Shown: piece by piece, positions 1-64,000 of the stretch
Layout: each line of letters begins with the position of its first letter
Position numbering within the stretch: the stretch's first letter is position 1
Assembly (NCBI RefSeq): GCF_001515525.1
Contig: NZ_BCNQ01000002.1
Coordinates: forward strand, 1 to 64,000
Origin: Piscicoccus intestinalis NBRC 104926
Lineage (GTDB): Bacteria; Actinomycetota; Actinomycetes; Actinomycetales; Dermatophilaceae
Reading direction: 5' to 3'
DNA: 64,000 nucleotides
Notes under the pieces: generated by a model
The model's database searches: none
The model's input: the letters and a program-made list of their open reading frames with translations, nothing else
Told to the model about the DNA's origin: nothing
Translations under genes and position numbers: made by a program

Positions 1-1515
1 GGCGCGGTCGGCGGTGGCCCCGTCGACGGCGGGCACTGCCAGGCCGCGCCAGGCGATGACGAGGGCGCCGAGCATGGCGATCGCGCAGACGAGGGCGACG
101 GTGTCCATGCCGGTGACGAAGGCCGAGGAGGCGGCGTCGCGCAGGGTCGAGGCCACCGGCTCCGGCAGGTGCGCGGCCCGGTCGTGGGCGGCGCCGAGCG
201 TCTCCTGCGCGGAGGCCAGATCGGCCGCACCCAGCCCCGGCAGCCCCTCGAGCGCGGCGAGGCCGCGGGCGTAGACGGCCATGCCGATCGTGCCGAGGAC
301 CGCGGTGCCCAACGCTCCGCCGAACTCGTACCCCGTCTCCGAGATCGCCGCGGCGGCCCCGGCGCGGGCGGGCGGCGCGGTCGTGAGGATGACGTCGTTG
401 GTGAGGGTCTCGGCGAGCCCGGCGCCGACGCCGATGAGCACGGAGGCCGCGGCGAACGTGCCGATGCCGGCGCCCGCGTCGAGCCCGGTGGCGACGACGA
501 AGCCCACGCCGATGAGCACGAGCCCGATGACGATGACGATGCGCACCGGCAGCACCTTGGCGAGTTGCGGCGACGTCAAGGTGCCGGCGACCGTGGCGGC
601 CGCCAGCGGCAGCAACCACAGACCCGCCTCGGCCGAGCCCATGCCCTGCACGAGCATGAGGTACTGCGGGAAGAAGAACAGGGCGCCGAGCATGCTGAAG
701 ACCGCGATGACGTTGGTGAGCACCGCCGCCGAGAAGCCGGGCCGCGCGAAGAGGCCGACGTCGATCATCGGGTGGGCCAGGCGGCGCTGGCGGCGGACGA
801 AGACGACGAGCAGCGCGAGGCCGACGACGAGGGCGGCCAGGGCGGTCCAGCTCGGGTGGCGCACACCGGACTTCAGGGCGTACACGACCGGCAGCAGACC
901 GGCGATCGACAGCAGCGCCGAGGGGATATCGAAGGGTCCGGGGTGCGGGTCCTTCGACTCGGGCAGCAGCCACACCGCGGCCGCGAGGAAGACGACCATG
1001 ACCGGGGCGTTGATGAGGAAGACCGAGCCCCACCAGAAGTGTTCGAGCAGCACACCGCCGAGCACCGGGCCGAGCGCGGCGCCGCCGGAGAAGGCGGTGG
1101 CCCACACGGCGATGGCGGTGCGGCGCTCGCGGCGGTCGGGGAAGATCGTGCGCAGCAGGCCGAGCGTCGAGGGCATGAGCGTGGCGCCGCCGACGCCGAG
1201 CAGGGCGCGGGCGGCGATGAGCATCTCCGGGCTCGTCGCGAAGGCCGCCAGCACCGAGGCGAGCCCGAACGCGGGCGCCCCGATGAGCAGCAGCAGCCGG
1301 CGGCCGAAGCGGTCGCCGAGGCTGCCGGCGAGCACGAGCAGGCCCGCGAGCAGGAACGAGTAAAGGTCGATGATCCACAGCAGCTGCGTGGAGCTGGGCT
1401 GCAGATCGGCGCTGAGCGCGGGCACGGCGATGCCGAGCACGCTCATGTCGATGCTGATGAGCAGCACCGGCAGCGCGAGCACGGCGAGCGCGGACCAGCG
1501 GCGGACGGCGGACAC
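1..1515 (-). CDS. DHA2-family MFS drug exporter (3' end outside window)
   Basis: Open from a GTG at 1515 to the window edge, so the C-terminus is missing; 505 residues are visible. A GAAGGTG ribosome site sits just before the GTG. The N-terminus has the DHA2 signature (Asp23 in TM1) and motif A (GSLGDRFGRR, residues 64-73). Alternating hydrophobic segments fit a 14-TM proton-driven multidrug antiporter (EmrB/QacA/LfrA group), probably exporting cationic or amphipathic compounds from the membrane. The substrate cannot be told from sequence. A perfect 22-bp palindrome 137 bp upstream (1652-1673) looks like a TetR-type operator, but no regulator gene is adjacent within the window. Confidence 0.9.
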   Translation of the reverse strand, partial: MSAVRRWSALAVLALPVLLISIDMSVLGIAVPALSADLQPSSTQLLWIIDLYSFLLAGLLVLAGSLGDRFGRRLLLLIGAPAFGLASVLAAFATSPEMLIAARALLGVGGATLMPSTLGLLRTIFPDRRERRTAIAVWATAFSGGAALGPVLGGVLLEHFWWGSVFLINAPVMVVFLAAAVWLLPESKDPHPGPFDIPSALLSIAGLLPVVYALKSGVRHPSWTALAALVVGLALLVVFVRRQRRLAHPMIDVGLFARPGFSAAVLTNVIAVFSMLGALFFFPQYLMLVQGMGSAEAGLWLLPLAAATVAGTLTSPQLAKVLPVRIVIVIGLVLIGVGFVVATGLDAGAGIGTFAAASVLIGVGAGLAETLTNDVILTTAPPARAGAAAAISETGYEFGGALGTAVLGTIGMAVYARGLAALEGLPGLGAADLASAQETLGAAHDRAAHLPEPVASTLRDAASSAFVTGMDTVALVCAIAMLGALVIAWRGLAVPAVDGATADRA

Positions 1516-1651
1516 AGGGCACCTTCGGGAGTCGATTCGGGCCTCGGGTGCGGCGGCGGGTGGCCCTTGGCGCGTGGCACGTCGCAGGTGGCGGGTGGCA
1601 CGAATGCGCGGCCGCGGGACGCCGAGGCGTTGACAGGCTCTAGTGTGGCAA

Positions 1652-1673
1652 AGTTTGGCCACTTGGCCAAACT
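1652..1673. promoter_or_regulatory. 22-bp perfect palindrome, candidate operator of the MFS gene
   Basis: Arms AGTTTGGCCA and TGGCCAAACT are exactly complementary, separated by CT. The site lies upstream of the exporter gene, in an AT-richer pocket of a GC-rich spacer. Size and symmetry fit a TetR- or MarR-family dimer site. A TTGACA hexamer at 1630-1635 is nearby but reads away from the exporter, and no clear -10 goes with it. Confidence 0.6.
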
Positions 1674-1893
1674 GTGCGTTTCGGCGCTGCGTGACCTGCG
1701 CCTTTGCCCTCGGCCCAAGGTCGTCGTCTGACTCCGCCTCCGTCTCGGGGTGTGAGCGGGCGGTCTCGGCGGCCGGGACCGGACCGGGCGGTTGCCGCCG
1801 GACGCCCTCCGCGGAGTCGGTTCCGCGGCAGCCGGGCGGTCCGGGCCGACGGCACAGGTTCACGTGCGGTCAGGAGGCGGTGTCGTGCGGGTG

Positions 1894-2046
1894 CCGGCTC
1901 GCCGGCTCGACGTCTGGCTGGCTCGGTGGTTGGCTGGCTCGGCGGTTGGCTGCCTGGTCTCCGGCTCGGCGCGTCAGCGGCTCGGCGGCTCGGCAGCTCG
2001 CCGGCTCGGTGGCTCGGTGCTCGGCCGCTCGGCGGCTCGGCGGGTC
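1894..2046. repeat. Low-complexity GGCTCGG-type repeat tract
   Basis: About 150 bp made of imperfect copies of a unit close to GGCTCGGYG, interspersed with GGTTGGCTG variants, ending at the stop codon of the PPOX-fold gene. The rest of the 1516-2044 gap has no frame that looks like a protein on either strand. Translated frames give only repetitive Ala/Arg/Leu/Gly/Ser text. Slippage expansion of a short unit is the simplest origin. Confidence 0.6.
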
Positions 2047-2548
2047 AGAACGTGAAGCGGGTGCAGTCGGTCGGAAAGTCGAACCAGGCGAGCACGAGGC
2101 GCGGGGTGATGACGCGCAGGCCGCCGCCGTCGGCGCCGGACCAGGCATCGGGAGCCGGGCTGTAGCCGCCGTCGGCGTACTTGCCGAAGGCCTGCGCGAG
2201 CCTCGCCCCTAGGCCCTCGGGATCGGCTCGCGTGGCGTGGGATTCGCCCTCGACGATGACCACCTGGGTGCCGCTCTCCAGCGTGAGCGTGACGTGCGGG
2301 TTGGCTTCGACGTTGCGGGTGTGCCGGGTCGTCGGGGCGCCGTCGTACCAGAACGCGCCGTCGAGCCAGACGCCCCAGCGCGGCACCGAATGCGGCCGGC
2401 CGTCGGTGCGCACGCTGGCGATCCAGTAGTGCTGCGCTTCGCGCAGCCGCTGCTCGACCCGGCTCCAGTCGAGCAACCCGTCGGTGGTCTCGGGGAGTCC
2501 GTATCCGTCGGGGAATTCGGGCCTCGTCGGGCGCGGGGTGGCGGCCAT
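2045..2548 (-). CDS. Pyridoxamine 5'-phosphate oxidase-fold protein
   Basis: A 167-residue single-domain protein with the PPOX/F420 split-barrel layout: a substrate-facing strand (HYWIASVRTDGRPHSVPRWG), then GAFWYDGAPTTRHTRNVEAN and a beta strand with GTQVVIVEGE. Actinobacteria carry many such proteins, which bind FMN, F420 or heme and reduce diverse substrates; the cofactor cannot be assigned here. The ATG at 2548 overlaps a 14-bp palindrome, CCATGACGTCATGG (2545-2558). No good ribosome site precedes it, so a leaderless transcript is possible. It is transcribed toward the repeat tract. Confidence 0.8.
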   Translation of the reverse strand: MAATPRPTRPEFPDGYGLPETTDGLLDWSRVEQRLREAQHYWIASVRTDGRPHSVPRWGVWLDGAFWYDGAPTTRHTRNVEANPHVTLTLESGTQVVIVEGESHATRADPEGLGARLAQAFGKYADGGYSPAPDAWSGADGGGLRVITPRLVLAWFDFPTDCTRFTF

Positions 2549-2811
2549 GACGTCATGGTACCCGCGGCGGGCGGCTCGGCCGGGTGCCGGCGGCAGCCCG
2601 CTGCTGGTGCCGTCGCCGCCGGCGAGTGTGGCCGACGGGACCGGCCCCGGCGGCGACGAAACCGGCTGACCTGCAGCGAAGCCCGCTTGCGCATCCGCCC
2701 GGGAGTGGCGCGCGGGCCTGCGCGGCGCGTGGAACTGCCTATCCTGTTCGCCCGGACCGCGGCGATGGGGTGTTGCGGGGGCGGTCCGTCGAGAGCGGGT
2801 CAGGGGGCGAG

Positions 2812-4055
2812 ATGAGCGACAAGACACCGGCGGGGCGGCCAACCCAAGCCACAGCCGGGCCCACACCGCGCCCGTCTGCGCAGGGGGTCGACGGGTTGAC
2901 GCGCGAGGCCGCGCTCACCGCACTGCGCGAGCAGCGCCGCCGGCTGAACCGGTGGCGTTGGACGGTGTGGCCCCTCGTGCTGCTCGTACTGGGCGTCGCG
3001 GCCTGGGCGGCGTTCCCGCCTCCCTACGGGGGCGGGTTCGGCTCAGCGCCCCTGGTCACCGGCATTTTCTCGTCGCTGCGACCGTGTTTGCCTGGGCGTC
3101 GGTACCGCGTTGGCAGTACGCGGCGGGATCCGTGTGTCGGCACGTCACCGACCTGCGGCCGGCCACGGTCGTCGCGAGCGGCGGCGCGCGCATCGCGGTG
3201 CGCCTCGACGACGAGCCCGAGCCCTCCCCGGCACGACCCGACGACCGCAAGCACCACCCGGAGCCGGGGAGTCGGTGGGGCTGGCGCATCGGCCTGCGCC
3301 CCACGCCTCCGGAGCCGGGCCGGCGCGTGTGGGTGGACGCGCAGTTCTCGATGGCCCGCCGCACGCCGGTCGTCGTGGAGACGGACGGGCAGGCGCAGGT
3401 GATTTGGCCGTACACCACCCCCGAGGCCGATCACCCCACCCGGTTCGCGCCGACCGAATCGAGCGAACGCGACCCGAGCGACTCGAGCGACCCGGTCGAC
3501 GCGCCCGACCGGCTCGACCCGGCCCGGCTCACCGACCTGCGGCGCAAGGCCCGCAACACCGTGCTCCTGTGGGGCGGGCTGCTCGCGGTGTTCATCGGCG
3601 GCACACTGGCCGTGGCGGTGGTCGATCTGAGCATGGGCGGAGGTCTCGACGAGCTGTTCACCGCCCAGATGTCCGTCTTCTCGATGCATATCAGCGTCGC
3701 GGGTGTCGCCAGGGCCGTGCCGGCCTGGCGGTTACTGCGGTCGCCTCGGCTCGTGCGCGCCCAGATCAACGACCAGCGCGCCCGCTCGCCGTACGCCACC
3801 GACCAGATGGTGCGCGCCCGCCTCGCACCGGCCGACCGCTCGCCGGGTGCCGGCAACGAGCCCGTGTGGACCTGGGAGTTGACGGAGGGCTGCCCGGGGT
3901 GGAGCGGCGTGCGCGAGGTCTGGCTGGAGCCCGACGTTCGCCCCGGCCTCCGGGTGGCGGCGTACGTGCCACGCACCCGCGGCGGCGACACCCGGCTCGT
4001 CTTCGCGGCGACGCCCGTCGCGGTCTACACCGACTCCGAGCTCACGATCGGCTGA
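2812..4055 (+). pseudogene. Multi-pass membrane protein interrupted by a frameshift
   Basis: Reading starts at ATG 2812 (MSDKTPAGRP..., behind a GGGGGCGAG ribosome-site-like stretch), gives a TM helix at residues 50-68, and reaches about residue 86. The frame is then lost at a T4 run (3065-3068). One extra T would continue straight into the next TM segment (LVAATVFAWASV) and the remaining roughly 320 residues, which contain a third TM (TVLLWGGLLAVFIGGTLAV) and a weaker fourth. Without the indel the protein would be about 414 residues. I do not recognise the family. The soluble parts between TMs are charged and Pro-rich. Either a one-base sequencing error or a genuine recent null allele explains it. 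Confidence 0.75.
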
Positions 4056-4074
4056 CGACGCCAGGTTCCGGCGC

Positions 4075-4545
4075 TCACGCGACGAGCGCACCGACGGCGG
4101 CGCCGAGGGTGAGGTCGTCGACCTGCCCGAACCGGTGGAAGCGCAGGTCACCGGCCCGGTCGAGGAGCAGCAGCGAGGGCGTGCCCGGCAGCCCGAGCCG
4201 GCTCATCGTCGCGGGCATGCCGCCCGGCTGCGGCCGGTCGATCGCCACGGGAAAGGTGATCGCGAACTCGCTGAGGAACACCCGCAGCGCCTCGGGCCCC
4301 ATGACGTCGTGATGCTCGAAGACCGTGTGCAGCCCGAGGACCACGACGTCCTCGGGGCGAAACAGCCGGTGCAGCCGCTGCGCCTGCGGCAGGCCGTGGT
4401 GCTGCACGCACCCCGGGCACAGCATCTGGAAGGCCTCGATGGCCACCACCCGGCCGCGTAGTTCGGCGAGCGAACCGGGCGGCTCCCCGACCCATTCGGT
4501 GACGTCGAGTTCGCCGATCGGGCCGTGGTTCGGCAGGCCGGCCAC
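4075..4545 (-). CDS. Redoxin (AhpC/TlpA-like) with a CPGC motif
   Basis: A 156-residue thioredoxin-fold protein. The line AIEAFQMLCPGC holds the redox Cys pair (CPGC) after the first core strand, followed by HHGLPQAQRLHR and a late cis-Pro region (GLPGTPSLLLLD). This is typical of cytosolic redoxins related to thiol peroxidases; no signal peptide is seen. The start is a GTG at 4545, one base after the stop of the DUF2249 gene, so the two are almost certainly co-translated. A role in thiol redox or oxidant/nitrosative defence is inferred from the fold and its partner. Confidence 0.82.
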   Translation of the reverse strand: MAGLPNHGPIGELDVTEWVGEPPGSLAELRGRVVAIEAFQMLCPGCVQHHGLPQAQRLHRLFRPEDVVVLGLHTVFEHHDVMGPEALRVFLSEFAITFPVAIDRPQPGGMPATMSRLGLPGTPSLLLLDRAGDLRFHRFGQVDDLTLGAAVGALVA

Positions 4546-4546
4546 G

Positions 4547-4783
4547 TCAGGCGGCGTCCGGTCGGCCGATCCGCACCTGCCAGCGCTCCGGGCCCTGCTC
4601 GAGGTAGTCCCAGGTGAACTCGCCGGCGTGCTCGGCCGCGAACTGGTAGTAGAGCGGCTTGGGGTCGTGGTCGTTGACGAGCACGAACGCCGCGCCCCGC
4701 GCGAGCGCCCCGTAGGTCTCGAAGATCAGCTGGTGACGGCGGGCGGGCGGCTCGTCGCGCACGTCGAGTTCGGTGTCGGCCAT
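4547..4783 (-). CDS. DUF2249 domain protein (copy 1)
   Basis: A 78-residue protein with the DUF2249 core, including RHQLIFETYGAL, the DHDPKPLYYQF signature and WDYLEQGPERWQVRI. I chose ATG 4783, not the ATG 15 bases further upstream, because AAGGAG lies six bases before 4783. DUF2249 proteins share the SirA/TusA-like fold and often sit with nitrogen-oxide or redox genes. Their biochemical role is not settled. A second copy lies at 61553-61834. The upstream region (4800-4830) is unusually AT-rich and contains TTAT-CCAAT-ATAA symmetry. Confidence 0.85.
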   Translation of the reverse strand: MADTELDVRDEPPARRHQLIFETYGALARGAAFVLVNDHDPKPLYYQFAAEHAGEFTWDYLEQGPERWQVRIGRPDAA

Positions 4784-4799
4784 CTCGGTCTCCTTCATT

Positions 4800-4832
4800 T
4801 TCTACCAGTTATATTGGATAAATTAGCGCATA
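4800..4832 (-). promoter_or_regulatory. AT-rich promoter/operator region of the DUF2249-redoxin pair
   Basis: A 30-bp island of low GC in a GC-rich context, immediately upstream of the DUF2249 gene. On the coding strand it reads TAATTTATCCAATATAACTG, with a short dyad TTAT-N5-ATAA. A similar AATTATC...ATT stretch lies between the second DUF2249 gene and its divergent regulator (about 61923-61955). A common regulator is possible but unproven. Confidence 0.4.
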
Positions 4833-4962
4833 GGGCGTCACCGTCGCAGAGTGAGACACCGGCTCGACGAGAGCCCGGCGCGGCCGGCGGCTAGATTCGA
4901 GCAGGTAAGCCAGGCCGGCGCGCCGGCGCGCGCACTGGCAGGAAGCGAGCGAAGGAGACCGC

Positions 4963-5292
4963 ATGATCCTCATCACCGTGAAGTTCCCGATCCGCACCGA
5001 CAAGCTCGCGGAGTGGAAGGAGCTGTCGAGCTACTACGCCGAGGCGGTCAACGCCGAGCCGGGGTGCGAGTTCTTCGAGTTCGCGCAGAGCGTGCTGGAG
5101 CCGCAGACGTACATCTGCATCGAGGGGTTCACCAACTCCGACGCCGGCGGCGCGCACACGAAGACCGAGCACTTCTCCCGGTTCGTCGAGGACATGCCCG
5201 ACATCGTCTCGGCGCAGCCGCAGATCATCTACGTCGACGCCGAGGAGATCACCGGCTTCGGCCCGATGGGTGAGATCGAGCCGCGCTCCTGA
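4963..5292 (+). CDS. Antibiotic biosynthesis monooxygenase (ABM) domain protein
   Basis: A 109-residue ferredoxin-like alpha+beta barrel protein starting MILITVKFPIRTDK, with the family features EWKELSSYYAEAVNAEPGCEF, YICIEGF and HTKTEHFSRF. ABM-fold enzymes include quinol monooxygenases (YgiN) and heme oxygenases (IsdG). The substrate here cannot be assigned. ATG 4963 follows GAAGGAGA at a good distance. It appears to be a single-gene unit, divergent from the DUF2249 pair. Confidence 0.85.
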   Translation: MILITVKFPIRTDKLAEWKELSSYYAEAVNAEPGCEFFEFAQSVLEPQTYICIEGFTNSDAGGAHTKTEHFSRFVEDMPDIVSAQPQIIYVDAEEITGFGPMGEIEPRS

Positions 5293-5373
5293 TCCAACCG
5301 CGCCTCTCACCGGCACGGCCCGCGCCCTCGACGGGTGCGGGCCGCTGCGCGTGCGCGAGGTAGCGTGCCGTGC

Positions 5374-7233
5374 GTGTCCACGCCGCCCAGCCCGCACGCC
5401 CCCGAGCGCACCCGCCGCGAGACGGACCGGCCGCCGACGTTCGAGCTGACCGAGCGCGACAACCTCGCGCGGCTGGCCTGGCGGCAGGCGGCCCTGCGCC
5501 CGCAGCACGCCTCGTTCGAGCTCTACACCGACGGCGCCTGGCGCGTGCGCAGCGCCGCCGACCACCTCGGCGCCGTCGTCGAATCCGCCCGCGGGCTGCT
5601 CGGATTCGGCGTCGACACCGGCTCCCGCGTCGCCCTCATGTCGGGCACCCGGTACGAGTGGCTGCTGCTCGACTCGGCGGTCTGGGCCGTCGGCGGTGTC
5701 ACCGTGCCGATCTACCCCACCTCCTCGGCCGCCCAGGTCGAGTGGATCGTGCGCGACTCCGGCGCCCGCCTCATCATCGTGGAGACCGAGGCGATGCGCC
5801 GCCTCGTCGAGCGCGCCGACCTCGGGCACGTGGAGGTGCTCGTCATCGACGACTCCGCCGCGGGTGCGCTCCAGCGGCTGCGGGCGGCCGGTCGCGACGT
5901 GCCCGCCGAGCGCGTCGAGGAGCGGGCCTCGGGGGTGACGCTCGCGGCCCCCGCCTCGATCGTCTACACCTCGGGGACGACCGGGCGCCCCAAGGGCTGC
6001 GTGCTCACCCACGCGAACCTCGCCGCCGAGACCCGCGCGCTGCTCTCCCAACCGATCGGCGAGGTCGCGGTGCCCGGCCGGCGCACGCTGATGTTCCTGC
6101 CGCTGGCGCACGTGCTGGCCCGCGCGGTCACCTACGCGCTGAGCGCCGGCGGCGCGACCGTCGGTTTCTGGGCCGACACCGCCACGCTCGTCGAGCAGCT
6201 GGGCGTCTTCCGACCGCACGTCGTGCTCGGCGTGCCGCGGGTGTTCGAAAAGGTGCACGCCGGAGTCCGATCCGCGGCCCGGCACGGCGGCCCGGCGAAG
6301 GCCGAGATCTTCCGCCGCGCCGAGCGCGTCGCGATCGAGTGGAGCCGGGCGCAGGAGCCGTCGGACTCCGGTGCGGCGGGGCCCGGTCTGCGGCTGCGCG
6401 CCGAGCACGCGGTCTTCGACCGGCTCGTCTACCGCGCGGTGCGGTCCGCGCTCGGGGGGCAGTGCGAGTATGCGATCTCCGGCGGCGGCGCGCTGCGGCC
6501 CGACCTCACGCACTTCTTCCGCGGCCTCGGGGTGCCGATCTACGAGGGGTACGGGCTCACCGAGACGTGCGCGGCGATCACCGTCAACGAGCGCGGTGCG
6601 ACCCGCGTCGGCAGCGTCGGACGGCCCGTCGGCGGCAACGCGGTGCGGGTCACCGGCTCCGGGGAGCTGCAGGTGCGCGGACGGGTCGTGTTCGAGGAGT
6701 ACTGGGGCAACCACCAGGCGAGCGTCGAGGCCTTCGACGACGGCTGGTTTCGCACCGGTGACCTCGGCTCCATCGACGCCGACGGCTTCGTGTGGATCAC
6801 CGGCCGCAGCAAGGAGATCATCGTCACCGCGGGCGGCAAGAACGTCGTGCCCGGGCCGATCGAGGAGGCGCTGCGCGCCCACCCGGTCATCGGGCACGCG
6901 CTGCTCGTCGGCGAGGGCCGCCCGTTCGTCAGCGCCCTCATCACCCTCGACGCCGACGGCGCCCGGGCGTGGGCCCGCGACAACGGCATCGACGGGTCAG
7001 ACCTCACACAGTTGTGTGACAACCAGCAGCTACGGGCCCTCGTGCAGAGCGCCGTCGACGAAGCATCGGCCCAGGTGTCGCGGGCCGAGGCGGTCCGCGC
7101 CTTCACCCTCCTCCCGGAGGACCTCACCGAGGAGGCCGGCGAACTCACCGCCACCCTGAAGGTCAAACGCCACGTCGTCGAGGAGCGCTACGCCCGCCAG
7201 ATCGAGTCGATGTACCACCCCCGCCACCACTGA
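5374..7233 (+). CDS. Long-chain fatty-acid-CoA ligase (FadD15-like AMP-binding enzyme)
   Basis: A 619-residue adenylate-forming enzyme that activates a fatty acid with ATP and CoA to acyl-CoA. Core motifs are present in order: YTSGTTGRPKG (P-loop), YEGYGLTETCA (A5), GWFRTGDLGSIDADG (A7), GRSKEIIVTAGGKNVVP (A8) and the C-terminal catalytic lysine segment LKVKRHVV. Length and the late C-terminal domain fit the long-chain LACS group rather than acetyl-CoA synthetase. The start is taken as GTG 5374 (VSTPPSP...), since the upstream extension is unlike the family. It ends at the 74-bp hairpin repeat shared with the convergent aldehyde dehydrogenase gene. Confidence 0.93.
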   Translation: MSTPPSPHAPERTRRETDRPPTFELTERDNLARLAWRQAALRPQHASFELYTDGAWRVRSAADHLGAVVESARGLLGFGVDTGSRVALMSGTRYEWLLLDSAVWAVGGVTVPIYPTSSAAQVEWIVRDSGARLIIVETEAMRRLVERADLGHVEVLVIDDSAAGALQRLRAAGRDVPAERVEERASGVTLAAPASIVYTSGTTGRPKGCVLTHANLAAETRALLSQPIGEVAVPGRRTLMFLPLAHVLARAVTYALSAGGATVGFWADTATLVEQLGVFRPHVVLGVPRVFEKVHAGVRSAARHGGPAKAEIFRRAERVAIEWSRAQEPSDSGAAGPGLRLRAEHAVFDRLVYRAVRSALGGQCEYAISGGGALRPDLTHFFRGLGVPIYEGYGLTETCAAITVNERGATRVGSVGRPVGGNAVRVTGSGELQVRGRVVFEEYWGNHQASVEAFDDGWFRTGDLGSIDADGFVWITGRSKEIIVTAGGKNVVPGPIEEALRAHPVIGHALLVGEGRPFVSALITLDADGARAWARDNGIDGSDLTQLCDNQQLRALVQSAVDEASAQVSRAEAVRAFTLLPEDLTEEAGELTATLKVKRHVVEERYARQIESMYHPRHH

Positions 7234-7260
7234 CCCACCCCCTCACCCCTCCCCCCATTC

Positions 7261-7334
7261 GGCCGAAGGCTGCCCTTTCGGCCGAAGGCTAGGGCTGCAG
7301 TACGAGCCCTCGACCGAAAGGGCAGCCTTCGGCC
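7261..7334. repeat. 74-bp hairpin repeat, copy 1 (between convergent genes)
   Basis: Perfect 21-bp outer arms (7261-7281 and 7314-7334; outer end GGCCGAAGGCTGCCC) with an inner AGGGCT/AGCCCT stem. Copies of the same length occur at 16387-16460 and 22817-22890. Here it sits between the stops of the acyl-CoA ligase and the ALDH7 gene, where a bidirectional terminator would be expected. There is no T-run, as is usual in high-GC actinobacteria. Confidence 0.85.
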
Positions 7335-7436
7335 ATGTGTGCCGGGGATCTGGCCGGGGCGGCCAGGTCGGTGCGCCGCTCCTTGGCGACCGGGCGCTGA
7401 GCGCACCTCGCGCCGCTCGGGACTGAACGACCAGCG

Positions 7437-8987
7437 TCAGACGTCGAAGGTGACGCCCTGGGCCAGCGGCAACTCCCCGGAGTAGTTGATCGTGTTCGTC
7501 GCGCGGCGCATGTAGGCGCGCCAGGCGTCGGAGCCCGACTCGCGTCCGCCGCCGGTCTCCTTCTCGCCGCCGAACGCACCGCCGATCTCGGCCCCGGAGG
7601 TGCCGATGTTGACGTTGACGATTCCGCAGTCGGAGCCGGAGGCGGCCACGAAGCGCTCCGCCTCGGCCTGGTCCTGGGTGAAGATCGACGACGACAACCC
7701 TTGCGGCACACCGTTGTTCAGCGCAATCGCCTCGTCGAGGTCGGCGTAGTCGAGCACGTACAGGATCGGCGCGAACGTCTCGGTGCACACGACCTGCGAC
7801 TGCTGCGGCATGCGGATGACCGTCGGCTCGACGTAGTACGCGTCGGCCCCGCCGACGTCGACGCGGGCGCCCCCGGCGATGACCTCTCCCCCGGCCTCCT
7901 TGGCCTGCTCGATCGCGGCCTCGAAACCCTCGAACGCGGCCTTCGACACGAGCGGCCCGACGAGGGTTCCCTCGACGAGCGGGTTGCCGACCGGCAGCTT
8001 GCGGTACGCGGCGCCGACGCGTTCGACGACGTCATCGACGACGTCACGGTGCGCGATGACCCGTCGCATCGTCGTGCACCGCTGCCCGGCGGTGCCAGCG
8101 GCGGCGAAGACGATGCCGCGGGTGGTCAGGTCGAGATCGGCGCTGGGGCCGACGATCGCGGCGTTGTTGCCGCCGAGTTCGAGCAGCACCCGGCCGAATC
8201 GGGCGGCGACCCGCGGCCCGACCTCGCGGCCCATGCGGGTCGACCCGGTCGCCGACAGCAGCGCGACCCGGGGGTCGTCGACGAGCGCCTGGCCGACCTC
8301 ACCGGCTCCGAGCACGACATGCGCGAGGTCCGGGCTCAGGTCGGACTCGGCGAGGGCCCGCTGCAGCAGCGCGTTGGCGGCCAGCGCGCACAGCGGGGTC
8401 TGCTCGCTGGGCTTCCACACGACGGGGTCGCCGCACACGAGGGCGACCGCGGTGTTCCACGACCACACGGCGACGGGAAAGTTGAACGCGCTGATGACGC
8501 CGACGACGCCGAGCGGGTGCCACGTCTCCATAAGCCGGTGTCCGGGCCGCTCGCTGGTCATCGTGCGCCCGAACAGCTGCCGCGACAGCCCCACGGCGTA
8601 GTCGCAGATGTCGATCATCTCCTGCACCTCGCCGAGGGCCTCGGAGGTGATCTTGCCCGCCTCGATGCTGACGAGCTCGCCAAGATCGGCCTTGTGCTGC
8701 GTGAGCAGCTCACCGAGGCGCTTGACCAGGTTGCCGCGCACCGGAGCCGGGGTGTCACGGAAGGCCGGGAAGGCCGCGTGCGCGCGCCCCACCGCCGCCT
8801 CGACGTCGGCGGCGCTCGACCAGGCCAGCGACGAGACGACGGAGCCGGTCAGCGGCGACCGACCCGCCGCGTCGCCCGCGTGCGCGGACAGGTCGAGCCC
8901 GCAGGCTTGCGCGGCGCGTTCGGCCCGCTGCCGCAGCTCGTCGGCGCCGGGCAGGTCGGTGCGCTCGGTCGTGGTCGTGGTGCTCAT
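7437..8987 (-). CDS. ALDH7-type aldehyde dehydrogenase (probable piperideine-6-carboxylate/aminoadipate semialdehyde dehydrogenase)
   Basis: A 516-residue NAD(P)-dependent aldehyde dehydrogenase. FNFPVAVWSWN and WKPSEQTPL form the cofactor site, LLELGGNN carries the general-base Glu and GTAGQRCTT the nucleophile Cys. The GGNNA sequence and the C-terminal NTINYSGELPLAQGVTF match the antiquitin/ALDH7 group, whose bacterial members oxidise alpha-aminoadipate semialdehyde in lysine and pipecolate breakdown. It is third in a (-) operon behind a fused E1 dehydrogenase and a FAD amine oxidase, with a 70-bp gap to the latter. Substrate assignment rests on the family and the neighbours. Confidence 0.88.
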   Translation of the reverse strand: MSTTTTTERTDLPGADELRQRAERAAQACGLDLSAHAGDAAGRSPLTGSVVSSLAWSSAADVEAAVGRAHAAFPAFRDTPAPVRGNLVKRLGELLTQHKADLGELVSIEAGKITSEALGEVQEMIDICDYAVGLSRQLFGRTMTSERPGHRLMETWHPLGVVGVISAFNFPVAVWSWNTAVALVCGDPVVWKPSEQTPLCALAANALLQRALAESDLSPDLAHVVLGAGEVGQALVDDPRVALLSATGSTRMGREVGPRVAARFGRVLLELGGNNAAIVGPSADLDLTTRGIVFAAAGTAGQRCTTMRRVIAHRDVVDDVVERVGAAYRKLPVGNPLVEGTLVGPLVSKAAFEGFEAAIEQAKEAGGEVIAGGARVDVGGADAYYVEPTVIRMPQQSQVVCTETFAPILYVLDYADLDEAIALNNGVPQGLSSSIFTQDQAEAERFVAASGSDCGIVNVNIGTSGAEIGGAFGGEKETGGGRESGSDAWRAYMRRATNTINYSGELPLAQGVTFDV

Positions 8988-9057
8988 CGGGGGACGTCCT
9001 CCATGGTCGGGCGGGGTGTTCGTGCGTGCGTGCGCTCCAGTCTGACGACCGGCGCGC

Positions 9058-10227
9058 TCAGACGATGTTGATCTCGGGGCGCAGGCGTTGCCCGGCGAAG
9101 CGGGACACGTCGAACCCGCCGATGTCGACGAGCGGATCGCGTCCCTGCACGAGGTCGGCCATGACCTCCCCGAGCGCGGGGCCGAGCAGGAACCCGTGCC
9201 CGGAGAAGCCGGTGCAGTAGTGCAGGCCGGGCAGGTCGGCAGCGGTGCCGACGAGCCCGTTCGCGTCGGGGGTCACCTCGTACAGCCCGGCCCAGCCGCC
9301 GGCGATGCCGACCTCCGCCAGCGACGGCGCGCGCCGCTCCATCGCGTCGATGAGGCCGGGCAGCCAGGCGTCGTCGCGGCCGAGCTTGAAGCCGGGGGTC
9401 TCCTGCGGGTCGGACATGCCGATGAGCAGCCCGGGGCCCTCGTTGTGGAAGTAGAAGGTCGAGGAGAACTCCACGGTCATCGGGGTGTCGGGTCGCAGCC
9501 CTGGCACGGGTTCGGTGGTGACGATCTGGCGGCGCAGCGGCTCGACCGGCAGGTCGAGGCCGAACCAGCCGCCGACCTCCCGCGACCAGGCGCCGGTGGC
9601 GATGACCACCTGCTCGGTGCGCACCGTGCCGGCCTCGGTGTGCACGGCCGTGATCCGGGGCGCCGCACCGGAGCGGTCGACGTCGGCGCCGGTGGCCGCG
9701 CACCCGGGCAGCAGGGTGGCGCCGGCGCGGCGGGCGGCCCCGGCGTACCCCAGGCACACCGACTCCGGGGTGCAGTGCCCGTCCTCGGGCGAGAAGGCGG
9801 CTGCGAGCAGGCCGTCGGTGCTGATGAGCGGGGAGAGTCGCTGCGCCTCGGCGGGCGTGAGCATGCGCGAGGGCACGCCGAGGGAGTTCTGCAGGGCGAC
9901 GCTCGCCTCGAAGGTCGCGACGTCACCCGGGTCGTCGAGGAGGAACAGGTAGCCGACCTGGTGCAGATCGATCTCCTGCCCGAAGGTCTGCGCGAAGTTC
10001 TCTAAGACCCGCAGTCCGTGCTGGCCGAGCACGATGTTGATCTCGTCGGAGAACTGGGCGCGCACGCCGCCGGCCGACTTGCACGTCGACCCCGAGCCGA
10101 ACTGCGCCTTGTCGAGCAGCACCACCCGTGGCAGGCCGCGGCGGGCCAGGTGGTAGGCGGTGGCGAGCCCGATGACGCCGCCCCCGAGAACGACGACGTC
10201 GGCGTCCGTAGGCAGTTCACGACCCAC
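9058..10227 (-). CDS. FAD-dependent amine/amino-acid oxidase (DadA/sarcosine oxidase beta family)
   Basis: A 389-residue flavoprotein with an N-terminal dinucleotide-binding motif (VVVLGGGVIGLATAYHLARR) and DAO-family segments (GSGSTCKSAGG; GLYEVTPDANGLVG; CTGFSGHGFLLGPALGE) down to the C-terminus. The GTG start at 10227 is favoured by AAAGGAG seven bases upstream, and it overlaps the end of the E1 gene by 11 bp, so translation is coupled. Because the next gene is ALDH7-type, an L-pipecolate oxidase role (AmaA-like) is a reasonable guess. Sarcosine, glycine-betaine derivatives or another secondary amine are alternatives. Confidence 0.85.
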   Translation of the reverse strand: MGRELPTDADVVVLGGGVIGLATAYHLARRGLPRVVLLDKAQFGSGSTCKSAGGVRAQFSDEINIVLGQHGLRVLENFAQTFGQEIDLHQVGYLFLLDDPGDVATFEASVALQNSLGVPSRMLTPAEAQRLSPLISTDGLLAAAFSPEDGHCTPESVCLGYAGAARRAGATLLPGCAATGADVDRSGAAPRITAVHTEAGTVRTEQVVIATGAWSREVGGWFGLDLPVEPLRRQIVTTEPVPGLRPDTPMTVEFSSTFYFHNEGPGLLIGMSDPQETPGFKLGRDDAWLPGLIDAMERRAPSLAEVGIAGGWAGLYEVTPDANGLVGTAADLPGLHYCTGFSGHGFLLGPALGEVMADLVQGRDPLVDIGGFDVSRFAGQRLRPEINIV

Positions 10228-12463
10228 GAGACATCTCCTTTGTAGTAAACATCTGACACATTGAGACAAGCGCGTCGGTGATCTCGCCCTCGCCGAGCAG
10301 CACACTGGCGGCCGCCGGCCCGAGCGGAATGAAGGAGTCGATGCTGGCCACCCGGGCGATCGCGCCGCGGTAGCCGCCCTCGATGAGGGCGGTGATGACG
10401 CGTTCGCCGACGCCCCCGCTGTGCCGGGTCTCGTCGACGACGAGCACGCCCTCGTAGTCGCGCGCGGCCGCGAGCAGGTGTTCCCGCGGCAGCGGCGCGA
10501 GCCAGCGCAGGTCGTACAGGTCGGCACGCGCGTGCGGGTCGAGCGCGCGGGCGGCGGCGAGCGCGCGATGGGTCATGCCGACGCCGTTGCCGAACGTCAC
10601 GACCAGCACGGAGGCGGGCCGCTCGCCGAGCACGTGCAGCCGCCCCTCGTCACGGTCGGGCAGCGACTCGGCCCAGCGATCGGGCGGCGGGTAGGGCGCC
10701 AGCGCCGCACCGTCTCCGGGCAATGTATCGCGCGAATGATACAAAGCGATCGGTTCGAGGAAGACCGTCGGGCGCCCCTCGGCGCGGGCGATGCCGGCGA
10801 GCGAGCGCAGCAGCCCGGGCGCCTCGGCGGCGCCGCTGGGCACGGCGACGACGAGTCCGGGGATGTCGAGCAGGGCGGCGACGGAGTTGTCGTTGTGGAA
10901 GTGCCCGCCGAAGCCGCGCTGGTAGGCCAGGCCGGCGATCCGCACGACGAGCGCGTTGGCGTACCGGCCGTCGCTGAAGAAGCCGAGCGTGGCGGCCTCG
11001 CCGCGCAGCTGGTCGATCGCGTTGTGCAGGTAGGCGAGGTACTGGATCTCGGGGATCGGGAGCAGGCCGGCGAGCCCGGCTCCGAGGGCGGTGCCGAGGA
11101 TCGTCTGTTCGTCGAGCAGGGTGTCGAACACGCGCTGGGCGCCGAACGCGCGACGCAGCCCGCGGGTGACGCCGTAGACGCCGCCCTTGACGCCGACGTC
11201 CTCGCCGAACACGAGCGCCCCGGGGTCGGCGAGGAGCAGGTCGGTGAGGGTGGCGTTGATCGCCTGGGCGAGGGTCAGCGGGCCGGCCTCCTCCGGGAGC
11301 CGGCCGCGGAAGGCGGCGTCGCGGCCCTCGCCGACGACCGTCGCGGCGGCGCGCACGGCCGCCGGGGCGCGCCGGGTCAGGGGCGCGGTGACGGCTTCGG
11401 CACCCGCGAGCCGGGTGACGGGCAGCAGCTCGGTCGCGGTCTCGGCGGCCGCGGCACGGGCGGCGCGGTAGTCCTCGAGCAGTGCCGTCGGCGCGCGCAG
11501 TCCGCGACGGGCGAGCAGTGCGGCGGTGGCCAGCAGCGGGTCGCGCTCCCGGTCGGCGGTGATCTCGCGGGGCGATCGGTAGGCGACCTCGGCGTCGGAG
11601 CCGGCATGCCCCTGATAGCGCACGGTGCGCAGATGCACGACGGCCGGGCGCCGGGTCGTGCGCACGCGCTCGGCGGCGCGGCGCGCGGTCGCGAGCACCC
11701 CGGCGGGGTCGACGCCGTCGGCCTCAAACCGGGCGAAGCCGGTGAGCCGGGCCAGGCTCTCCTCGATCCACCGCGCCGGGGTGCGCACGGAGATGCCGAG
11801 GCCGTTGTCCTCGACGACGACGAGCAGCGGCACCGGCACGCCTTGATGGGCGGCGTGCTGGGCGGCGTTGAGCGCCCCGAGGGTCGTGGAGTGGTTGAGC
11901 GAGGCGTCACCGAGGGAGGTCACGACGAGCGCGTCGGCCGGCCACTCGTCGGGCAGCCCGCGCTCGTGGGCGCGGTCGTGCGCGAAGGCGAGGCCGACGG
12001 CGCGCGGCAGGTGCGAGGCGATGGTGCTGGTCTGCGGGATGATCGCCAGGTCCTTGTGGCCGAAGACCTTGTGGCGGCCGCCGCTGATCGGGTCGTCCAC
12101 GCTGCACATCAGCGAACGCAGGATGTCGCGCACGGGGTCGTGGCCGGCGATCTGGGCGGCGCGGGCGCAGTAGAACCCGGCCGAGCGGTAGTGCAGCAGA
12201 GCCGGATCGGTCGGCCGCAGCGCCTGCGCCACCGCGGCGTTCGACTCATGCCCGAGCGACCCGATCGTGTAGAACCCCTCGCCGGCGGCCTGCAGCTCCC
12301 GGGCGTGCAGGTCGACGGCCCGCGCGGCGAGCTGGGCCGCCCACAGGCGCTCCAGGTCGGAGTCGGTGACGCTCGGGTCGTCGCCGACCTCCGGCAGCGC
12401 GCCGCGCGAGCCGGCGGCCGCGGTCAGGCGGGCGGCGAGGGCGGCGTCGATGGAGTCGGTCAC
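10217..12463 (-). CDS. Fused alpha-beta E1 component of a 2-oxoacid dehydrogenase
   Basis: A 748-residue thiamine-diphosphate enzyme that joins both E1 subunits in one chain. The N-terminal alpha half has the ThDP motif (GDASLN...EDN, residues 185-220). The beta half starts near residue 425 and has LVFGEDVG, GGVYGVTRGL, FDTLLDEQ and the C-terminal VVVDETRHSGGVGERV. It would decarboxylate a 2-oxoacid and pass the acyl group to a separate E2 lipoyl protein; no E2 or E3 is in this operon. GTG 12463 has GAGGAAG upstream. The context (amine oxidase, ALDH7) suggests 2-oxoadipate or a branched 2-oxoacid rather than pyruvate, but sequence alone does not decide. Confidence 0.88.
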   Translation of the reverse strand: MTDSIDAALAARLTAAAGSRGALPEVGDDPSVTDSDLERLWAAQLAARAVDLHARELQAAGEGFYTIGSLGHESNAAVAQALRPTDPALLHYRSAGFYCARAAQIAGHDPVRDILRSLMCSVDDPISGGRHKVFGHKDLAIIPQTSTIASHLPRAVGLAFAHDRAHERGLPDEWPADALVVTSLGDASLNHSTTLGALNAAQHAAHQGVPVPLLVVVEDNGLGISVRTPARWIEESLARLTGFARFEADGVDPAGVLATARRAAERVRTTRRPAVVHLRTVRYQGHAGSDAEVAYRSPREITADRERDPLLATAALLARRGLRAPTALLEDYRAARAAAAETATELLPVTRLAGAEAVTAPLTRRAPAAVRAAATVVGEGRDAAFRGRLPEEAGPLTLAQAINATLTDLLLADPGALVFGEDVGVKGGVYGVTRGLRRAFGAQRVFDTLLDEQTILGTALGAGLAGLLPIPEIQYLAYLHNAIDQLRGEAATLGFFSDGRYANALVVRIAGLAYQRGFGGHFHNDNSVAALLDIPGLVVAVPSGAAEAPGLLRSLAGIARAEGRPTVFLEPIALYHSRDTLPGDGAALAPYPPPDRWAESLPDRDEGRLHVLGERPASVLVVTFGNGVGMTHRALAAARALDPHARADLYDLRWLAPLPREHLLAAARDYEGVLVVDETRHSGGVGERVITALIEGGYRGAIARVASIDSFIPLGPAAASVLLGEGEITDALVSMCQMFTTKEMSRGS

Positions 12464-12647
12464 TGCGCGGCGATCTTCCTCAGAGGTGTCGTCCCCGGCA
12501 GCCGGCCGGGGGTTGGGGGCGGTTGGACCCCCACTGTGCCAGCCCGCCTCCCGAGCCGGCCAGAGGCGGCGGGTGGCCCGCGCGGTGCCGCCGCGGGAGG
12601 GACGCGCAGCGGAATCTCGGGGCGGCACGCGCACCCGACCCTCGAGA

Positions 12648-12760
12648 ATTGACCACTCGACGCGCCTTGAGTGGTCACCGCACACAGCAGTGTGCGCTTT
12701 CGGGCTTGTGACCTGCTATGTTGCTCAGCGCAACAAAGGTGTCCACTCGCGAGAGGTCAC
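12648..12760. repeat. Double-dyad intergenic element, copy 1
   Basis: The element has two dyads and a central hairpin. First dyad: TGACCACTC (12650-12658), a 10-base spacer starting GACGC, then GAGTGGTCA (12669-12677). Central hairpin: CGCACAC-AGCA-GTGTGCG (12679-12696). Second dyad: GTGTCCACTC-GC-GAGAGGTCAC (12739-12760). The same arrangement, spaced within one base, occurs at 30263-30375. It lies 3' of the 6-phosphogluconate dehydrogenase gene and about 185 bp 5' of the E1 gene, so it may be a terminator, a leader structure or an operator pair. A TGTTGC/GCAACA stem lies inside it. The flanks of the 12464-12789 gap show nothing else. Confidence 0.7.
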
Positions 12761-12789
12761 TACACGTGACTCTTTGCGATCCTGCCTCC

Positions 12790-14397
12790 TCAGGCCTCGA
12801 TCTCGGAGCGGTCGCCGGACCACAGGGTGTGGAAGGAGCCCTCGGCGTCGACCCGTCGGTAGGTGTGCGCCCCGAAGTAGTCGCGCAGGCCCTGGGTGAG
12901 CGCGGCGTTGAGCCGGGGAGCGCGGGCCTGGTCGTAGTAGGCCAGCGCGGAGGAGAAGCCGGGCACGGGCACGCCCGCGGTGGTGGCCGTCGCGACGACC
13001 CGGCGCCACGCCTTCTGCTTCTGCCCGAGTTCGTCCTTGATCGAGGGCGCCTCCAGCAGCGTGACGAGGTTGTTCGCGGCGTACTCGTCGGAGATGCGCG
13101 AGAGCAGCTTGGCGCGGATGATGCAGCCCGCCCGCCAGATCCGGGCAACGGCGGCCACGTCGATCTGCCAGCCGTATTCGGCCGCGGCCATGCGGATCTC
13201 GTCGAGGCCCTGGGCGTAGGCGACGACCTTGGCGCACCACAGGGCGTCGCGGATGTCGTCGATGAACCGGTCCCGGTCCGGCCCGCTCAGCGGACCGTCG
13301 GGGCCGGTCAGTGACCCGTCCGGGCCGGTCAGGGCGGCCTGCGCGGCGGCCCGCAGTTCGGGGTGGCTGGAGATCGCGCGGGCGAAAACCGCCTCCGAGA
13401 TCGAGTTGACCGGGGTGCCGAGGGTGAGTGCCGACTGCACGGTCCACGTGCCGGTGCCCTTCATGCCGGCGGCGTCGACGATGACCTCGACGAGGGCCTT
13501 GCCGGTGCGGGCGTCGCGCTGGCGCAGCACCTGCGAGGTGATCTCGATGAGGTAGGAGTCGAGGTCGCCGGTGTTCCAGCGCTCGAACACGTCGGCCATC
13601 TCGTCGTGGCTCAGGCCCAGGCCCTTGAGCAGCTCGTACGCCTCGCCGATGAACTGCATGTCGGCGTACTCGATGCCGTTGTGCACCATCTTCACGAAGT
13701 GCCCGGCGCCGTCCGCGCCGATGTAGGTGCAGCACGGCTCGCCGTCGATCTTGGCGGAGATGTCCTCGAGGATCGGGCCCATGAACTCGTAGGAGCTCTC
13801 CGGGCCGCCGGGCATGATCGACGGGCCTTCGAGGGCCCCGACCTCACCGCCGGAGATACCGGCTCCGATGAACCGAAATCCCTTCTGCGCCAACGCCGCT
13901 TCCCGACGACGGGTGTCCTGGTAGAAGGCGTTGCCGCCGTCGACGATGATGTCGCCCTCGTCCAGCAGGGGCAGCAGCGTGTCGATCGTCGCGTCGGTGC
14001 CGGCCCCCGCCTTGACCATGATGACGATGCGCCGCGGCTTCTCCAGCGAGGACACGAAGTCCTCGACGGTCTCGGCGGGCAGGAACTCGCCCTCGGTGCC
14101 GTGGTCGGCCATGACGGTCTGCGTGCGGGCCAGCGTGCGGTTGAACAGCGCCACGCGGTAGCCGTGGTGGGCCATGTTGCGCGCCAGGTTGCTGCCCATG
14201 ACCGCCATGCCGATGACCCCGACCTGTGCGCTGCCGGGGGCGGGCTTCTCCGTCTCCTGCGCGGAGGCGGTGGGGACCCCGGCGGCCTTCGCCTCCGCCG
14301 CGGCCGCCGACTCCTGGGTCTGCGCCGACTCCTGGGCCGACTGCCCCTGCTCCTGTTCGTTCGTCGTCTCGTCCGGTTCGATCGGGGATGGCGTCAT
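12790..14397 (-). CDS. gnd: 6-phosphogluconate dehydrogenase, decarboxylating
   Basis: Converts 6-phosphogluconate and NADP+ to ribulose 5-phosphate, CO2 and NADPH in the oxidative pentose phosphate pathway. The Rossmann motif [16 protein letters not shown], the NADP-contacting FNRT, the substrate loop [19 protein letters not shown] and the catalytic [12 protein letters not shown] are all present. At 535 residues it is longer than the usual 470-480. An acidic, Gln/Ala-rich N-terminal tail of about 50 residues precedes the Rossmann fold, and a thrice-repeated GPDG-like insert lies after [14 protein letters not shown]. The start is taken as ATG 14397; an in-frame ATG 12 bases further upstream is possible but has a worse ribosome site. 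Confidence 0.95.
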
Positions 14398-14500
14398 GCG
14401 CCCATTCATCCACCGTCGCACCGATCCGGCAATGCCTGGCCTTCGCTACCGTGAGAGCGCATCGGGGCGGGACACAGACCTCAGAAGGGCGGTTCGACGA

Positions 14501-15079
14501 ATGCGCAGCGAACTGGACAAGCTGGACGCCGGCGAGGAGTACCACTTCCTCGACCCCGGCGTCGTCGCCCGCAAGGAGACCGCGACCGCTGCCTGCCACG
14601 AGTTCAATTCGCTGGACCCACGGGACGTCGAGGCGCAGGTGCGGGTCATCACGGCGCTGTTCGGGTCGAGCGGCGCCGACATCTCCGTGCAGCAACCGTT
14701 CCGTTGCGACAACGGCGCGAACATCCACGTCGGGCAGGGTTTCCTGACGAACTACAACGTGACGATCCTCGACATCGCGCCGGTGCACATCGGCGATTAC
14801 GTGATGATCGGCCCGAACACCGTGATCACCACCGTCGGGCACCCGCTCTCGCGCCGCGGCCGGCGGGCCATGATGGCCAAGGCCGACCCGGTGACGATCG
14901 GCAGCGACGTGTGGATCGGCGGCAACTGCGTGATCCTGTCGGGCGTGAGCATCGGCGACAACGTCATCGTCGCCGCCGGTGCCGTCGTCACCAAGGACGT
15001 GCCGTCGAACTGCGTCGTCGCCGGGGTTCCGGCCCGCGTCGTCAAGGAGCTCGACCCGGAGCCGGAGCCGGAGTCATGA
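14501..15079 (+). CDS. Maltose/galactoside O-acetyltransferase family protein (LbH)
   Basis: A 192-residue trimeric left-handed beta-helix acetyltransferase of the LacA/Maa type. It has the N-terminal Mac domain ([23 protein letters not shown]), hexapeptide turns ([33 protein letters not shown]), the catalytic-His line [11 protein letters not shown] and a C-terminal [17 protein letters not shown] coil. It moves acetyl from acetyl-CoA to a sugar hydroxyl; the true acceptor is unknown. Its end overlaps the next gene at an ATGA junction. It diverges from gnd. Confidence 0.88.
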
Positions 15080-16362
15080 CGGCCGCGCCCCCCGCCGGTG
15101 CACCCGACGTACCGGAGGCCGACGACCACCTGCGGCGGTTGCCAGACGGCACGGTCAAGCAGATCAACCCCTTCACCGGCACGGAGGTGTGGACGGTGCC
15201 GCGGCGGGGCAACCGGCCGCTGACGGGGGCGCCGGCGCCGCACCTGCGGCTCGACCCGGCCGACGCCGGGCGGCACTGCGCGTTCTGCTCCGGCAACCTG
15301 CTGCAGACGCCGCCGGAGAAGCTGCGGCGGGTGCGCGACGACGACGGCACGTGGCGCGACCTACGCGGCGTGACCGCCTCCCATCTCGGCGACACGATCG
15401 CCGAATTCCGGGTGATCCCTAACCTGTTCGAGATCGTCTCGCTGGACTACTGGCGGCACAACCACGGCTTCGCGCTCCCGGAGACCGAGCTGGAGCGCCG
15501 TCGTGCGTACCTGGCCGATCCCGCCGGTCGCGAGCACGTGCTCCGGCTCATCGGTCTCCACCGGCCGGCCGACCTGCTGACCGGCGGCGACGAGGCGATC
15601 ATCGCGGACAGCCTCATGGGCGGCTTCCACGACGTCATCGTGGCGCGCCGCCACCACGTCGACGGAGCCCGATGCGACGACGAGCTCGCCTCGACCTCAA
15701 CGCTGTCCGTCGTCGAGCACGAGCAGTTCGTCGACGTCACGCTGCAGGCGATGCGCGACCTGTTCGCCGCCAACCCGAGCATCCGCAACGTCGTCGCCTT
15801 TCAGAACTGGCTGCGGCCGGCGGGGGCGTCGTTCGACCACCTGCACAAGCAGCTGGTGGGCATCGACGAGTTCGGTCGCTGGCGCAACTCCGAGGTGGAG
15901 CGGCTGCGCGCCGACCCGCAGTTGTTCACCCGGTTCGGCATCGAATTCGCGCAGAGCCGTGACCTCGTCGTCGCCACCACCGAGCACGCCGTCGCCTTCG
16001 CGGGCTTCGGGCACCGCTACCCGACGCTGGAGGTGTGGTCGCGCCGCGGCGACGCGGACCCGTGGAACCTGCAGCCGCAGGAGCTGGCCGACATGTCGGC
16101 GCTGCTGCACGCGTGCCACGAGGTCAGCGGCCCGAGCGTGCCGTGCAACGAGGAGTGGCACTACCGGCCGCCGACGCTGGATCTGCCGATGCCGCTGCGG
16201 ATCTGCCTGAAATGGCGCATCTCCACGCCGGCCGGTTTCGAGGGCGGGTCACGCATCTACGTCAACACCATCGACCCGTGGGGCGTGCGTGACCGCGCCC
16301 GCGCCGCGATCGCGCAGGCCGCCGAGGCCGGCCGGATCGCCCCGCAGATCCGCGTCGCCTGA
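15076..16362 (+). CDS. DUF4921 family protein (GalT-like HIT-fold)
   Basis: A 428-residue protein related to galactose-1-phosphate uridylyltransferases. It has an N-terminal HCAFCSGN zinc-ribbon-like motif, a FDHLHKQL segment equivalent to the HIT histidines, and conserved [11 protein letters not shown] and LKWRIST lines. Actinobacterial DUF4921 proteins have no proven activity that I know of; nucleotidyl transfer to or from a sugar phosphate is the family-based guess. Coupling by ATGA to a sugar acetyltransferase supports a joint role in sugar or cell-surface metabolism. The gene ends 24 bp before a 74-bp hairpin repeat. Confidence 0.8.
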
Positions 16363-16386
16363 CCTGAGCACGCGCGCCCCCCACCC

Positions 16387-16460
16387 GGCCGAAGGCTGCC
16401 CTGTGGGTCGAGGGCTCCTGTTACGACACGAGCCCTCGACCGACAGGGCAGCCTTCGGCC
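16387..16460. repeat. 74-bp hairpin repeat, copy 2 (between convergent genes)
   Basis: Same length and outer arms as the copies at 7261 and 22817. Here the arms are 30 bp with a single mismatch and a 14-base loop, so the stem is nearly complete. It separates the DUF4921 gene from the convergent membrane-protein gene. Compensatory changes between copies (CTGTGGG paired with CCGACAG, against CTTTCGG paired with CCGAAAG) suggest the hairpin itself is under selection. Confidence 0.85.
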
Positions 16461-16474
16461 GACAAAGAGGGCGG

Positions 16475-16945
16475 TCAGGAGCGGTCGCGCCAGCCGCGCT
16501 CGGTGAAAAGCGCGACGCCGGCGAGGACGATGAGCCCGAAGCCGTCCCAGTACAGGGCGTCCCGCCACGCGGGGTAGAAGCTGGAGGCCATGTTGGCGAT
16601 GACGCCGAGCAGCATGAGCGAGTAGCTGAGGATGGTGCGGGGACCGTCGGGCATGTCGTCGCGCCAGCCGCGCACGTGCCCGGAGGCGGTGAGCGCGCGG
16701 TACCGGCGCACGCAGAGCCCGACGATGTACACGCTCGCGATGACGACCATGACGGGCACGAACCGCGTCAGCGTCGCCATCTGCCCCTCGGTCCACACCC
16801 GGACCACGAGCCAGAGGCTGACGATCGTGGCGATACCGCCGACGACGCCGGTGATTTTCAGTGCGGTGCAACTGAATCGGTAGTCGCGCGCATCCTGTGC
16901 GGCGGCGGCCTCGCGGGCGGCGCGGTTGGAGGCGCGGTTCGACAT
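16475..16945 (-). CDS. Four-TM membrane protein of unknown function
   Basis: 156 residues: a short Ala/Arg-rich cytosolic N-terminus (MSNRASNRAAREAAAAQ), then four hydrophobic segments (ITGVVGGIATIVSLWLVV; FVPVMVVIASVYIVGLCV; ILSYSLMLLGVIANMASSF; GFGLIVLAGVALF). ATG 16945 has GAAGGG seven bases upstream. I do not recognise the family. It stands alone between convergent and tandem neighbours, and its 3' end faces the hairpin repeat. Confidence 0.75.
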   Translation of the reverse strand: MSNRASNRAAREAAAAQDARDYRFSCTALKITGVVGGIATIVSLWLVVRVWTEGQMATLTRFVPVMVVIASVYIVGLCVRRYRALTASGHVRGWRDDMPDGPRTILSYSLMLLGVIANMASSFYPAWRDALYWDGFGLIVLAGVALFTERGWRDRS

Positions 16946-17050
16946 GTGGGGCCCTTCGCCGGTTCGGAGTGTGGTCCCCAAGCCTAGGTGGCGCACGTGT
17001 CCCGGTGTTCGCCCGTTCGTCCCACTGGCGCCCCGCCCGGAGACGGGGGT

Positions 17051-18697
17051 TCAGACCAGGCCGGCCGCGTGCCGGGCGGCCACGTAACCGAAGGTGAGGC
17101 CCTGACCGATGGTCGCACCGGCTCCGGGGTAGGTGCGGCCGAAGGCGTTACCGGCGGTGTTGCCGATGGCGTACAGACCGTCAATGACCGAGCCGTCGTC
17201 GCGCAGGGCGCGGGCCACGCCGTCGGCCTGCACGCCGCCGCAGGTGCCGAGGTCGCCGGGCACGAGCTGGAGCGCGTAGAACGGCGCGCGCTCGACCGGG
17301 CCGAGGCAGGGGTTCGGGGTGACGCCCGGGTCGCCGTAGTAGCGGTCGTAGGCGCTGACGCCGCGCTCGAAGTCGTCGTCGCGGCCGGCGGCGGCCAGCA
17401 GGTTGAAGCGGTCGACGGTCTGCGGCAGGTGCGGCAGGTCGAGGCGGTCCGCGAGCTCGCCCAGAGTCGGTGCCTGCACGACGATCCCGGCGTCGTACCA
17501 GGATTGCGGCATCGGCTGGCGCGGCAGCACGGTGGCGCCCACGACGTACCGCTCGCGGTAGCGCCGGTCGAAGATCATCCACACGGGCAGGTCGCGGCGC
17601 AGCAGTTCGTGCCCGGCGCTCATGTATTCGAGGGCCTCGTTCATGAAGCGCCGGCCGGCGCGGTCGACGATGAGCTGACCGGGCAGGGACCGTTCGGCGA
17701 GCAACGGCAGCGGCGGGCCACCCGGGGTCGGCATTGCCGGGAACCACCAGGCCTCGTCCATGAACGCCAGTGCGGCGCCGACCTGTTCGTGGGCCAGGGC
17801 GATCGCGTCGCCGGTGTTGGCGGGGTTGCCGAAGCTCCAGTCGGCCGCCAGCCGCGCGGACTGGTACCGCCGGCGCATCGCCGCGTTGTGCTCGAAGCCG
17901 CCGGTGGCGAGGATCACGCCGCGCGCGGCGCTGACCTCGGTGTTCCGCCCGTCACGCTCGACGACGACCCCGGTGACGCGCCCGTCGCGCACGACGAGCT
18001 CGACGAGCGGGGTGTTGCGCCACACCGGGATGCCGGCGGATCGTACGCCCGCGAACAACCCGGCGGCGAGGGCGCTTCCGCCGGCGACGTATTCGCGTCG
18101 CAGGGCGAGGCCACCGACTCCGGTGCCGACGGTCTTGACGGCCTCGAGCACGCCGCGGGGATGACGGGTGAGCAGGTTGAGCCAGCGGTAGGAGCGGCCG
18201 GTGACGGGAAAGGGGAACGACGACGTGAGGTCGGAGGGCCGCAGCAACGCCCGGTCGGCGCCCAGTCGCGTGGCGTCGAACGGTCGGGGCTCGATCGTGC
18301 GCCCGGCCGCGGACCCGCCGGGCAGCTCGGGGCGGTAGTCGGCGTAGCCCGGGATCCACTGAAGGCTCAACGGGGTTCGGCGTCGCAACAGGTCGATGGC
18401 CGCGGGCCCGTGGTCGATGACGGCGCCCCACCGTGCACGCGTGGTTTCACCGGCCGTGACGTGGTCGAGGTAACGCTCGACGCGATCGGACGAGTCGCGC
18501 GCCCCCGCCTCGACCAGCACCCGGTTGCCGGGCACCCAGATGCCGCCTCCGGACAGCGCCGTGGAGCCCCCGACGTACTCGGACTTCTCGACGAGCAGCA
18601 CCGACATGCCCGCGTCGGCCGCGGCGAGGGCGGCGAACATGCCCGTGCCTGTCCCAATCACGACACAGTCGAATTCCGTCACTGCCTTGGCTTCCAC
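17051..18697 (-). CDS. KstD-like FAD-dependent dehydrogenase
   Basis: A 548-residue flavoprotein of the fumarate reductase/3-ketosteroid-delta1-dehydrogenase family. It has the FAD-binding N-terminus (CVVIGTGTGMFAALAAADAG, VEKSEYVGGSTALSGGGIW), a central ILATGGFEHN motif and the KstD-like C-terminus YAIGNTAGNAFGRTYPGAGATIGQGLTFGYVAARHAAG. Such enzymes remove hydrogens next to a ketone in steroids or related rings. The real substrate is open, since no other steroid genes surround it. Start GTG 18697 has GAGGGG just upstream. The EthA-like monooxygenase 1 kb away may be functionally related, but this is not shown. Confidence 0.85.
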   Translation of the reverse strand: MEAKAVTEFDCVVIGTGTGMFAALAAADAGMSVLLVEKSEYVGGSTALSGGGIWVPGNRVLVEAGARDSSDRVERYLDHVTAGETTRARWGAVIDHGPAAIDLLRRRTPLSLQWIPGYADYRPELPGGSAAGRTIEPRPFDATRLGADRALLRPSDLTSSFPFPVTGRSYRWLNLLTRHPRGVLEAVKTVGTGVGGLALRREYVAGGSALAAGLFAGVRSAGIPVWRNTPLVELVVRDGRVTGVVVERDGRNTEVSAARGVILATGGFEHNAAMRRRYQSARLAADWSFGNPANTGDAIALAHEQVGAALAFMDEAWWFPAMPTPGGPPLPLLAERSLPGQLIVDRAGRRFMNEALEYMSAGHELLRRDLPVWMIFDRRYRERYVVGATVLPRQPMPQSWYDAGIVVQAPTLGELADRLDLPHLPQTVDRFNLLAAAGRDDDFERGVSAYDRYYGDPGVTPNPCLGPVERAPFYALQLVPGDLGTCGGVQADGVARALRDDGSVIDGLYAIGNTAGNAFGRTYPGAGATIGQGLTFGYVAARHAAGLV

Positions 18698-18996
18698 ACC
18701 CGTCCCCTCGGCTAACAGGAAACACACTGTAGGGCGAGACGTGGTGTGGTCATCGGCCCGCTCGCTTAGGCGGGCGTTTCACCGGCGCGAACCCTTCGGT
18801 CTCCTTGGCAGGGTGTCGGTTTACCGCCACTGTCGGGCAGCCTTTCCCGATGCACTCACAGGCAGGCTCGCCACAGTCTCAGATCGGAGCCGTCCGCACC
18901 GTGGCGGTTGCGGTCGGCGCTCGGCGTTTCGACTGCAACCGCACCGCCGAGCTCCATGCGCAACCGCGAGCCGGAGACCGAGTCCCGCGAAGGCCG
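18698..18996. other. Intergenic stretch without a recognisable gene
   Basis: 300 bp between a (-) membrane-protein gene and the KstD-like gene. It contains a hairpin GCCCGC-N8-GCGGGC followed by GTTTC (18756-18779), which looks like a weak terminator on the + strand, although no + strand gene ends here. No ribosome site with a credible frame was seen on either strand. Confidence 0.5.
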
Positions 18997-19446
18997 TCAG
19001 CCGCGCGCGCCGCGGTTGGCCCAGACGAGGCGGACGAGCAGGACGACGGCCAGGACGGCGAAGGCTGCGGTCAACGCCCAGCCCCCGGAGAGCACCCACA
19101 TGGCGAAGACCACGGTGCCGGCGACCAGGAGAGCCGTGCGCACCCGCGGGGCGGCGAAGCCCTCCTGCGCGACCGGGCTCCAGGCACCGCCGGGGCCGGC
19201 GAGGTCGAGCTGCCGGCGACGCCACCAGCAGAACACGGCCTGCGCGACCGCCGCGGCCACCAACGCGAGGGAGACGGTCCGCTCCCACCACGCGGCGTCG
19301 GGCCGGGCCCACACGATCGAGTTCAGCCACGTCGTCACGAGCATCATGGACACCGCGATCGACGCGGCCACCGTCAGCGCCCGCCGGGTGATCCGCCAGT
19401 CCGCGTAATCCGGGTGGTCGACGTGCGGCGCGGCATCGCGTGGCAT
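18997..19446 (-). CDS. Small four-TM membrane protein
   Basis: 149 residues starting MPRDAAPHVDHPDYADWRIT with GAGGGAG six bases before ATG 19446. Hydrophobic segments: ALTVAASIAVSMMLVTTWL; TVSLALVAAAVAQAVFCWW; TALLVAGTVVFAMWVLSGG; and a C-terminal ALTAAFAVLAVVLLVRLVW. No family recognised. Actinobacteria encode many such proteins in an arrangement of a short acidic N-tail and four helices. Confidence 0.75.
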   Translation of the reverse strand: MPRDAAPHVDHPDYADWRITRRALTVAASIAVSMMLVTTWLNSIVWARPDAAWWERTVSLALVAAAVAQAVFCWWRRRQLDLAGPGGAWSPVAQEGFAAPRVRTALLVAGTVVFAMWVLSGGWALTAAFAVLAVVLLVRLVWANRGARG

Positions 19447-19587
19447 GGCAGCTCCCTCGTCGTGATGGCTCGCCCCCACCGTAGTCACCGGCCGCCCGTG
19501 GGCCCGCGGCACCTGGACGCGCGGCCACCGACGAGGCGGTCCGTCGCCGCGCGACACCGGAGACGGCGCGAGTCCTGTGAGGCGCCG

Positions 19588-19613
19588 GATTGACCACTCA
19601 CGAGTGGTCAATC
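19588..19613. repeat. Solo 26-bp dyad related to the double-dyad elements
   Basis: A perfect inverted repeat GATTGACCACTC-AC-GAGTGGTCAATC. It matches the second dyad of the element at 30350-30375 (one arm mismatch) and is close to both dyads at 12648-12760. It lies 3' of the EthA-like gene and about 140 bp 5' of the four-TM gene, both on the - strand. Confidence 0.75.
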
Positions 19614-19721
19614 GGGACAGGTCCGACGAAACCCCAGGTCAGCGCCCTGTGACCGTCTCACCATGTGGCAGTGGACGGCAGAGCACCTCACACGGGACAC
19701 CTCTCGCTCGACGGGAGCCGG

Positions 19722-21227
19722 TCATGCGACGACTCCCCGGCCTCCGGAGACGGCGTGCTCGCGGGAGCGCCGGAAGTGCAACCCCTCGCTGATCAGCGGA
19801 CCGTCGAGCAGCTTGCGGTCGTCGTGGTAGTTCATCGACATCCGCCAGGGGGCGTGCGGGCCTTGCCGGGGCAGCTCCCCCAGCGAGCGCTGCACGTAGC
19901 CGGCTCCGAAATCCAGCAGCGGGCGGGTGGGCATGCCGGGGTCGGCGACCACGTACGCGGTGTCGTACCCGTGGGCGTCCATATGAGCAAGCAGTTGACA
20001 CAAGTAGCGGCACAGGATGCCGACCTTGAGGGTCCACGAGGAGTTCGTGTAGCCGACCGACAGCGACAGGTTCGGCACCCCGGACAGCATCGTGCCGCGG
20101 TGCACGACGGTCTGCGCGACCTCGACGGGCTCCCCGTCGACGCGCAACTCGATGCCGCCGAACACCTGCAGGTTCAGGCCGGTGGCGGTGACGATGACGT
20201 CGGCCTCCAGGTGCTCGCCGCCGGCGAGCTGCACGCCCGTCTCGGTGAACGTGACGATCCGGTCGGTGACGACGTCGGCGCGGCCCTCGCGGATGACGCG
20301 GAACAGGTCGCCGTCGGGCACCGCGCACAGCCGCTGGTCCCACGGGTCGTACGGCGGGTTGAAGTGCCGGTCGACGTCGAAACCCGGCGGCAGCTGCCTG
20401 GTGTTGACCCAGCGGATGAGCCGGCGCGCCAGGCGGGGTCGGCGTTGGCAGAAGCTCCAGATCGCGCGCTGCCGGGCGATGTTGACGCGCCGGCTCACGG
20501 CGTAGCCGCGGTCGGGGCCGAGCCAGGCCTGCAGGAGCGTCGCGAGCCGGTCGACGCGCGGCACGGGCAGCACGTAGGTGGGGGTGCGCTGCAACATCGT
20601 CACGTGCGCGGCCCGCTGCGCCAGCGCCGGCACGAGGGTGACCGCGGTGGCGCCGCTGCCGATGACGACGACCCGCTTGCCGGTGTAGTCGAGATCCTCG
20701 GGCCAGAACTGCGGGTGCACGATCTGCCCGGCGAACCGCTCCCGCCCCTGGAACACCGGTGTGTATCCCTCGTCGTAGCGGTAGTAGCCGGTGCCGGCGA
20801 AGATCCACCCGGCGGTCATCGTGATCGTCCGCCCGCCGTGCTCGACGGTGACGACCCAGTGCGCCCGCTCGCTGCGCCAGTCGGCGCGCACGACGCGGTG
20901 CCCGTAACGCACCTGCTGCGCCAGGTCGTTCTCCGCCAGCGCCTGGCCCAGGTAGCGCAGGATCTGATCGGCGTCGGCGATCGCCTCCTTCTCGCGCCAC
21001 GGCTTGAACTCGTAGCCGAACGTGTGCAGGTCGGAGTCGGAGCGAATGCCCGGGTAGCGGAACAGATCCCACGTGCCACCGAAGCTCATCCGGGCCTCGA
21101 GGACGACGACCCGGCGGCGGGGGTGTTCGTGCGCGAGGTAACGCGCGGCGCCGATACCGGAGATACCGGCTCCGATGACGAGGACGTCGACGTGCTCGAT
21201 GGCCTCGGGGGCGGGTTCGGGAGTCAT
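19722..21227 (-). CDS. ethA: EthA-like FAD-containing (Baeyer-Villiger) monooxygenase
   Basis: A 501-residue class B flavoprotein monooxygenase. It has FAD site VLVIGAGISGIGAARYL, the line GGTWDLFRYPGIRSDSDLHT typical of EthA, HPQFWPEDLDYTGKRVVVIGSGATAV (NADPH site) and FNPPYDPWDQRLCAVPDGDLF. Colinear similarity to mycobacterial EthA (remembered, not searched) runs to the C-terminus. Such enzymes insert oxygen next to a ketone or oxidise thioamides and sulfides with NADPH and O2. No EthR-type TetR gene is adjacent. Start ATG 21227 fits the family N-terminus. The native substrate is unknown. Confidence 0.9.
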   Translation of the reverse strand: MTPEPAPEAIEHVDVLVIGAGISGIGAARYLAHEHPRRRVVVLEARMSFGGTWDLFRYPGIRSDSDLHTFGYEFKPWREKEAIADADQILRYLGQALAENDLAQQVRYGHRVVRADWRSERAHWVVTVEHGGRTITMTAGWIFAGTGYYRYDEGYTPVFQGRERFAGQIVHPQFWPEDLDYTGKRVVVIGSGATAVTLVPALAQRAAHVTMLQRTPTYVLPVPRVDRLATLLQAWLGPDRGYAVSRRVNIARQRAIWSFCQRRPRLARRLIRWVNTRQLPPGFDVDRHFNPPYDPWDQRLCAVPDGDLFRVIREGRADVVTDRIVTFTETGVQLAGGEHLEADVIVTATGLNLQVFGGIELRVDGEPVEVAQTVVHRGTMLSGVPNLSLSVGYTNSSWTLKVGILCRYLCQLLAHMDAHGYDTAYVVADPGMPTRPLLDFGAGYVQRSLGELPRQGPHAPWRMSMNYHDDRKLLDGPLISEGLHFRRSREHAVSGGRGVVA

Positions 21228-21306
21228 AGGTCCTCTTCGGTGGAACTGGACTGACTACAGGATCCCTCGCGACGCGGCGGCCCACCCGGCGCCCCGCCTC
21301 GGAACA

Positions 21307-21672
21307 CTAGGGACCGAGCAGCGCCAGGGGCACGACGGCGACTCCGTCGGATCGCCGGTAGGCCTGCGACCCGGTAGTCAGAACCACCAGGTCGCGGACC
21401 CGTGCGCCGAGCTGGGAGCGCAGCCAGAGGAGGTTTCGCACGTCGGTCGCTTCCACGCTGGCGCTGAGCTTGACCTCGATGCCCACGAGCCGCCCGGCCC
21501 CGGCTTCGACGACGAGGTCGACCTCCCGCTCACCCCGCTGCGTGCGCACGTGGGACACGCGGGCGTCCAGGCTCTGGGCGATGACCCGCACGGACAGTGT
21601 GCACAGGCTCTCGAACAACGCCCCGAGCAATGGACCCTGTCCGGCGATGGTGCGCCCGAGCCCGTCGAGCAA
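21307..21672 (-). pseudogene. Remnant of an AAA_14/DUF4143 ATPase (C-terminal domain only)
   Basis: About 120 residues match the end of DUF4143 ATPases. GALFESLCTLSVRVIAQ and REVDLVVEAGAGRLVGIEVK (the PD-(D/E)XK-like core) are followed by SASVEATDVRNLLWLRSQLG and the usual ending. Intact members are about 400 residues with an N-terminal P-loop ATPase, which is absent here. The sequence just upstream (21673-21854) does not continue the protein in any frame. It is therefore a decayed fragment of a gene family that is often mobile or toxin-antitoxin-like. Residual expression is unlikely. Confidence 0.75.
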
Positions 21673-21854
21673 CTCGCGCTCGCCGTGGCCCTCCCTGCAG
21701 GGCGACGGTCATCGCGTTGACCTGCACTATCGGCATCGCGACGATGAGCAGCACCACGATCGGCACGCCCCGGCGCAGCCCCAGGCCGCGAGTCAATAGG
21801 CAGGGCCAGTGCGGCGCCTGGACTCGCGGGCGATCATGACGCAGAGTGCGAGGC

Positions 21855-22805
21855 ATGACCTCCGACTCCCCCGACGTACGAGGGCGTGCTGCGCGCGGCC
21901 GAGGCCATCGCGAGGCAGCTGCCGCCCACCCCCGCCTGGCGTTACCCGACGCTCGACGAGTACGTCGGGGCCGGCGTCGTCCTCAAACTCGAGAACACCC
22001 AGCCCACCGGCGCGTTCAAGGTGCGCGGCGGTCTGGCGCTGCTCGCGGCCCTGAGCCCGACACCGCCGGGCTCGTGACCGCCTCCACCGGCAACCACGCC
22101 CAGTCGATCGCGTTCGCCGCCGCCCGCCACGGGCTGCCGGCGGTGATCGTCATGCCGACGAGCGCCCCCGACGGCAAGATCGCCGCGACGAAGGCGCTCG
22201 GCGCGGACGTCGAACTGCACGGGCCGACGATGTCGGAGGCGCTGGAGCACGCGCGGTCGGTCGCGGACGAGCGGGGCTGGCGCTTCGTCAGTCCCGACGA
22301 CGTCGAGATCCTGCACGGGCACGCCACGGTCAGTCTCGAACTGCTGCGCGCCCACCCCGATCTGGAGGCCGTGTACCTGCCCGTCGGCAGCGGAACCGGC
22401 GCCGCCGGGGCGTGCCTCGTGCGCGACGCCCTCGCGCCGGACTGCCGGATCATCGGCGTGCAGTCGGCCCAGGCACCCGCCGCCCATCGCGCGTGGCAGA
22501 GCGGGGAGCCCGCGACCGCGCCGTGCACCACGCGGGCCAGCGGCCTGGCCACCGCGGCGTCGTTCGAGCGCACCCAGGCCGTGCTGCGGGCCCGGCTCGA
22601 CGACTTCCTGCTCGTCGACGACGACGAGATCGACGCGGCCCGACGGCTGCTCGCGACCCACGCGCACACCCTCGCCGAGGGAGCCGGTGCCGCCGCCCTC
22701 GCCGGTCTGCTCGCCGACCCGAACCGGCCGGCCCGGTGCGCGGCCATCGTCAGCGGCGGCAACGCCGACGCCCACGAACTCGCCACCCTGACCGCCCCGG
22801 AGTAA
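21855..22805 (+). pseudogene. PLP-dependent threonine/serine dehydratase with two frame breaks
   Basis: The frame starts at ATG 21855 (MTSDSP), shifts at a C5 run (21868-21872; four Cs would keep frame), continues through YEGVLRAAEAIARQLPP and the PLP-lysine segment PTGAFKVRGG, then shifts back at CCC 22056-22058 (a fourth C would keep frame) into GLVTASTGNHAQSIAFAAARHG. From there it is intact to the stop, with VGSGTGAAGACL as the PLP phosphate-binding Gly-rich loop. The repaired protein would be about 316 residues, a fold-type II dehydratase that deaminates threonine or serine, or a racemase of the same family. Two compensating indels may reflect sequence error. Confidence 0.8.
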
Positions 22806-22816
22806 CCCCCACACCC

Positions 22817-22890
22817 TGCCGAAGGCTGCCCTTTCGGTCGGGGGCTAGGGCTGTCGTAGGAGCTCTCGGCCGAAAGGGCAGCCTTCGGCC
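22817..22890. repeat. 74-bp hairpin repeat, copy 3 (between tandem genes)
   Basis: Same 74-bp length as the other two copies. The outer arms are GCCGAAGGCTGCCCTTTCGG and its complement, with inner arms less well paired. It lies 12 bp after the dehydratase stop. A diverged extra right arm follows (about 22908-22944: AGCTTTCGGC... CACCTTCGGCGGAG), just before the DUF1648 gene. That suggests local duplication of half of the element. Confidence 0.82.
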
Positions 22891-22955
22891 GAGTATCGGG
22901 TATGAGGAGCTTTCGGCAGAGAAGGGGAGCACCTTCGGCGGAGAATGGGGGCGTG

Positions 22956-23504
22956 ATGAGCGGGGCGCGGGCGGTGTGGGCGGCGGCGTGTGCGGCGTAC
23001 GCCGGGGTGCTGCTCTGGTCGGCGGGGCGGCTCCCGGAGCGGGTGGCCTCCCACTTCGGCGCCGGCGGCGCGGCCGACGGCTGGTCGAGCCGCGGCGAAC
23101 ACCTCCTGTTCATAGGCCTGCTCGGAGTCGGCATGCTCGCCGGGTTGCCGCTGCTGGCGGCCGTGCTGAGCCGCGGCAGCGGCACGTTCATCAATGTGCC
23201 GCACAAGGACTACTGGCTCGACGACGCCCACCCGAACCGCCGCCGCGAGTTCCGCCGCCGCTTCACCGACGACGTGCTGACGGTGGCCGCGCTCACCGGC
23301 GCGCTGCTCACGTGGATGCAGGTCGAGACCGTGCTCGCGAACGAGTCCGATCCGCCGCGCATGAGCGCCTCCATGTGGGTGGCCCTGGTCGTCTTCATGG
23401 TGCTCATGCTCGGCTGGACGGCCTGGCTGCTCACGTCGCGCTACCGCCCGCCGGCCGAGGAACCCGGCTCAGGAGACGACGGGCCGATCCTGCCGACGCG
23501 CTGA
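22956..23504 (+). CDS. DUF1648 domain membrane protein
   Basis: A 182-residue protein with an N-terminal TM, then the DUF1648 signature LPERVASHFGAGGAADGWSS, a second TM (LLFIGLLGVGMLAGLPLLAAVL) and two more TMs near the end (VAALTGALLTWM; WVALVVFMVLMLGWTAWLLT). DUF1648 occurs in small membrane proteins and in SdpI-type immunity proteins; function here is unknown. ATG 22956 follows a G-rich ribosome site. The upstream region contains the hairpin repeat and its half-copy, so its leader may be structured. Confidence 0.82.
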   Translation: MSGARAVWAAACAAYAGVLLWSAGRLPERVASHFGAGGAADGWSSRGEHLLFIGLLGVGMLAGLPLLAAVLSRGSGTFINVPHKDYWLDDAHPNRRREFRRRFTDDVLTVAALTGALLTWMQVETVLANESDPPRMSASMWVALVVFMVLMLGWTAWLLTSRYRPPAEEPGSGDDGPILPTR

Positions 23505-23574
23505 GTCGACCCGTCGCGCCCGACCGAGCGGTTGCGGACTCAGCCCGTCCGCAGAGGCCCGTACGGTCGCGGGC

Positions 23575-25806
23575 ATGAGCGACCGCTCCATCCGCATCCG
23601 AGGCGCCCGCACCCACAACCTCGCGGGCCTGGACATCGACATCCCCCGCGGCGCACTGGTGGTCGTCGTCGGGGTCTCCGGGTCGGGCAAGTCCAGCCTG
23701 GTGTTCGACACGATCGCCGCGGAGGCGGGCCACGAGCTCAACGAGACGTATCCACCGTTCGTCCGCAACCGGCTGCCGCGCTGGACGCGCCCCGACGTCG
23801 AACACATCGAGGGACTTTCGCCGGTCGTCGTCATCGATCAGCGCCGCCTCGGCGGCAACGCCCGCTCGACCGTCGGCACGATCACCGACACGTGGACCTA
23901 CCTGCGGCTGCTGTACTCCCGCGTCGGCGAGCCGCACGTCGGCGACAGCAACCGGTTCTCGTTCAACGACCCCGCCGGCATGTGCCCGCGCTGCTCCGGC
24001 CTCGGGCAGGTCGTCGTCTCCGCGGTCGACCGCTTTCTCGACCTCGACAAGTCGCTGGCGCAGGGCGCGATCCGGCTGCCGGGGTTCGGCAACGGCGGCT
24101 ACTGGTACTCCCAGTACGCCGACATCTGCAGCTTCGACGCGAACACCCCGCTGCGCGAATGGAGTTCGACGCAACGCGAGGCGCTGCTGTACGGCAACGA
24201 GGCCGCGGCCCGGCTCGGCACCCGCCCGCCGGCCGACTACGAGGGCGTCGTCGAGCGCTTCGAACGCATCTACCTGCACACCTCCGACAACCTCTCCGAC
24301 CGCAAGCGCGCGACGATCGAGCGCTTCACCGACTCCGCGACCTGCCCCGACTGCGGCGGCGACCGGCTCGCCGAAGACGCCCGCACCGCAACGCTGCTCG
24401 GCCACACGATCGGCGAGTTGGCACGTCTGGAGGTCACCGAGCTCACCGAGGTCGTGCGCCGCGTCTCCGAGCCCGCGGTGGCGCCGGTCCTGCAGGCGCT
24501 CACCGAGCGGCTCGAGGCGATGACGATGATCGGCCTCGGCTACCTGCACCTGGGCCGGGCGACAACAACCCTGTCGGGCGGGGAGTCGCAGCGCATCAAG
24601 ACCGTCAAGCACCTCGGCTCCAGCCTCATCGAGATGCTGTACGTCTTCGACGAGCCCACGGTCGGGCTACACCCACGTGACGTCGAGTCGATGACCCGGC
24701 TGCTGCGGGCCCTCGTCGACAAGGGCAACAGCGTGCTCGTCGTCGAGCACGACCCCGCGGTCATGGCGGTCGCCGACCAGATCGTCGAGATCGGCCCCGA
24801 CGCCGGAGCCGGAGGCGGTCACCTCGTCTTCCAGGGCCAGTGGGCGGCGCTGACCGGCACCCCGACGGCGAAGGCGCTGACGCACCGCGAGCCACTCACC
24901 ACCGAGCCGCGACCACCCCGCGGCCACGCGCGCCTTGTGTCGGCCACCCGCAACAATCTGGCCGGCGTCACCGTCGACATCCCGCTCGGCGTGCTCACCG
25001 TGTTCACGGGCGTCGCCGGCTCCGGCAAGTCGAGCCTGGCCGCCGAACTGGTCGACCGGCACGAGGCGGTCGTCATCGATCAACGCCCGGGGGCGGCCAA
25101 CCGGCGCTCCACCCCGGTGAGCTACACCGGCGTCGGCACCGCGATCCGGCGCCTGTTCGCCCGCCGAACCGGCGCACCGGTCGGCCTGTTCAGCGCCAAC
25201 TCCGAGGGCGGCTGCCCCGACTGCCGCGGCCTCGGCGTGATCTACACCGACCTGGCGTTCATGGACGGCCAGGAGACCGTGTGCCACGCCTGCGACGGGC
25301 GCCGGTTCACCCCCGAGGCGCTGCGTCACACCGTCGACGGCCTGACCATCGCCGACGTCGACGACCTCACGGTCTCCGACGCCTTGCAGCGTCTGCCTGA
25401 TCCAAAGATCCGCGCCGGGCTGGCGCAGCTGGAGCGGGTCGGCCTGGGCTACCTGCGGCTCGGGCAGGCGCTGTCGACGCTCTCGGGTGGCGAAGCGCAG
25501 CGCGTCAAGATCGCCAAGGAGCTGCGCGACGCGACGACCCCGACCCGGTACGTGCTCGACGAGCCGACCACCGGCCTGCACCTGCGCGACATCGGCACCC
25601 TGCTGGGCGTGCTCGACGCGCTCCTCGACGCCGGCCACACGGTCGTCGTCATCGAGCACAACCTCGACGTCATCCGCCGCGCCGACCACGTCATCGACCT
25701 CGGTCCCGGGCCCGGCCGCCACGGCGGCCGCGTCATCTACGAAGGGCCGGTCGCCGGCCTCGCGACAGCCGACACCCCGACCGGTCACGCGCTCCGGGAG
25801 CCGTGA
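23575..25806 (+). CDS. Short UvrA-like ABC ATPase (UvrA2/DrrC type)
   Basis: 743 residues, against about 950 for UvrA. There are two ATPase heads, each with Walker A (GVSGSGKSS at 33-41; GVAGSGKSS in the second half), signature LSGGESQRIK / LSGGEAQRVK and Walker B (VFDEPTVGLH; VLDEPTTGLH). Zinc-ribbon pairs CPRCSGLG, CPDCGGDR, CPDCRGLG and CHACDGRR are present. The gap between the first Walker A and its signature is short, so the UvrB-interaction region appears absent. That makes it a class II UvrA, the group that includes daunorubicin-resistance protein DrrC. A role in tolerance of DNA-binding drugs, or repair without UvrB, is inferred. ATG 23575 opens a single-gene unit. Confidence 0.9.
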   Translation: MSDRSIRIRGARTHNLAGLDIDIPRGALVVVVGVSGSGKSSLVFDTIAAEAGHELNETYPPFVRNRLPRWTRPDVEHIEGLSPVVVIDQRRLGGNARSTVGTITDTWTYLRLLYSRVGEPHVGDSNRFSFNDPAGMCPRCSGLGQVVVSAVDRFLDLDKSLAQGAIRLPGFGNGGYWYSQYADICSFDANTPLREWSSTQREALLYGNEAAARLGTRPPADYEGVVERFERIYLHTSDNLSDRKRATIERFTDSATCPDCGGDRLAEDARTATLLGHTIGELARLEVTELTEVVRRVSEPAVAPVLQALTERLEAMTMIGLGYLHLGRATTTLSGGESQRIKTVKHLGSSLIEMLYVFDEPTVGLHPRDVESMTRLLRALVDKGNSVLVVEHDPAVMAVADQIVEIGPDAGAGGGHLVFQGQWAALTGTPTAKALTHREPLTTEPRPPRGHARLVSATRNNLAGVTVDIPLGVLTVFTGVAGSGKSSLAAELVDRHEAVVIDQRPGAANRRSTPVSYTGVGTAIRRLFARRTGAPVGLFSANSEGGCPDCRGLGVIYTDLAFMDGQETVCHACDGRRFTPEALRHTVDGLTIADVDDLTVSDALQRLPDPKIRAGLAQLERVGLGYLRLGQALSTLSGGEAQRVKIAKELRDATTPTRYVLDEPTTGLHLRDIGTLLGVLDALLDAGHTVVVIEHNLDVIRRADHVIDLGPGPGRHGGRVIYEGPVAGLATADTPTGHALREP

Positions 25807-25821
25807 GCCCGCCGACGCTCG

Positions 25822-26589
25822 TCAGGTGCGCACGTCGCGGCGCTCGAGGATCACGGTGGTGAGGGCGACGATCACCGCCGTGGCCAGCACCGATGAGCCG
25901 ACGAGCCGAACCACGCTGGCCACGCTGAGCGAGGAGGCCGAGAAGCTCGTCCCCACGCCGTTCGCCAGCACGGTGCCGAGCTGGGTGGCGTCGGTCGCCA
26001 GCGCGTACGGCAGGATCGTGGCGACCGGCCCCGCGATGAGGAGCAGGACGGTGCCGATCCCGCCGCCGAGCAAGGCCACCGCGACCGGGGGCGCGAACGA
26101 ACGGCTCAGCGCCGAGACCCCGGACTGCAACGCCGCCACCGGGGCGCACGCCACCGACACCACGAGGCTGGCCGCCACGTAACGCCCCGGCAGTGCGCCG
26201 TCGAGACCGAACACGACCGTTCCCATGACGGCGACCGTCCCGAGCAGCACCACCTGCATCGTCGCGGCCAGCGCGCAGACCGCGGCGGCCTTGCCGATGA
26301 CGATCCGCAGTGTCGAGGTCGGCCCGCCCATGAGGGCGTTCCAGTTGCCGCCACGATGCTCCGGACGCCAGACGAGCGAGGCGAGCACACCGACTCCGAC
26401 CGGCAGCAGCGCCATGCCGTAGAACCCGATCGAGCGCACCCACAGCGTGTGCCAGCCCTGGTCGAACCCGGCGGCGGACCCTGCCGTGCTCCCACCTCCG
26501 GACAACACCGCGAGCACCGGAAGCAGCACGACGACGACCCAGGCCGCGGACCGCCTCAGCTTCGCGAACTCCACCCGAACGCTTTCCAT
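25822..26589 (-). CDS. ABC-2 type permease (second permease of the exporter)
   Basis: A 255-residue six-TM permease in the style of lantibiotic-immunity/bacitracin exporters (EpiE/BcrB/MutE type): MESVRVEFAKLRRSAAWVVV, then WRPEHRGGNWNALMGGP (an amphipathic coupling region) and several long TMs. ATG 26589 follows the stop of the first permease by one base, with GGAGGG nearby, so translation is coupled. It ends the (-) operon HK-RR-ATPase-permease-permease, and convergent uvrA-like DNA follows. It would form a heterodimeric exporter pore with the upstream permease. Confidence 0.85.
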   Translation of the reverse strand: MESVRVEFAKLRRSAAWVVVVLLPVLAVLSGGGSTAGSAAGFDQGWHTLWVRSIGFYGMALLPVGVGVLASLVWRPEHRGGNWNALMGGPTSTLRIVIGKAAAVCALAATMQVVLLGTVAVMGTVVFGLDGALPGRYVAASLVVSVACAPVAALQSGVSALSRSFAPPVAVALLGGGIGTVLLLIAGPVATILPYALATDATQLGTVLANGVGTSFSASSLSVASVVRLVGSSVLATAVIVALTTVILERRDVRT

Positions 26590-26590
26590 C

Positions 26591-27342
26591 TCAACCCTCC
26601 AGCCGGTCGAATCGGCGCGTGACGACACCGAACAGCACCGCGCCTGCGATCGCCAGCGCCAGCCCGCTGGCATAGGACACGTCGAACCACACGAGATCCG
26701 TCCCGACGAAGTCGGCCGGCGTGGCCAACCCGTAGTAGCCCCACGGGATCAGGTGCGCCGCCCACGGCGGGAACACCTGCGAGAACGTCGCGATGAGAAT
26801 GCCGACGACTCCCACCGCGAGGCCGACGAGTTGGTTCTCCACGCGTGCGCTGAGCACCAGGTGAAAGGCCAGCACCGTCAGGTTGATGACCACCGTCATC
26901 GCCGCGAAGCCGAGCCATTGCGCGGTGGGGAACGGGGCGCTGACCCCGATGACCAGGCCGAACACCGCCAACCCCGCGGTCGGGACGAGCGTGCCGAGGG
27001 CCACGAGAGAGCCGAGCACCCCGAACTTGGCGCGCAACAGGCTCCCGGGCGTCACGCCTGCCGTCGAGGAGAGCAACCATCCCCCATCGGTGTGTTCGAT
27101 GTCGACGACCCGGCTGGCGAGCACCGCCAGCAGCAACGGCGCGATGAGGCAGAACGCCATCGCCTCCGAGGCGAGGAGGAGCTTCCACACGTACCCGTCC
27201 GGGTCTCGAGCGCGCCGAGCGCGGCGGACCCGAAGGTCTGGACAACCGTGACGCCCCAGACGGCCAGGGGCAACAGCAGCAGCAGCGGCCACACGCGCAG
27301 CCGACGCGTCTTGGCGATCTCGACATTCGACGACGAGGTCAC
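26591..27342 (-). pseudogene. ABC-2 type permease (first permease), one-base frameshift
   Basis: GTG 27342 overlaps the ATPase stop (GTGA). Reading gives VTSSSNVEIAKTRRLRVWPL, a first TM, and LGALE, then loses frame near 27205. One inserted base in the GGTC-CTCGAG context would continue as DPDGYVWKLLLASEAMAFCL, and the rest (about 200 residues, five more TMs) is intact. Length from start to stop is 752 bases, one short of a multiple of three. The complete protein would be about 250 residues and homologous to the second permease. A sequencing indel is the simplest reading. If real, the exporter is dead. Confidence 0.8.
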
Positions 27343-28244
27343 AATCCACCCCCGGCGGTGAGATCCATGAACAGGTCCTCCAGCGATTGCTCGGTCCGAC
27401 GCACGCCGTACACCCCCGCGCCCGCGGCGACCAATCGGTCCACCAACCGGCGGGTCTCCCGGTCGTCCAGGGCCGGGACCACCAGGCGTCCGTCCACGAA
27501 CCGGGCGGCCAGCTCGTCCGGCACCGCGCTCGCCGCGCGCTCCGGCTCGAAGCACTCGATGACGACATCCGGTGTCGAGGCGGAGAACAGCTCGGCTCGG
27601 GTGCCCTGGAACAGCAGGCGGCCGCGGCCGAGGATGCCCAGCACGCTGGCGGTCCGATCGATCTCGCCCAGCTGATGACTCGACACCATGACCGTGACTC
27701 CGTCGTCGGCCAGGCGCCGCAGCAGGTCGCGCATCTCCTCGATGCCGGCCGGGTCGAGACCGTTGGTCGGTTCGTCGAGAATGAGCAGCCGCGGACGCCG
27801 GGCGAGCGCCATCGCGATGCCGAGGCGCTGCTTCATGCCCAGGGAGTACTCGCGCACGCGCTTGTCGAGCTGATCGTGCATCCGCACGGTGCGCACCGCG
27901 TCCTCGACGTTCGTCTGCGGAACGTCGAGCAGCCGCTGCACGATGCGCATGTTCTCGCGCCCTGTCAGGTGCGCGTACCCCGGCGGTGACTCGATGAGCG
28001 AACCGATGTCGCGCAGGAGCCCGCGGCGGGTGTCGCGGTTGACCGGCCGCCCGAAGACTCGGGCCTCGCCCGCGCTGGGTGAGACGAGTGCGAGCAGCAT
28101 CTTCATCGTCGTCGACTTGCCCGACCCGTTCGGCCCGAGGAAGCCGTACACGCAGCCGGCCGGGATCCGCAGGTCGAGACCGTCGACGACGGTTCGGTCG
28201 CCGTACCGCTTGGTGAGCCCGTCGGTCTCCACGAGAAAAGCCAT
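27339..28244 (-). CDS. ABC exporter ATPase (bacitracin/lantibiotic-immunity type)
   Basis: A 301-residue ATPase: Walker A GPNGSGKST near residue 40, Q-loop region, signature YSLGMKQRLGIAMALARRP, Walker B LLILDEPTNGLD and switch His in VMVSSHQLGEI. The EYSLGMKQRLG form and a roughly 80-residue C-terminal extension are characteristic of BcrA/EpiF-type ATPases. It powers export of a membrane-active peptide or antibiotic with the two permeases downstream. It begins 101 bp after the response regulator, and a CGTATG-N8-CATACG dyad lies in that gap (28301-28320). Confidence 0.92.
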   Translation of the reverse strand: MAFLVETDGLTKRYGDRTVVDGLDLRIPAGCVYGFLGPNGSGKSTTMKMLLALVSPSAGEARVFGRPVNRDTRRGLLRDIGSLIESPPGYAHLTGRENMRIVQRLLDVPQTNVEDAVRTVRMHDQLDKRVREYSLGMKQRLGIAMALARRPRLLILDEPTNGLDPAGIEEMRDLLRRLADDGVTVMVSSHQLGEIDRTASVLGILGRGRLLFQGTRAELFSASTPDVVIECFEPERAASAVPDELAARFVDGRLVVPALDDRETRRLVDRLVAAGAGVYGVRRTEQSLEDLFMDLTAGGGL

Positions 28245-28300
28245 GCCCTCAGCCTCGCCACCGGCGCGCGGTGTGTCGTCTGCCCGCAGCGGTAACCGCG

Positions 28301-28320
28301 CGTATGCCTCCGGCCATACG
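28301..28320. promoter_or_regulatory. 20-bp dyad upstream of the ABC ATPase gene
   Basis: CGTATG, 8 bases, CATACG. It is centred 66 bp before the ATPase start and after the response-regulator stop. NarL/LuxR-type regulators such as the adjacent one bind dyads of this size, so it is a candidate target of the two-component system that controls the exporter. Confidence 0.5.
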
Positions 28321-28345
28321 TCGGTCGCGGCCCGATGGGGTCGGG

Positions 28346-29011
28346 TCAGGAGGGGCGGACCAGGCCCGTCTCGTACGCGAGGACGACGGCCTGCACCCGA
28401 TCACGCAGGCCGAGCTTGTGCAGGATGCGCCCGACGTGCACCTTCACGGTGCCTTCGCTGATGACGAACTCGGCGGCGATCTCTGCGTTCGACAGGCCGC
28501 GCGCGATGAGCTGCAGCACCTCCCGCTCCCGCGGGGTGAGCCGGTCTAACCGGGAGTCGGTGTGGCCGGCCCGATCCGAGGGCGGCCGGCCGCTGGTGAC
28601 GTGCTCGATGAGACGCCGGGTGGTGCTCGGCGCGACGACGGCGTCGCCGTCGTGCACGTGTCGCATCGCGGCCGCCAGCTCGTCGACGGGGGTGTCCTTG
28701 AGGAGGAATCCCCCGGCGCCGGCGGCCAGCGCCTCGTAGGCGTACTCGTCGAGGTCGTAGGTCGTCAGCATGAGGACCTTCGGCGCATCCCCCCGCTCGA
28801 CCAGCCGCCGGGTCGCCTCCACACCGCTCATCCGCGGCATGCGCACGTCCATGAGCACCACGTCGGCGGCCACGCTCGTCAGCAGGTCGAGCGCGCTGTC
28901 GCCGTCGTCGGCCTCCCCGACGACCTCGAACTCGGGTCGGCTCTCGAGCAGCATCGCGAAACCCGCCCGGACGAGGTCCTGGTCATCGACGAGTACGACT
29001 CGGATTCTCAT
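28346..29011 (-). CDS. NarL/LuxR-family response regulator
   Basis: A 221-residue regulator: receiver domain with acidic pocket (VVLVDDQD), phospho-acceptor Asp55 (VVLMDVRMPRMSG), Thr switch (VLMLTTYD) and KDT lysine, then a LuxR HTH (LTPREREVLQLIARGLSNAEIAAEF...GTVKVHVGRILHKLGLRDR). Its ATG overlaps the histidine-kinase stop in an ATGA junction and has AAGGGGA upstream. It should activate the ABC exporter genes that follow when phosphorylated by the paired kinase. Confidence 0.94.
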   Translation of the reverse strand: MRIRVVLVDDQDLVRAGFAMLLESRPEFEVVGEADDGDSALDLLTSVAADVVLMDVRMPRMSGVEATRRLVERGDAPKVLMLTTYDLDEYAYEALAAGAGGFLLKDTPVDELAAAMRHVHDGDAVVAPSTTRRLIEHVTSGRPPSDRAGHTDSRLDRLTPREREVLQLIARGLSNAEIAAEFVISEGTVKVHVGRILHKLGLRDRVQAVVLAYETGLVRPS

Positions 29012-30210
29012 CGGTCCCCTTTGCACGGAAAGGTCGCGTCGACCTCGAACCCACCCTCGCGGCGGGGCCCGACGCGCAGATTGCCCCCGTGAATGGTGAC
29101 GCGCTCGCGCATGCCGACCAGCCCGACTCCGCCCTCGGTCGTCGGCGGGCGGGTCGAGCCCGAACCGTCGTCACGCACCCGGACCCGCAGCCCGGAGCCG
29201 GTGCCCTCCACCCGCACCTCGACGGCACCCACCCGGCCGGCGTGCTTGCGCACGTTGGTCAGCGCCTCCTGCACCACCCGGTAGGCGGCGGTCCCGACTC
29301 CGGGCGGGACGTCGCACGTCGCCCCGGAGGCGGTCAGTCTGACCGGCAACCCCGCCTCCTGGGCACGGCCGACGAGGTTGCCCAGCTGGGCCAGGCCCGG
29401 AACGGGTGATGCGTGCTCGTCACGCAGCTCGTCGCGCAGCCCGGTGAGCACACCACGCACCTCATCGAGTGCGCCTCGGCCGGTGTCGCGCACGGTGAGC
29501 ATGGCAGCTTTCGCGCGCTGCGGATCCCGATCGACGGTGGCGGCCGCGCCGTCCGCCATGACCACGACCGCCCCGAGGCTGTGCGACACGATGTCGTGCA
29601 GGTCGCGGGAGATTCGGGCTCGCTCCTCGGAGACGGCGGCTCGCGCGCGAGCTTCTCGTTCCCGCTCGGCCTGCCGAGCACGTTCCTGCAACCCGGCGAT
29701 GTAGGCCCGGCGCGTGCGCACGAGGCTGCCCCATGTCCAGGCCCACGCGACGCATCCGAGCAGGGCGGCGATGTCGGACCAGCGCAGATAGAGCGCGGCA
29801 CGATTCGGCAGGATCGCCAGCAGCACCCACGCGACCACCGCCCCCGCGCCGGCCACGGACCGGACGCGCTCCTGCCGGGAGGCCAGCGTGTACACCGCCA
29901 AGGCGAGCAGCACGTCCGCCGGGATCACGGGTGCCCCCAGCAGCAGATGCACCGTGGCGAGCGCGACCAACGAGATCAACACGGTCAGGGGCCGATGCCG
30001 TCGCCACGGCAGCACCGCCCCCATGGCCACGCTGACGATGCTCACGGCGACCAGACGCCATCCGTCGGCCATGACCGGCAGGAGCGGGAGCCCGTACAGC
30101 ACCACCAGGACCGCCACCAGCGCGTCGAGCGCCACGAGACGGCGACCCCGCGGAAGCCCTCGCGAGGTGGCGACCGACGACTCGTCCCCTTGGTGCCCTG
30201 TGCCCCTCAT
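29008..30210 (-). CDS. Membrane histidine kinase (HisKA_3, NarL-type partner)
   Basis: About 400 residues. The N-terminal half has several TM segments (DALVAVLVVLYGLPLLPVMA; LVAVSIVSVAMGAVLPW; VLISLVALATVHLLLGAPV; VLLALAVYTLA; and more), followed by a coiled Glu/Arg-rich linker (LQERARQAEREREARARAAV). Next come the phospho-acceptor RISRDLHDIVSHSLG and an HATPase domain (VVQEALTNVRKHAG; DDGSG; GGVGLVGMRERV). There is no periplasmic sensor domain, which is the usual form of intramembrane-sensing kinases that detect cell-envelope drugs. GTG codons at 30213 and 30219 are alternative starts. Confidence 0.92.
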   Translation of the reverse strand: MRGTGHQGDESSVATSRGLPRGRRLVALDALVAVLVVLYGLPLLPVMADGWRLVAVSIVSVAMGAVLPWRRHRPLTVLISLVALATVHLLLGAPVIPADVLLALAVYTLASRQERVRSVAGAGAVVAWVLLAILPNRAALYLRWSDIAALLGCVAWAWTWGSLVRTRRAYIAGLQERARQAEREREARARAAVSEERARISRDLHDIVSHSLGAVVVMADGAAATVDRDPQRAKAAMLTVRDTGRGALDEVRGVLTGLRDELRDEHASPVPGLAQLGNLVGRAQEAGLPVRLTASGATCDVPPGVGTAAYRVVQEALTNVRKHAGRVGAVEVRVEGTGSGLRVRVRDDGSGSTRPPTTEGGVGLVGMRERVTIHGGNLRVGPRREGGFEVDATFPCKGDR

Positions 30211-30262
30211 CACTCCCACGCTAGCCGCAGACGAGAGGCGTCATCGCACAGCCGGCCCGGGG

Positions 30263-30375
30263 GTGACCTCTCGACGCTCACCGAGCGGTCACTGCCCCAT
30301 CCTGAGACGGAGCCGGCCCGCTGACCTGCGCAGACGCGCAGGCCGCACGGATTGACCTCTCACGAGCGGTCAATC
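30263..30375. repeat. Double-dyad intergenic element, copy 2
   Basis: The first dyad is GTGACCTCTC, a 10-base spacer starting GACGC, then GAGCGGTCAC (30263-30292). A central hairpin CCTGCGC-AGAC-GCGCAGG follows (30325-30342). The second dyad is GATTGACCTCTC-AC-GAGCGGTCAATC (30350-30375). Spacing between dyads equals that of copy 1 (12648-12760) within one base, while the central hairpin differs in sequence. It starts 4 bp 3' of the RelQ-type gene and ends 53 bp 5' of the kinase start. Confidence 0.72.
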
Positions 30376-30378
30376 GGC

Positions 30379-31107
30379 CTACCCGGGCCCGGCTCCGTTG
30401 CCGCCGATGAACCGCAGGAAGGTGCGCACCGACTCCTCGCTGACGGGCGTGGGCGACTCGGCGAACTGCGGCTGCAGCTCCTGGGCGAGCCGTTCCATCT
30501 TGGCGTCGAGCTCGGCGGCAGTCTCGGCGGCCTGGATGAGTTCGGAGTTCAGCTGACCGGGCACGTGTTTGTCGTACTTGTAAAAGATCTTGTGCTCCAG
30601 CGACGCCCAGAAATCCTGAGCGATCGTGCGGAACTGGATTTCCACCGGAACGACGATGCGGCGGTCGGAGAGGAAGACCGGCACGGCGACGATCGCGTGC
30701 AGCGACCGGTAGCCGCTCGGCTTGGGGTTCTTGATGTAGTCCTTGAGCTTGAGCAGCTCGACGTCGTCCTGCGAGCACAGCATCTGCTGCAGCCGGTACG
30801 CGTCGCTGATGAAACTGCACACGACGCGCACGCCGGCGATGTCGAAGATGTTCTCCCGGATCGAATCCTCGTCGGGGCCGCAGCCGCGGCGTCGGGCCTT
30901 GGCGATCATCTGCTGCGGGTCCTTCAGCCGCGAGCTGACGTGCTCGATCGGGTTATACCGGTGGACCTGCTGGAACTCCTGACGCAGGATCGACAGCTTG
31001 GTCTCGATCTCCTGGATCGCGAACTTGTACGACATGAGAAACCGAGACAACCGGTCCCGACCGACCGCGAGGGCGATGACCACGTCTTCCGTCTCGAGCT
31101 CCGTCAT
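30379..31107 (-). CDS. Small alarmone synthetase (RelQ/YjbM-type GTP pyrophosphokinase)
   Basis: A 242-residue single-domain (p)ppGpp synthetase. It has YNPIEHVSSRLKDPQQMIAK, the DIAGVRVVCSFISD Mg/ATP site, NPKPSGYRSLH (guanine loop) and VPVEIQFRTIAQDFWASLEHK with the catalytic Glu. There is no HD hydrolase and no TGS/ACT region, so it makes but does not degrade the alarmone. ATG 31107 gives the family N-terminus MTELETEDV. It is monocistronic between the PTS operon and the two-component cassette. Confidence 0.92.
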   Translation of the reverse strand: MTELETEDVVIALAVGRDRLSRFLMSYKFAIQEIETKLSILRQEFQQVHRYNPIEHVSSRLKDPQQMIAKARRRGCGPDEDSIRENIFDIAGVRVVCSFISDAYRLQQMLCSQDDVELLKLKDYIKNPKPSGYRSLHAIVAVPVFLSDRRIVVPVEIQFRTIAQDFWASLEHKIFYKYDKHVPGQLNSELIQAAETAAELDAKMERLAQELQPQFAESPTPVSEESVRTFLRFIGGNGAGPG

Positions 31108-31221
31108 GGCCGGAGAATAACCGGCCCACCGGCGCGCGACCTGGGGATCAACGGCGGATGGGTGCGCACACACACCCGCGCCCGGCCCCCCGAGGGAGCC
31201 GGGCGCGGACGGTACGACAGG

Positions 31222-33048
<1,827 letters not shown>

Positions 33049-35634
33049 TCAGTCCTCGTCCATGGGGACGAGCGCACGCACTTCGGCGGGGGTGGCACAC
33101 CTCACGGCCTGGGCCGCCAGTTCCTTGCAGTGATCGAGCGAGTAGGCGCGCACCTGCGCCTTGATCGACGGGATCGCGGGAATCGAGCAGGACAGCTCGT
33201 CGACGCCGAGGCCGACGAGGATCGGCACGGCCTGCGGGTCGGACGCGACACCACCACAGATGCCGAGCCACTTGCCGTGCTCGTGCAGGGCGTCACAGGC
33301 GTTGCCGATGAGCGCGAGGATCGCCGGGTTGCACGGGTCGACCTGCGCGGCGAGCTTCGGGTGCCCGCGGTCCATCGCGAGGGTGTAGGAGGTCAGGTCG
33401 TTGGTGCCGACGCTGAAGAACTCGCAACCCTCTTCGGCGGCGAACTGCTTGGCCATGACGGCCACCGACGGCACCTCCATCATGATGCCGACGGGCACGT
33501 GGGTCGTGGCGCCGAGCTTGGCGTACTCCTCGTCCCAGATCCGCTTGGTGTTCCTCCAGTCGTCGATGGTCGCGATCATCGGGAACATCACGTTGAGCTC
33601 GGCCCCGGCGTCCGCGGCCTTCATGATTGCCCGGCACTGGGCCCGCAGCACCTCCGGCTTCTCGAGGCCGACGCGCACGCCGCGGATGCCCAGGAACGGG
33701 TTCTCCTCGGCCGGGATCGGCAGGTACGGCAGCGGCTTGTCGCCGCCGACGTCGAGGGTGCGGATGACCAGCGGCTGCCCCGGGGCCAGCGCGCGGGCGC
33801 AGTCGGCGTAGACCTGCGCCTGCTCGTCCTCCGTCGGCGCCTTCGTGCGGCCGAGGAAGACGAACTCGCTGCGCAGCAGGCCGACGCCCTCGGCGCCCCT
33901 GGTCTGCGAGTCCTGCGCATCCTCGACGCCACCGATGTTCGCGACGACCTTGATCTGGTGGCCGTCGGTGGTGATCGCCGGCTCGTCCTTGTGCGACTCC
34001 TCGCGCGCCTTGCGCTCCGCCATCCGCTGCTGGCGGCCGAGGATCGACTCGATCTCGGCGTCCGAGAGGTTCTGCTGCAGGGTGCCCTTCGAGCCGTCGA
34101 GCACGACCTTGGCCCCGTCGGCGATCTCCAGCGCGCGCCCCTCGATGCCGGCGACCGCCGGGATGTCGAGGGAGCGGGCGATGATCGCGACGTGCGACGA
34201 GGCGCCACCGTTGGTCGTCGCGAAGCCGACGACCTTAGTGCGGTCGAGCTGCGCAGTGTCCGAGGGCGTGAGGTCCTCGGCGATGAGGATCGTGCCCTCG
34301 GCCAACTCCGGCTTCTCGCTGCGCTGCCCGGTCAGCTCCTCCAGCACGCGCTGGCCCACGTCGCGCACGTCGTTGGCGCGCCCGGCGAGCACCTCGTTCT
34401 TCAGGCCGGCGAGCCGGTCGGCGTACGTGTTGAAGGCGCCGCGCCAGGCGTACGGGGCGCTCTTGCCCTTGTCGATCGCGCTGACCGCGAGGTCGAGCAG
34501 GTCGGGGTCGCTGAGCAGCTCGGCGTGGGCCGCGAAGATCGCCGCCTTGTCGGGGTCGGATTCCTTCTCGAGGCGGTTCTGCAGCGCGGACAGGTCGAGG
34601 ATCGACCGGTCGATCGCCGCGTTGAGCTTGCGGCGCTCCTTGTGGTGGTCCTCGCCGAACTCCTCGACATGGATGTCGTCGTGGCGCAGCTGCAGCACGG
34701 TGCCGACGCCCAGGCCAGGGGAGGCCGAGACACCGAGCAGGAGGTTCGGGTCGCCCGACCGCGGGCCGGTGGCCTCCGGCTCCGGCTCCGGCTCGAGTTC
34801 GGCCTCGTCGACGGCCGGCACCGGGCCGGTGTCGTCGGTGGTGATCGGGGGGCAGTCCTCGCCGAGGCCGGTGCGCACGCCGTCGCTGATCTGGGCGATG
34901 GCGTCCTCGGCGTCGGGACCGGTGGCGGTGATGACGATCTTGTCGCCGCGGGCCACGGCCAGGCCCATGATGCCGACCATGCTCTTGGCGTTCGCGGAGT
35001 CGTCGCCGCGGCGCAGCCGGATGTCGGAGGTGAACTTCTTCGCGAGGTTGACCAGGGTCGCCGTCGGGCGGGCGTGCAGGCCGGTCGGGTTCGGCACGAG
35101 CAGCGCCTCGGAGGTGACCGTTCGGCCTCCGACGGCAGCGCCGCCCTCGGCCTGCTCGGCGAGATCCACCTGGGCCGCGACATCCTGGCCTGCGGTGACC
35201 AGGCCTTCGCGGGGCTCGATGCCCGAGATGCGGTCCGAGTTGGCGATGACGACCTGGGTGAGCAGGCTCTTGGCGTGGGTGGCGACGGTGTCGAGGTCGA
35301 AGGTGACCAGGAGGTCACCGACCTCGACGTGGTCGCCCTCCTTGACCGCCGGGGTGAATCCCTCGCCCTGCATCTTCACCGTGTCGAGCCCGATGTGCAT
35401 GAGCACCTCGAGGCCCTCGGCGGAGCGCACGGTCACCGCGTGACCGGACGGCTGGACATCGGCGACCTCACCGGCGACCGGCGCGATGAGCTCGTTGCTC
35501 AGCGGATCGATCGAGAAGCCCTCGCCCACCATCTTCTTGGCGAACACCGGATCGGGCACCTGCTCGATCGGCACCATGATCCCCGTCAACGGTGCGGTCA
35601 GTTCGATTTGCGACACAGTCGTGCTCGCTTCCAC
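33049..35634 (-). CDS. Fused PTS phosphotransferase IIA(Glc)-HPr-EI
   Basis: An 861-residue cytosolic protein that carries phosphate from PEP to a sugar permease in one chain. Domains: IIA-Glc type (about 1-150, His80 in VLMHIGLDTV, His65 in SGHAVTV); HPr (about 172-258, His187 in PTGLHARPTA); an acidic Glu-Pro linker (about 278-288); EI (about 297-861, His481 in NGGASSHVAIIA). GTG 35634 is chosen for the strong GAGGAGG upstream. Partner EIIBC is next in the operon, so the two genes make a self-sufficient system. The fusion order is rarer than separate ptsH and ptsI. Confidence 0.95.
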   Translation of the reverse strand: MEASTTVSQIELTAPLTGIMVPIEQVPDPVFAKKMVGEGFSIDPLSNELIAPVAGEVADVQPSGHAVTVRSAEGLEVLMHIGLDTVKMQGEGFTPAVKEGDHVEVGDLLVTFDLDTVATHAKSLLTQVVIANSDRISGIEPREGLVTAGQDVAAQVDLAEQAEGGAAVGGRTVTSEALLVPNPTGLHARPTATLVNLAKKFTSDIRLRRGDDSANAKSMVGIMGLAVARGDKIVITATGPDAEDAIAQISDGVRTGLGEDCPPITTDDTGPVPAVDEAELEPEPEPEATGPRSGDPNLLLGVSASPGLGVGTVLQLRHDDIHVEEFGEDHHKERRKLNAAIDRSILDLSALQNRLEKESDPDKAAIFAAHAELLSDPDLLDLAVSAIDKGKSAPYAWRGAFNTYADRLAGLKNEVLAGRANDVRDVGQRVLEELTGQRSEKPELAEGTILIAEDLTPSDTAQLDRTKVVGFATTNGGASSHVAIIARSLDIPAVAGIEGRALEIADGAKVVLDGSKGTLQQNLSDAEIESILGRQQRMAERKAREESHKDEPAITTDGHQIKVVANIGGVEDAQDSQTRGAEGVGLLRSEFVFLGRTKAPTEDEQAQVYADCARALAPGQPLVIRTLDVGGDKPLPYLPIPAEENPFLGIRGVRVGLEKPEVLRAQCRAIMKAADAGAELNVMFPMIATIDDWRNTKRIWDEEYAKLGATTHVPVGIMMEVPSVAVMAKQFAAEEGCEFFSVGTNDLTSYTLAMDRGHPKLAAQVDPCNPAILALIGNACDALHEHGKWLGICGGVASDPQAVPILVGLGVDELSCSIPAIPSIKAQVRAYSLDHCKELAAQAVRCATPAEVRALVPMDED

Positions 35635-35828
35635 CCTCGGCCTCCTCGACCGTCGGTTCGGCACGCATCGCTGTGCTGTGCCGCTGGACCTGTACGGCGT
35701 GCGACAGGCTACCCCCTGCCGGTTCGCCCGGACGGCCTAGTCACCCGAGCACTGTGGACGAACCCTGAATCGTGACCGTCGCGCGGGGCCACGGCTGCTC
35801 GCGGGCCCCGCTGACGACCCGTCTGACG

Positions 35829-36761
35829 TCAGAACCCGACGTTGTCCTTGCCCTTGAGACCGAGCATCTGCCGGGCCTCGTCGGGGGTGGCGATCTCGAA
35901 GCTCAACGCCTCGAGGGCGGCCCGGATCTTGCTCACCTGAGCGGCGTTGCTCTCGGCGAGCTCACCGGGCTCGATCCACAGCGAGTCCTCGAGACCGACG
36001 CGCACGTGGGAGCCCATCATGGCGCCCTGCGTGGCGAGCAGCATCTGCGACTTGCCGGCACCGAGGATCGACCACAGGTACTCGTCGCCGAGGAGACGGT
36101 CGGCCGTGCGCCGCATGTGCATGAGGTCTTCGGGGTGCGGGCCGATGCCGCCGAGCAGACCGAAGACCGACTGCACGAACAGGGGGCCGCGGGTCAGGCC
36201 GCGGTCGTGCATGTGCTTGAGCGTGTAGACGTGCGAGATGTCGTAGCACTCGAACTCGAACTTCGTGCCGTTGGTGGCGCCGAGTTCGAGGATCGTCTCG
36301 ATGTCTTTGAAGGTGTTCTTGAAGACGACGTCGCGGGAGCGCTCCAGCGCCGGGGCCTCCCAGTCGTACTTCCACTCCTGGTAGCGGTCGAGCATCGGGT
36401 AGAGCCCGAAGTTCATCGACCCCATGTTCAGCGACGCCAGCTCGGGCTTGAACGCCTTGACGGGGCGCAGCCGCTCCTCGACGGTCATCGCCGGGTTGCC
36501 GCCGGTCGTGATGTTGAGCACCGCGTCGGTGTTGGCCTTGAGCTTCTGCAGGATCGGCTCGAAGTGCTCCGGATCCTGCGAGGGCCGCCCGTCCTTGGGG
36601 TCGCGGGTGTGCAGGTGCACGACCGCCGCGCCCGCCTCCGCCGCCGCCAGCGCCGAGTCCGCGATCTCGTCCGGGTTCGACGGCAGGTAGGGCGACATCG
36701 ACGGGGTGTGGATCCCGCCGGTGACGGCGCACGTGATGATGACTTTGCGGATCGCGGCCAT
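35829..36761 (-). CDS. BKACE family beta-keto acid cleavage enzyme (DUF849)
   Basis: A 310-residue TIM barrel. BKACE enzymes condense a beta-keto acid with acetyl-CoA and split it to acetoacetate and a new CoA ester. Visible features: KVIITCAVTGGIHTPSMSP, the metal-binding pair in VVHLHTRDPKDGRP, ITTGG, LNMGSMNFG and the C-terminal GSHVRVGLEDSLW with the catalytic Asp/Glu. ATG 36761 has GGAAGG upstream. It diverges from an SDR that could form a beta-keto acid. The subgroup substrate (3-keto-5-aminohexanoate, dehydrocarnitine or other) cannot be read from the sequence. Confidence 0.92.
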   Translation of the reverse strand: MAAIRKVIITCAVTGGIHTPSMSPYLPSNPDEIADSALAAAEAGAAVVHLHTRDPKDGRPSQDPEHFEPILQKLKANTDAVLNITTGGNPAMTVEERLRPVKAFKPELASLNMGSMNFGLYPMLDRYQEWKYDWEAPALERSRDVVFKNTFKDIETILELGATNGTKFEFECYDISHVYTLKHMHDRGLTRGPLFVQSVFGLLGGIGPHPEDLMHMRRTADRLLGDEYLWSILGAGKSQMLLATQGAMMGSHVRVGLEDSLWIEPGELAESNAAQVSKIRAALEALSFEIATPDEARQMLGLKGKDNVGF

Positions 36762-36921
36762 GGCTCTGCCTTCCCTGTCAGGTGTCCTTTCGCCGCAACG
36801 TAACGCGCGAGCAGCGCCCCGCGTCGGGGTTTCGCCGCTTCCCGTCGCGGACGCTCCGTGGGTTCCACGGGGGCGCTCGACGTGCGAGTGTCGTCATGCG
36901 GTTCGACGAAAGGGGAACCCC

Positions 36922-37722
36922 ATGTCCGAGCTCGACACGCGACGGCCCGACCCACGGGCCGTCATCGTCACCGCGGGTGCCGCGGGCATCGGGCGCTCGA
37001 TCGCGGCGGCCTTCGCGCAGGCGGGTGACCGGGTGCACATCTGCGACATCGACGAGGCGGCGCTGACCGCCGCCACCGCCGAGTTGACCGCGGCCGGTGG
37101 CACCGTCTCCGGGCAGGTGTGCGACGTCTCGGACGAGGAGGCGGTGCGCGCGTTCGTCGCGGACGCCGCGCAGCGGCTCGGCGGGATCGACGTCGTCGTC
37201 AACAACGCGGGCATCGCCGGGCCGACGTGCCTGGTCGAGGAGATGGCGCTGGCGGACTGGCAGCGGGTGCTCGACGTCAACCTCACCGGGCACTTCCTCG
37301 TGACGCGCGAGTCGATCCGGCATCTGAAGCGGTCGGAGTCGGGGTCGCTGGTGTTCATCTCCTCCCTCGGCGGCCGGCACGGCTACCCGCGGCGGGCCCC
37401 GTACGCCGTGGTCAAACGCGGCATCCTCGCGCTCGTCGAGACGCTCGCGATGGAGCTCGGCGAGCACGGCATCCGGGTCAACGCCATCGCGCCCGGGCTC
37501 GTCGACGGTGAGCGCATCCAACAGGTCATGGCCGGCCGTGCGCAGGCCGCCGGCGTCGGCGTCGAGGAGGTGACCGCGCAGGCCCTGGCGCTGCAGTCGC
37601 TGAAGTACATGGTCGATCCCGCCGACATCGGCGCGCTGGCGTACTTCCTGTCATCGCCGGCGGCGCGGTCGATCTCAGGCCAGACGATCGGCATCGACGG
37701 CGCCTCCCGCAGCATCGCCTGA
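36922..37722 (+). CDS. Short-chain dehydrogenase/reductase
   Basis: A 266-residue classical SDR: NAD(P) motif VTAGAAGIGRSIA, an Asp at the end of beta2 (ICDID) that favours NAD, NNAGIAG, catalytic Ser in FISSLGG and YAVVK (Tyr-x-x-x-Lys). ATG 36922 follows AAGGGGA. It shares a 160-bp divergent control region with the BKACE gene. A dehydrogenase acting on a beta-hydroxy acid, feeding BKACE, is an inference from this arrangement. Confidence 0.9.
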   Translation: MSELDTRRPDPRAVIVTAGAAGIGRSIAAAFAQAGDRVHICDIDEAALTAATAELTAAGGTVSGQVCDVSDEEAVRAFVADAAQRLGGIDVVVNNAGIAGPTCLVEEMALADWQRVLDVNLTGHFLVTRESIRHLKRSESGSLVFISSLGGRHGYPRRAPYAVVKRGILALVETLAMELGEHGIRVNAIAPGLVDGERIQQVMAGRAQAAGVGVEEVTAQALALQSLKYMVDPADIGALAYFLSSPAARSISGQTIGIDGASRSIA

Positions 37723-37799
37723 CTCCTGGGTTCGCTACTGGCGCGCTGCGGCTCGTCGCGCGCTTGCCGGATCCGCTTCGCCGAGCGTAGGACGGTGGT

Positions 37800-38483
37800 A
37801 TGAGCCAAGGAACCGCCCGCCCGCTCGAGACGCTGCGCCCCGCCTCCGAGGCCGAACTCGTCGCGGCGTTGCAGCGTGCCGCTCAGGAGGGGAGCCGACT
37901 GGTCGTCCGGCAGGGCTCGGTGGGCGCCCCCGACGCCGCCGACGCCGTCGATGTCGCTGACGTCGTCGTGGAGCCCGATCACCAGGGCATCGATGTCAAC
38001 ACCGACGGGTGCGCGGTCGACGACATGGCGTTCTGCGGGGCGCCGGTCGCGACGGTCGCCGCCGGTCAGGACTGGGACGCCCTCGTCACCCTCGCCGTCG
38101 ACAGCGGCTGGGTGGGCCTGGAGGCCCTCGCCGGCATCCCGGGTCGCGTCGGCGCCGTCGTCGCCGACAACGTCACCGCCCACGGGCAGCAGCCGAGCGA
38201 CACCGTCGCGTCCGTGCGCACCTGGGACCGACAGACTCAGCGGCAGCGCACGTTTCCCATGATCGACTGCGAGTTCGCGCCCGGTCGTTCGCGTTTCCAG
38301 GAGCTGTTGGACGACGGCACTGTGCGGTACGTCGTGCTCGACGTCGCCTTCCTCTTCCAGCAGGGCGATCTGTCGGCGCCGATCCGCGACGAAGCTCTCG
38401 CCGCCGCCCTCGGAGCCCGTGTCGGGGCTCGCGTGCCGCTGGCCGAGGTACGGGAGGCGGCGCTGGGCCTGACTTCGGCCTGA
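37800..38483 (+). CDS. Degenerate, truncated MurB-like protein
   Basis: 227 residues that align along MurB (UDP-N-acetylenolpyruvoylglucosamine reductase) from the FAD domain to the start of domain 3. Clear matches are VAAGQDWDALVTLAVDSGWVGLEALAGIPG, NVTAHGQQPSDTVASVR, RYVVLDVAF and PLAEVREAALGL. The FAD-binding GGGSN loop is not present (RQGSVG instead), the FAYRSS motif is FAPGRS, and the C-terminal substrate domain with its catalytic Glu is absent. The end lies in a tandem GGCCTGACTTC duplication (38466-38490). It cannot be a normal MurB. It could be a decayed paralogue, or a protein that has kept only a structural role. Confidence 0.75.
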   Translation: MSQGTARPLETLRPASEAELVAALQRAAQEGSRLVVRQGSVGAPDAADAVDVADVVVEPDHQGIDVNTDGCAVDDMAFCGAPVATVAAGQDWDALVTLAVDSGWVGLEALAGIPGRVGAVVADNVTAHGQQPSDTVASVRTWDRQTQRQRTFPMIDCEFAPGRSRFQELLDDGTVRYVVLDVAFLFQQGDLSAPIRDEALAAALGARVGARVPLAEVREAALGLTSA

Positions 38484-38524
38484 CTTCGGCCTGACGCGGC
38501 CGCCCCGGGCGCCGCGGCGGCGCC

Positions 38525-39181
38525 TCAGGCGCCCGCGCCGCGCAGAATCGCGTCGACGCCGTAGGCGAAGGCCGCTCTCGCCGACTCGTCGTCGAACTGC
38601 CCGTGCCGGGCGGCGTCACCGGTCGGGTCTGCCGCATCGGCCGATCCGCTCGCGCCGCTCTTACGGATGCCGGCGCGGGCGAGTTCGGCGTAGTTCTGCT
38701 GCTCGGCGACCGATCCGAGCACGAAATGCACGAGCGTGCGTGCGGCCCAGTCGGCCTCGCGCTCCGGTAGTGCGTTCGACAGCACTCGCCGAAACGGCTG
38801 CAGCGGCACGGGGGCGTCCGGGTGGAGCGCCCGGGAGAACGAGACGATCTCGGCACCGTCGCGCACGGCCAGCAACGAGTCGCGCAGGTCCACGGCGAGT
38901 TCATGGGCGCTGCGGACGGCTTCCGCGCCGACCGCGGCACCGGTGGCGGCACCGGCTCCCTCAGCACCGGCGCTCTCGGCTCCGTCGGCGAACGGCGGTG
39001 CGGCCAGGATCCGTTCGGCCAACAGGGCCAGCAGTTCTTGCTTGCTGTCGACGTGCCAGTAGAGGGCGCCGGGGGCGACGTTCAGTTCGGTCGCGACGCC
39101 CCGCATCGACAGCGACGACAGCCCCGCGGCCTGCACGAGACGCAGGGCGGCGTCGCCGATCGCGTCGCGGCTCAGGGCCAC
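38525..39181 (-). CDS. bioQ: TetR-family repressor of biotin synthesis (BioQ-type)
   Basis: 218 residues. The N-terminal TetR HTH reads IGDAALRLVQAAGLSSLSMRGVATELNVAPGALYWHVDSKQELLALLAERI, followed by a helical ligand domain with an Ala/Gly-rich insert. GTG 39181 is used, with AGGGAGG seven bases upstream. It diverges from bioB across a 60-bp gap that holds two TGAAC-N3-GTTCA boxes, the pattern I recall for BioQ in Corynebacterium. It probably represses both itself and the bio operon. The effector is not deducible. Confidence 0.82.
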   Translation of the reverse strand: MALSRDAIGDAALRLVQAAGLSSLSMRGVATELNVAPGALYWHVDSKQELLALLAERILAAPPFADGAESAGAEGAGAATGAAVGAEAVRSAHELAVDLRDSLLAVRDGAEIVSFSRALHPDAPVPLQPFRRVLSNALPEREADWAARTLVHFVLGSVAEQQNYAELARAGIRKSGASGSADAADPTGDAARHGQFDDESARAAFAYGVDAILRGAGA

Positions 39182-39206
39182 AGCCACACCTCCCTTCGCG
39201 AACTCT

Positions 39207-39219
39207 TGAACAGCGTTCA
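39207..39219. promoter_or_regulatory. BioQ-type operator 1
   Basis: TGAAC-AGC-GTTCA, a perfect 13-bp dyad, 26 bp upstream of the repressor start and 23 bp upstream of bioB. It is in position to block the repressor promoter and, with operator 2, the bioB promoter. Confidence 0.75.
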
Positions 39220-39233
39220 GCCGGCTCGGTAGC

Positions 39234-39250
39234 CTTGAACAATGTTCAAG
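39234..39250. promoter_or_regulatory. BioQ-type operator 2, overlapping the bioB start codon
   Basis: CTTGAAC-AAT-GTTCAAG, a perfect 17-bp dyad whose spacer and right arm contain the bioB ATG (39242-39244). No ribosome site precedes that ATG, so bioB may be a leaderless message starting in or next to its own operator. Bound repressor would cover the transcription start directly. Confidence 0.78.
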
Positions 39251-40612
39251 ACCTACGCCGAGCTCGCCGAGCGCATCCTCGCAGGATCGCCGCTGTCCAC
39301 CGATGATGCCCTGGCCATCCTGCGCGGCGACGACGCCGACGTGATGAGTCTCGTCGCGGCCGCCGGCACGCTGCGGCGCCGGTACTTCGGCACCACCGTC
39401 AAGGCCAACTACCTCGTCAACCTCAAGTCGGGCCTGTGCCCCGAGGACTGCACCTACTGCTCCCAGCGGCTCGGCTCGAACGCGGACATCCCCGTCTACT
39501 CCTGGCTCAAGCCGGACGAGGCCGTCGAGCAGGCTGGCCACGGCATCAACGCCGGCGCCACCCGCGTGTGCCTCGTCTCCAGCGGCCGCGGACCGACCAA
39601 CCGCGACGTCGACCGCGTCGGCACGATCGTCGGCCGCCTCAAGGAGAGCCACCCCGACCTCGAGGTGTGCGCGTGCCTCGGCCTGCTCAAGGAGGGGCAG
39701 GCGCAGACGCTGCGCGAGGCTGGCGTCGACGCCTACAACCACAACCTCAACACCGCCGAATCGCACTACGACGACATCTGTTCCACGCACGACTACGCCG
39801 ACCGCGTCGACACCGTGCGGCAGGCCAAGGGCGCGGGCTTGTCGCCGTGCTCGGGCCTCATCGTCGGCATGGGCGAGACCGACGAGCAGATCGTCGAGGC
39901 GGTGTTCGCGCTGCGCGACATCGACAGCGACTCGATCCCGGTGAACTTCCTCATGCCGTTCGAGGGCACGCCGCTCGGTGACGCCGCGCTCACCAACACC
40001 GGATCGCCGTCCGACGCGGCCGCCAGGACCGAGCTGACCCGGCTGACCGGGCTCACCCCGGCCCGCTGCCTGCGCATCCTCGCGCTCGTCCGGTTCGCCG
40101 CCCCCGCCGCGGAACTGCGCATCGCCGGCGGCCGCGAGATGCACCTGCGCTCGCTGCAGCCACTCGCGCTGCACATCGCCAACTCCCTGTTCCTCGGCGA
40201 CTACCTGACCAGCGAGGGGCAGGCCACCCGTGATGACCTGGCGATGATCGCCGACGCCGGGTTCGTCGTCATCGGCGCCGACCGGCCAGGCGCCGCAACG
40301 AACTCCGCGAACCCCGGGGGCGGCGCGGACGTCGGCGGCCGCGTCGCTTCGGCCGACGCGGTCGCCGACCAGTGCGGGACCGGCGGCTGCGGCTCCGGCG
40401 GCTGCGGTGAGCACCAGGGAGTCCCGGCGTCGACCGGGGCCAGCGACGCGTTCGACGCGCCCGAGCCGGCCGAGTCGCTTGAGCCGGTGGAGTCGGGCGA
40501 GCTGGGCGACGAGGCGCTCGTCACCGTCGGCGCGTCGGGCCCGGTGACCGACGGCGTGCACGCGCCCGTGCGGCGCCGGGGCGCCGGCACGTCGCTGGCC
40601 CCCAACGCCTGA
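39242..40612 (+). CDS. bioB: Biotin synthase with Cys-rich C-terminal extension
   Basis: 456 residues, a radical-SAM enzyme that inserts sulfur into dethiobiotin. Cluster motif CPEDCTYC (Cys66, 70, 73); [34 protein letters not shown] and [11 protein letters not shown] follow the family. The normal core ends near residue 346. A tail of about 100 residues follows, containing a C-x4-C-x4-C motif ([12 protein letters not shown]) and then an acidic, Pro-rich stretch. The tail may bind iron or a cluster or serve as a docking arm. First gene of the operon; bioA follows after seven bases. Confidence 0.95.
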
Positions 40613-40619
40613 GCTGATC

Positions 40620-42122
40620 ATGTCCGTCGACACCGCGACCGACACCGCGACCGACCCTGCCATCGGCACCGCCACCGACCATGCCATCGACACGGCGGTG
40701 CAGCGCAGCGGGCGGGGCGCGGCCGGGCAGGCCGGCCCCCGCCTCATCGCCCGGGACCGGGGGCTCGTGTGGCACCCGTACGCCCCGCTGGACGGACCGG
40801 CTCCGTACGCGGTGCGCTCGGCCCGCGGCGTGCGGCTGGAGCTGGAGGCCGTCGACGGCGCGGCCTTCGATGCGATCGATGCGATGAGCTCGTGGTGGAG
40901 CGTGATCCACGGTTACCAAAACCAGGTGTTGGACAACGCGATTCGCGAGCGGGTCGGGGAGTTCTCGCACGTGATGTTCGGTGGCCTGACCCACGAGCCG
41001 GCGGTCGCGCTCGCGGAGCGGCTCGTCGCGCTGTCGCCCTCGCACGCACACGACAGCGATCGCGACATCGCGCACGTGTTCTTCGCCGACTCCGGGTCGG
41101 TGTCGATGGAGGTCGCGCTCAAGCTCGCCGTGCAGTACCAGGCGGCGCGCGGACGCCGCGGACGCGGGCGGTTCCTCGCGCTGCGCGGCGGCTACCACGG
41201 CGACACCCTCGGGGCGATGAGCGTGTGCGACCCGGTCGACGGCATGCACGCGGCGTTCCCCGCGCTGCTGCCGCGGCACGAGTTCCTGCCCCGGCCACCC
41301 GCGGCCCGGCTCGTCGACGGACGCAGGCAGCGTGCCGGGGTGAGCCCGGTCATCGATGGCGTCGCCGAGCTGCGTTCGGATCCAACGGAGGTCGAGGCCT
41401 GGATCACCCAGTTGGAGGCGACCGTCGCCGCGCACAGCGACACCCTCGCCGCGCTCGTCGCCGAGCCGATCCTGCAGGGCGCCGGCGGCATGCACGTGTG
41501 GGCGCCGGAATGCCTGGCCGCGATGCGGCGGGTGGCGGACGACCACGGGCTGCTCCTGCTGCTCGACGAGATCGCCACCGGATTCGGCCGCACCGGAAAG
41601 CTGTTCGCCAGCGAGTGGGCCGGCGTGGCGCCCGACATCAGGTGCGTCGGCAAGGCCCTCACCGGCGGCTACCTGACGCTCGCCGCGACGACGTGCACCC
41701 GGGAGGTCGGGGCGGCGATCACCGCCTCGGAGCATCGGGCGCTGCTGCACGGCCCGACGTTCATGGCCAACCCGCTCGCCACGTCGGCGGCGCTCGCCTC
41801 GCTCGGGCTCGTGCAGGAGCACTGGGCGCGTCAGGTGCCCGCGCTGCAGGACGGGCTGCGCCGGGCGCTCGCCCCGGCCGCGGCGCTGGACTGCGTGCAC
41901 GAGGTGCGGGTGCTCGGCGGTGTCGGCGTCGTGCAGCTGACCGCGCCCGTCGACGTGCCCGCGGTGACCCGGGCCGCGCTCGAACGCGGGGTCTGGGTGC
42001 GCCCGTTCCGTGACCTCGTCTACACGATGCCCCCGTACGTCAGCACGGAGGCGGACCTCGCGACGATCGGGGCGGCGGTCGTCGGCGCCATCGAGGCGGT
42101 GCACGAAGGACGCCCCGCATGA
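40620..42122 (+). CDS. bioA: Adenosylmethionine-8-amino-7-oxononanoate aminotransferase
   Basis: 500 residues, class III PLP aminotransferase that makes 7,8-diaminopelargonate. WHPYAPL near the start of the core, MSSWWSVIHGY, FADSGSVSMEVALK, GGYHGDTLGAMSV, LLLLDEIATGFGRTG and PLP-Lys in CVGKALTGGYLTLA are all present. A 30-residue Thr/Asp/Ala repeat tail (DTATDTATDPAIGTATD) precedes the family start and is probably disordered. It overlaps bioF at ATGA. Confidence 0.95.
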   Translation: MSVDTATDTATDPAIGTATDHAIDTAVQRSGRGAAGQAGPRLIARDRGLVWHPYAPLDGPAPYAVRSARGVRLELEAVDGAAFDAIDAMSSWWSVIHGYQNQVLDNAIRERVGEFSHVMFGGLTHEPAVALAERLVALSPSHAHDSDRDIAHVFFADSGSVSMEVALKLAVQYQAARGRRGRGRFLALRGGYHGDTLGAMSVCDPVDGMHAAFPALLPRHEFLPRPPAARLVDGRRQRAGVSPVIDGVAELRSDPTEVEAWITQLEATVAAHSDTLAALVAEPILQGAGGMHVWAPECLAAMRRVADDHGLLLLLDEIATGFGRTGKLFASEWAGVAPDIRCVGKALTGGYLTLAATTCTREVGAAITASEHRALLHGPTFMANPLATSAALASLGLVQEHWARQVPALQDGLRRALAPAAALDCVHEVRVLGGVGVVQLTAPVDVPAVTRAALERGVWVRPFRDLVYTMPPYVSTEADLATIGAAVVGAIEAVHEGRPA

Positions 42123-43393
42123 CCGCGATGTGGCAATGGCTTGAGACAACGCGCGCGGCGCGGGAGTCCCGGGGCCTGGCGCGGACCGCTCGCGTGCGGG
42201 TCGAGGGCACCGGCGGCCTTGACGGTTCCGCGGGCTCCGACGGCCTCGGCGGGCTCGTTGACCTGGCCTCCAACGACTACCTCGGGATGGCCCGCGACCC
42301 GCGGGTGGTCGCGGCGGGCCTGTCCGCGCTGCGCACCTACGGAGCCGGTGCCCGGGCCTCGCGGGTCGTCACCGGCACGCTGCCGCCGCACGAGGAGGCC
42401 GAGCGCGCGCTGTGCGAGCTGACCGGCCAGGAGAGCGCGCTCGTGCTCGCCTCCGGCTACGCCGCGAACATCGCGGTCGTCACCGCCCTCGGCGGCCCGG
42501 GCACGCTGCTCGTCACCGACGAGCACATCCACGCGTCGGTGCACGACGCGGCCCGCCTCTCCCGCAGCCCGCGGGTCACCACCCCGCACGGCGACGTCGA
42601 GGCCGTCGAGGCGGCCCTCGCGGCACGCGCCGAGCCGCGGGCGCTGGTCGTCGTCGAGTCGATCTACTCGGTGCTCGGCGACGCCGCCGACCTGCCCGCA
42701 CTGGCGGCGGTGTGCGCCCGCCACGACGCGCTGCTGCTCGTCGACGAGGCCCATGGGATCGGCGTCGTCGGCGACGGACGCGGCGGCGTGCACGCCGCGG
42801 GTCTGGCCGGGCACGACCACGTCATCCTCACCGCGACGCTGTCGAAAGCGGTGGGCGCTCAGGGCGGGGCGGTGCTCGGGCCGGCCCGACTCCGAAGGCA
42901 TCTCGTCGACGTGGCGCGCGCGTTCATCTTCGACACCGGGCTGGCTCCGGCCTCGGCGGCCGCCGCCGCCCGGGCCTGCCGCATCATCGCCGACGAGCCC
43001 GAGCGGGTGGCCGGAATCGCCCGGCGGGCGGGGATCGTCGCGCAGACGTGCGGGGTGCCGCAGGCGGCCGGGGCCGTGCAGTCGCTGCCGATGCGCAGCC
43101 CGGAGGCCGCGGTCGCGGCGACCGCCGAGTTGGAGGCCCGCGGCGTGCTCGTCGGCTGCTTCCGCCCGCCGAGCGTGCCCGACGGCGTCTCGCGGCTGCG
43201 GCTGTGCGCCGACGCCGGTCTCGACGTCGAGGCGGTGACGCGGGCCGCCGAGTTGGTCGCTCGGGTGGCCGACGCCCACGGGAGGGCGAACCCGCCAGCG
43301 ACGGAGTCGACACGGGGTGCACCCGACGGCGCGTCGGGAGTCGAGTTCCGCGGCGAGGCGACAGTTCTCGAACCGGCCGGGCCCCGGCCATGA
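42119..43393 (+). CDS. bioF: 8-amino-7-oxononanoate synthase
   Basis: 424 residues, an alpha-oxoamine synthase condensing a pimeloyl thioester with alanine. Visible: NDYLGMARDPRV, GAGARASRVVTGTLPPHEEAE, SALVLASGYAANIAV, DEAHGIGVVGDGRGG and PLP-Lys in TATLSKAVGAQGG. Its ATG overlaps the bioA stop and its stop overlaps the P450 start. A 40-residue low-complexity C-terminal tail follows the core. Confidence 0.95.
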   Translation: MTAMWQWLETTRAARESRGLARTARVRVEGTGGLDGSAGSDGLGGLVDLASNDYLGMARDPRVVAAGLSALRTYGAGARASRVVTGTLPPHEEAERALCELTGQESALVLASGYAANIAVVTALGGPGTLLVTDEHIHASVHDAARLSRSPRVTTPHGDVEAVEAALAARAEPRALVVVESIYSVLGDAADLPALAAVCARHDALLLVDEAHGIGVVGDGRGGVHAAGLAGHDHVILTATLSKAVGAQGGAVLGPARLRRHLVDVARAFIFDTGLAPASAAAAARACRIIADEPERVAGIARRAGIVAQTCGVPQAAGAVQSLPMRSPEAAVAATAELEARGVLVGCFRPPSVPDGVSRLRLCADAGLDVEAVTRAAELVARVADAHGRANPPATESTRGAPDGASGVEFRGEATVLEPAGPRP

Positions 43394-44556
43394 CCGCCGT
43401 CCCGTTGTCGCAATCACCTGATACATGCCCCATGCGGCCGCTGCTCGACGCGCGGGCCGGCGACCTCCTGCGCGTCAACGAGCCACAGGCGGTGCGCGAG
43501 GTGTTGCGCCGGGTCGAGAACTTCGCGCCCGACAACGCCCTGACCGCCGTCACCCCGCTGGGCCCGGACGCCCTGCGCCGCCTGGCCCGTGCGCGGTTCG
43601 CGCTGCCACCGGTGCTCGCGTCGGCCTCCGGCCCGGAGCACCGCCGGGTTCGCCGGGTCGTCGCCCGATTCCTCACGCCCGCACAGGTGGAGGCGGTGCG
43701 CCCGCTCGTCGTGGAGCTAACCCACGAGCGCGTGGACGCCGCTCGCCGCGAGCTGGCGGACGGCCGCGCCGTCGACCTCGCCGAGACGGTCTCGGCGCAC
43801 GTCGCCCCGGCCGTGTTCGGGCACCTCGTCGGGCTCGCGATGCCGTCGACGCCGGTGCTGCACCGCTGGAGCCGGCACTCCCTCGAGCTCTTCTGGGGCT
43901 ACCCGGACCCGCAGCGTCAGGTCGACCTCGCCGACAGCGCCGCCGAGCTGTTCGCGTGGCTGACCGACGCGGTCCACACCCGGGCGCCCGGCCGCCCCTC
44001 GCTGTTCGCCGCCCTCCGGGAGGCGGGTATTGATGAGCCGCGGCTGCGGTCGCTGGCGTTCTTCCTGCTCATCGGGGGCCAGGAGACGACCGCGATGCTC
44101 ACCGACATCGCGCTGCACGAGGCGCTCACCTCCGGCGCGTGGCGCTCGATCGCGCAGAGCCCCCAGGGCCCGGCGAGCGAGGCCGAGCAGCTCGTGCGGC
44201 GGATGCTCACTACTACCTCGTCCGTGCCGACCTGGCGCCGGATCGCGGTGCGCGACACCACGATCGGCGGTCGGGCTGTGGCGGCCGGCACGCCGGTGCT
44301 CGTCGAGCTGTGTCGCCACGATCGCGGCGACATCGACGACAGCCTCGCCTTCGGTTTCGGCGTGCACCGTTGCCTCGGAGCGCGGCTCGCGCCCCTGGAG
44401 GCCTCCACCGTGCTCGCCGAGACGGCGGCCGGGCTGCCCGAGGTGGTGCCGGCCGGCCCGGCTCCGGACTGGCTGCGATTGCTGTCGTTCCAGGCGCCGC
44501 GCACCGTGCTCGTGCGGCGGCGCAGTGAGCCTGTCGGGCAGGGCGGTTCGCGATGA
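43390..44556 (+). CDS. Cytochrome P450 in the biotin operon (candidate BioI-like pimeloyl-forming enzyme)
   Basis: A 388-residue P450: I-helix FLLIGGQETTAM (with acid/Thr pair), EQLVRRML (ExxR), RRIAVRDTTIGGRAVAAGTPV and heme-binding FGFGVHRCLGARLAPLE with Cys328. There is no membrane anchor, so it is a soluble type needing ferredoxin or flavodoxin partners. ATGA overlaps with both bioF and bioD make it an integral operon member. In Bacillus the P450 BioI cleaves acyl-ACP to pimeloyl-ACP, and the same task is proposed here. The distance from BioI by sequence was not measured. Confidence 0.88.
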   Translation: MTAVPLSQSPDTCPMRPLLDARAGDLLRVNEPQAVREVLRRVENFAPDNALTAVTPLGPDALRRLARARFALPPVLASASGPEHRRVRRVVARFLTPAQVEAVRPLVVELTHERVDAARRELADGRAVDLAETVSAHVAPAVFGHLVGLAMPSTPVLHRWSRHSLELFWGYPDPQRQVDLADSAAELFAWLTDAVHTRAPGRPSLFAALREAGIDEPRLRSLAFFLLIGGQETTAMLTDIALHEALTSGAWRSIAQSPQGPASEAEQLVRRMLTTTSSVPTWRRIAVRDTTIGGRAVAAGTPVLVELCRHDRGDIDDSLAFGFGVHRCLGARLAPLEASTVLAETAAGLPEVVPAGPAPDWLRLLSFQAPRTVLVRRRSEPVGQGGSR

Positions 44557-45278
44557 ACCGGGTGCTCGTCGTCACCGGCACCGACACCGACGTCGGCAAG
44601 ACCGTCGCGACGGCCGCGATCGCCGCCGCCCTCGGGCGCACCGGCTCCGTCGCGGTCGACAAGCCGGTGCAGACCGGCGTGCGACCCGGCGAGCCCGGCG
44701 ACGTCGAGGAGATCGCGCGCCTGGCCGGGGCGGTCGCCATCAGCGTGGGCGCCCGGCTCAAGCAACCGATGGCGCCGGTGCAGGCCGCCCGCCGCGAGGG
44801 TGCGCCGGCGACGCTGCCGACCCTCGCCGAGCACGTCGCCCGGATCACTGCGCTCGCCGCGCTGGCGAAGGATGCCCGGGGCGCCGACACGGTGCTCGTC
44901 GAGGGCTCGGGCGGCCTGCTCGTGCAACTCGACGAGTCGGGCCGCACGATTGCCGACTTCGCGCACGCCCTCCAGCAGCACCGAGCTCTCGACTCCCGCG
45001 TCGTTGTCGTGGCGCGCGCCGGGCTCGGCACGCTCAACCACACCGAGCTGACGCTGGAGGCCCTACGCGCGCGGGGCCTCGCGGTCGCGGGCATCGTCAT
45101 CGGGTCGTGGCCGCGCGAGCCGGACGCGATCGCCCTCGACAACCGCGACCACCTCGGCGCGCTCGGCGTCCCGCTCCTCGGCGCGATCCCCGAGGGCGCG
45201 CCGCGATCGGCACCCGAGACGTTCCGGCGCGAGGCGCCGGGTTGGCTCCCGGGATTGGTCGGCCTCGAAAACCCCTGA
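44553..45278 (+). CDS. bioD: Dethiobiotin synthetase
   Basis: 241 residues. ATP-dependent carboxylation of diaminopelargonate to dethiobiotin. P-loop GTDTDVGKT (residues 9-17), VDKPVQTGV, VEGSGGLLVQLDESG and RAGLGTLNHTELT match the family. It is the last gene of the operon; its stop lies 3 bp from the stop of the convergent DUF2255 gene. With bioB, A and F it completes the ring-assembly steps of biotin synthesis. Confidence 0.95.
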   Translation: MNRVLVVTGTDTDVGKTVATAAIAAALGRTGSVAVDKPVQTGVRPGEPGDVEEIARLAGAVAISVGARLKQPMAPVQAARREGAPATLPTLAEHVARITALAALAKDARGADTVLVEGSGGLLVQLDESGRTIADFAHALQQHRALDSRVVVVARAGLGTLNHTELTLEALRARGLAVAGIVIGSWPREPDAIALDNRDHLGALGVPLLGAIPEGAPRSAPETFRREAPGWLPGLVGLENP

Positions 45279-45281
45279 GGA

Positions 45282-45647
45282 TCAGGGCACCATCTTCAGC
45301 GCGGCTTCGGCCGCGGACGGCGCCACCATCGCGTCGACGTACATGCCGCTGCCGTACTTGGCCCGATACGCGTCGTCCATCGCCGCGCGCAGGTCGTCGT
45401 CGGCCTCGACGAAGGAGACCGACCGCTCGACTCCCCCGGCACGGATGCTCGCCCTCGGATGGCGCTGCACCTGCCGGAACCAGCTGCCGCCGCGGCCGCG
45501 GTAGGCGCGCACGTAGAGGTCGTCGCCGATCCGGACCACCCAGATCGGCAGGTAAGAGCGCAGCGTTCCGTCCCTGCGCTCGGTCGCGATGTCGAGTTCC
45601 CTCGCCGCGCCGATGCTGTCGAGCTCCTCCGCCGTCCAGGTGCCCAT
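45282..45647 (-). CDS. DUF2255 family protein
   Basis: 121 residues with the DUF2255 sequence: MGTWTAEELDSIGAARELDI, WVVRIGDDLYVRAYRGRGGSW, FVEADDDLRAAMDDAYRAKYG. The fold resembles PNPOx-like beta barrels. Function is not known. ATG 45647 has GAGAGG upstream. A consensus CRP-like dyad lies 103 bp before the start (45750-45765). Confidence 0.88.
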   Translation of the reverse strand: MGTWTAEELDSIGAARELDIATERRDGTLRSYLPIWVVRIGDDLYVRAYRGRGGSWFRQVQRHPRASIRAGGVERSVSFVEADDDLRAAMDDAYRAKYGSGMYVDAMVAPSAAEAALKMVP

Positions 45648-45749
45648 GGCTGCCTCTCGCCCGTGGTGACGGCCCCGCCTGGGGCACGTTGGTCGTCAGG
45701 CCCCCCCGGGCGGTCGGTCTCGCGCAATGTCCGGAAGCCTCAACCTGTC

Positions 45750-45765
45750 TGTGATGCAGATCACA
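45750..45765. promoter_or_regulatory. CRP/GlxR-type site
   Basis: TGTGA-TGCAGA-TCACA, a perfect match to the CRP-family consensus TGTGA-N6-TCACA. It lies in the divergent gap between the DUF2255 gene and the DUF222/HNH gene, about 100 bp from the first and 140 bp from the second. It was the only full match noticed in the window. Confidence 0.7.
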
Positions 45766-45871
45766 TAGCTGGTGAGCGCCGAGTTTTACTGTGCCGCAAT
45801 CGATCTCCCTCTCGTCATGAACCGTTTGAATGTCGCTGTTGCGCAGACGTATTCGGGATTAGGACAGCTGG

Positions 45872-45891
45872 TCGAACAAACATACGTTCGA
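45872..45891. promoter_or_regulatory. LexA-like SOS box upstream of the DUF222/HNH gene
   Basis: TCGAAC-N8-GTTCGA is a perfect dyad with twice the normal spacer. It also holds a standard-spaced near-box AAAC-ATAC-GTTC (45878-45889, one mismatch to GAAC-N4-GTTC). Actinobacterial 13E12/DUF222 genes are known members of the SOS regulon. The site ends 13 bp before the ATG, and TATCCT (45892-45897) may be the -10. Confidence 0.65.
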
Positions 45892-45903
45892 TATCCTGTG
45901 CGC

Positions 45904-47458
45904 ATGGACTTCACCCTGACGTCGACATCTCCGACGGTGCTGCGGCACCGGCCGGTGACGTCGACCTGTCCGGAGGCGGGGTGCCCCAGCTCGTGGGGGA
46001 AACGCTGCCGGCGCAGGTGCGGGCAACCCAGCCCGTCGGGGAAGCGCTGCTGGAGCAGGTGAAGGCGGCTCGCGCGGCGTTGTCGGGGTTGCCGGGGCTG
46101 CTGTCGCGGGTCGGGTCGGATGAGTTGCCTGAGCTGGCCGCTGCGGCTGCCGGTGCCGTCGCGGCGGCGTGTGCCGCGCAGGCGGCCGTCGTCCTGGAGG
46201 CCGAGGACGCGGGGTCATCGCCGAGTCGGATCACCCGCGGGTGCCGGCGTGGGTGCAGCAATCCCACGTCGAGGCCGGGGTGCCGGTGTCGCCCAGCCGC
46301 GCCCGGGCACTGGGCGCGCTGGCGCGGATCTGCGATCGCCAGGACGCGGCGCCGCTGCGGGAGGCAGTTCTCGAGGGTCGGGTGACGGTCGAGTCCGCAG
46401 AGCTGCTCGCCTCGACTTATCGGCGGTTGCAGGGTTCGATCGCGGTGAAGTCCTGGGACGGCGTGATGGACGCCCTGATCGGCCTGGCCGCGCACGGGGT
46501 GACCAGGCGTGAAATGGCCGCGATGGAAGAGCAGATCATCGGGCAGTACGGCACCGAGCAGGAATACCTGGAGCGGGAGCGCCGGTATGACCGGCGCGAC
46601 TTCACCGAACTCACGCTCAATCCGCGGACGGGGATGTACGAAGGCCGCGTGCGGCTCGACGCCGCGTCGGCCGCGACGGTGATCGCCGCGATCAACGCCC
46701 TGAGCGCGCCGCGGCCCACTAAGCCAGCGGCCGCTGACGCGGCTGACGCGGCCGAAGCGACGGACTCGGCGACCGCCGGTAAGTCCGAGCCCGATCTGCG
46801 AACCGCGGGTGAACGCCGCGCGGACGCCCTGGTGGCGTTGGCCGCGCATGCCGCGGTGCCGGACAAGAACACCCCCGGCACCGGCGCCAAAGCCAAGGTC
46901 GTCGTAACCATCAAACTCGCCGACCTCGTCGCTGGCCTCGAATCCGAAGCCCTGCCCCGCGTGTTCGCCGACCTCGTGCGAAAGCACCGCGAGCGCGTCG
47001 GCGGCGACGGGTTCCGCACCGACCACAACCACGACTGCGGCACCACCGCCTTCGGGCACCCCCTGACCCCCGGCCAGGTGCGGGTGCTGTCCTGCGATGC
47101 GCAGATCATCCCCGCCGTCCTCGGCACTGGCTCCGAACCCTTGGATCTGGGCCGCGGGAAGCGGCTGATCTCACCGGGACTGGCCACCTACCTGGCCATG
47201 CGAGACGGCGGATGCACCTTCCCCGGCTGCTCAATGCCACCCGCCTGGTGCGACGGCCACCACCTCATCAGCTGGCTCATGGGCGGCCCCACCGACCGCC
47301 ACAACACCGCCCTGCTCTGCCGACACCACCACACCGTCGTCCACCGCTACGGATTCATCGGCGTCGTCATCGACGGCGAGGTCAGATGGAGCAGAGCCGA
47401 CGGAACCCCCATCGGCAACCGACCCCGCGCACCCGGCCGGCCGGCGTCGCGCGAATAG
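45904..47458 (+). pseudogene. DUF222/HNH endonuclease-like protein (13E12 family), two frame breaks
   Basis: The gene starts MDFTL at 45904. Frame is lost near 45918 (one G missing in CCTG-GAC) and again at the G4 run 46211-46214 (one G missing). Repaired, it gives a protein of about 518 residues with a DUF222 N-domain (EQVKAARAALSGLPGLLSRV; GVPVSPSRARALGALARICD; ESAELLASTYRRL) and a C-terminal HNH domain (DGGCTFPGCSMPPAWCDGHHLISWLMGGPTDRHNTALLCRHHH). The HNH half is open and its catalytic His and zinc Cys are intact. Function in actinobacteria is unclear; SOS-inducible nuclease activity is suspected. The gene is either recently inactivated or affected by sequence errors. Confidence 0.85.
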
Positions 47459-47463
47459 CGCGC

Positions 47464-49212
47464 CTACCGGCTCTCGATCGACTCCTTCATCTTGGCGATC
47501 GCGAAACCCCAACCCTGCGCGAGCGTCGGCTCCGGCGGCACCGACACCTCGTCGGGGTTGGTGACGACGTCGAGCAGCACCGGGCCGGGCGTCTCCAGGG
47601 CCCAGCGCACCGACTCCTCCACGTCGCCGGGGTTCGTCACGCGGCGCCCGTGCCAGCCCAGCGCCGCCGCGACCGCGGCGATATCGGGGTTATCCAGCTC
47701 CGTGCCGAACTCCGGCAACCCGCCCTGCTCCTGCTCGAGCTTGACCATGCCCAGGCGACCGTTGTCGAACACCACGACCTTGATCGGGAGCCGGTACGTC
47801 ACCGCCGTGCGCAGGTCACCGAGCAGCATCATCAGTCCGCCGTCGCCGCTGAACGAGATGACCTGCCGCTCCCGGTCGAGCGCCTGCGCACCGAGGGCCT
47901 GCGGCATCGCGTTCGCCATCGACCCCAGGTTGTAGGAGCCGACGAGCCGGCGCGTGCCCGACAGGGTGACGAACCGGGCCAGCCACGCCGTCGACATCCC
48001 GGTGTCGCTGGTGAGGATCGCGTCGGGCGCGGCCAGGCTGTCGACGGCCGCGGCGAGCACCTCCGGGCGGATCCGGTCGTCGGGGTTGTCGAAGACGCCG
48101 CGCACCTTGCCGACCAGCGACGTCTTCTCGTAATCGGGGTCGACGAGCGCGAGCTGCCGGTCCCGCCACGACGCGTACGCCCGCGTCGCCTTCTCCAGGT
48201 GCTTGCTGTCGCGGTCCGAGGCGTTCGACAACCGCGGCAGCAGCGCGCGAAGCGTGTGCCCGACGTCACCAACGAGCGCGTGATCGACCGCCACCCGGCG
48301 CCCGATGTGCGCCTGCCGCGCGTCGAGCTGGATGACGGTCTTGCCGCTGGGATACCAGTCGCGATACGGAAAGTCGGTGCCGACGAGGAACAGCACGTCG
48401 GCGTCGTCCATCGCGTGCGCCGCGGCCGAGTTGCCGATGAGGCCGGACTGCCCCACCTGGTACGGGTTGTCGTGCTCCAGCCCCTCCTTGCCCTTGAGCG
48501 TGATCACCATCGGCGCCTGCAGGGTCTGCGCGAGCTCCAGCACCTCGGCCCGCGCCTCCCGGGCGCCTTTGCCGACGAGCAGCGTCACCGTCTCCGAACC
48601 GGAGAGCACCTGTGCCGCCTTCGCGACCTGATCCTGCGGCGCCGCCGCCCACCGCGGCCCGGGCGCGAACCGCGGCCCGGGCGCGAACCGCGGCGTGCGG
48701 GAGCCCTCGGGCAGCTCCTGGCCACCCAGGTCGCCGGGCAGCGTGAGCACCGCCACCCCGTGAGCCGCGTAGGCCGCGTTGACGGCCTGCTCCAGCAGCA
48801 GCGGCATCTGCGCGGCGCTGCTCACCGTGCGGGCGAACACCGCGACGTCGGCGAACAGCCGGTCGTTGTCGACCTCCTGGAAGAAGTCGCTGCCGATCTC
48901 CTCACTCGGCACCTGCCCGCAGATCGCCAGCACCGGCGCGTGCGACTTCTTCGCGTCGTACAGCCCGTTGAGCAGGTGGATCGACCCCGGACCTACCGTG
49001 CCCAGGCACACCCCGATACGCCCGGTGAGCTGGGCCTGCGCGCTGACGGCGAAGGCCGCGGCCTCCTCGTGACGCACCCCGATCCACTCGATGCGCCCGT
49101 CGGTGCGGATCGCGTCGGTGACCGGGTTGAGGGCGTCACCGACGACACCCCACATCTGGGTGACCCCGTGCTCGGCGAGCGCGGTGACCACGGATTCGGC
49201 GACGGTGACCAT
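47464..49212 (-). CDS. poxB: Pyruvate oxidase/dehydrogenase (ThDP, FAD, PoxB-like)
   Basis: A 582-residue ThDP enzyme: N-terminal domain (HGVTQMWGVVGDALNPVTDAI, HEEAAAFAVSAQAQLTG), the middle nucleotide-binding region (LVGKGARE, NPYQVGQSGLIG) and the C-terminal ThDP motif SFSGDGGLMMLLGDLRTAVTYRLPIKVVVFDN. PoxB converts pyruvate to acetate (quinone-linked) or acetyl phosphate. ATG 49212 is favoured by AGGAG seven bases upstream. A direct 9-residue duplication RFAPGPRFAPGPR falls in the first linker and probably arose by slippage. Its 3' end nearly abuts the convergent DUF222/HNH gene. Confidence 0.9.
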   Translation of the reverse strand: MVTVAESVVTALAEHGVTQMWGVVGDALNPVTDAIRTDGRIEWIGVRHEEAAAFAVSAQAQLTGRIGVCLGTVGPGSIHLLNGLYDAKKSHAPVLAICGQVPSEEIGSDFFQEVDNDRLFADVAVFARTVSSAAQMPLLLEQAVNAAYAAHGVAVLTLPGDLGGQELPEGSRTPRFAPGPRFAPGPRWAAAPQDQVAKAAQVLSGSETVTLLVGKGAREARAEVLELAQTLQAPMVITLKGKEGLEHDNPYQVGQSGLIGNSAAAHAMDDADVLFLVGTDFPYRDWYPSGKTVIQLDARQAHIGRRVAVDHALVGDVGHTLRALLPRLSNASDRDSKHLEKATRAYASWRDRQLALVDPDYEKTSLVGKVRGVFDNPDDRIRPEVLAAAVDSLAAPDAILTSDTGMSTAWLARFVTLSGTRRLVGSYNLGSMANAMPQALGAQALDRERQVISFSGDGGLMMLLGDLRTAVTYRLPIKVVVFDNGRLGMVKLEQEQGGLPEFGTELDNPDIAAVAAALGWHGRRVTNPGDVEESVRWALETPGPVLLDVVTNPDEVSVPPEPTLAQGWGFAIAKMKESIESR

Positions 49213-49266
49213 GCGGCGACTCCTGAGACTCATGCGTACGACTGCGGATGACGGGCGCGGGGCGGC

Positions 49267-50803
49267 TCAGCCCGGCGTGCGGAAGGTGTGGGCGCTGGCA
49301 GTGCGCCAGTCGTCGGCCCACGTCTGCGGCGGCTCGGCCAGCAGCTGCCCCGGCTCCAGCCACTCGAACAGCTCGGCGTAGGAGGCGGTCTGGGTCTGGC
49401 TCACGTTGCGGCGCAGCATCCACGGTCGCAGCTGCGAGGGGTGCTGCACGCCCATCGCCGCCATGAGCTTGGTCGCCTCGGTGACCGTCGCCTCCTGGAA
49501 GCGCTGCACCCGCTGGCTCTTGTCGCCGACGTCGAGGGCGCGGGCCCGCCGCCTGTTCTGCGTGGCGACCCCGACCGGGCACTTATCTGTTGCACATCTG
49601 CGCCTGGATGCAGCCGACGGCCATCATCATCGCGCGGGCCGCGTTGGTGTAGTCGGCGCCCTGGATGAGCCGCTTGACGATGTCGTTGCTCGCCGCGACC
49701 TTGCCGGAGGCCCCGATGCGGATGCGGTCGCGCAGACCGGTGCCGACCAGCGCGTTGTGCACGAGCATGAGGCCCTGGGTCAGCGGCATGCCGACGTGGT
49801 CCTCGAACTCCAGCGGCGCCGCGCCCGTGCCGCCCTCGGAGCCGTCGACGATGATGAAGTCCGGCGCGGTGCCGACCTCGAGGATCGCCTTGCAGATCGC
49901 CAGCACCTCGACGCGCGAACCCACGCACAGCTTGAAACCCGCGGGCTTGCCGCCGGACAGGTCACGCATGCGGGCGACGAACTCGATGAGCTCGGTGGGG
50001 GTGGAGAACACCCGATGCGCAGACGGGCTCACGCACTTCTCGCCGCGCGGCACGTCGCGGATCTTCGCGATCTCCTTGGTGACCTTCGCGCCGGGCAGCA
50101 CGCCACCGACTCCGGGCTTGGCGCCCTGGCTGAGCTTCAGCGAGACGCACTTGACCTGCTCCTTGCCCGCCTTGTCGGCGAACTCGTCGGGGTCGAAGTC
50201 GCCGTCCTTGGTGCGCGCGCCGAAGTAGCCGGTGCCCAGCTCCCAGATCAGGTCGCCGCCGTTCTCCTCGTGATACGGAGACAGCCCGCCCTCGCCGGTG
50301 TCGTGCGCGAACCCACCGAGGGCCGCCCCCTTGTTCAGCGCGCGGATCGCGTTGGCCGACAACGCCCCGAAGCTCATCGCCGACACGTTGAGCAGCGACA
50401 TGTCGTACGGCTGGGTGCAGTCGGGGCCGCCGATGCGCACCCGCGGCGGCTCCTTCAGCTCCGGCACGGGCGCGACCGAGTGCACGAGGTATTCGTAGCC
50501 CATCTCGTTGACGTCGCGCTCGGTGCCGAACGCCTGCTCGCCGTGGATGCCCTTGGCGCGTTCGTAGATGATCGAGCGGACGTCGCGGTCGTACGGCCTA
50601 CCGTCCCAGTTGCGTTCGATGAAGTACTGCTGCAGTTCGGGGCGAATGTCTTCGAGCAGGAAGCGGGCGTGCCCGAGCACCGGGTAGTTGCGCAGCACGG
50701 CGTGCTTCTTCTGCACCAGGTCATGCACCGCCACCGCCGCCAGGCCCGCCACCCCGAGGGCGGCACCGGCGGCGGCTCCCGAACGCGGGTCGGGTCGTGT
50801 CAT
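49267..50803 (-). pseudogene. FMN-binding glutamate synthase-family protein with a frame break
   Basis: Reads from ATG 50803 (AAGGAG six bases upstream): a TM-like N-terminus, then the glutamate synthase barrel (MSFGALSANAIRALNKGAALGG, HDTGEGGLSPYHEENGGDLIWE, DFIIVDGSEGGTGAAPLEFEDHVG) down to GCIQAQMCN. There the frame ends at TAA 49585-49587 region; restoring two bases near 49588 would give the usual CNTDKCPVGVATQ and the remaining roughly 108 residues, which are open. The full protein would be about 512 residues, of the YerD/archaeal GltB-like group with no amidotransferase domain. A two-base indel points to sequence error or decay. Confidence 0.82.
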
Positions 50804-50939
50804 CTCGGGCTCCTTCGCGCCCGAACACCGTCGTTTCGGGCAACACACCGTCTCGCACGGCCGCTGAACCCTCTCTGAGTGGCGGACCACCGGTTCCGGT
50901 TGCGGCGCCGCCGAACGACGAGGCCGTAACGTCAAACGC

Positions 50940-51833
50940 ATGCCCCGCGCCGCCGTGATCCCCGGAGATCGCACCCTGCCCCCCGCCTTCGATCATCCGC
51001 ACGCTTCCCCGCAGGCGCGGGCGCTGGCAGAGTCGGGCCTGGTGCTGCGCGTGCAGGTGGGTTCGGGGGTGCACGGAACGGCGATCGGGGGCCAGGACGA
51101 CCGCGACGAGATGGGCATCTGCCTGGAGCCGGCGGAGTTCGTCACCGGACTGTCGAGGGTGCCGCGCGGCATCGACACCGACACCCGGATCCCGTTCGAG
51201 CAGTATCAGCGCCACACCGCCTGGGACCGGGCCGGCGGCCTCGCGAACCGCTCGGGCGCCGGCGACCTCGACGTCGTCGTCTACACCGCTCGCAAGTGGT
51301 GCCGCCTGGCGGTCGACGGTAACCCCACCGTGCTGTTGGCCTTGTTCGTGCCGGACGACGAGGTCGTCTACCGGGACGAATGGGGCGCCGAGCTCGTCGA
51401 CAACGCCCACCGGTTCGTCTCCCGCCGGGCGGCGGCGCGGTTCCTGGGCTACCTGCGTTCACAGCGCGCCGCGATGAGCGGCGAGCGCGCCGCCCACACC
51501 AACCGGCCGGAGCTGGTCGAAAAGCACGGATACGACACGAAGTTCGCCATGCACGCCCTGCGGCTCGGCCTGCAGGGCGAGGAGCTGCTCACCACGGGGC
51601 GCATCACGTTGCCCGTGCCGCGGCTGCAGCGGGAATACCTGCGCCGGGTGCGGCGCGGGGAGGTGCCGCTGCCCGAGGTGATCGCGCAGACGCAGCGGGC
51701 GCAGGAGCGGCTGACGGCGCTGCGCGACGACTCCGCGTTACCGGCCGAGCCCGACCTGGCGTGGGTCAACGACTGGCTTCACCGCGCCCACCTGGCCTAC
51801 TGGGCGCGTGGACCCCAGCCTGTCCGGCGGTGA
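50940..51833 (+). CDS. COG3541-type nucleotidyltransferase (RlaP-like)
   Basis: 297 residues. The N-terminal LRVQVGSGVHGTAIGGQDDRDEMGICLEP carries the GS-x-x-(G/A) nucleotidyltransferase signature and the metal carboxylates, followed by DLDVVVYTARKWCRLAVDGNPTVLLALF and the HGYDTKFAMHALRLGLQGEELL segment. Related proteins occur in bacteria and actinophages and belong to the DNA polymerase beta superfamily; several are thought to act on RNA ends or nucleotides. It is divergent from the glutamate-synthase-like gene. Confidence 0.82.
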   Translation: MPRAAVIPGDRTLPPAFDHPHASPQARALAESGLVLRVQVGSGVHGTAIGGQDDRDEMGICLEPAEFVTGLSRVPRGIDTDTRIPFEQYQRHTAWDRAGGLANRSGAGDLDVVVYTARKWCRLAVDGNPTVLLALFVPDDEVVYRDEWGAELVDNAHRFVSRRAAARFLGYLRSQRAAMSGERAAHTNRPELVEKHGYDTKFAMHALRLGLQGEELLTTGRITLPVPRLQREYLRRVRRGEVPLPEVIAQTQRAQERLTALRDDSALPAEPDLAWVNDWLHRAHLAYWARGPQPVRR

Positions 51834-51911
51834 TCCGGGTGCGCGCGCGGAACCCCGGGTCGTTGTGATGAGGTGGGGACACCTGACCGTAGATTCCGCG
51901 AGGTACGCCGC

Positions 51912-52691
51912 ATGAACCGACCCGCTTCCCGCGCCGGGCATGGCGCCGCCACCATCGGCTCGACCCTGGGCGGCGCGCTGTCGGCCCTGTCCGCGGCGCC
52001 CGGCCAGGTGGCGCACCTGTTCCGGCACCGCTTCCCGACGGTCGCGGTGACCGGCATGACCGGCATCGGCAAGACCCGGCTCGTCGACCGGCTCGCGCGC
52101 CGCTCGACCGCGGAGGTCGACGACGCGGGCTCCGCGGTCATGGAGCGGCGCACCCGCCGCACGTCCAAGGGCCGCGGGTTCCGGATCCGGGTCGTACCCG
52201 GCGACAACGCCGCCTCCCGGTTGTGGGCGCTCGACGAGGTCTTCCACGAGGAGCCTGTCGACGGCGTGCTGCACGTCGTCGCCTACGGCCACGCCACCCC
52301 GCGCCGCACCGGCGGCACGAGCGGTGCCGCCACCGCGACCCACGAGGAACTGCTGGCCGCCGAGCTGGAGGACTGGGCGATCACCGCGCACCGCATCGCG
52401 GGCATGGCCGTGCGCCGGGGCCAACCGGTGTGGCTGATCATCGTCGTCACCAAAGCCGACCTCTTCCCCGACCGCATCGAGGAGGCGGTGACCTACTACT
52501 CCCCCGGCAGCGGCTCGGCCTTCGGCAAGAAGATCGACGAGCTACGGGCGTTGGCCGGCGGCGCGCACATCTCCATCGACGTGCTGCCGATGAGTGTGCC
52601 CACCGAGGGCGGCACCGGCCCCCGCCGGCGCAGCGACGACCAGCTCGCGACGCTCGAACGACGTATGGCCCAACTCAGCGGCCACGTCTGA
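51912..52691 (+). CDS. P-loop GTPase-like protein
   Basis: 259 residues: an N-terminal Ala/Gly-rich segment, P-loop VTGMTGIGKTRLVDRL (G1), G3-like VVPGDNAASR (DxxG replaced by GDNA), G4 VVTKADLF (TKAD) and a G5-like VLPMSV. The Walker A Lys and Thr are intact. It resembles TRAFAC/era-type GTPases with a degenerate switch II. ATG 51912 follows GAGGT. It lies 78 bp after the nucleotidyltransferase gene in the same direction, so both may be expressed together. Function unknown. Confidence 0.75.
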   Translation: MNRPASRAGHGAATIGSTLGGALSALSAAPGQVAHLFRHRFPTVAVTGMTGIGKTRLVDRLARRSTAEVDDAGSAVMERRTRRTSKGRGFRIRVVPGDNAASRLWALDEVFHEEPVDGVLHVVAYGHATPRRTGGTSGAATATHEELLAAELEDWAITAHRIAGMAVRRGQPVWLIIVVTKADLFPDRIEEAVTYYSPGSGSAFGKKIDELRALAGGAHISIDVLPMSVPTEGGTGPRRRSDDQLATLERRMAQLSGHV

Positions 52692-52709
52692 CGACCAGCG
52701 CCAGCAGGC

Positions 52710-53132
52710 TCAGGCCCCGCGGCGCGGGCGCTCGACGACGGGGTGGCCCGCCTCCTGCCAGGCGGTGAAGCCGCCCTCGATGTGGGTGACGTCGTGGAAT
52801 CCCATGTCGTGCAAGGCGGCCGCGGCGAGCGCGGAGCGCCACGCGGAACCGCAGTAGAGCACGAGACGTCGGCCGTAGTCGAGATCGGGCCGGTAGTAGG
52901 GGCTCGCCGGGTCGACCCAGAACTCGAGCATGCCGCGGGGCGCCGAGTACGCACCGGGGATCATGCCGAGCCGGTCGAGCTCCTTCGGCTCCCGGATGTC
53001 GACGAACAGCACGCTCTCGTCGCCGAGCAGCGCCGCCGCCTCCGCCAATGGCAGCGGCGGCACCACCTGGTCGGCAGCCTCGACGAGGTCGCGGGAGGAG
53101 CGGGCTAGGGGGCTTCCGGGTTCGCGCGCCAT
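52710..53132 (-). CDS. Single-domain rhodanese
   Basis: 140 residues: VLFVDIREPKELDRLGMIPGAYSAPRGMLEFW and the active-site loop VLYCGSAWRSALAAAAL (catalytic Cys), ending THIEGGFTAWQEAGHPV. Rhodaneses move sulfur between thiosulfate or persulfides and acceptors. No signal peptide is visible. Convergent with the GTPase-like gene. Confidence 0.9.
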   Translation of the reverse strand: MAREPGSPLARSSRDLVEAADQVVPPLPLAEAAALLGDESVLFVDIREPKELDRLGMIPGAYSAPRGMLEFWVDPASPYYRPDLDYGRRLVLYCGSAWRSALAAAALHDMGFHDVTHIEGGFTAWQEAGHPVVERPRRGA

Positions 53133-53180
53133 GACGGCATCCTGGCAGCCGCGCCGGCGCCCGGCACGGCGTCGCGACGA

Positions 53181-53639
53181 TCAGCCGCGGAGCTCGGCGA
53201 GCACCTTCTCCAGGCGCCGCTGCCGCGTGGCCTCCTGCTTGGCGTCCGCGATGCCGCGGGCGATCTCCTTGCGCCGCGTGAAGCTGAGCTTCTCGAAGGC
53301 CGCCGCCGCGGCGGGATCGGCCGCGAGGGCCTGGGCGAGCAGCGGCGGCACGTCGACCGTGCGCTCGGCCACGTCGAGCGCGATCACCGCCTCCACCTCG
53401 TCACCGGCGGCCACCCCGAACGCCGCCCGGACCTGCTTGTTGAACCCGATGAGCGGCCCGTCGCCCATCGAGGCGATCCGCAACCGCTCGGTGTGCCCGC
53501 CGATCGTCACCGTGACCGGCGGCGTCTTCGTCGACCCCAGCTCGGCCACCTGCTGCGGCGTCAGCCGGATCGCCACCGCCGGGCCCGCGGGCACGACCGT
53601 CGTCACGAGTCGCAGTGACCGCTCCTCGGGTGCCGTCAT
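53181..53639 (-). CDS. DUF1905/YdeI-OmpD-associated protein
   Basis: 152 residues: an N-terminal DUF1905 beta barrel (AGPAVAIRLTPQQVAELGSTKTPPVTVTI; GDGPLIGFNKQVRAAFGVAAGDEV; DVAERTVDVPPLLAQAL) and the C-terminal helical YdeI tail (FEKLSFTRRKEIARGIADAKQEATRQRRLEKVL). Family proteins are often annotated as bacteriocin-protection proteins on limited evidence. Start ATG 53639 has GGAGGAG upstream. Confidence 0.88.
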   Translation of the reverse strand: MTAPEERSLRLVTTVVPAGPAVAIRLTPQQVAELGSTKTPPVTVTIGGHTERLRIASMGDGPLIGFNKQVRAAFGVAAGDEVEAVIALDVAERTVDVPPLLAQALAADPAAAAAFEKLSFTRRKEIARGIADAKQEATRQRRLEKVLAELRG

Positions 53640-53731
53640 GATGTCTCCTCCCACTGTGCCGGGACCGCGTTCACGCCGCGTTTCAGACCATCAGGCTGCC
53701 AGTATGGGCGGATCCCACGGAGGTGAGGCAC

Positions 53732-55102
53732 GTGACGCAGGACGAGATCCGCATCCTGTCGCCGACGGCGATCCTGGGCTACGGCTTTCCGGAGGCGTCG
53801 TGGCGGGCCGGGCTGGAACGCGACCCGCACGTCATCGCGGTCGACGCCGGCTCCACCGATCCCGGGCCCTACTACCTCGGCGCGGGAAAGTCGTTCACCG
53901 ACAAGGAGGCCGTCGCGCGCGACCTGCGGCTCATGCTCGCCGGGGCCCGCGAACTCGGCATCCCCGTCATCATCGGCTCCGCCGGTGGAGCCGGGGCGCG
54001 GCCGCACCTGGACTGGACCGTCGACATCGTGCGCGCCGTCGCCCGCGAGCTCGCGCTGAGCTGCCGCCTCGCGGTGATCGGTGCCGACATCGACAAGGAC
54101 ACCCTGCGGCGGGCGCTCGCCGCAGGGCGGCTCACCCCCGTCCCGGCCGCGCCGGACGCCACGGACGACGACATCACCGACAGCACCCACGCGGTGGCCC
54201 AGATGGGGGTCGAACCGGTCGTCGCCGCCCTCGACGCCGGCGCCGACGTCATCGTCACCGGGCGCGCCTACGACCCGGCGGTTTTCGCCGCCGTGCCCAT
54301 CCGCTCGGGGTTCGACGCGGCCCTCGCCCTGCACCTGGGCAAGATCCTGGAGTGCGCCGCGATCGCCGCCACCCCCGGCTCCGGCGGAGACTGCATGCTC
54401 GGCACCCTGCGCGCCGACCACTTTCTCGTCGAACCGCTGAATCCCGCCCGGGCGTGCACGACGACCTCGGTGGCGGCCCACACGCTGTACGAGAAATCCG
54501 ACCCCTACCGGCTCCCCGGACCGGGCGGCGTGCTCGACCTCACCGCAACGGTCTTCGAGCCGGAGACCGATCGGGTGGTGCGGGTGCGCGGCACGACCTT
54601 CGCCCCGACTCCGTACGCGGTGAAGGTCGAGGGCGCTGCGCCGGTCGGCTACCGGACGCTGTCGATCGCCGGCGCCCGCGACCCCGTGTTCATTGAGCAG
54701 GTCGACGACCTCGTCGACGCGGTGCACGCGGCCGTCGCCGACAACTTCGCCGGCGTCGACCCGCAGGCCTACCGGCTCCAGCTGCACCTGTACGGCAAGA
54801 ACGGGGTGCTCGGCCCGCTGGAGACCACGACGCAGCCCGCTCACGAACTCGGCATCGTCTTCGAGGCGGTCGCGCGCACACCGGAACTGGCCGACACGGT
54901 CTGCGCGTTCGCCCGCTCCACGCTGCTGCACCTGGGCTACCCAGGACGGCGCAGCACTGCCGGCAACCTCGCGTTCCCGTACTCGCCGTCGGACGTGCGC
55001 ACCGGCGAGGTGTACCGGTTCTCGCTGTTCCACCTGCTGGCGGTCGACGACCCCACGGCGCTCTTTCCCGTCGAGCTGACGACGATCGGAGGCGAGGGAT
55101 GA
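53732..55102 (+). CDS. AtuA-like acyclic-terpene-utilisation family protein (DUF1446)
   Basis: A 456-residue protein of the AtuA/DUF1446 family: ILGYGFPEASWRAGLERDPHVIAVDAGSTDPGPYYLG, PVIIGSAGGAGARPHL, DAGADVIVTGRAYDPAVFAA, HLGKILECAAIAATPGSGGDCMLGTL. AtuA was found in terpene catabolism of Pseudomonas; the chemical step is unclear. GTG 53732 is chosen for GGAGG eight bases upstream. It overlaps the following DUF4387 gene at ATGA, a common pair in catabolic operons. Confidence 0.85.
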   Translation: MTQDEIRILSPTAILGYGFPEASWRAGLERDPHVIAVDAGSTDPGPYYLGAGKSFTDKEAVARDLRLMLAGARELGIPVIIGSAGGAGARPHLDWTVDIVRAVARELALSCRLAVIGADIDKDTLRRALAAGRLTPVPAAPDATDDDITDSTHAVAQMGVEPVVAALDAGADVIVTGRAYDPAVFAAVPIRSGFDAALALHLGKILECAAIAATPGSGGDCMLGTLRADHFLVEPLNPARACTTTSVAAHTLYEKSDPYRLPGPGGVLDLTATVFEPETDRVVRVRGTTFAPTPYAVKVEGAAPVGYRTLSIAGARDPVFIEQVDDLVDAVHAAVADNFAGVDPQAYRLQLHLYGKNGVLGPLETTTQPAHELGIVFEAVARTPELADTVCAFARSTLLHLGYPGRRSTAGNLAFPYSPSDVRTGEVYRFSLFHLLAVDDPTALFPVELTTIGGEG

Positions 55103-55425
55103 GCGTGCGGCTGCGCGACATCGCCGGCGTGATCCGCTCCAAGAACGCCGGCCCCTACGAGCTGACCCTCGACGTCATCTTCGACGACCCCGCCTGGTAC
55201 CGCCGGGTCGTCGACTCCCGGTTCATCGACGCGGAGCTGATCGCCCGGCTCTACCGGGTCGGCGAAGACGACGTGCTGCACATCATCGCCTTCGACCCGG
55301 CCCATGCCCTGAAGATCACGCTGCGTCGCGCGCTCGTCGCCGGCGACCTCGGTGAGACCGACGTGTACGGCGCCCAGCAGCACGCCCCGCTCGTCGACCT
55401 CGAGCTGAACCTCGACGTGCCCTGA
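55099..55425 (+). CDS. DUF4387 protein, partner of the AtuA-like gene
   Basis: 108 residues: MSVRLRDIAGVIRSKNAGPYELTLDVIFDD, then DVLHIIAFDPAHALKITLRR and the conserved DVYGAQQHAPL end. DUF4387 nearly always follows an AtuA-like gene and is probably a second subunit. Translation is coupled by the ATGA overlap. Confidence 0.85.
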   Translation: MSVRLRDIAGVIRSKNAGPYELTLDVIFDDPAWYRRVVDSRFIDAELIARLYRVGEDDVLHIIAFDPAHALKITLRRALVAGDLGETDVYGAQQHAPLVDLELNLDVP

Positions 55426-55461
55426 CTTGCCGAACGCGCCACCGCGGCGTGTGATGGCGGC

Positions 55462-56490
55462 ATGCGCCATGCACACGTCGACACCGCCGTTCCCGTCTCG
55501 CAGATCGGACTGGGCACCTGGCAGTTCGGGTCCGGTCGGGAGTGGGGCTACGGGCCCGACTACGACGACCACGAGGCCGCCGCCATCGTGCGCCGCGCCC
55601 TCGAGCTCGGCGTCACGCTCTTCGACACCGCTGAGATCTACGGCCGCGGCGCCAGCGAGCGCATCCTCGGCAGCGCGCTGCGGGACGCCGGCGCCGACCC
55701 CGACGCGATCTTCCTGGCGAGCAAGCTGTTTCCACTGTTGCCGGTGGCCCCGGTCGTCGAACAGCGGGCGATCGCGAGCGCGCGCCGGCTCGGCGTGCGC
55801 CGACTCGACCTCTACCAGGTGCATCAGCCGAACCCCGCCGTGAGCGACGCGACGACGATGCGCGGGATGCACGCGCTGATCCAGCTCGGCGTCGTCGGGC
55901 ACGCGGGCGTGAGCAACTACTCGCTGCGGCGCTGGCAGCAGGCCGACGCCGCGCTGGCGGTCGCGCACCGGCAAGCGCACGACACTGCCTCGCTCGCCGG
56001 ACCGGCCCCCGTCGTGCTGGCCAACCAGGTGCAGTACAGCCTCGTGCACCGCGGGCCGGAGGACGAGCTGCTGCCGTTCGCGCGCCGGGAGAAGCGCCTG
56101 GTCATCGCGTACTCACCGCTCGCGCAGGGACTGCTGTCGGCGCGGCACACCTCGGGCGAACGGGTCGGCGGGGTGCGGTCGGCCAACCCGCTGTTCCTGC
56201 CCGAGAATCTCGACGCCGCGCGGCCGTTGTTCGCGACGCTGCGTGAGATCGCCGACGCCCACGACGCGACGCCCGCGCAGGTCGCTCTCGCCTGGGTGAT
56301 CCGCGACCCGCAGGTCGCCGCGATCCCCGGAGCCTCCAGCGTCGAGCAGCTGGAGAGCAATGTGGCCGCCGCCGAGTTGCGGCTGCGCGACGACGAAGTC
56401 GCTGCTCTCACGCGCGCGGCACTCGACTTCCGCCCCGTCACCGGTTGGCGCTCGGCACCGAAGGTGTTGCGCTCCCTGGCCGGCCGCTGA
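55462..56490 (+). CDS. Aldo/keto reductase
   Basis: 342 residues, TIM-barrel NADPH reductase. VTLFDTAEIYGRGASE (catalytic Asp and Tyr), SKLFPLL (Lys), LDLYQVHQPN (His) form the tetrad; YSPLAQGLLSAR and IPGASSVEQLESNV contact the cofactor. Start ATG 55462 is 36 bp after DUF4387. It may be part of the AtuA-DUF4387 unit, acting on an aldehyde or ketone. Confidence 0.9.
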   Translation: MRHAHVDTAVPVSQIGLGTWQFGSGREWGYGPDYDDHEAAAIVRRALELGVTLFDTAEIYGRGASERILGSALRDAGADPDAIFLASKLFPLLPVAPVVEQRAIASARRLGVRRLDLYQVHQPNPAVSDATTMRGMHALIQLGVVGHAGVSNYSLRRWQQADAALAVAHRQAHDTASLAGPAPVVLANQVQYSLVHRGPEDELLPFARREKRLVIAYSPLAQGLLSARHTSGERVGGVRSANPLFLPENLDAARPLFATLREIADAHDATPAQVALAWVIRDPQVAAIPGASSVEQLESNVAAAELRLRDDEVAALTRAALDFRPVTGWRSAPKVLRSLAGR

Positions 56491-56523
56491 ACTCTCGCGG
56501 CCGGTCGTTGGGCGCGGATTCGC

Positions 56524-57840
56524 TCAGATGAGGACCGCCCCGAGCAGGAAGCCGAGCGCGACGGTGACGATGATCGCGACGGTGCCAGGGATGACGAACG
56601 GGTGTGCGAGCACGAACTTGCCGACTCGGGTGGAGCCGGTGTCGTCCATCTCCATGGCCGCGACCGTCGTCGGGTAGTTCGGCAGCAGGTAGTAGTTGGC
56701 GACGGCCGGGTAGCTGGCGACCAGCGCGATCGCCGGCAGCCCGAGGTGCACCATGAGGGGCATGAACGCGGTGGTGGTGGCCGCGTGCGAGAACATCAGC
56801 GGCGCCGCGAAGTAGAAGAACACCGCGGCCAGCCACGGCTGGGCCTGCAGCGGACCGGCCAGCGCCGCCTGGATCTGCTCGAGGTAGTTGTTGACGAACA
56901 TGTTGCCCAGCCAGGCCAGGCCCATGATGCAGATCGCGGCGGTCATGCCGGCGCGGAACGTGCCCTGTTCGGCGATGGCACCGGCCGGCTTCTTGGCGAC
57001 GACGCAGATGAGGGCGGCCGTCGTCAGCATGATCGCCATGATCGCGGCGGTGGAGTCCATCGGCGGCTCGGCGATGATCCCGAGTTCCTTCGACGTCAGG
57101 GTCGCGTAGGTGACGACGAGCACAAGGGCGAGCATGAACAGCAGCAGGCTCGGCACGGCGCTGCGCTGCGGCGTGTAGTCGACGTCGGCGCTCGCGACGC
57201 TCGGGCGCACCAGGCCCTTGGCGAGACGCTCCTGGTAGACCGGGTCGTCCCTGAGTTCGCAGCCCTGGCGCGAGGAGACGATGGCGCCGACGAAGCACCC
57301 GATGAAGGTCGTCGGAATGGTGATCGCCAGGCATTGCAGATAACCGACGTTGAGCGGCGTCATCGCGGCGGCCAACGCCACCATCGCTGCTGAGATCGGG
57401 GAGGCGGCCACCGCCACCTGGGAGGCGACGACCGCGATCGCCAGCGGCCGCGATGGTCGGATCCCGCGCTCCTTGGCGACGTCGACGATGACCGGAATCA
57501 CCGAGTACGCCGTGTGCCCGGTGCCGCACAGCAGCGACAGCATGTACGTGACGAACGGCGCCAGATAGTTGATCTGCTTCGGGTGGCGGCGCAACAGCAC
57601 CTCGGTGAGGTGCACGAGATGGTCCATGCCGCCGGCCACCTGGAGCGCGGCCACGGCGCAGATCACCGGCATGATGATGCCGATCACCGACCACGGCACG
57701 TCCTTCGTGGCGGTCGTGTGCAGGCCGGTGACGGCGAGTACCAGCACACCGGCTCCACCCGCGAGGCCGATGCCGATGCCACCCAGGCGCGCACCGATGA
57801 TGATGAATGCGAGAACGACGATCAGGTGAAACCAAATCAT
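56524..57840 (-). CDS. Dcu-type C4-dicarboxylate transporter
   Basis: A 438-residue inner-membrane protein of the DcuA/DcuB family with 10-12 TM segments: MIWFHLIVVLAFIIIGARLGG, VICAVAALQVAGGMDHLVHL, the conserved LLCGTGHTAYSVIPVIVDVA and ASQVAVAASPISAAMVAL, and a late NYYLLPNYPTTVAAMEMDDTGSTRVGKF. Such carriers exchange fumarate, malate, succinate or aspartate, mostly under low oxygen. It is monocistronic and convergent with the aldo/keto reductase. Confidence 0.93.
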   Translation of the reverse strand: MIWFHLIVVLAFIIIGARLGGIGIGLAGGAGVLVLAVTGLHTTATKDVPWSVIGIIMPVICAVAALQVAGGMDHLVHLTEVLLRRHPKQINYLAPFVTYMLSLLCGTGHTAYSVIPVIVDVAKERGIRPSRPLAIAVVASQVAVAASPISAAMVALAAAMTPLNVGYLQCLAITIPTTFIGCFVGAIVSSRQGCELRDDPVYQERLAKGLVRPSVASADVDYTPQRSAVPSLLLFMLALVLVVTYATLTSKELGIIAEPPMDSTAAIMAIMLTTAALICVVAKKPAGAIAEQGTFRAGMTAAICIMGLAWLGNMFVNNYLEQIQAALAGPLQAQPWLAAVFFYFAAPLMFSHAATTTAFMPLMVHLGLPAIALVASYPAVANYYLLPNYPTTVAAMEMDDTGSTRVGKFVLAHPFVIPGTVAIIVTVALGFLLGAVLI

Positions 57841-58210
57841 GTGGCCCGCCCCGTTCCGTGAGCATGAAAAGTCCCACTTAGGCAGGACGAATCGAATATC
57901 GAGTCGGCGGACACGATCGGAAGAATCCGAGATCGACGCAGGTCAGCGCGGCTCCAACGGGAACAGTAGCAGCGGGCATATTCGCGCGGGGAAGGAAGAA
58001 GGTCCCACCTGCGGCCGTCCATCGACAATTCCGGGAGCACATTCCGCACGCTTCTCAGAAAGCGCGGAATTCTTAGCTGTTTTTCAGAAAGCGCACCGTG
58101 CATGGTGGCTGAGTGAGGTTGCCGTCAGCGGGGTCATCGCGGGTCGTCGCGACCCCTGCATGGCCTCCGCCTCCGCCAGGGTGATCGCGGGCCGCCACTA
58201 GGGTTGGCTC
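57841..58210. other. 370-bp control region between Dcu and the MBL-fold gene
   Basis: No protein-like frame. It contains an ATTCCGC (58041-58047) and GCGGAAT (58064-58070) inverted pair. An 11-bp direct repeat TCAGAAAGCGC occurs at 58055-58065 and 58084-58094. Both features precede the MBL-fold gene by more than 110 bp and the Dcu start by more than 200 bp. They look like binding sites rather than terminators. Confidence 0.45.
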
Positions 58211-59029
58211 GTGACGTCGGTATTGACGGTTCTCGGTTCCTGCGGAGCATGGCCGGAGACGGGGCGCGCCTGTTCCGGCTTCCTGCTCGAGCACGAGGGC
58301 TATCGCGTCGCCCTCGACCTGGGATACCGCACGGCCCCGCGGCTGTTCGACCTGCTCGGGTCGCCGGTTGCCGAGGGCCTCGACGCCGTCATCATCACGC
58401 ACCGCCACCCCGATCACATGATCGACCTGCACACCCTGTTCCAGGCCCGCCACAACGCGGGTGGGAGCTCCGGCGCGCTGCCGCCGTTGCCGGTGTACGC
58501 CACCGAGGGGGTCCGCATGACCGTCCGGGCGCGCCGGGGCGACGCACCCGGGCGCGCGGTGGACTCCGTCTTCCGCTGGCACGAGCTGCCGGGCACCTAC
58601 GACCTGGGCCCGTTCCGCCTCACCGCCCGTCGTCTGCCACACGTCGTGCCGAACGCCGGAGTCCGCCTCGACTCCGACTCCGAGTCAAACTCCGTGAGCG
58701 TGGCCTACAACGGCGGGTGCGGCCCGTCTCCGGAACTCGTGGAGCTCGTGGCGGGCGTCGACCTGTTCATCGCGGAGGCGAGCGACCGCTATCAGCGGGT
58801 GCAGGTGCCGGCCTCGCTGCAGTCGGAGTTCCACCTCGACGGGCACGCCGCCGGTGACATCGCCACCGCGGCGGGCGCGCGGCGCATGCTCATGACGCAC
58901 TTCTGGCCGGGAAACGATCGCCAACGCACGCTGGCGGACGCGCGCCGATCGTTCGACGGGCCCATCGTGCTCGCGGACGAAGGACTTCGGCTGCCCTTGT
59001 CGGGCCAAGCGGGTCGAAACGACCCCTGA
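58211..59029 (+). CDS. Metallo-beta-lactamase fold hydrolase
   Basis: 272 residues: start VTSVLTVLGSCGAWPETGRACSG, metal motif ITHRHPDHMIDLH (HxHxDH), RRLPHVVPNAGVRL (third His), DLFIAEAS (bridging Asp) and MLMTHFWPGND (last His). The layout resembles tRNase Z/phosphodiesterase-like or lactonase MBL proteins; the substrate is unknown. GTG 58211 has no strong ribosome site. Confidence 0.85.
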   Translation: MTSVLTVLGSCGAWPETGRACSGFLLEHEGYRVALDLGYRTAPRLFDLLGSPVAEGLDAVIITHRHPDHMIDLHTLFQARHNAGGSSGALPPLPVYATEGVRMTVRARRGDAPGRAVDSVFRWHELPGTYDLGPFRLTARRLPHVVPNAGVRLDSDSESNSVSVAYNGGCGPSPELVELVAGVDLFIAEASDRYQRVQVPASLQSEFHLDGHAAGDIATAAGARRMLMTHFWPGNDRQRTLADARRSFDGPIVLADEGLRLPLSGQAGRNDP

Positions 59030-59094
59030 AACGACTCTAGGGTCGAGACGACAGGTTCGAGCGCAGCGCCCTCGGCGCCAGAGAAAGGCACACG

Positions 59095-59571
59095 ATGACC
59101 GTCTCCGACAACGGCCCCCACCCGAACGCCTTCGACATCGAGGGTGAGACCCGGGCCAACAGCAATTACCGCACGGTCGCCTGGACCGGCAAGTACCTCC
59201 AGGTCACCCTCATGTCGATCCCGGTCGGTGAGTCGATCGGCCTGGAGGTGCACCCCGAGACCGACCAGTTCCTGCGGCTCGACGCGGGCCAGGGCAGATG
59301 TGTCATGGGCCCGGCGCAGGACCGGCTCGAGTTCGAGCAGGACGTGCGGGACGGGTGGGCCATCCAGGTGCCCGCCGGCACGTGGCACGACGTCATCAAC
59401 ACCGGCGACGAGCCGATGCGCCTGTACACGATCTACGCGCCCGTGCACCACGCGCCTGGCATTACGCAGGCCACGGCCGCGGACGCCAGCGCGGACGAGG
59501 AGGCCGGCCGCGACGAGCCACCGTCGTGGTCTGTGCAGCCCGGCGGCGGCGAGCCCGACGGGCACGCCTGA
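59095..59571 (+). CDS. Cupin-domain protein
   Basis: 158 residues with one cupin barrel: SIPVGESIGLEVHPETDQFLRLDAGQGR (first cupin motif) and GWAIQVPAGTWHDVINTGDEPMRLYTIYAPVHH (second motif). Metal His/Glu residues are in place. The C-terminal 40 residues are acidic and low-complexity. GAGAAAGG precedes ATG 59095. Confidence 0.88.
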   Translation: MTVSDNGPHPNAFDIEGETRANSNYRTVAWTGKYLQVTLMSIPVGESIGLEVHPETDQFLRLDAGQGRCVMGPAQDRLEFEQDVRDGWAIQVPAGTWHDVINTGDEPMRLYTIYAPVHHAPGITQATAADASADEEAGRDEPPSWSVQPGGGEPDGHA

Positions 59572-59595
59572 GAGTCAGCGCCGCCGGCTCAGCGG

Positions 59596-60183
59596 TCACC
59601 CCGTCGCGCCGGCGGGGCGCACGAGCGGCAGGAAGATCGTGTCGACGATCTCCTCGATCACGTCCTGCGGCACCGGCTCCAGTCGCGTGACGATCTCCAT
59701 GCGCATGAGGTCGACCGGCAGCGCCGCGATCCTGGGGGTGAGTCGCGCCGGGTCGATCTCCCCGCGGGCGATGGCCTCGTCGTACATGGTCTGCACGAGC
59801 GCGAGGAGATCGACGTCGATCGACGCGTGCAGGGCCGCCGGTGTCGTTCCCGTGTCGGCGAAGTAGCGCGCGAGGTGGGCGCTCACGGCGGCGGCGATTC
59901 CGAGCAGTTCATCGTTGGCCTGCCGCATGAGGGCCAGCATGTCGTCGCGCAGGGAGCCAGTGCCCGGAGCCTGGAGTCGCACCCGCGAGACCGCGTGCTG
60001 GATCGCGGCTCGCAGGAGGGCGTCGCGATCCGGCCAGCGCCGGTACAGCACCGGTTTGCTCGTTCCGGCGCGCTCGGCGACCAGGTCCATCGTCACCGCC
60101 GGGTAGCCGCCCTGCGTGAACTGCTCCCATGCCGCGGCCAGAATCGCCCCTTCCAGCTCCTTGCCCCGACGTCGGGTCGTCAT
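59596..60183 (-). CDS. TetR-family regulator of the divergent monooxygenase
   Basis: 195 residues: an N-terminal HTH (AILAAAWEQFTQGGYPAVTMDLVAERAGTSKPVLYRRWPDRDALLRAAI) and a C-terminal TetR_C domain of the type with late Arg/Glu helices. A strong AGGAGGTGAGGGG lies directly before ATG 60183. It probably represses itself and the FAD monooxygenase through the TAAGAAAC dyad at 60240-60260. Confidence 0.9.
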   Translation of the reverse strand: MTTRRRGKELEGAILAAAWEQFTQGGYPAVTMDLVAERAGTSKPVLYRRWPDRDALLRAAIQHAVSRVRLQAPGTGSLRDDMLALMRQANDELLGIAAAVSAHLARYFADTGTTPAALHASIDVDLLALVQTMYDEAIARGEIDPARLTPRIAALPVDLMRMEIVTRLEPVPQDVIEEIVDTIFLPLVRPAGATG

Positions 60184-60239
60184 CCCCTCACCTCCTAAGA
60201 CACTTTGCGTATCCTATCGCACCCTGCCAGCGTCTTCGT

Positions 60240-60260
60240 TAAGAAACGAGGGGTTTCTTA
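60240..60260. promoter_or_regulatory. Perfect dyad operator between TetR and monooxygenase genes
   Basis: TAAGAAAC-GAGGG-GTTTCTTA, 8-bp perfect arms. It sits 57 bp upstream of the regulator start and 24 bp upstream of the monooxygenase start, in an AT-rich gap. This is the usual placement for a TetR repressor site covering both promoters. Confidence 0.72.
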
Positions 60261-60284
60261 TTACGTGGATGGGAGTGGGCTTCA

Positions 60285-61523
60285 ATGACAGACAGCAGCA
60301 TTCGAGTGCACCGGGAACCAGCCCCGCGAGCACTGGTCGTCGGGCTGGGTATCAGTGGCACCGCCTCCGCCCTGGCGCTGCACCGCGCCGGGTGGGAGCC
60401 GGTAATCATCGAGCGCGCGCCGCAACGCCGGCGCGGCGGCTACTTCATGGCGATTTTCGGGGCCGGTCGGTACGCGGCGCAGGACCTCGGTGTGGGTGAC
60501 CGGCTCGCCAACCACCGCTCGCCCGAACCGACGACGTACACAATCGACCGCACGGGCCACCGCCGCCCGGGCCTGGGGTTCGGCGACCTGCCGATCAACC
60601 CGTACCTGACGATGCGCGACGACGTGGAGGAGGCGATCTACGACACCCTGCGCGAGCAGGCTCCCGACGTATCGATCCGATTCGGCACCACCCCCCGCGC
60701 GATCAGCCAGGACGCCGACGGGGTCGACGTCACCCTCACCGGGCCGGACGGCACCACGACCGAGCGCTTCGACCTCGTCGTCGGTGCCGACGGCATCCAC
60801 TCCCAGGTACGCCGGCTTGTGTTCGCCCCCGACTCCGAAGCGATCGACCGGATGGGCACGATGATCTGCGCGTTCGCGCTGACCGACGATCTGCCGACGC
60901 TGCCCCAGGGCATGGGCGCCCGGCTCCTGGAGCCCAACCGCGCGTTCCACGTGTTTCCGTTCGACGACCGCCCGTCGACCGTGCTCTTCTCCTACGGCAC
61001 CGACGACGTGAAGGCGGAGAAGCGAGTGCCGGTGGCGGCCCGCCTCCGGGAGGTGTACGGGCACGATGCCGAACTCGGCCCGGTGCTGGAGGCGGCGATC
61101 ACGCAGCTGGAGGACGGCCGCCCGGCGCTGTTCGACGCGGTCGAGCAGGTGCACCTGCCGTCATGGCACCGCGGGCGGGTGGTGCTGGTCGGCGACTCCG
61201 CCTGGTGCCCGTCGCTGTACTCCGGCATGGGCGCGACCTCCGGCCTCGCCGGCGCGAACCTGCTGGGCCTGCGCCTCGCGGAGCATCCCGGCGACGTCTC
61301 GGCGGCGCTGGACGGGTGGGAGCGCACGCTGCGCCCGCACATCCGGGAGTACCAGAAGATGGGCGTCGACGCCCGGTCGTTCTTCACCCCCGCCACCGGT
61401 CAGGAACTGCGGGCCGGGGAGCGGCGAATGCGCTTGCAGACCGCGCCGATCACCTCGTGGGTGTTCGCGCGCCTCCTGCCGCTACTGCCGGTCATGCGCA
61501 AGCGCGAGGTGCACCTGGTGTGA
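60285..61523 (+). CDS. FAD-dependent monooxygenase (PHBH family)
   Basis: A 412-residue class A flavoprotein hydroxylase: ALVVGLGISGTASALALHRAG (FAD Rossmann), LVVGADGIHSQVRR (DG motif), VVLVGDSAWCPSLYSGMGATSGLAGA (GD motif). The rest of the C-terminus is helical. It resembles rifampicin- or tetracycline-modifying monooxygenases as well as aromatic hydroxylases; a drug-inactivating or aromatic role cannot be decided. Regulation by the divergent TetR gene fits a xenobiotic-responsive enzyme. Confidence 0.88.
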   Translation: MTDSSIRVHREPAPRALVVGLGISGTASALALHRAGWEPVIIERAPQRRRGGYFMAIFGAGRYAAQDLGVGDRLANHRSPEPTTYTIDRTGHRRPGLGFGDLPINPYLTMRDDVEEAIYDTLREQAPDVSIRFGTTPRAISQDADGVDVTLTGPDGTTTERFDLVVGADGIHSQVRRLVFAPDSEAIDRMGTMICAFALTDDLPTLPQGMGARLLEPNRAFHVFPFDDRPSTVLFSYGTDDVKAEKRVPVAARLREVYGHDAELGPVLEAAITQLEDGRPALFDAVEQVHLPSWHRGRVVLVGDSAWCPSLYSGMGATSGLAGANLLGLRLAEHPGDVSAALDGWERTLRPHIREYQKMGVDARSFFTPATGQELRAGERRMRLQTAPITSWVFARLLPLLPVMRKREVHLV

Positions 61524-61552
61524 GGTCCGGTCGGATGCCGGTCGGATGCCGG

Positions 61553-61834
61553 TCAACGGCGGGCCAGCCGCAGCTTCCAGGCCTCGGGGCCGCGCTCCAG
61601 GTAGCTGACCTCGATCGCGTCGCCCTCGCGGTCGGCAATCTGCGCGAGCAGCGGCTTGGGGTCGTGTGGCGCGACGAGGATCAGCGCGCCACCCGGCTTG
61701 ATCGCCGACAGCGCCCCGAAGATCGTCGCGTGGCGGATCGCGTGCGGGATGGCGCGAGCGTCGAGCTCGGGCTCGCCGTGGTCTTCGTGGCAGCCGCAGG
61801 CGGACCGCACTTCGGTGATCTCCAGCTCCGACAT
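61553..61834 (-). CDS. DUF2249 domain protein (copy 2)
   Basis: 93 residues: an N-terminal short Cys-rich tail (EVRSACGCHED), then DUF2249 (RHATIFGALSAIKPGGALILVAPHDPKPLLAQI, VSYLERGPEAWKLRL). ATG 61834 has GGAGAGGAGA upstream. It diverges from a helix-turn-helix regulator gene, an arrangement seen with redox/NO-response modules in actinobacteria. Copy 1 (4547-4783) lacks the Cys-rich tail. Confidence 0.88.
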   Translation of the reverse strand: MSELEITEVRSACGCHEDHGEPELDARAIPHAIRHATIFGALSAIKPGGALILVAPHDPKPLLAQIADREGDAIEVSYLERGPEAWKLRLARR

Positions 61835-61922
61835 CGAGGTCTCCTCTCCTCGCCCGGCTGTTCGTCGCGGCGCGGGCGGCAGCATCAGGGATGTGGCGGC
61901 ACCGAGCGCGCCGCACAAGGCT

Positions 61923-61955
61923 GAAATTATCACATTGCAGTAGTATTAATTCGTC
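61923..61955. promoter_or_regulatory. AT-rich divergent promoter region (DUF2249 and HTH regulator)
   Basis: About 30 bp of low GC (GAAATTATCACATTGCAGTA followed by GTATTAATTC) with imperfect symmetry, GAAATTATC against GTATTAATTC. It lies between the DUF2249 start and the regulator start. Its AATTATC part resembles AATTTATCCAATAT upstream of DUF2249 copy 1. Confidence 0.42.
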
Positions 61956-61983
61956 CTCGTCCCGATGCCGAAAGCCATCAGTC

Positions 61984-62676
61984 ATGTCGCAGAGCCCGCG
62001 CTCGATCGGCCGCCCCACCGCTGGGGTGGCCGGCACCCGCGGCCAGGTGTTGGCGGCGGTGCGCGCGTCGGGGCGTGCGGTGGGCATCGAGGAGCTCGCC
62101 GAACGGCTCGACCTGCACCCGAACACCGTGCGCTTCCACACCGAGGCTCTGGAGGCCGACGGCATGCTCCGCCAGGAGCGCGAGCAGCGCGTCGGTCGCG
62201 GGCGCCCCAAGATCCTGTACCGGCCCACCCGGGCGGGAAGCCGCGGCGGCGAGCGCAACTACCAGCTGCTCGCCGCGATGCTCGTCGAGCACCTCGCGCT
62301 CGGCTCACCCGACCCGCTGCCGGCCGCCCGGGAGGCGGGCCGGCGCTGGGGGCGGCGACTGGCCGGCGACACCGTCTCCCACCGATCGGGCGGGACCGGG
62401 GATTCGAGCGAGCCCGTGGCCGACGTGCTCGGCGACATGGGCTTCGAGCCGGAGCCGGTGCCCGGCGGCATCGCGCTGCGCAACTGCCCGTTCCGCGAGA
62501 TCGTCGACGACAACCAGCCGGTGGTCTGCGCGGTCCACGAGGGGATGCTCGAGGGGATGCTAGAGCGGTCGCTGCCCGAGGGTGCCGAGGCGGGCCGGCG
62601 CCGGGTCGCCCTCGAACCGTTCGCCGCGCCGGACACGTGCCTGGTGCGGCTGGAGCCACGGGGGCACGAGCAGTAA
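61984..62676 (+). CDS. HTH regulator with a Cys-containing C-terminal domain (SufR/ArsR-like)
   Basis: 230 residues: an N-terminal winged helix (TRGQVLAAVRASGRAVGIEELAERLDLHPNTVRFHTEALEADGML), a basic hinge, and a C-terminal domain with a Cys cluster (LRNCPFREIVDDNQPVVCAVHEGM, C-x13-C, with one more Cys near the end, DTCLVRL). This is reminiscent of SufR-type iron-sulfur sensors, which also use C-x12-C spacing, so cluster-mediated NO or redox sensing is plausible but unproven. It diverges from DUF2249 copy 2. ATG 61984 is taken as the start. Confidence 0.8.
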   Translation: MSQSPRSIGRPTAGVAGTRGQVLAAVRASGRAVGIEELAERLDLHPNTVRFHTEALEADGMLRQEREQRVGRGRPKILYRPTRAGSRGGERNYQLLAAMLVEHLALGSPDPLPAAREAGRRWGRRLAGDTVSHRSGGTGDSSEPVADVLGDMGFEPEPVPGGIALRNCPFREIVDDNQPVVCAVHEGMLEGMLERSLPEGAEAGRRRVALEPFAAPDTCLVRLEPRGHEQ

Positions 62677-62697
62677 CTGCCTGGCCGCGGCCCGACG

Positions 62698-63900
62698 GTG
62701 TTTGATGTGGCGGTGACCTCACCCACGGCCGGCACGTCCGGAATGACACGCGGATTCACGCTCCTGCTGGCCGTGCTCGGCACGATGTCGGTGAGCAACC
62801 TCTACTGGGCGCAGCCGCTGTTGCCGGTCATCAGCGCCGAGCTCGGGGTCTCGACGGAGTCGGCGGGGTTGCTCGTCACCGCGACCCAGCTGGGTTACGC
62901 GCTGGGCATCCTGCTCATCGTGCCGCTCGGCGACCTGCTCGACCGCAAGCGGCTGGTGCCGCTCATCGTGCTCAGCTCGGTCATCGCGCTGCTGGCGTGC
63001 GCGACGGCGCCGACGTTCGGCCTGCTCGTGGCGGCGATCGCGCTGCTGGGCTTCACGAGCGTCGCCGGGCAGCTGGTGATCCCGCTGGCCGGTGATCTCG
63101 CCGACGACGCCTCCCGGGGGCAGGTCGTCGCGACCGTCATCGCGGGATTCCTCGCCGGCACGCTGTTGTCGCGGGCGGTCAGCGGGGCGCTGGCCGACGC
63201 CATCGGCTGGCGATCGATCTTCGTGGCCGCGGCGCTCGTGGCGCTGGTGCTCGCGTGGGCCGTGCATCGCCACATACCGGTGCTGGCGCCCCGCGCGACC
63301 CTGCGGTACCCGGCGCTGCTGGCGTCGATCGGCACGCTGGTGCGGGAGAACCGCACGGTGCGATGGACGCTCGCGCTGAGCGCCACGCAGTTCTGCGTGT
63401 TCATGATGTTCTGGACCGCGCTGACGTACCTGCTGAGCAGCCCGCCGTTCGACTACCCGGTCAGCGCGATCGGCGTCTTCGGCCTGCTCGGGCTGTTCGG
63501 GGTCGTCGCCGCGCAGCACACCGGCCGGCTGCACGACCGCGGCTGGTCGCTGCCGGCCATCGGCGTGTGCTGGGTGTTCGCCCTGGTCTCGCTGGCGATC
63601 CTCGCGTTCGCGCCGGGCTCCCTCGCGGTGCTCATCACCGGCGTCGTGCTGCTGCACCTGGCCCTGTTCCCGGTCAACGTGCTCATCGCCGCCCGCCTGT
63701 TCGGCCTCACCCCGCAGGCCCGCAGCCGCGTCAACACCGCGCTCGTCTGCCTCAACTTCGTCGCCGCCGCGCTCGGCTCGGCCGCCGCCGGCGCCCTGTG
63801 GTCGGCCGGCGGCTGGCTCGCCATCGTCGGTGCCATGGCCGCGCTGTGCGTCGTCGGCCTCGCCCTGTGGGCCCTCGGGCGCCGCGGCCCGCTCGCTTGA
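62698..63900 (+). CDS. MFS transporter (12 TM, sugar/drug exporter type)
   Basis: About 400 residues with 12 predicted TMs; motif-A-like PLGDLLDRKRLVP (TM2-3 loop) and GSAAAGALWSAGGW near the end. The family resembles NarK/Bcr-like or arabinose-efflux (AraJ) members of DHA1. In-frame alternative starts are GTG 62713 and ATG 62743 (MTRGFTLLLAVLG); none has a good ribosome site, so the N-terminus is uncertain. It follows the HTH gene by 21 bp and may be co-transcribed. Confidence 0.85.
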   Translation: MFDVAVTSPTAGTSGMTRGFTLLLAVLGTMSVSNLYWAQPLLPVISAELGVSTESAGLLVTATQLGYALGILLIVPLGDLLDRKRLVPLIVLSSVIALLACATAPTFGLLVAAIALLGFTSVAGQLVIPLAGDLADDASRGQVVATVIAGFLAGTLLSRAVSGALADAIGWRSIFVAAALVALVLAWAVHRHIPVLAPRATLRYPALLASIGTLVRENRTVRWTLALSATQFCVFMMFWTALTYLLSSPPFDYPVSAIGVFGLLGLFGVVAAQHTGRLHDRGWSLPAIGVCWVFALVSLAILAFAPGSLAVLITGVVLLHLALFPVNVLIAARLFGLTPQARSRVNTALVCLNFVAAALGSAAAGALWSAGGWLAIVGAMAALCVVGLALWALGRRGPLA

Positions 63901-63909
63901 GCGGGCCGG

Positions 63910-64000
63910 TCAGCCCTTCACCGCGCCTGGTGACCGGGCCGTGCGGGCCCAGGCCGCAGCGAACATGACGACGCGGGAGAAGTAGTAGATCCACACGAGC
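63910..64000 (-). CDS. C-terminus of a YihY/BrkB-family membrane protein (partial)
   Basis: Read from the window edge to TGA at 63912-63910: LVWIYYFSRVVMFAAAWARTARSPGAVKG. LVWIYY followed by a hydrophobic helix is the usual last TM of YihY/BrkB proteins. Only 29 residues are visible. The gene is convergent with the MFS gene. Confidence 0.65.
   Translation of the reverse strand, partial: LVWIYYFSRVVMFAAAWARTARSPGAVKG

Follow-up and report, generated by a model that had tools for sequence, protein, structure and literature searches.

A cytochrome P450 in the biotin operon of Piscicoccus intestinalis represents a distinct actinobacterial lineage that is linked to bio genes and has undergone a rare structural loss

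The biotin operon of Piscicoccus intestinalis NBRC 104926 contains, as its fourth gene, a cytochrome P450 from a distinct actinobacterial lineage that is linked to bio genes on both chromosomes and plasmids and carries a rare structural loss. By analogy with BioI of Bacillus subtilis, the most likely role of this P450 is pimelate formation, as a heme-thiolate enzyme providing the pimelate portion of biotin, a reading to which we give a probability of roughly two in three. The DNA analyzed, referred to here as the window, is a stretch of 64,000 nucleotides from contig NZ_BCNQ01000002.1.

The gene order of the operon is bioB-A-F-P450-D. NCBIfam cut-offs are passed by bioB (39242..40612 (+), biotin synthase, 456 aa; TIGR00433, 363.1 bits, cut-off 225), bioA (40620..42122 (+), DAPA aminotransferase, 500 aa; TIGR00508, 473.5 bits, cut-off 405) and bioD (44553..45278 (+), dethiobiotin synthase, 241 aa; TIGR00347, 114.1 bits, cut-off 83.3), and bioF (42119..43393 (+), KAPA synthase, 424 aa) is assigned from its operon position and a TIGR00858 score of 330.4 bits, below the strict cut-off of 426.45. 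The P450 frame at 43390..44556 (+) translates to 388 aa and a stop codon, sharing an ATGA with bioF at 43390-43393 and another with bioD at 44553-44556; bioA and bioF also share ATGA at 42119-42122. Its assignment as a P450 draws on the translation, a Pfam p450 match of 31.4 bits (cut-off 22.8) spanning 28 residues around the cysteine, a phmmer match to P450 5gwe (E 5.7e-26) and an AlphaFold2 model with a predicted P450 fold (pLDDT 83.3, pTM 0.86). A PF00067 scan of the P. intestinalis genome returned seven matches, the bio-operon P450 not among them; it was picked up in the genome by a protein query and not by the Pfam p450 profile. For one close genome pair (G014/G062) the dN/dS of the P450 is 0.206, and the values for bioA, bioD, bioF and bioB are 0.213, 0.217, 0.304 and 0.090, respectively. 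Because homologues adjoin bioF and bioD in other genomes, and because dN/dS is purifying, the linkage of P450 and bio genes goes beyond chance. The operon, in which the P450 overlaps each of its neighbors by an ATGA, is genuine, and the junctions and the linkage in relatives bear out an earlier sequence-only reading of this DNA that had called the P450 a core operon member. That reading had also seen none of bioC, bioH, bioW and bioZ, which is true of the operon itself by Pfam and NCBIfam annotation. None of the operon's genes was recognized as encoding a redox partner.

Upstream of the operon and divergent from bioB lies a TetR-type gene (38525..39136 (-), Pfam TetR_N 1.7e-07; start codon uncertain, 39106 or 39136) that is BioQ-like by position and operator. 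Two perfect palindromes precede bioB, TGAAC-N3-GTTCA at 39207..39219 and TTGAAC-N3-GTTCAA at 39235..39249 (TGAAC core from 39236), the second of which spans the bioB start codon; with the adjacent TetR gene, they make the operon a candidate member of a BioQ regulon, and the arrangement agrees with BioQ control through a TGAAC-N3-GTTCA motif as given in the available portion of PMC3398298. The perfect 15-base TTGAAC-N3-GTTCAA site occurs at one place in the P. intestinalis genome, the bioB start codon. Allowing one mismatch adds three further places, one of them the neighboring site, and a reversed control pattern gave two. The gene and the motif are observed, and the operon would probably be repressed by the BioQ-like TetR protein through the two sites. 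BioQ-type sites are also present upstream of bioB in other operons of the family, both with and without a P450, and none with up to one mismatch was found in the regions of G156, Arthrobacter sp. StoSoilB13, Arthrobacter sp. FW306-05-C, G350 and Streptantibioticus cattleyicolor. Near the regulator gene, at 37800-38483 of the window, is a short MurB-like protein of 227 aa that matches part of the MurB profile (NF010478, 133.8 bits; cut-off 231).

An order-level search of 317 genomes gave nine matches below 1e-90, all nine bio-linked, with the order F-P450-D in the window, G736, G746, G756 and G775 and the order F-D-P450 in G156, G650, G766 and G823; around the six weaker matches (E 1e-46 to 1e-49) the 4-kb loci contain no bio gene. 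At the phylum level (396 genomes), all three matches above 200 bits (window, G156 and G350) are bio-linked, and the loci of weaker matches are without any bio gene. Five P450s that are 49-54% identical to the window P450 sit between bioF and bioD, in Citricoccus sp. CH26A (L008), G014, G062, G134 and G140. Plasmids of Arthrobacter sp. StoSoilB13 and FW306-05-C carry bioB-A-F-D-P450, with bioF/bioD and bioD/P450 each overlapping by four bases in the latter, and on pSCAT of S. cattleyicolor the order is bioD-bioB-P450, facing bioF. The FW306-05-C operon is complete at L202:3446-9122 (NZ_CP084557.1), on a plasmid typed as conjugative, and is flanked on both sides by IS110 transposases. The G350 locus (L182:7176-9026) holds a distant, EXXR-bearing, bio-linked P450 with a small class I methyltransferase directly upstream. 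The G140 P450 frame, L091:1522-2778 (-), begins with about four copies of an in-frame repeat of ~18 residues (PNSPNWTVTH...), and the true start may lie downstream of the repeat.

For the phylogeny, 128 loci with P450 matches yielded 115 complete frames of 330-440 aa, a filter that left out CYP116B-like fusions; alignment A2 holds 49 sequences, for which 47 of 77 listed frames were used, and the tree, with 21 of 119 outgroup sequences, was midpoint-rooted for drawing. In the tree, the 16 close relatives group together (support 100/100); G823 is next to join (99/95), followed by G350 and S. cattleyicolor, with 100/99 for all 19. The two arrangements F-P450-D and F-D-P450 are separated by a single change on the tree. 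BioI is placed among other P450s, apart from the 19-member clade, and the P450 has an origin of its own in a bio-linked lineage of actinobacteria. Here the sequence-only reading was right in taking the P450 to be independent of BioI, and its idea of a new subfamily holds as to divergence and not as to rank; identity to BioI is 18-19% in structure-based alignments, and by the rule that more than 40% identity makes one CYP family (PMC3599690, in the text available) the window P450 belongs to another P450 family. As for the bio linkage of orthologues, it is found in 15 of the 16 close relatives (window included; two on Arthrobacter plasmids) and in all three distant ones (G823, G350 and S. cattleyicolor). 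The exception, of the kind that the reading had named as speaking against it, is a solitary P450 of the EXXR-less clade on a conjugative plasmid of Paenarthrobacter YJN-5 (L203:7974-9116, NZ_CP053546.1), with no bio genes within 8 kb and no bioF on the 225-kb record.

BioI (CYP107H1, PDB 3ejb/3ejd/3eje) is likewise a biotin-operon P450 and shares the P450 fold (Z 33.0 to 3eje_D), and it is by analogy with this enzyme that the window P450 likely performs the same step. A structure search gave Z 35.7 to 5xjn, 35.6 to CREJ (5gwe) and about 33 to BioI-ACP complexes, values in a range common to many P450s, so that these matches show fold and not function. CREJ and the CYP116B heme domains are the nearest solved sequences and folds, but identity is about 24-26%, the aligned CREJ keeps EXXR and the meander, and we know of no biotin link for either.

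The oddest feature of this P450, absent from the sequence-only reading, is the loss of EXXR, which is present in almost every P450. As judged from the alignments, EXXR and the canonical meander are lost in one branch, in which the heme ligand, the heme-contact residues and the I helix are kept. A gapless K-helix alignment shows the Glu and Arg of EXXR both absent from all 16 close relatives (BioI is excluded from the counts over these 16 sequences), and both retained by BioI, by the three distant relatives and by 119 of 119 other P450s. In the window P450 the K-helix place of EXXR is taken by R-M-L-T (residues 271-274, 44200..44211 (+)), and in most of the EXXR-less clade the helix reads VRxxLATESSVPTWRR; the Glu is replaced by R, H, S, L, Q or A and the Arg by A, T or L. 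A rival register, that of default MAFFT (A2), sets Q267-L-V-R270 on EXXR, with the Glu kept in 3/16 and the Arg in 15/16. We prefer the gapless register because it gives a near residue-by-residue match with EXXR-keeping bio-linked P450s (G823 VLEVLRTDTPVHTWRRR versus G775 VRRVLATESSVHTWRRR); the AlphaFold2 model, being built on A2, is no evidence on this point. The Glu appears lost under either register, whereas loss of the Arg depends on the register and the Arg might be kept. The canonical meander, RDPxxF...FDxxR, was not seen in ten aligned rows and six further sequences. Between the strand that precedes the meander and the cysteine, 12 of the 16 have 24-30 residues and the other four (G156 and the three plasmid copies) have 40-44; the spacing is 37-40 in the 119 other P450s, and 38-39 in BioI as in the three distant relatives. 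Retained throughout the 16 are the I-helix G-Q-E-T-T, the cysteine with the His two positions ahead of it, and the His and Arg of the C helix. In the window P450, sequence and alignment place the I-helix motif GGQETT (residues 229-234) at 44074..44091 (+) and the heme-binding loop FGFGVHRCLG, with Cys328 and in agreement with the FxxGxxxCxG heme-ligand motif, at 44350..44379 (+). The N-terminus is short, with L205, L206, L207 and L209 at 360-375 aa under the chosen start codons. Taken together, these features suggest a working heme protein without the ERR triad. A partial precedent is CYP157 of Streptomyces, also without a full EXXR, which shows that EXXR is not obligatory in P450s (PMC3599690, in the accessible text); on the quoted motifs alone (EVLW and EQSLW), CYP157 keeps the Glu and exchanges Arg for Trp, whereas the window clade replaces both and is bio-linked. 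BioI differs from the window P450 in keeping both EXXR and the meander.

BioW (PF03744) was found in none of 148 genomes of the family, with a profile that, of 14 controls, matched B. subtilis and M. jannaschii. No BioC match (TIGR02072) reached the cut-off in the 148, against one of 14 controls, and methyltransferase matches below the cut-off occur in all; such weaker matches in every genome may include a divergent BioC. Three KAS III-type matches, inspected by eye, lie in the P. intestinalis genome, where a BioZ route may therefore exist; of these, the match located on the window's contig lies some 41 kb away from the operon, which thus has no linked bioZ. TIGR00858 was tried and rejected as a BioF detector. 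It failed to separate BioF from related acyltransferases, and counts were therefore made with the window BioF at E below 1e-50, which found BioF in 71 of 148 family genomes. The P450 orthologue is present in 5 of 149, all five among the 71; in the 66 others of the sampled bioF-bearing genomes this P450, BioW and an above-cut-off BioC are all missing, which means that another pimelate source exists in the family. Examples are L189, L190, L191, L194 and L198, and several of these genomes carry plain bioB-A-F-D operons with BioQ-type sites. The scanned neighbors of some P450-less bio operons were ordinary or without a Pfam match, with no other pimelate gene among them. Within genus g17 the P450 occurs in both genomes with bioB over the cut-off and is absent from seven others, and in genus g1 the congeners G006 and G056 have neither bioF nor the P450, so that in its own lineages the P450 comes and goes together with the operon. 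The sequence-only reading, which had proposed searching the genome for such genes, is partly supported as a whole: in P. intestinalis bioW was not found, and bioC gave none above the cut-off but did give weaker matches (best E 8e-15).

In the route that we favor, low biotin would cause the P450 and BioF to be made together, and the P450 would take acyl-ACP (or acyl-CoA) from fatty-acid synthesis. Successive C7/C8 oxidation, as for BioI, would then break the C-C bond to yield a pimeloyl thioester for BioF, and BioF, BioA, BioD and BioB would complete biotin; the electron donor would probably be a ferredoxin or flavodoxin whose gene lies elsewhere. BioI forms pimeloyl-ACP from long acyl-ACP according to the part of PMC12915131 available, which also describes a diiron oxygenase, BioE, as forming the pimeloyl moiety out of long-chain acyl substrates; compared by description, BioE is non-heme and ferritin-like, unlike the P450. 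A pimelate role is favored by the ATGA coupling, the bio linkage in two gene orders (15/16 and 3/3), the BioQ-type sites, the lack of BioW and above-cut-off BioC (each 0/148) with all P450 carriers bioF-bearing, the heme and I-helix residues kept in 16/16, and a dN/dS like those of bioA and bioD. Against it stand the YJN-5 relative on a plasmid without bioF, the lack of a redox partner gene in the operon and of a BioQ-type site in the G156, StoSoilB13 and FW306-05-C regions, and the loss of EXXR and meander, with which ordinary P450 activity could have been lost as well; the 66 of 71 genomes without the P450 argue against simple necessity. A fuller reading, which we advance tentatively and at somewhat under even odds, makes this a second P450 route to pimelate, with an evolutionary origin of its own; the P450 would be the sole and essential source (since BioW is missing), would achieve demanding multi-step C-C cleavage even with the ERR triad completely lost, and would travel on plasmids with bioBAFD as a ready-made biotin prototrophy module.

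Those same 66 genomes, lacking P450, BioW and above-cut-off BioC, would be expected if the P450 were an accessory or redundant enzyme that makes some pimeloyl thioester, with the main source being a route common to P450-less relatives. In B. subtilis BioI itself can be done without (PMC7645780 and PMC12915131, both in the portions available), a fact that speaks for this alternative and against the favored role. We nonetheless consider this unlikely, given the long retention of the P450 in the operon, its translational coupling and the purifying selection on it; moreover, BioI works beside BioW (PMC12915131, same portion) and is redundant there, and BioW was not found in the P. intestinalis genome.

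Loss of EXXR and meander in all 16 would also suit a helper protein derived from a P450 but devoid of oxygenase activity, such as a stabilizer or activator of BioF comparable to the P450-derived glycosyltransferase activators, and weak matches to the profile of those activators (TIGR04515) were obtained for the S. cattleyicolor relative (111 bits, cut-off 343) and G350 (76.3 bits). The window P450, however, has no TIGR04515 match at E 0.01, and all 16 have retained the cysteine, the His and Arg that contact the heme, and the I-helix E-T-T. The glycosyltransferase activator family has lost its cysteine, which counts further against a helper, and we regard this explanation as improbable. Action on another substrate, such as a modified biotin precursor or an antimetabolite, is more improbable still: Streptomyces P450s do take part in the synthesis of biotin-pathway antimetabolites (PMC13336041, available text), but the window operon is plain bioBAFD plus P450, the FW306-05-C plasmid region has the same set, and no ketosynthase, ACP or NRPS is annotated beside the latter.

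The Streptomyces example is MkpG, also an actinobacterial P450 beside a BioF-like enzyme, although it sits in an antimetabolite cluster with an ACP and a ketosynthase and is likened here by description and not by sequence; the available text of PMC13336041 calls it a BioI-homologous P450 whose deletion abolishes alpha-methyl-KAPA, which makes it, like BioI, a precedent for the favored role. An mkp-type cluster on pSCAT of S. cattleyicolor was considered and rejected, with no ketosynthase or ACP among five neighbor proteins scanned.

Pimelate formation, the role that we prefer, can be addressed in culturable strains, the P450 being present in biotin operons of genomes without BioW. The 16 EXXR-less sequences and their bio-linked relatives that keep EXXR form a natural set for P450 chemistry. 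Surveys that class EXXR-less proteins as fragments or pseudogenes, as in the accessible part of PMC6408508, would discard this P450. Among the matches listed from the open-access literature, no title or abstract describes such a P450-bearing bio operon.

The BioB proteins of the window (39242-40612) and of L008 (1898-3244) both end in a Cys-rich C-terminal tail. At type II bioB loci, for example L182, a separate small Cys-rich protein is encoded downstream of bioB (14419-14664) and perhaps resembles the BsaP auxiliary protein.
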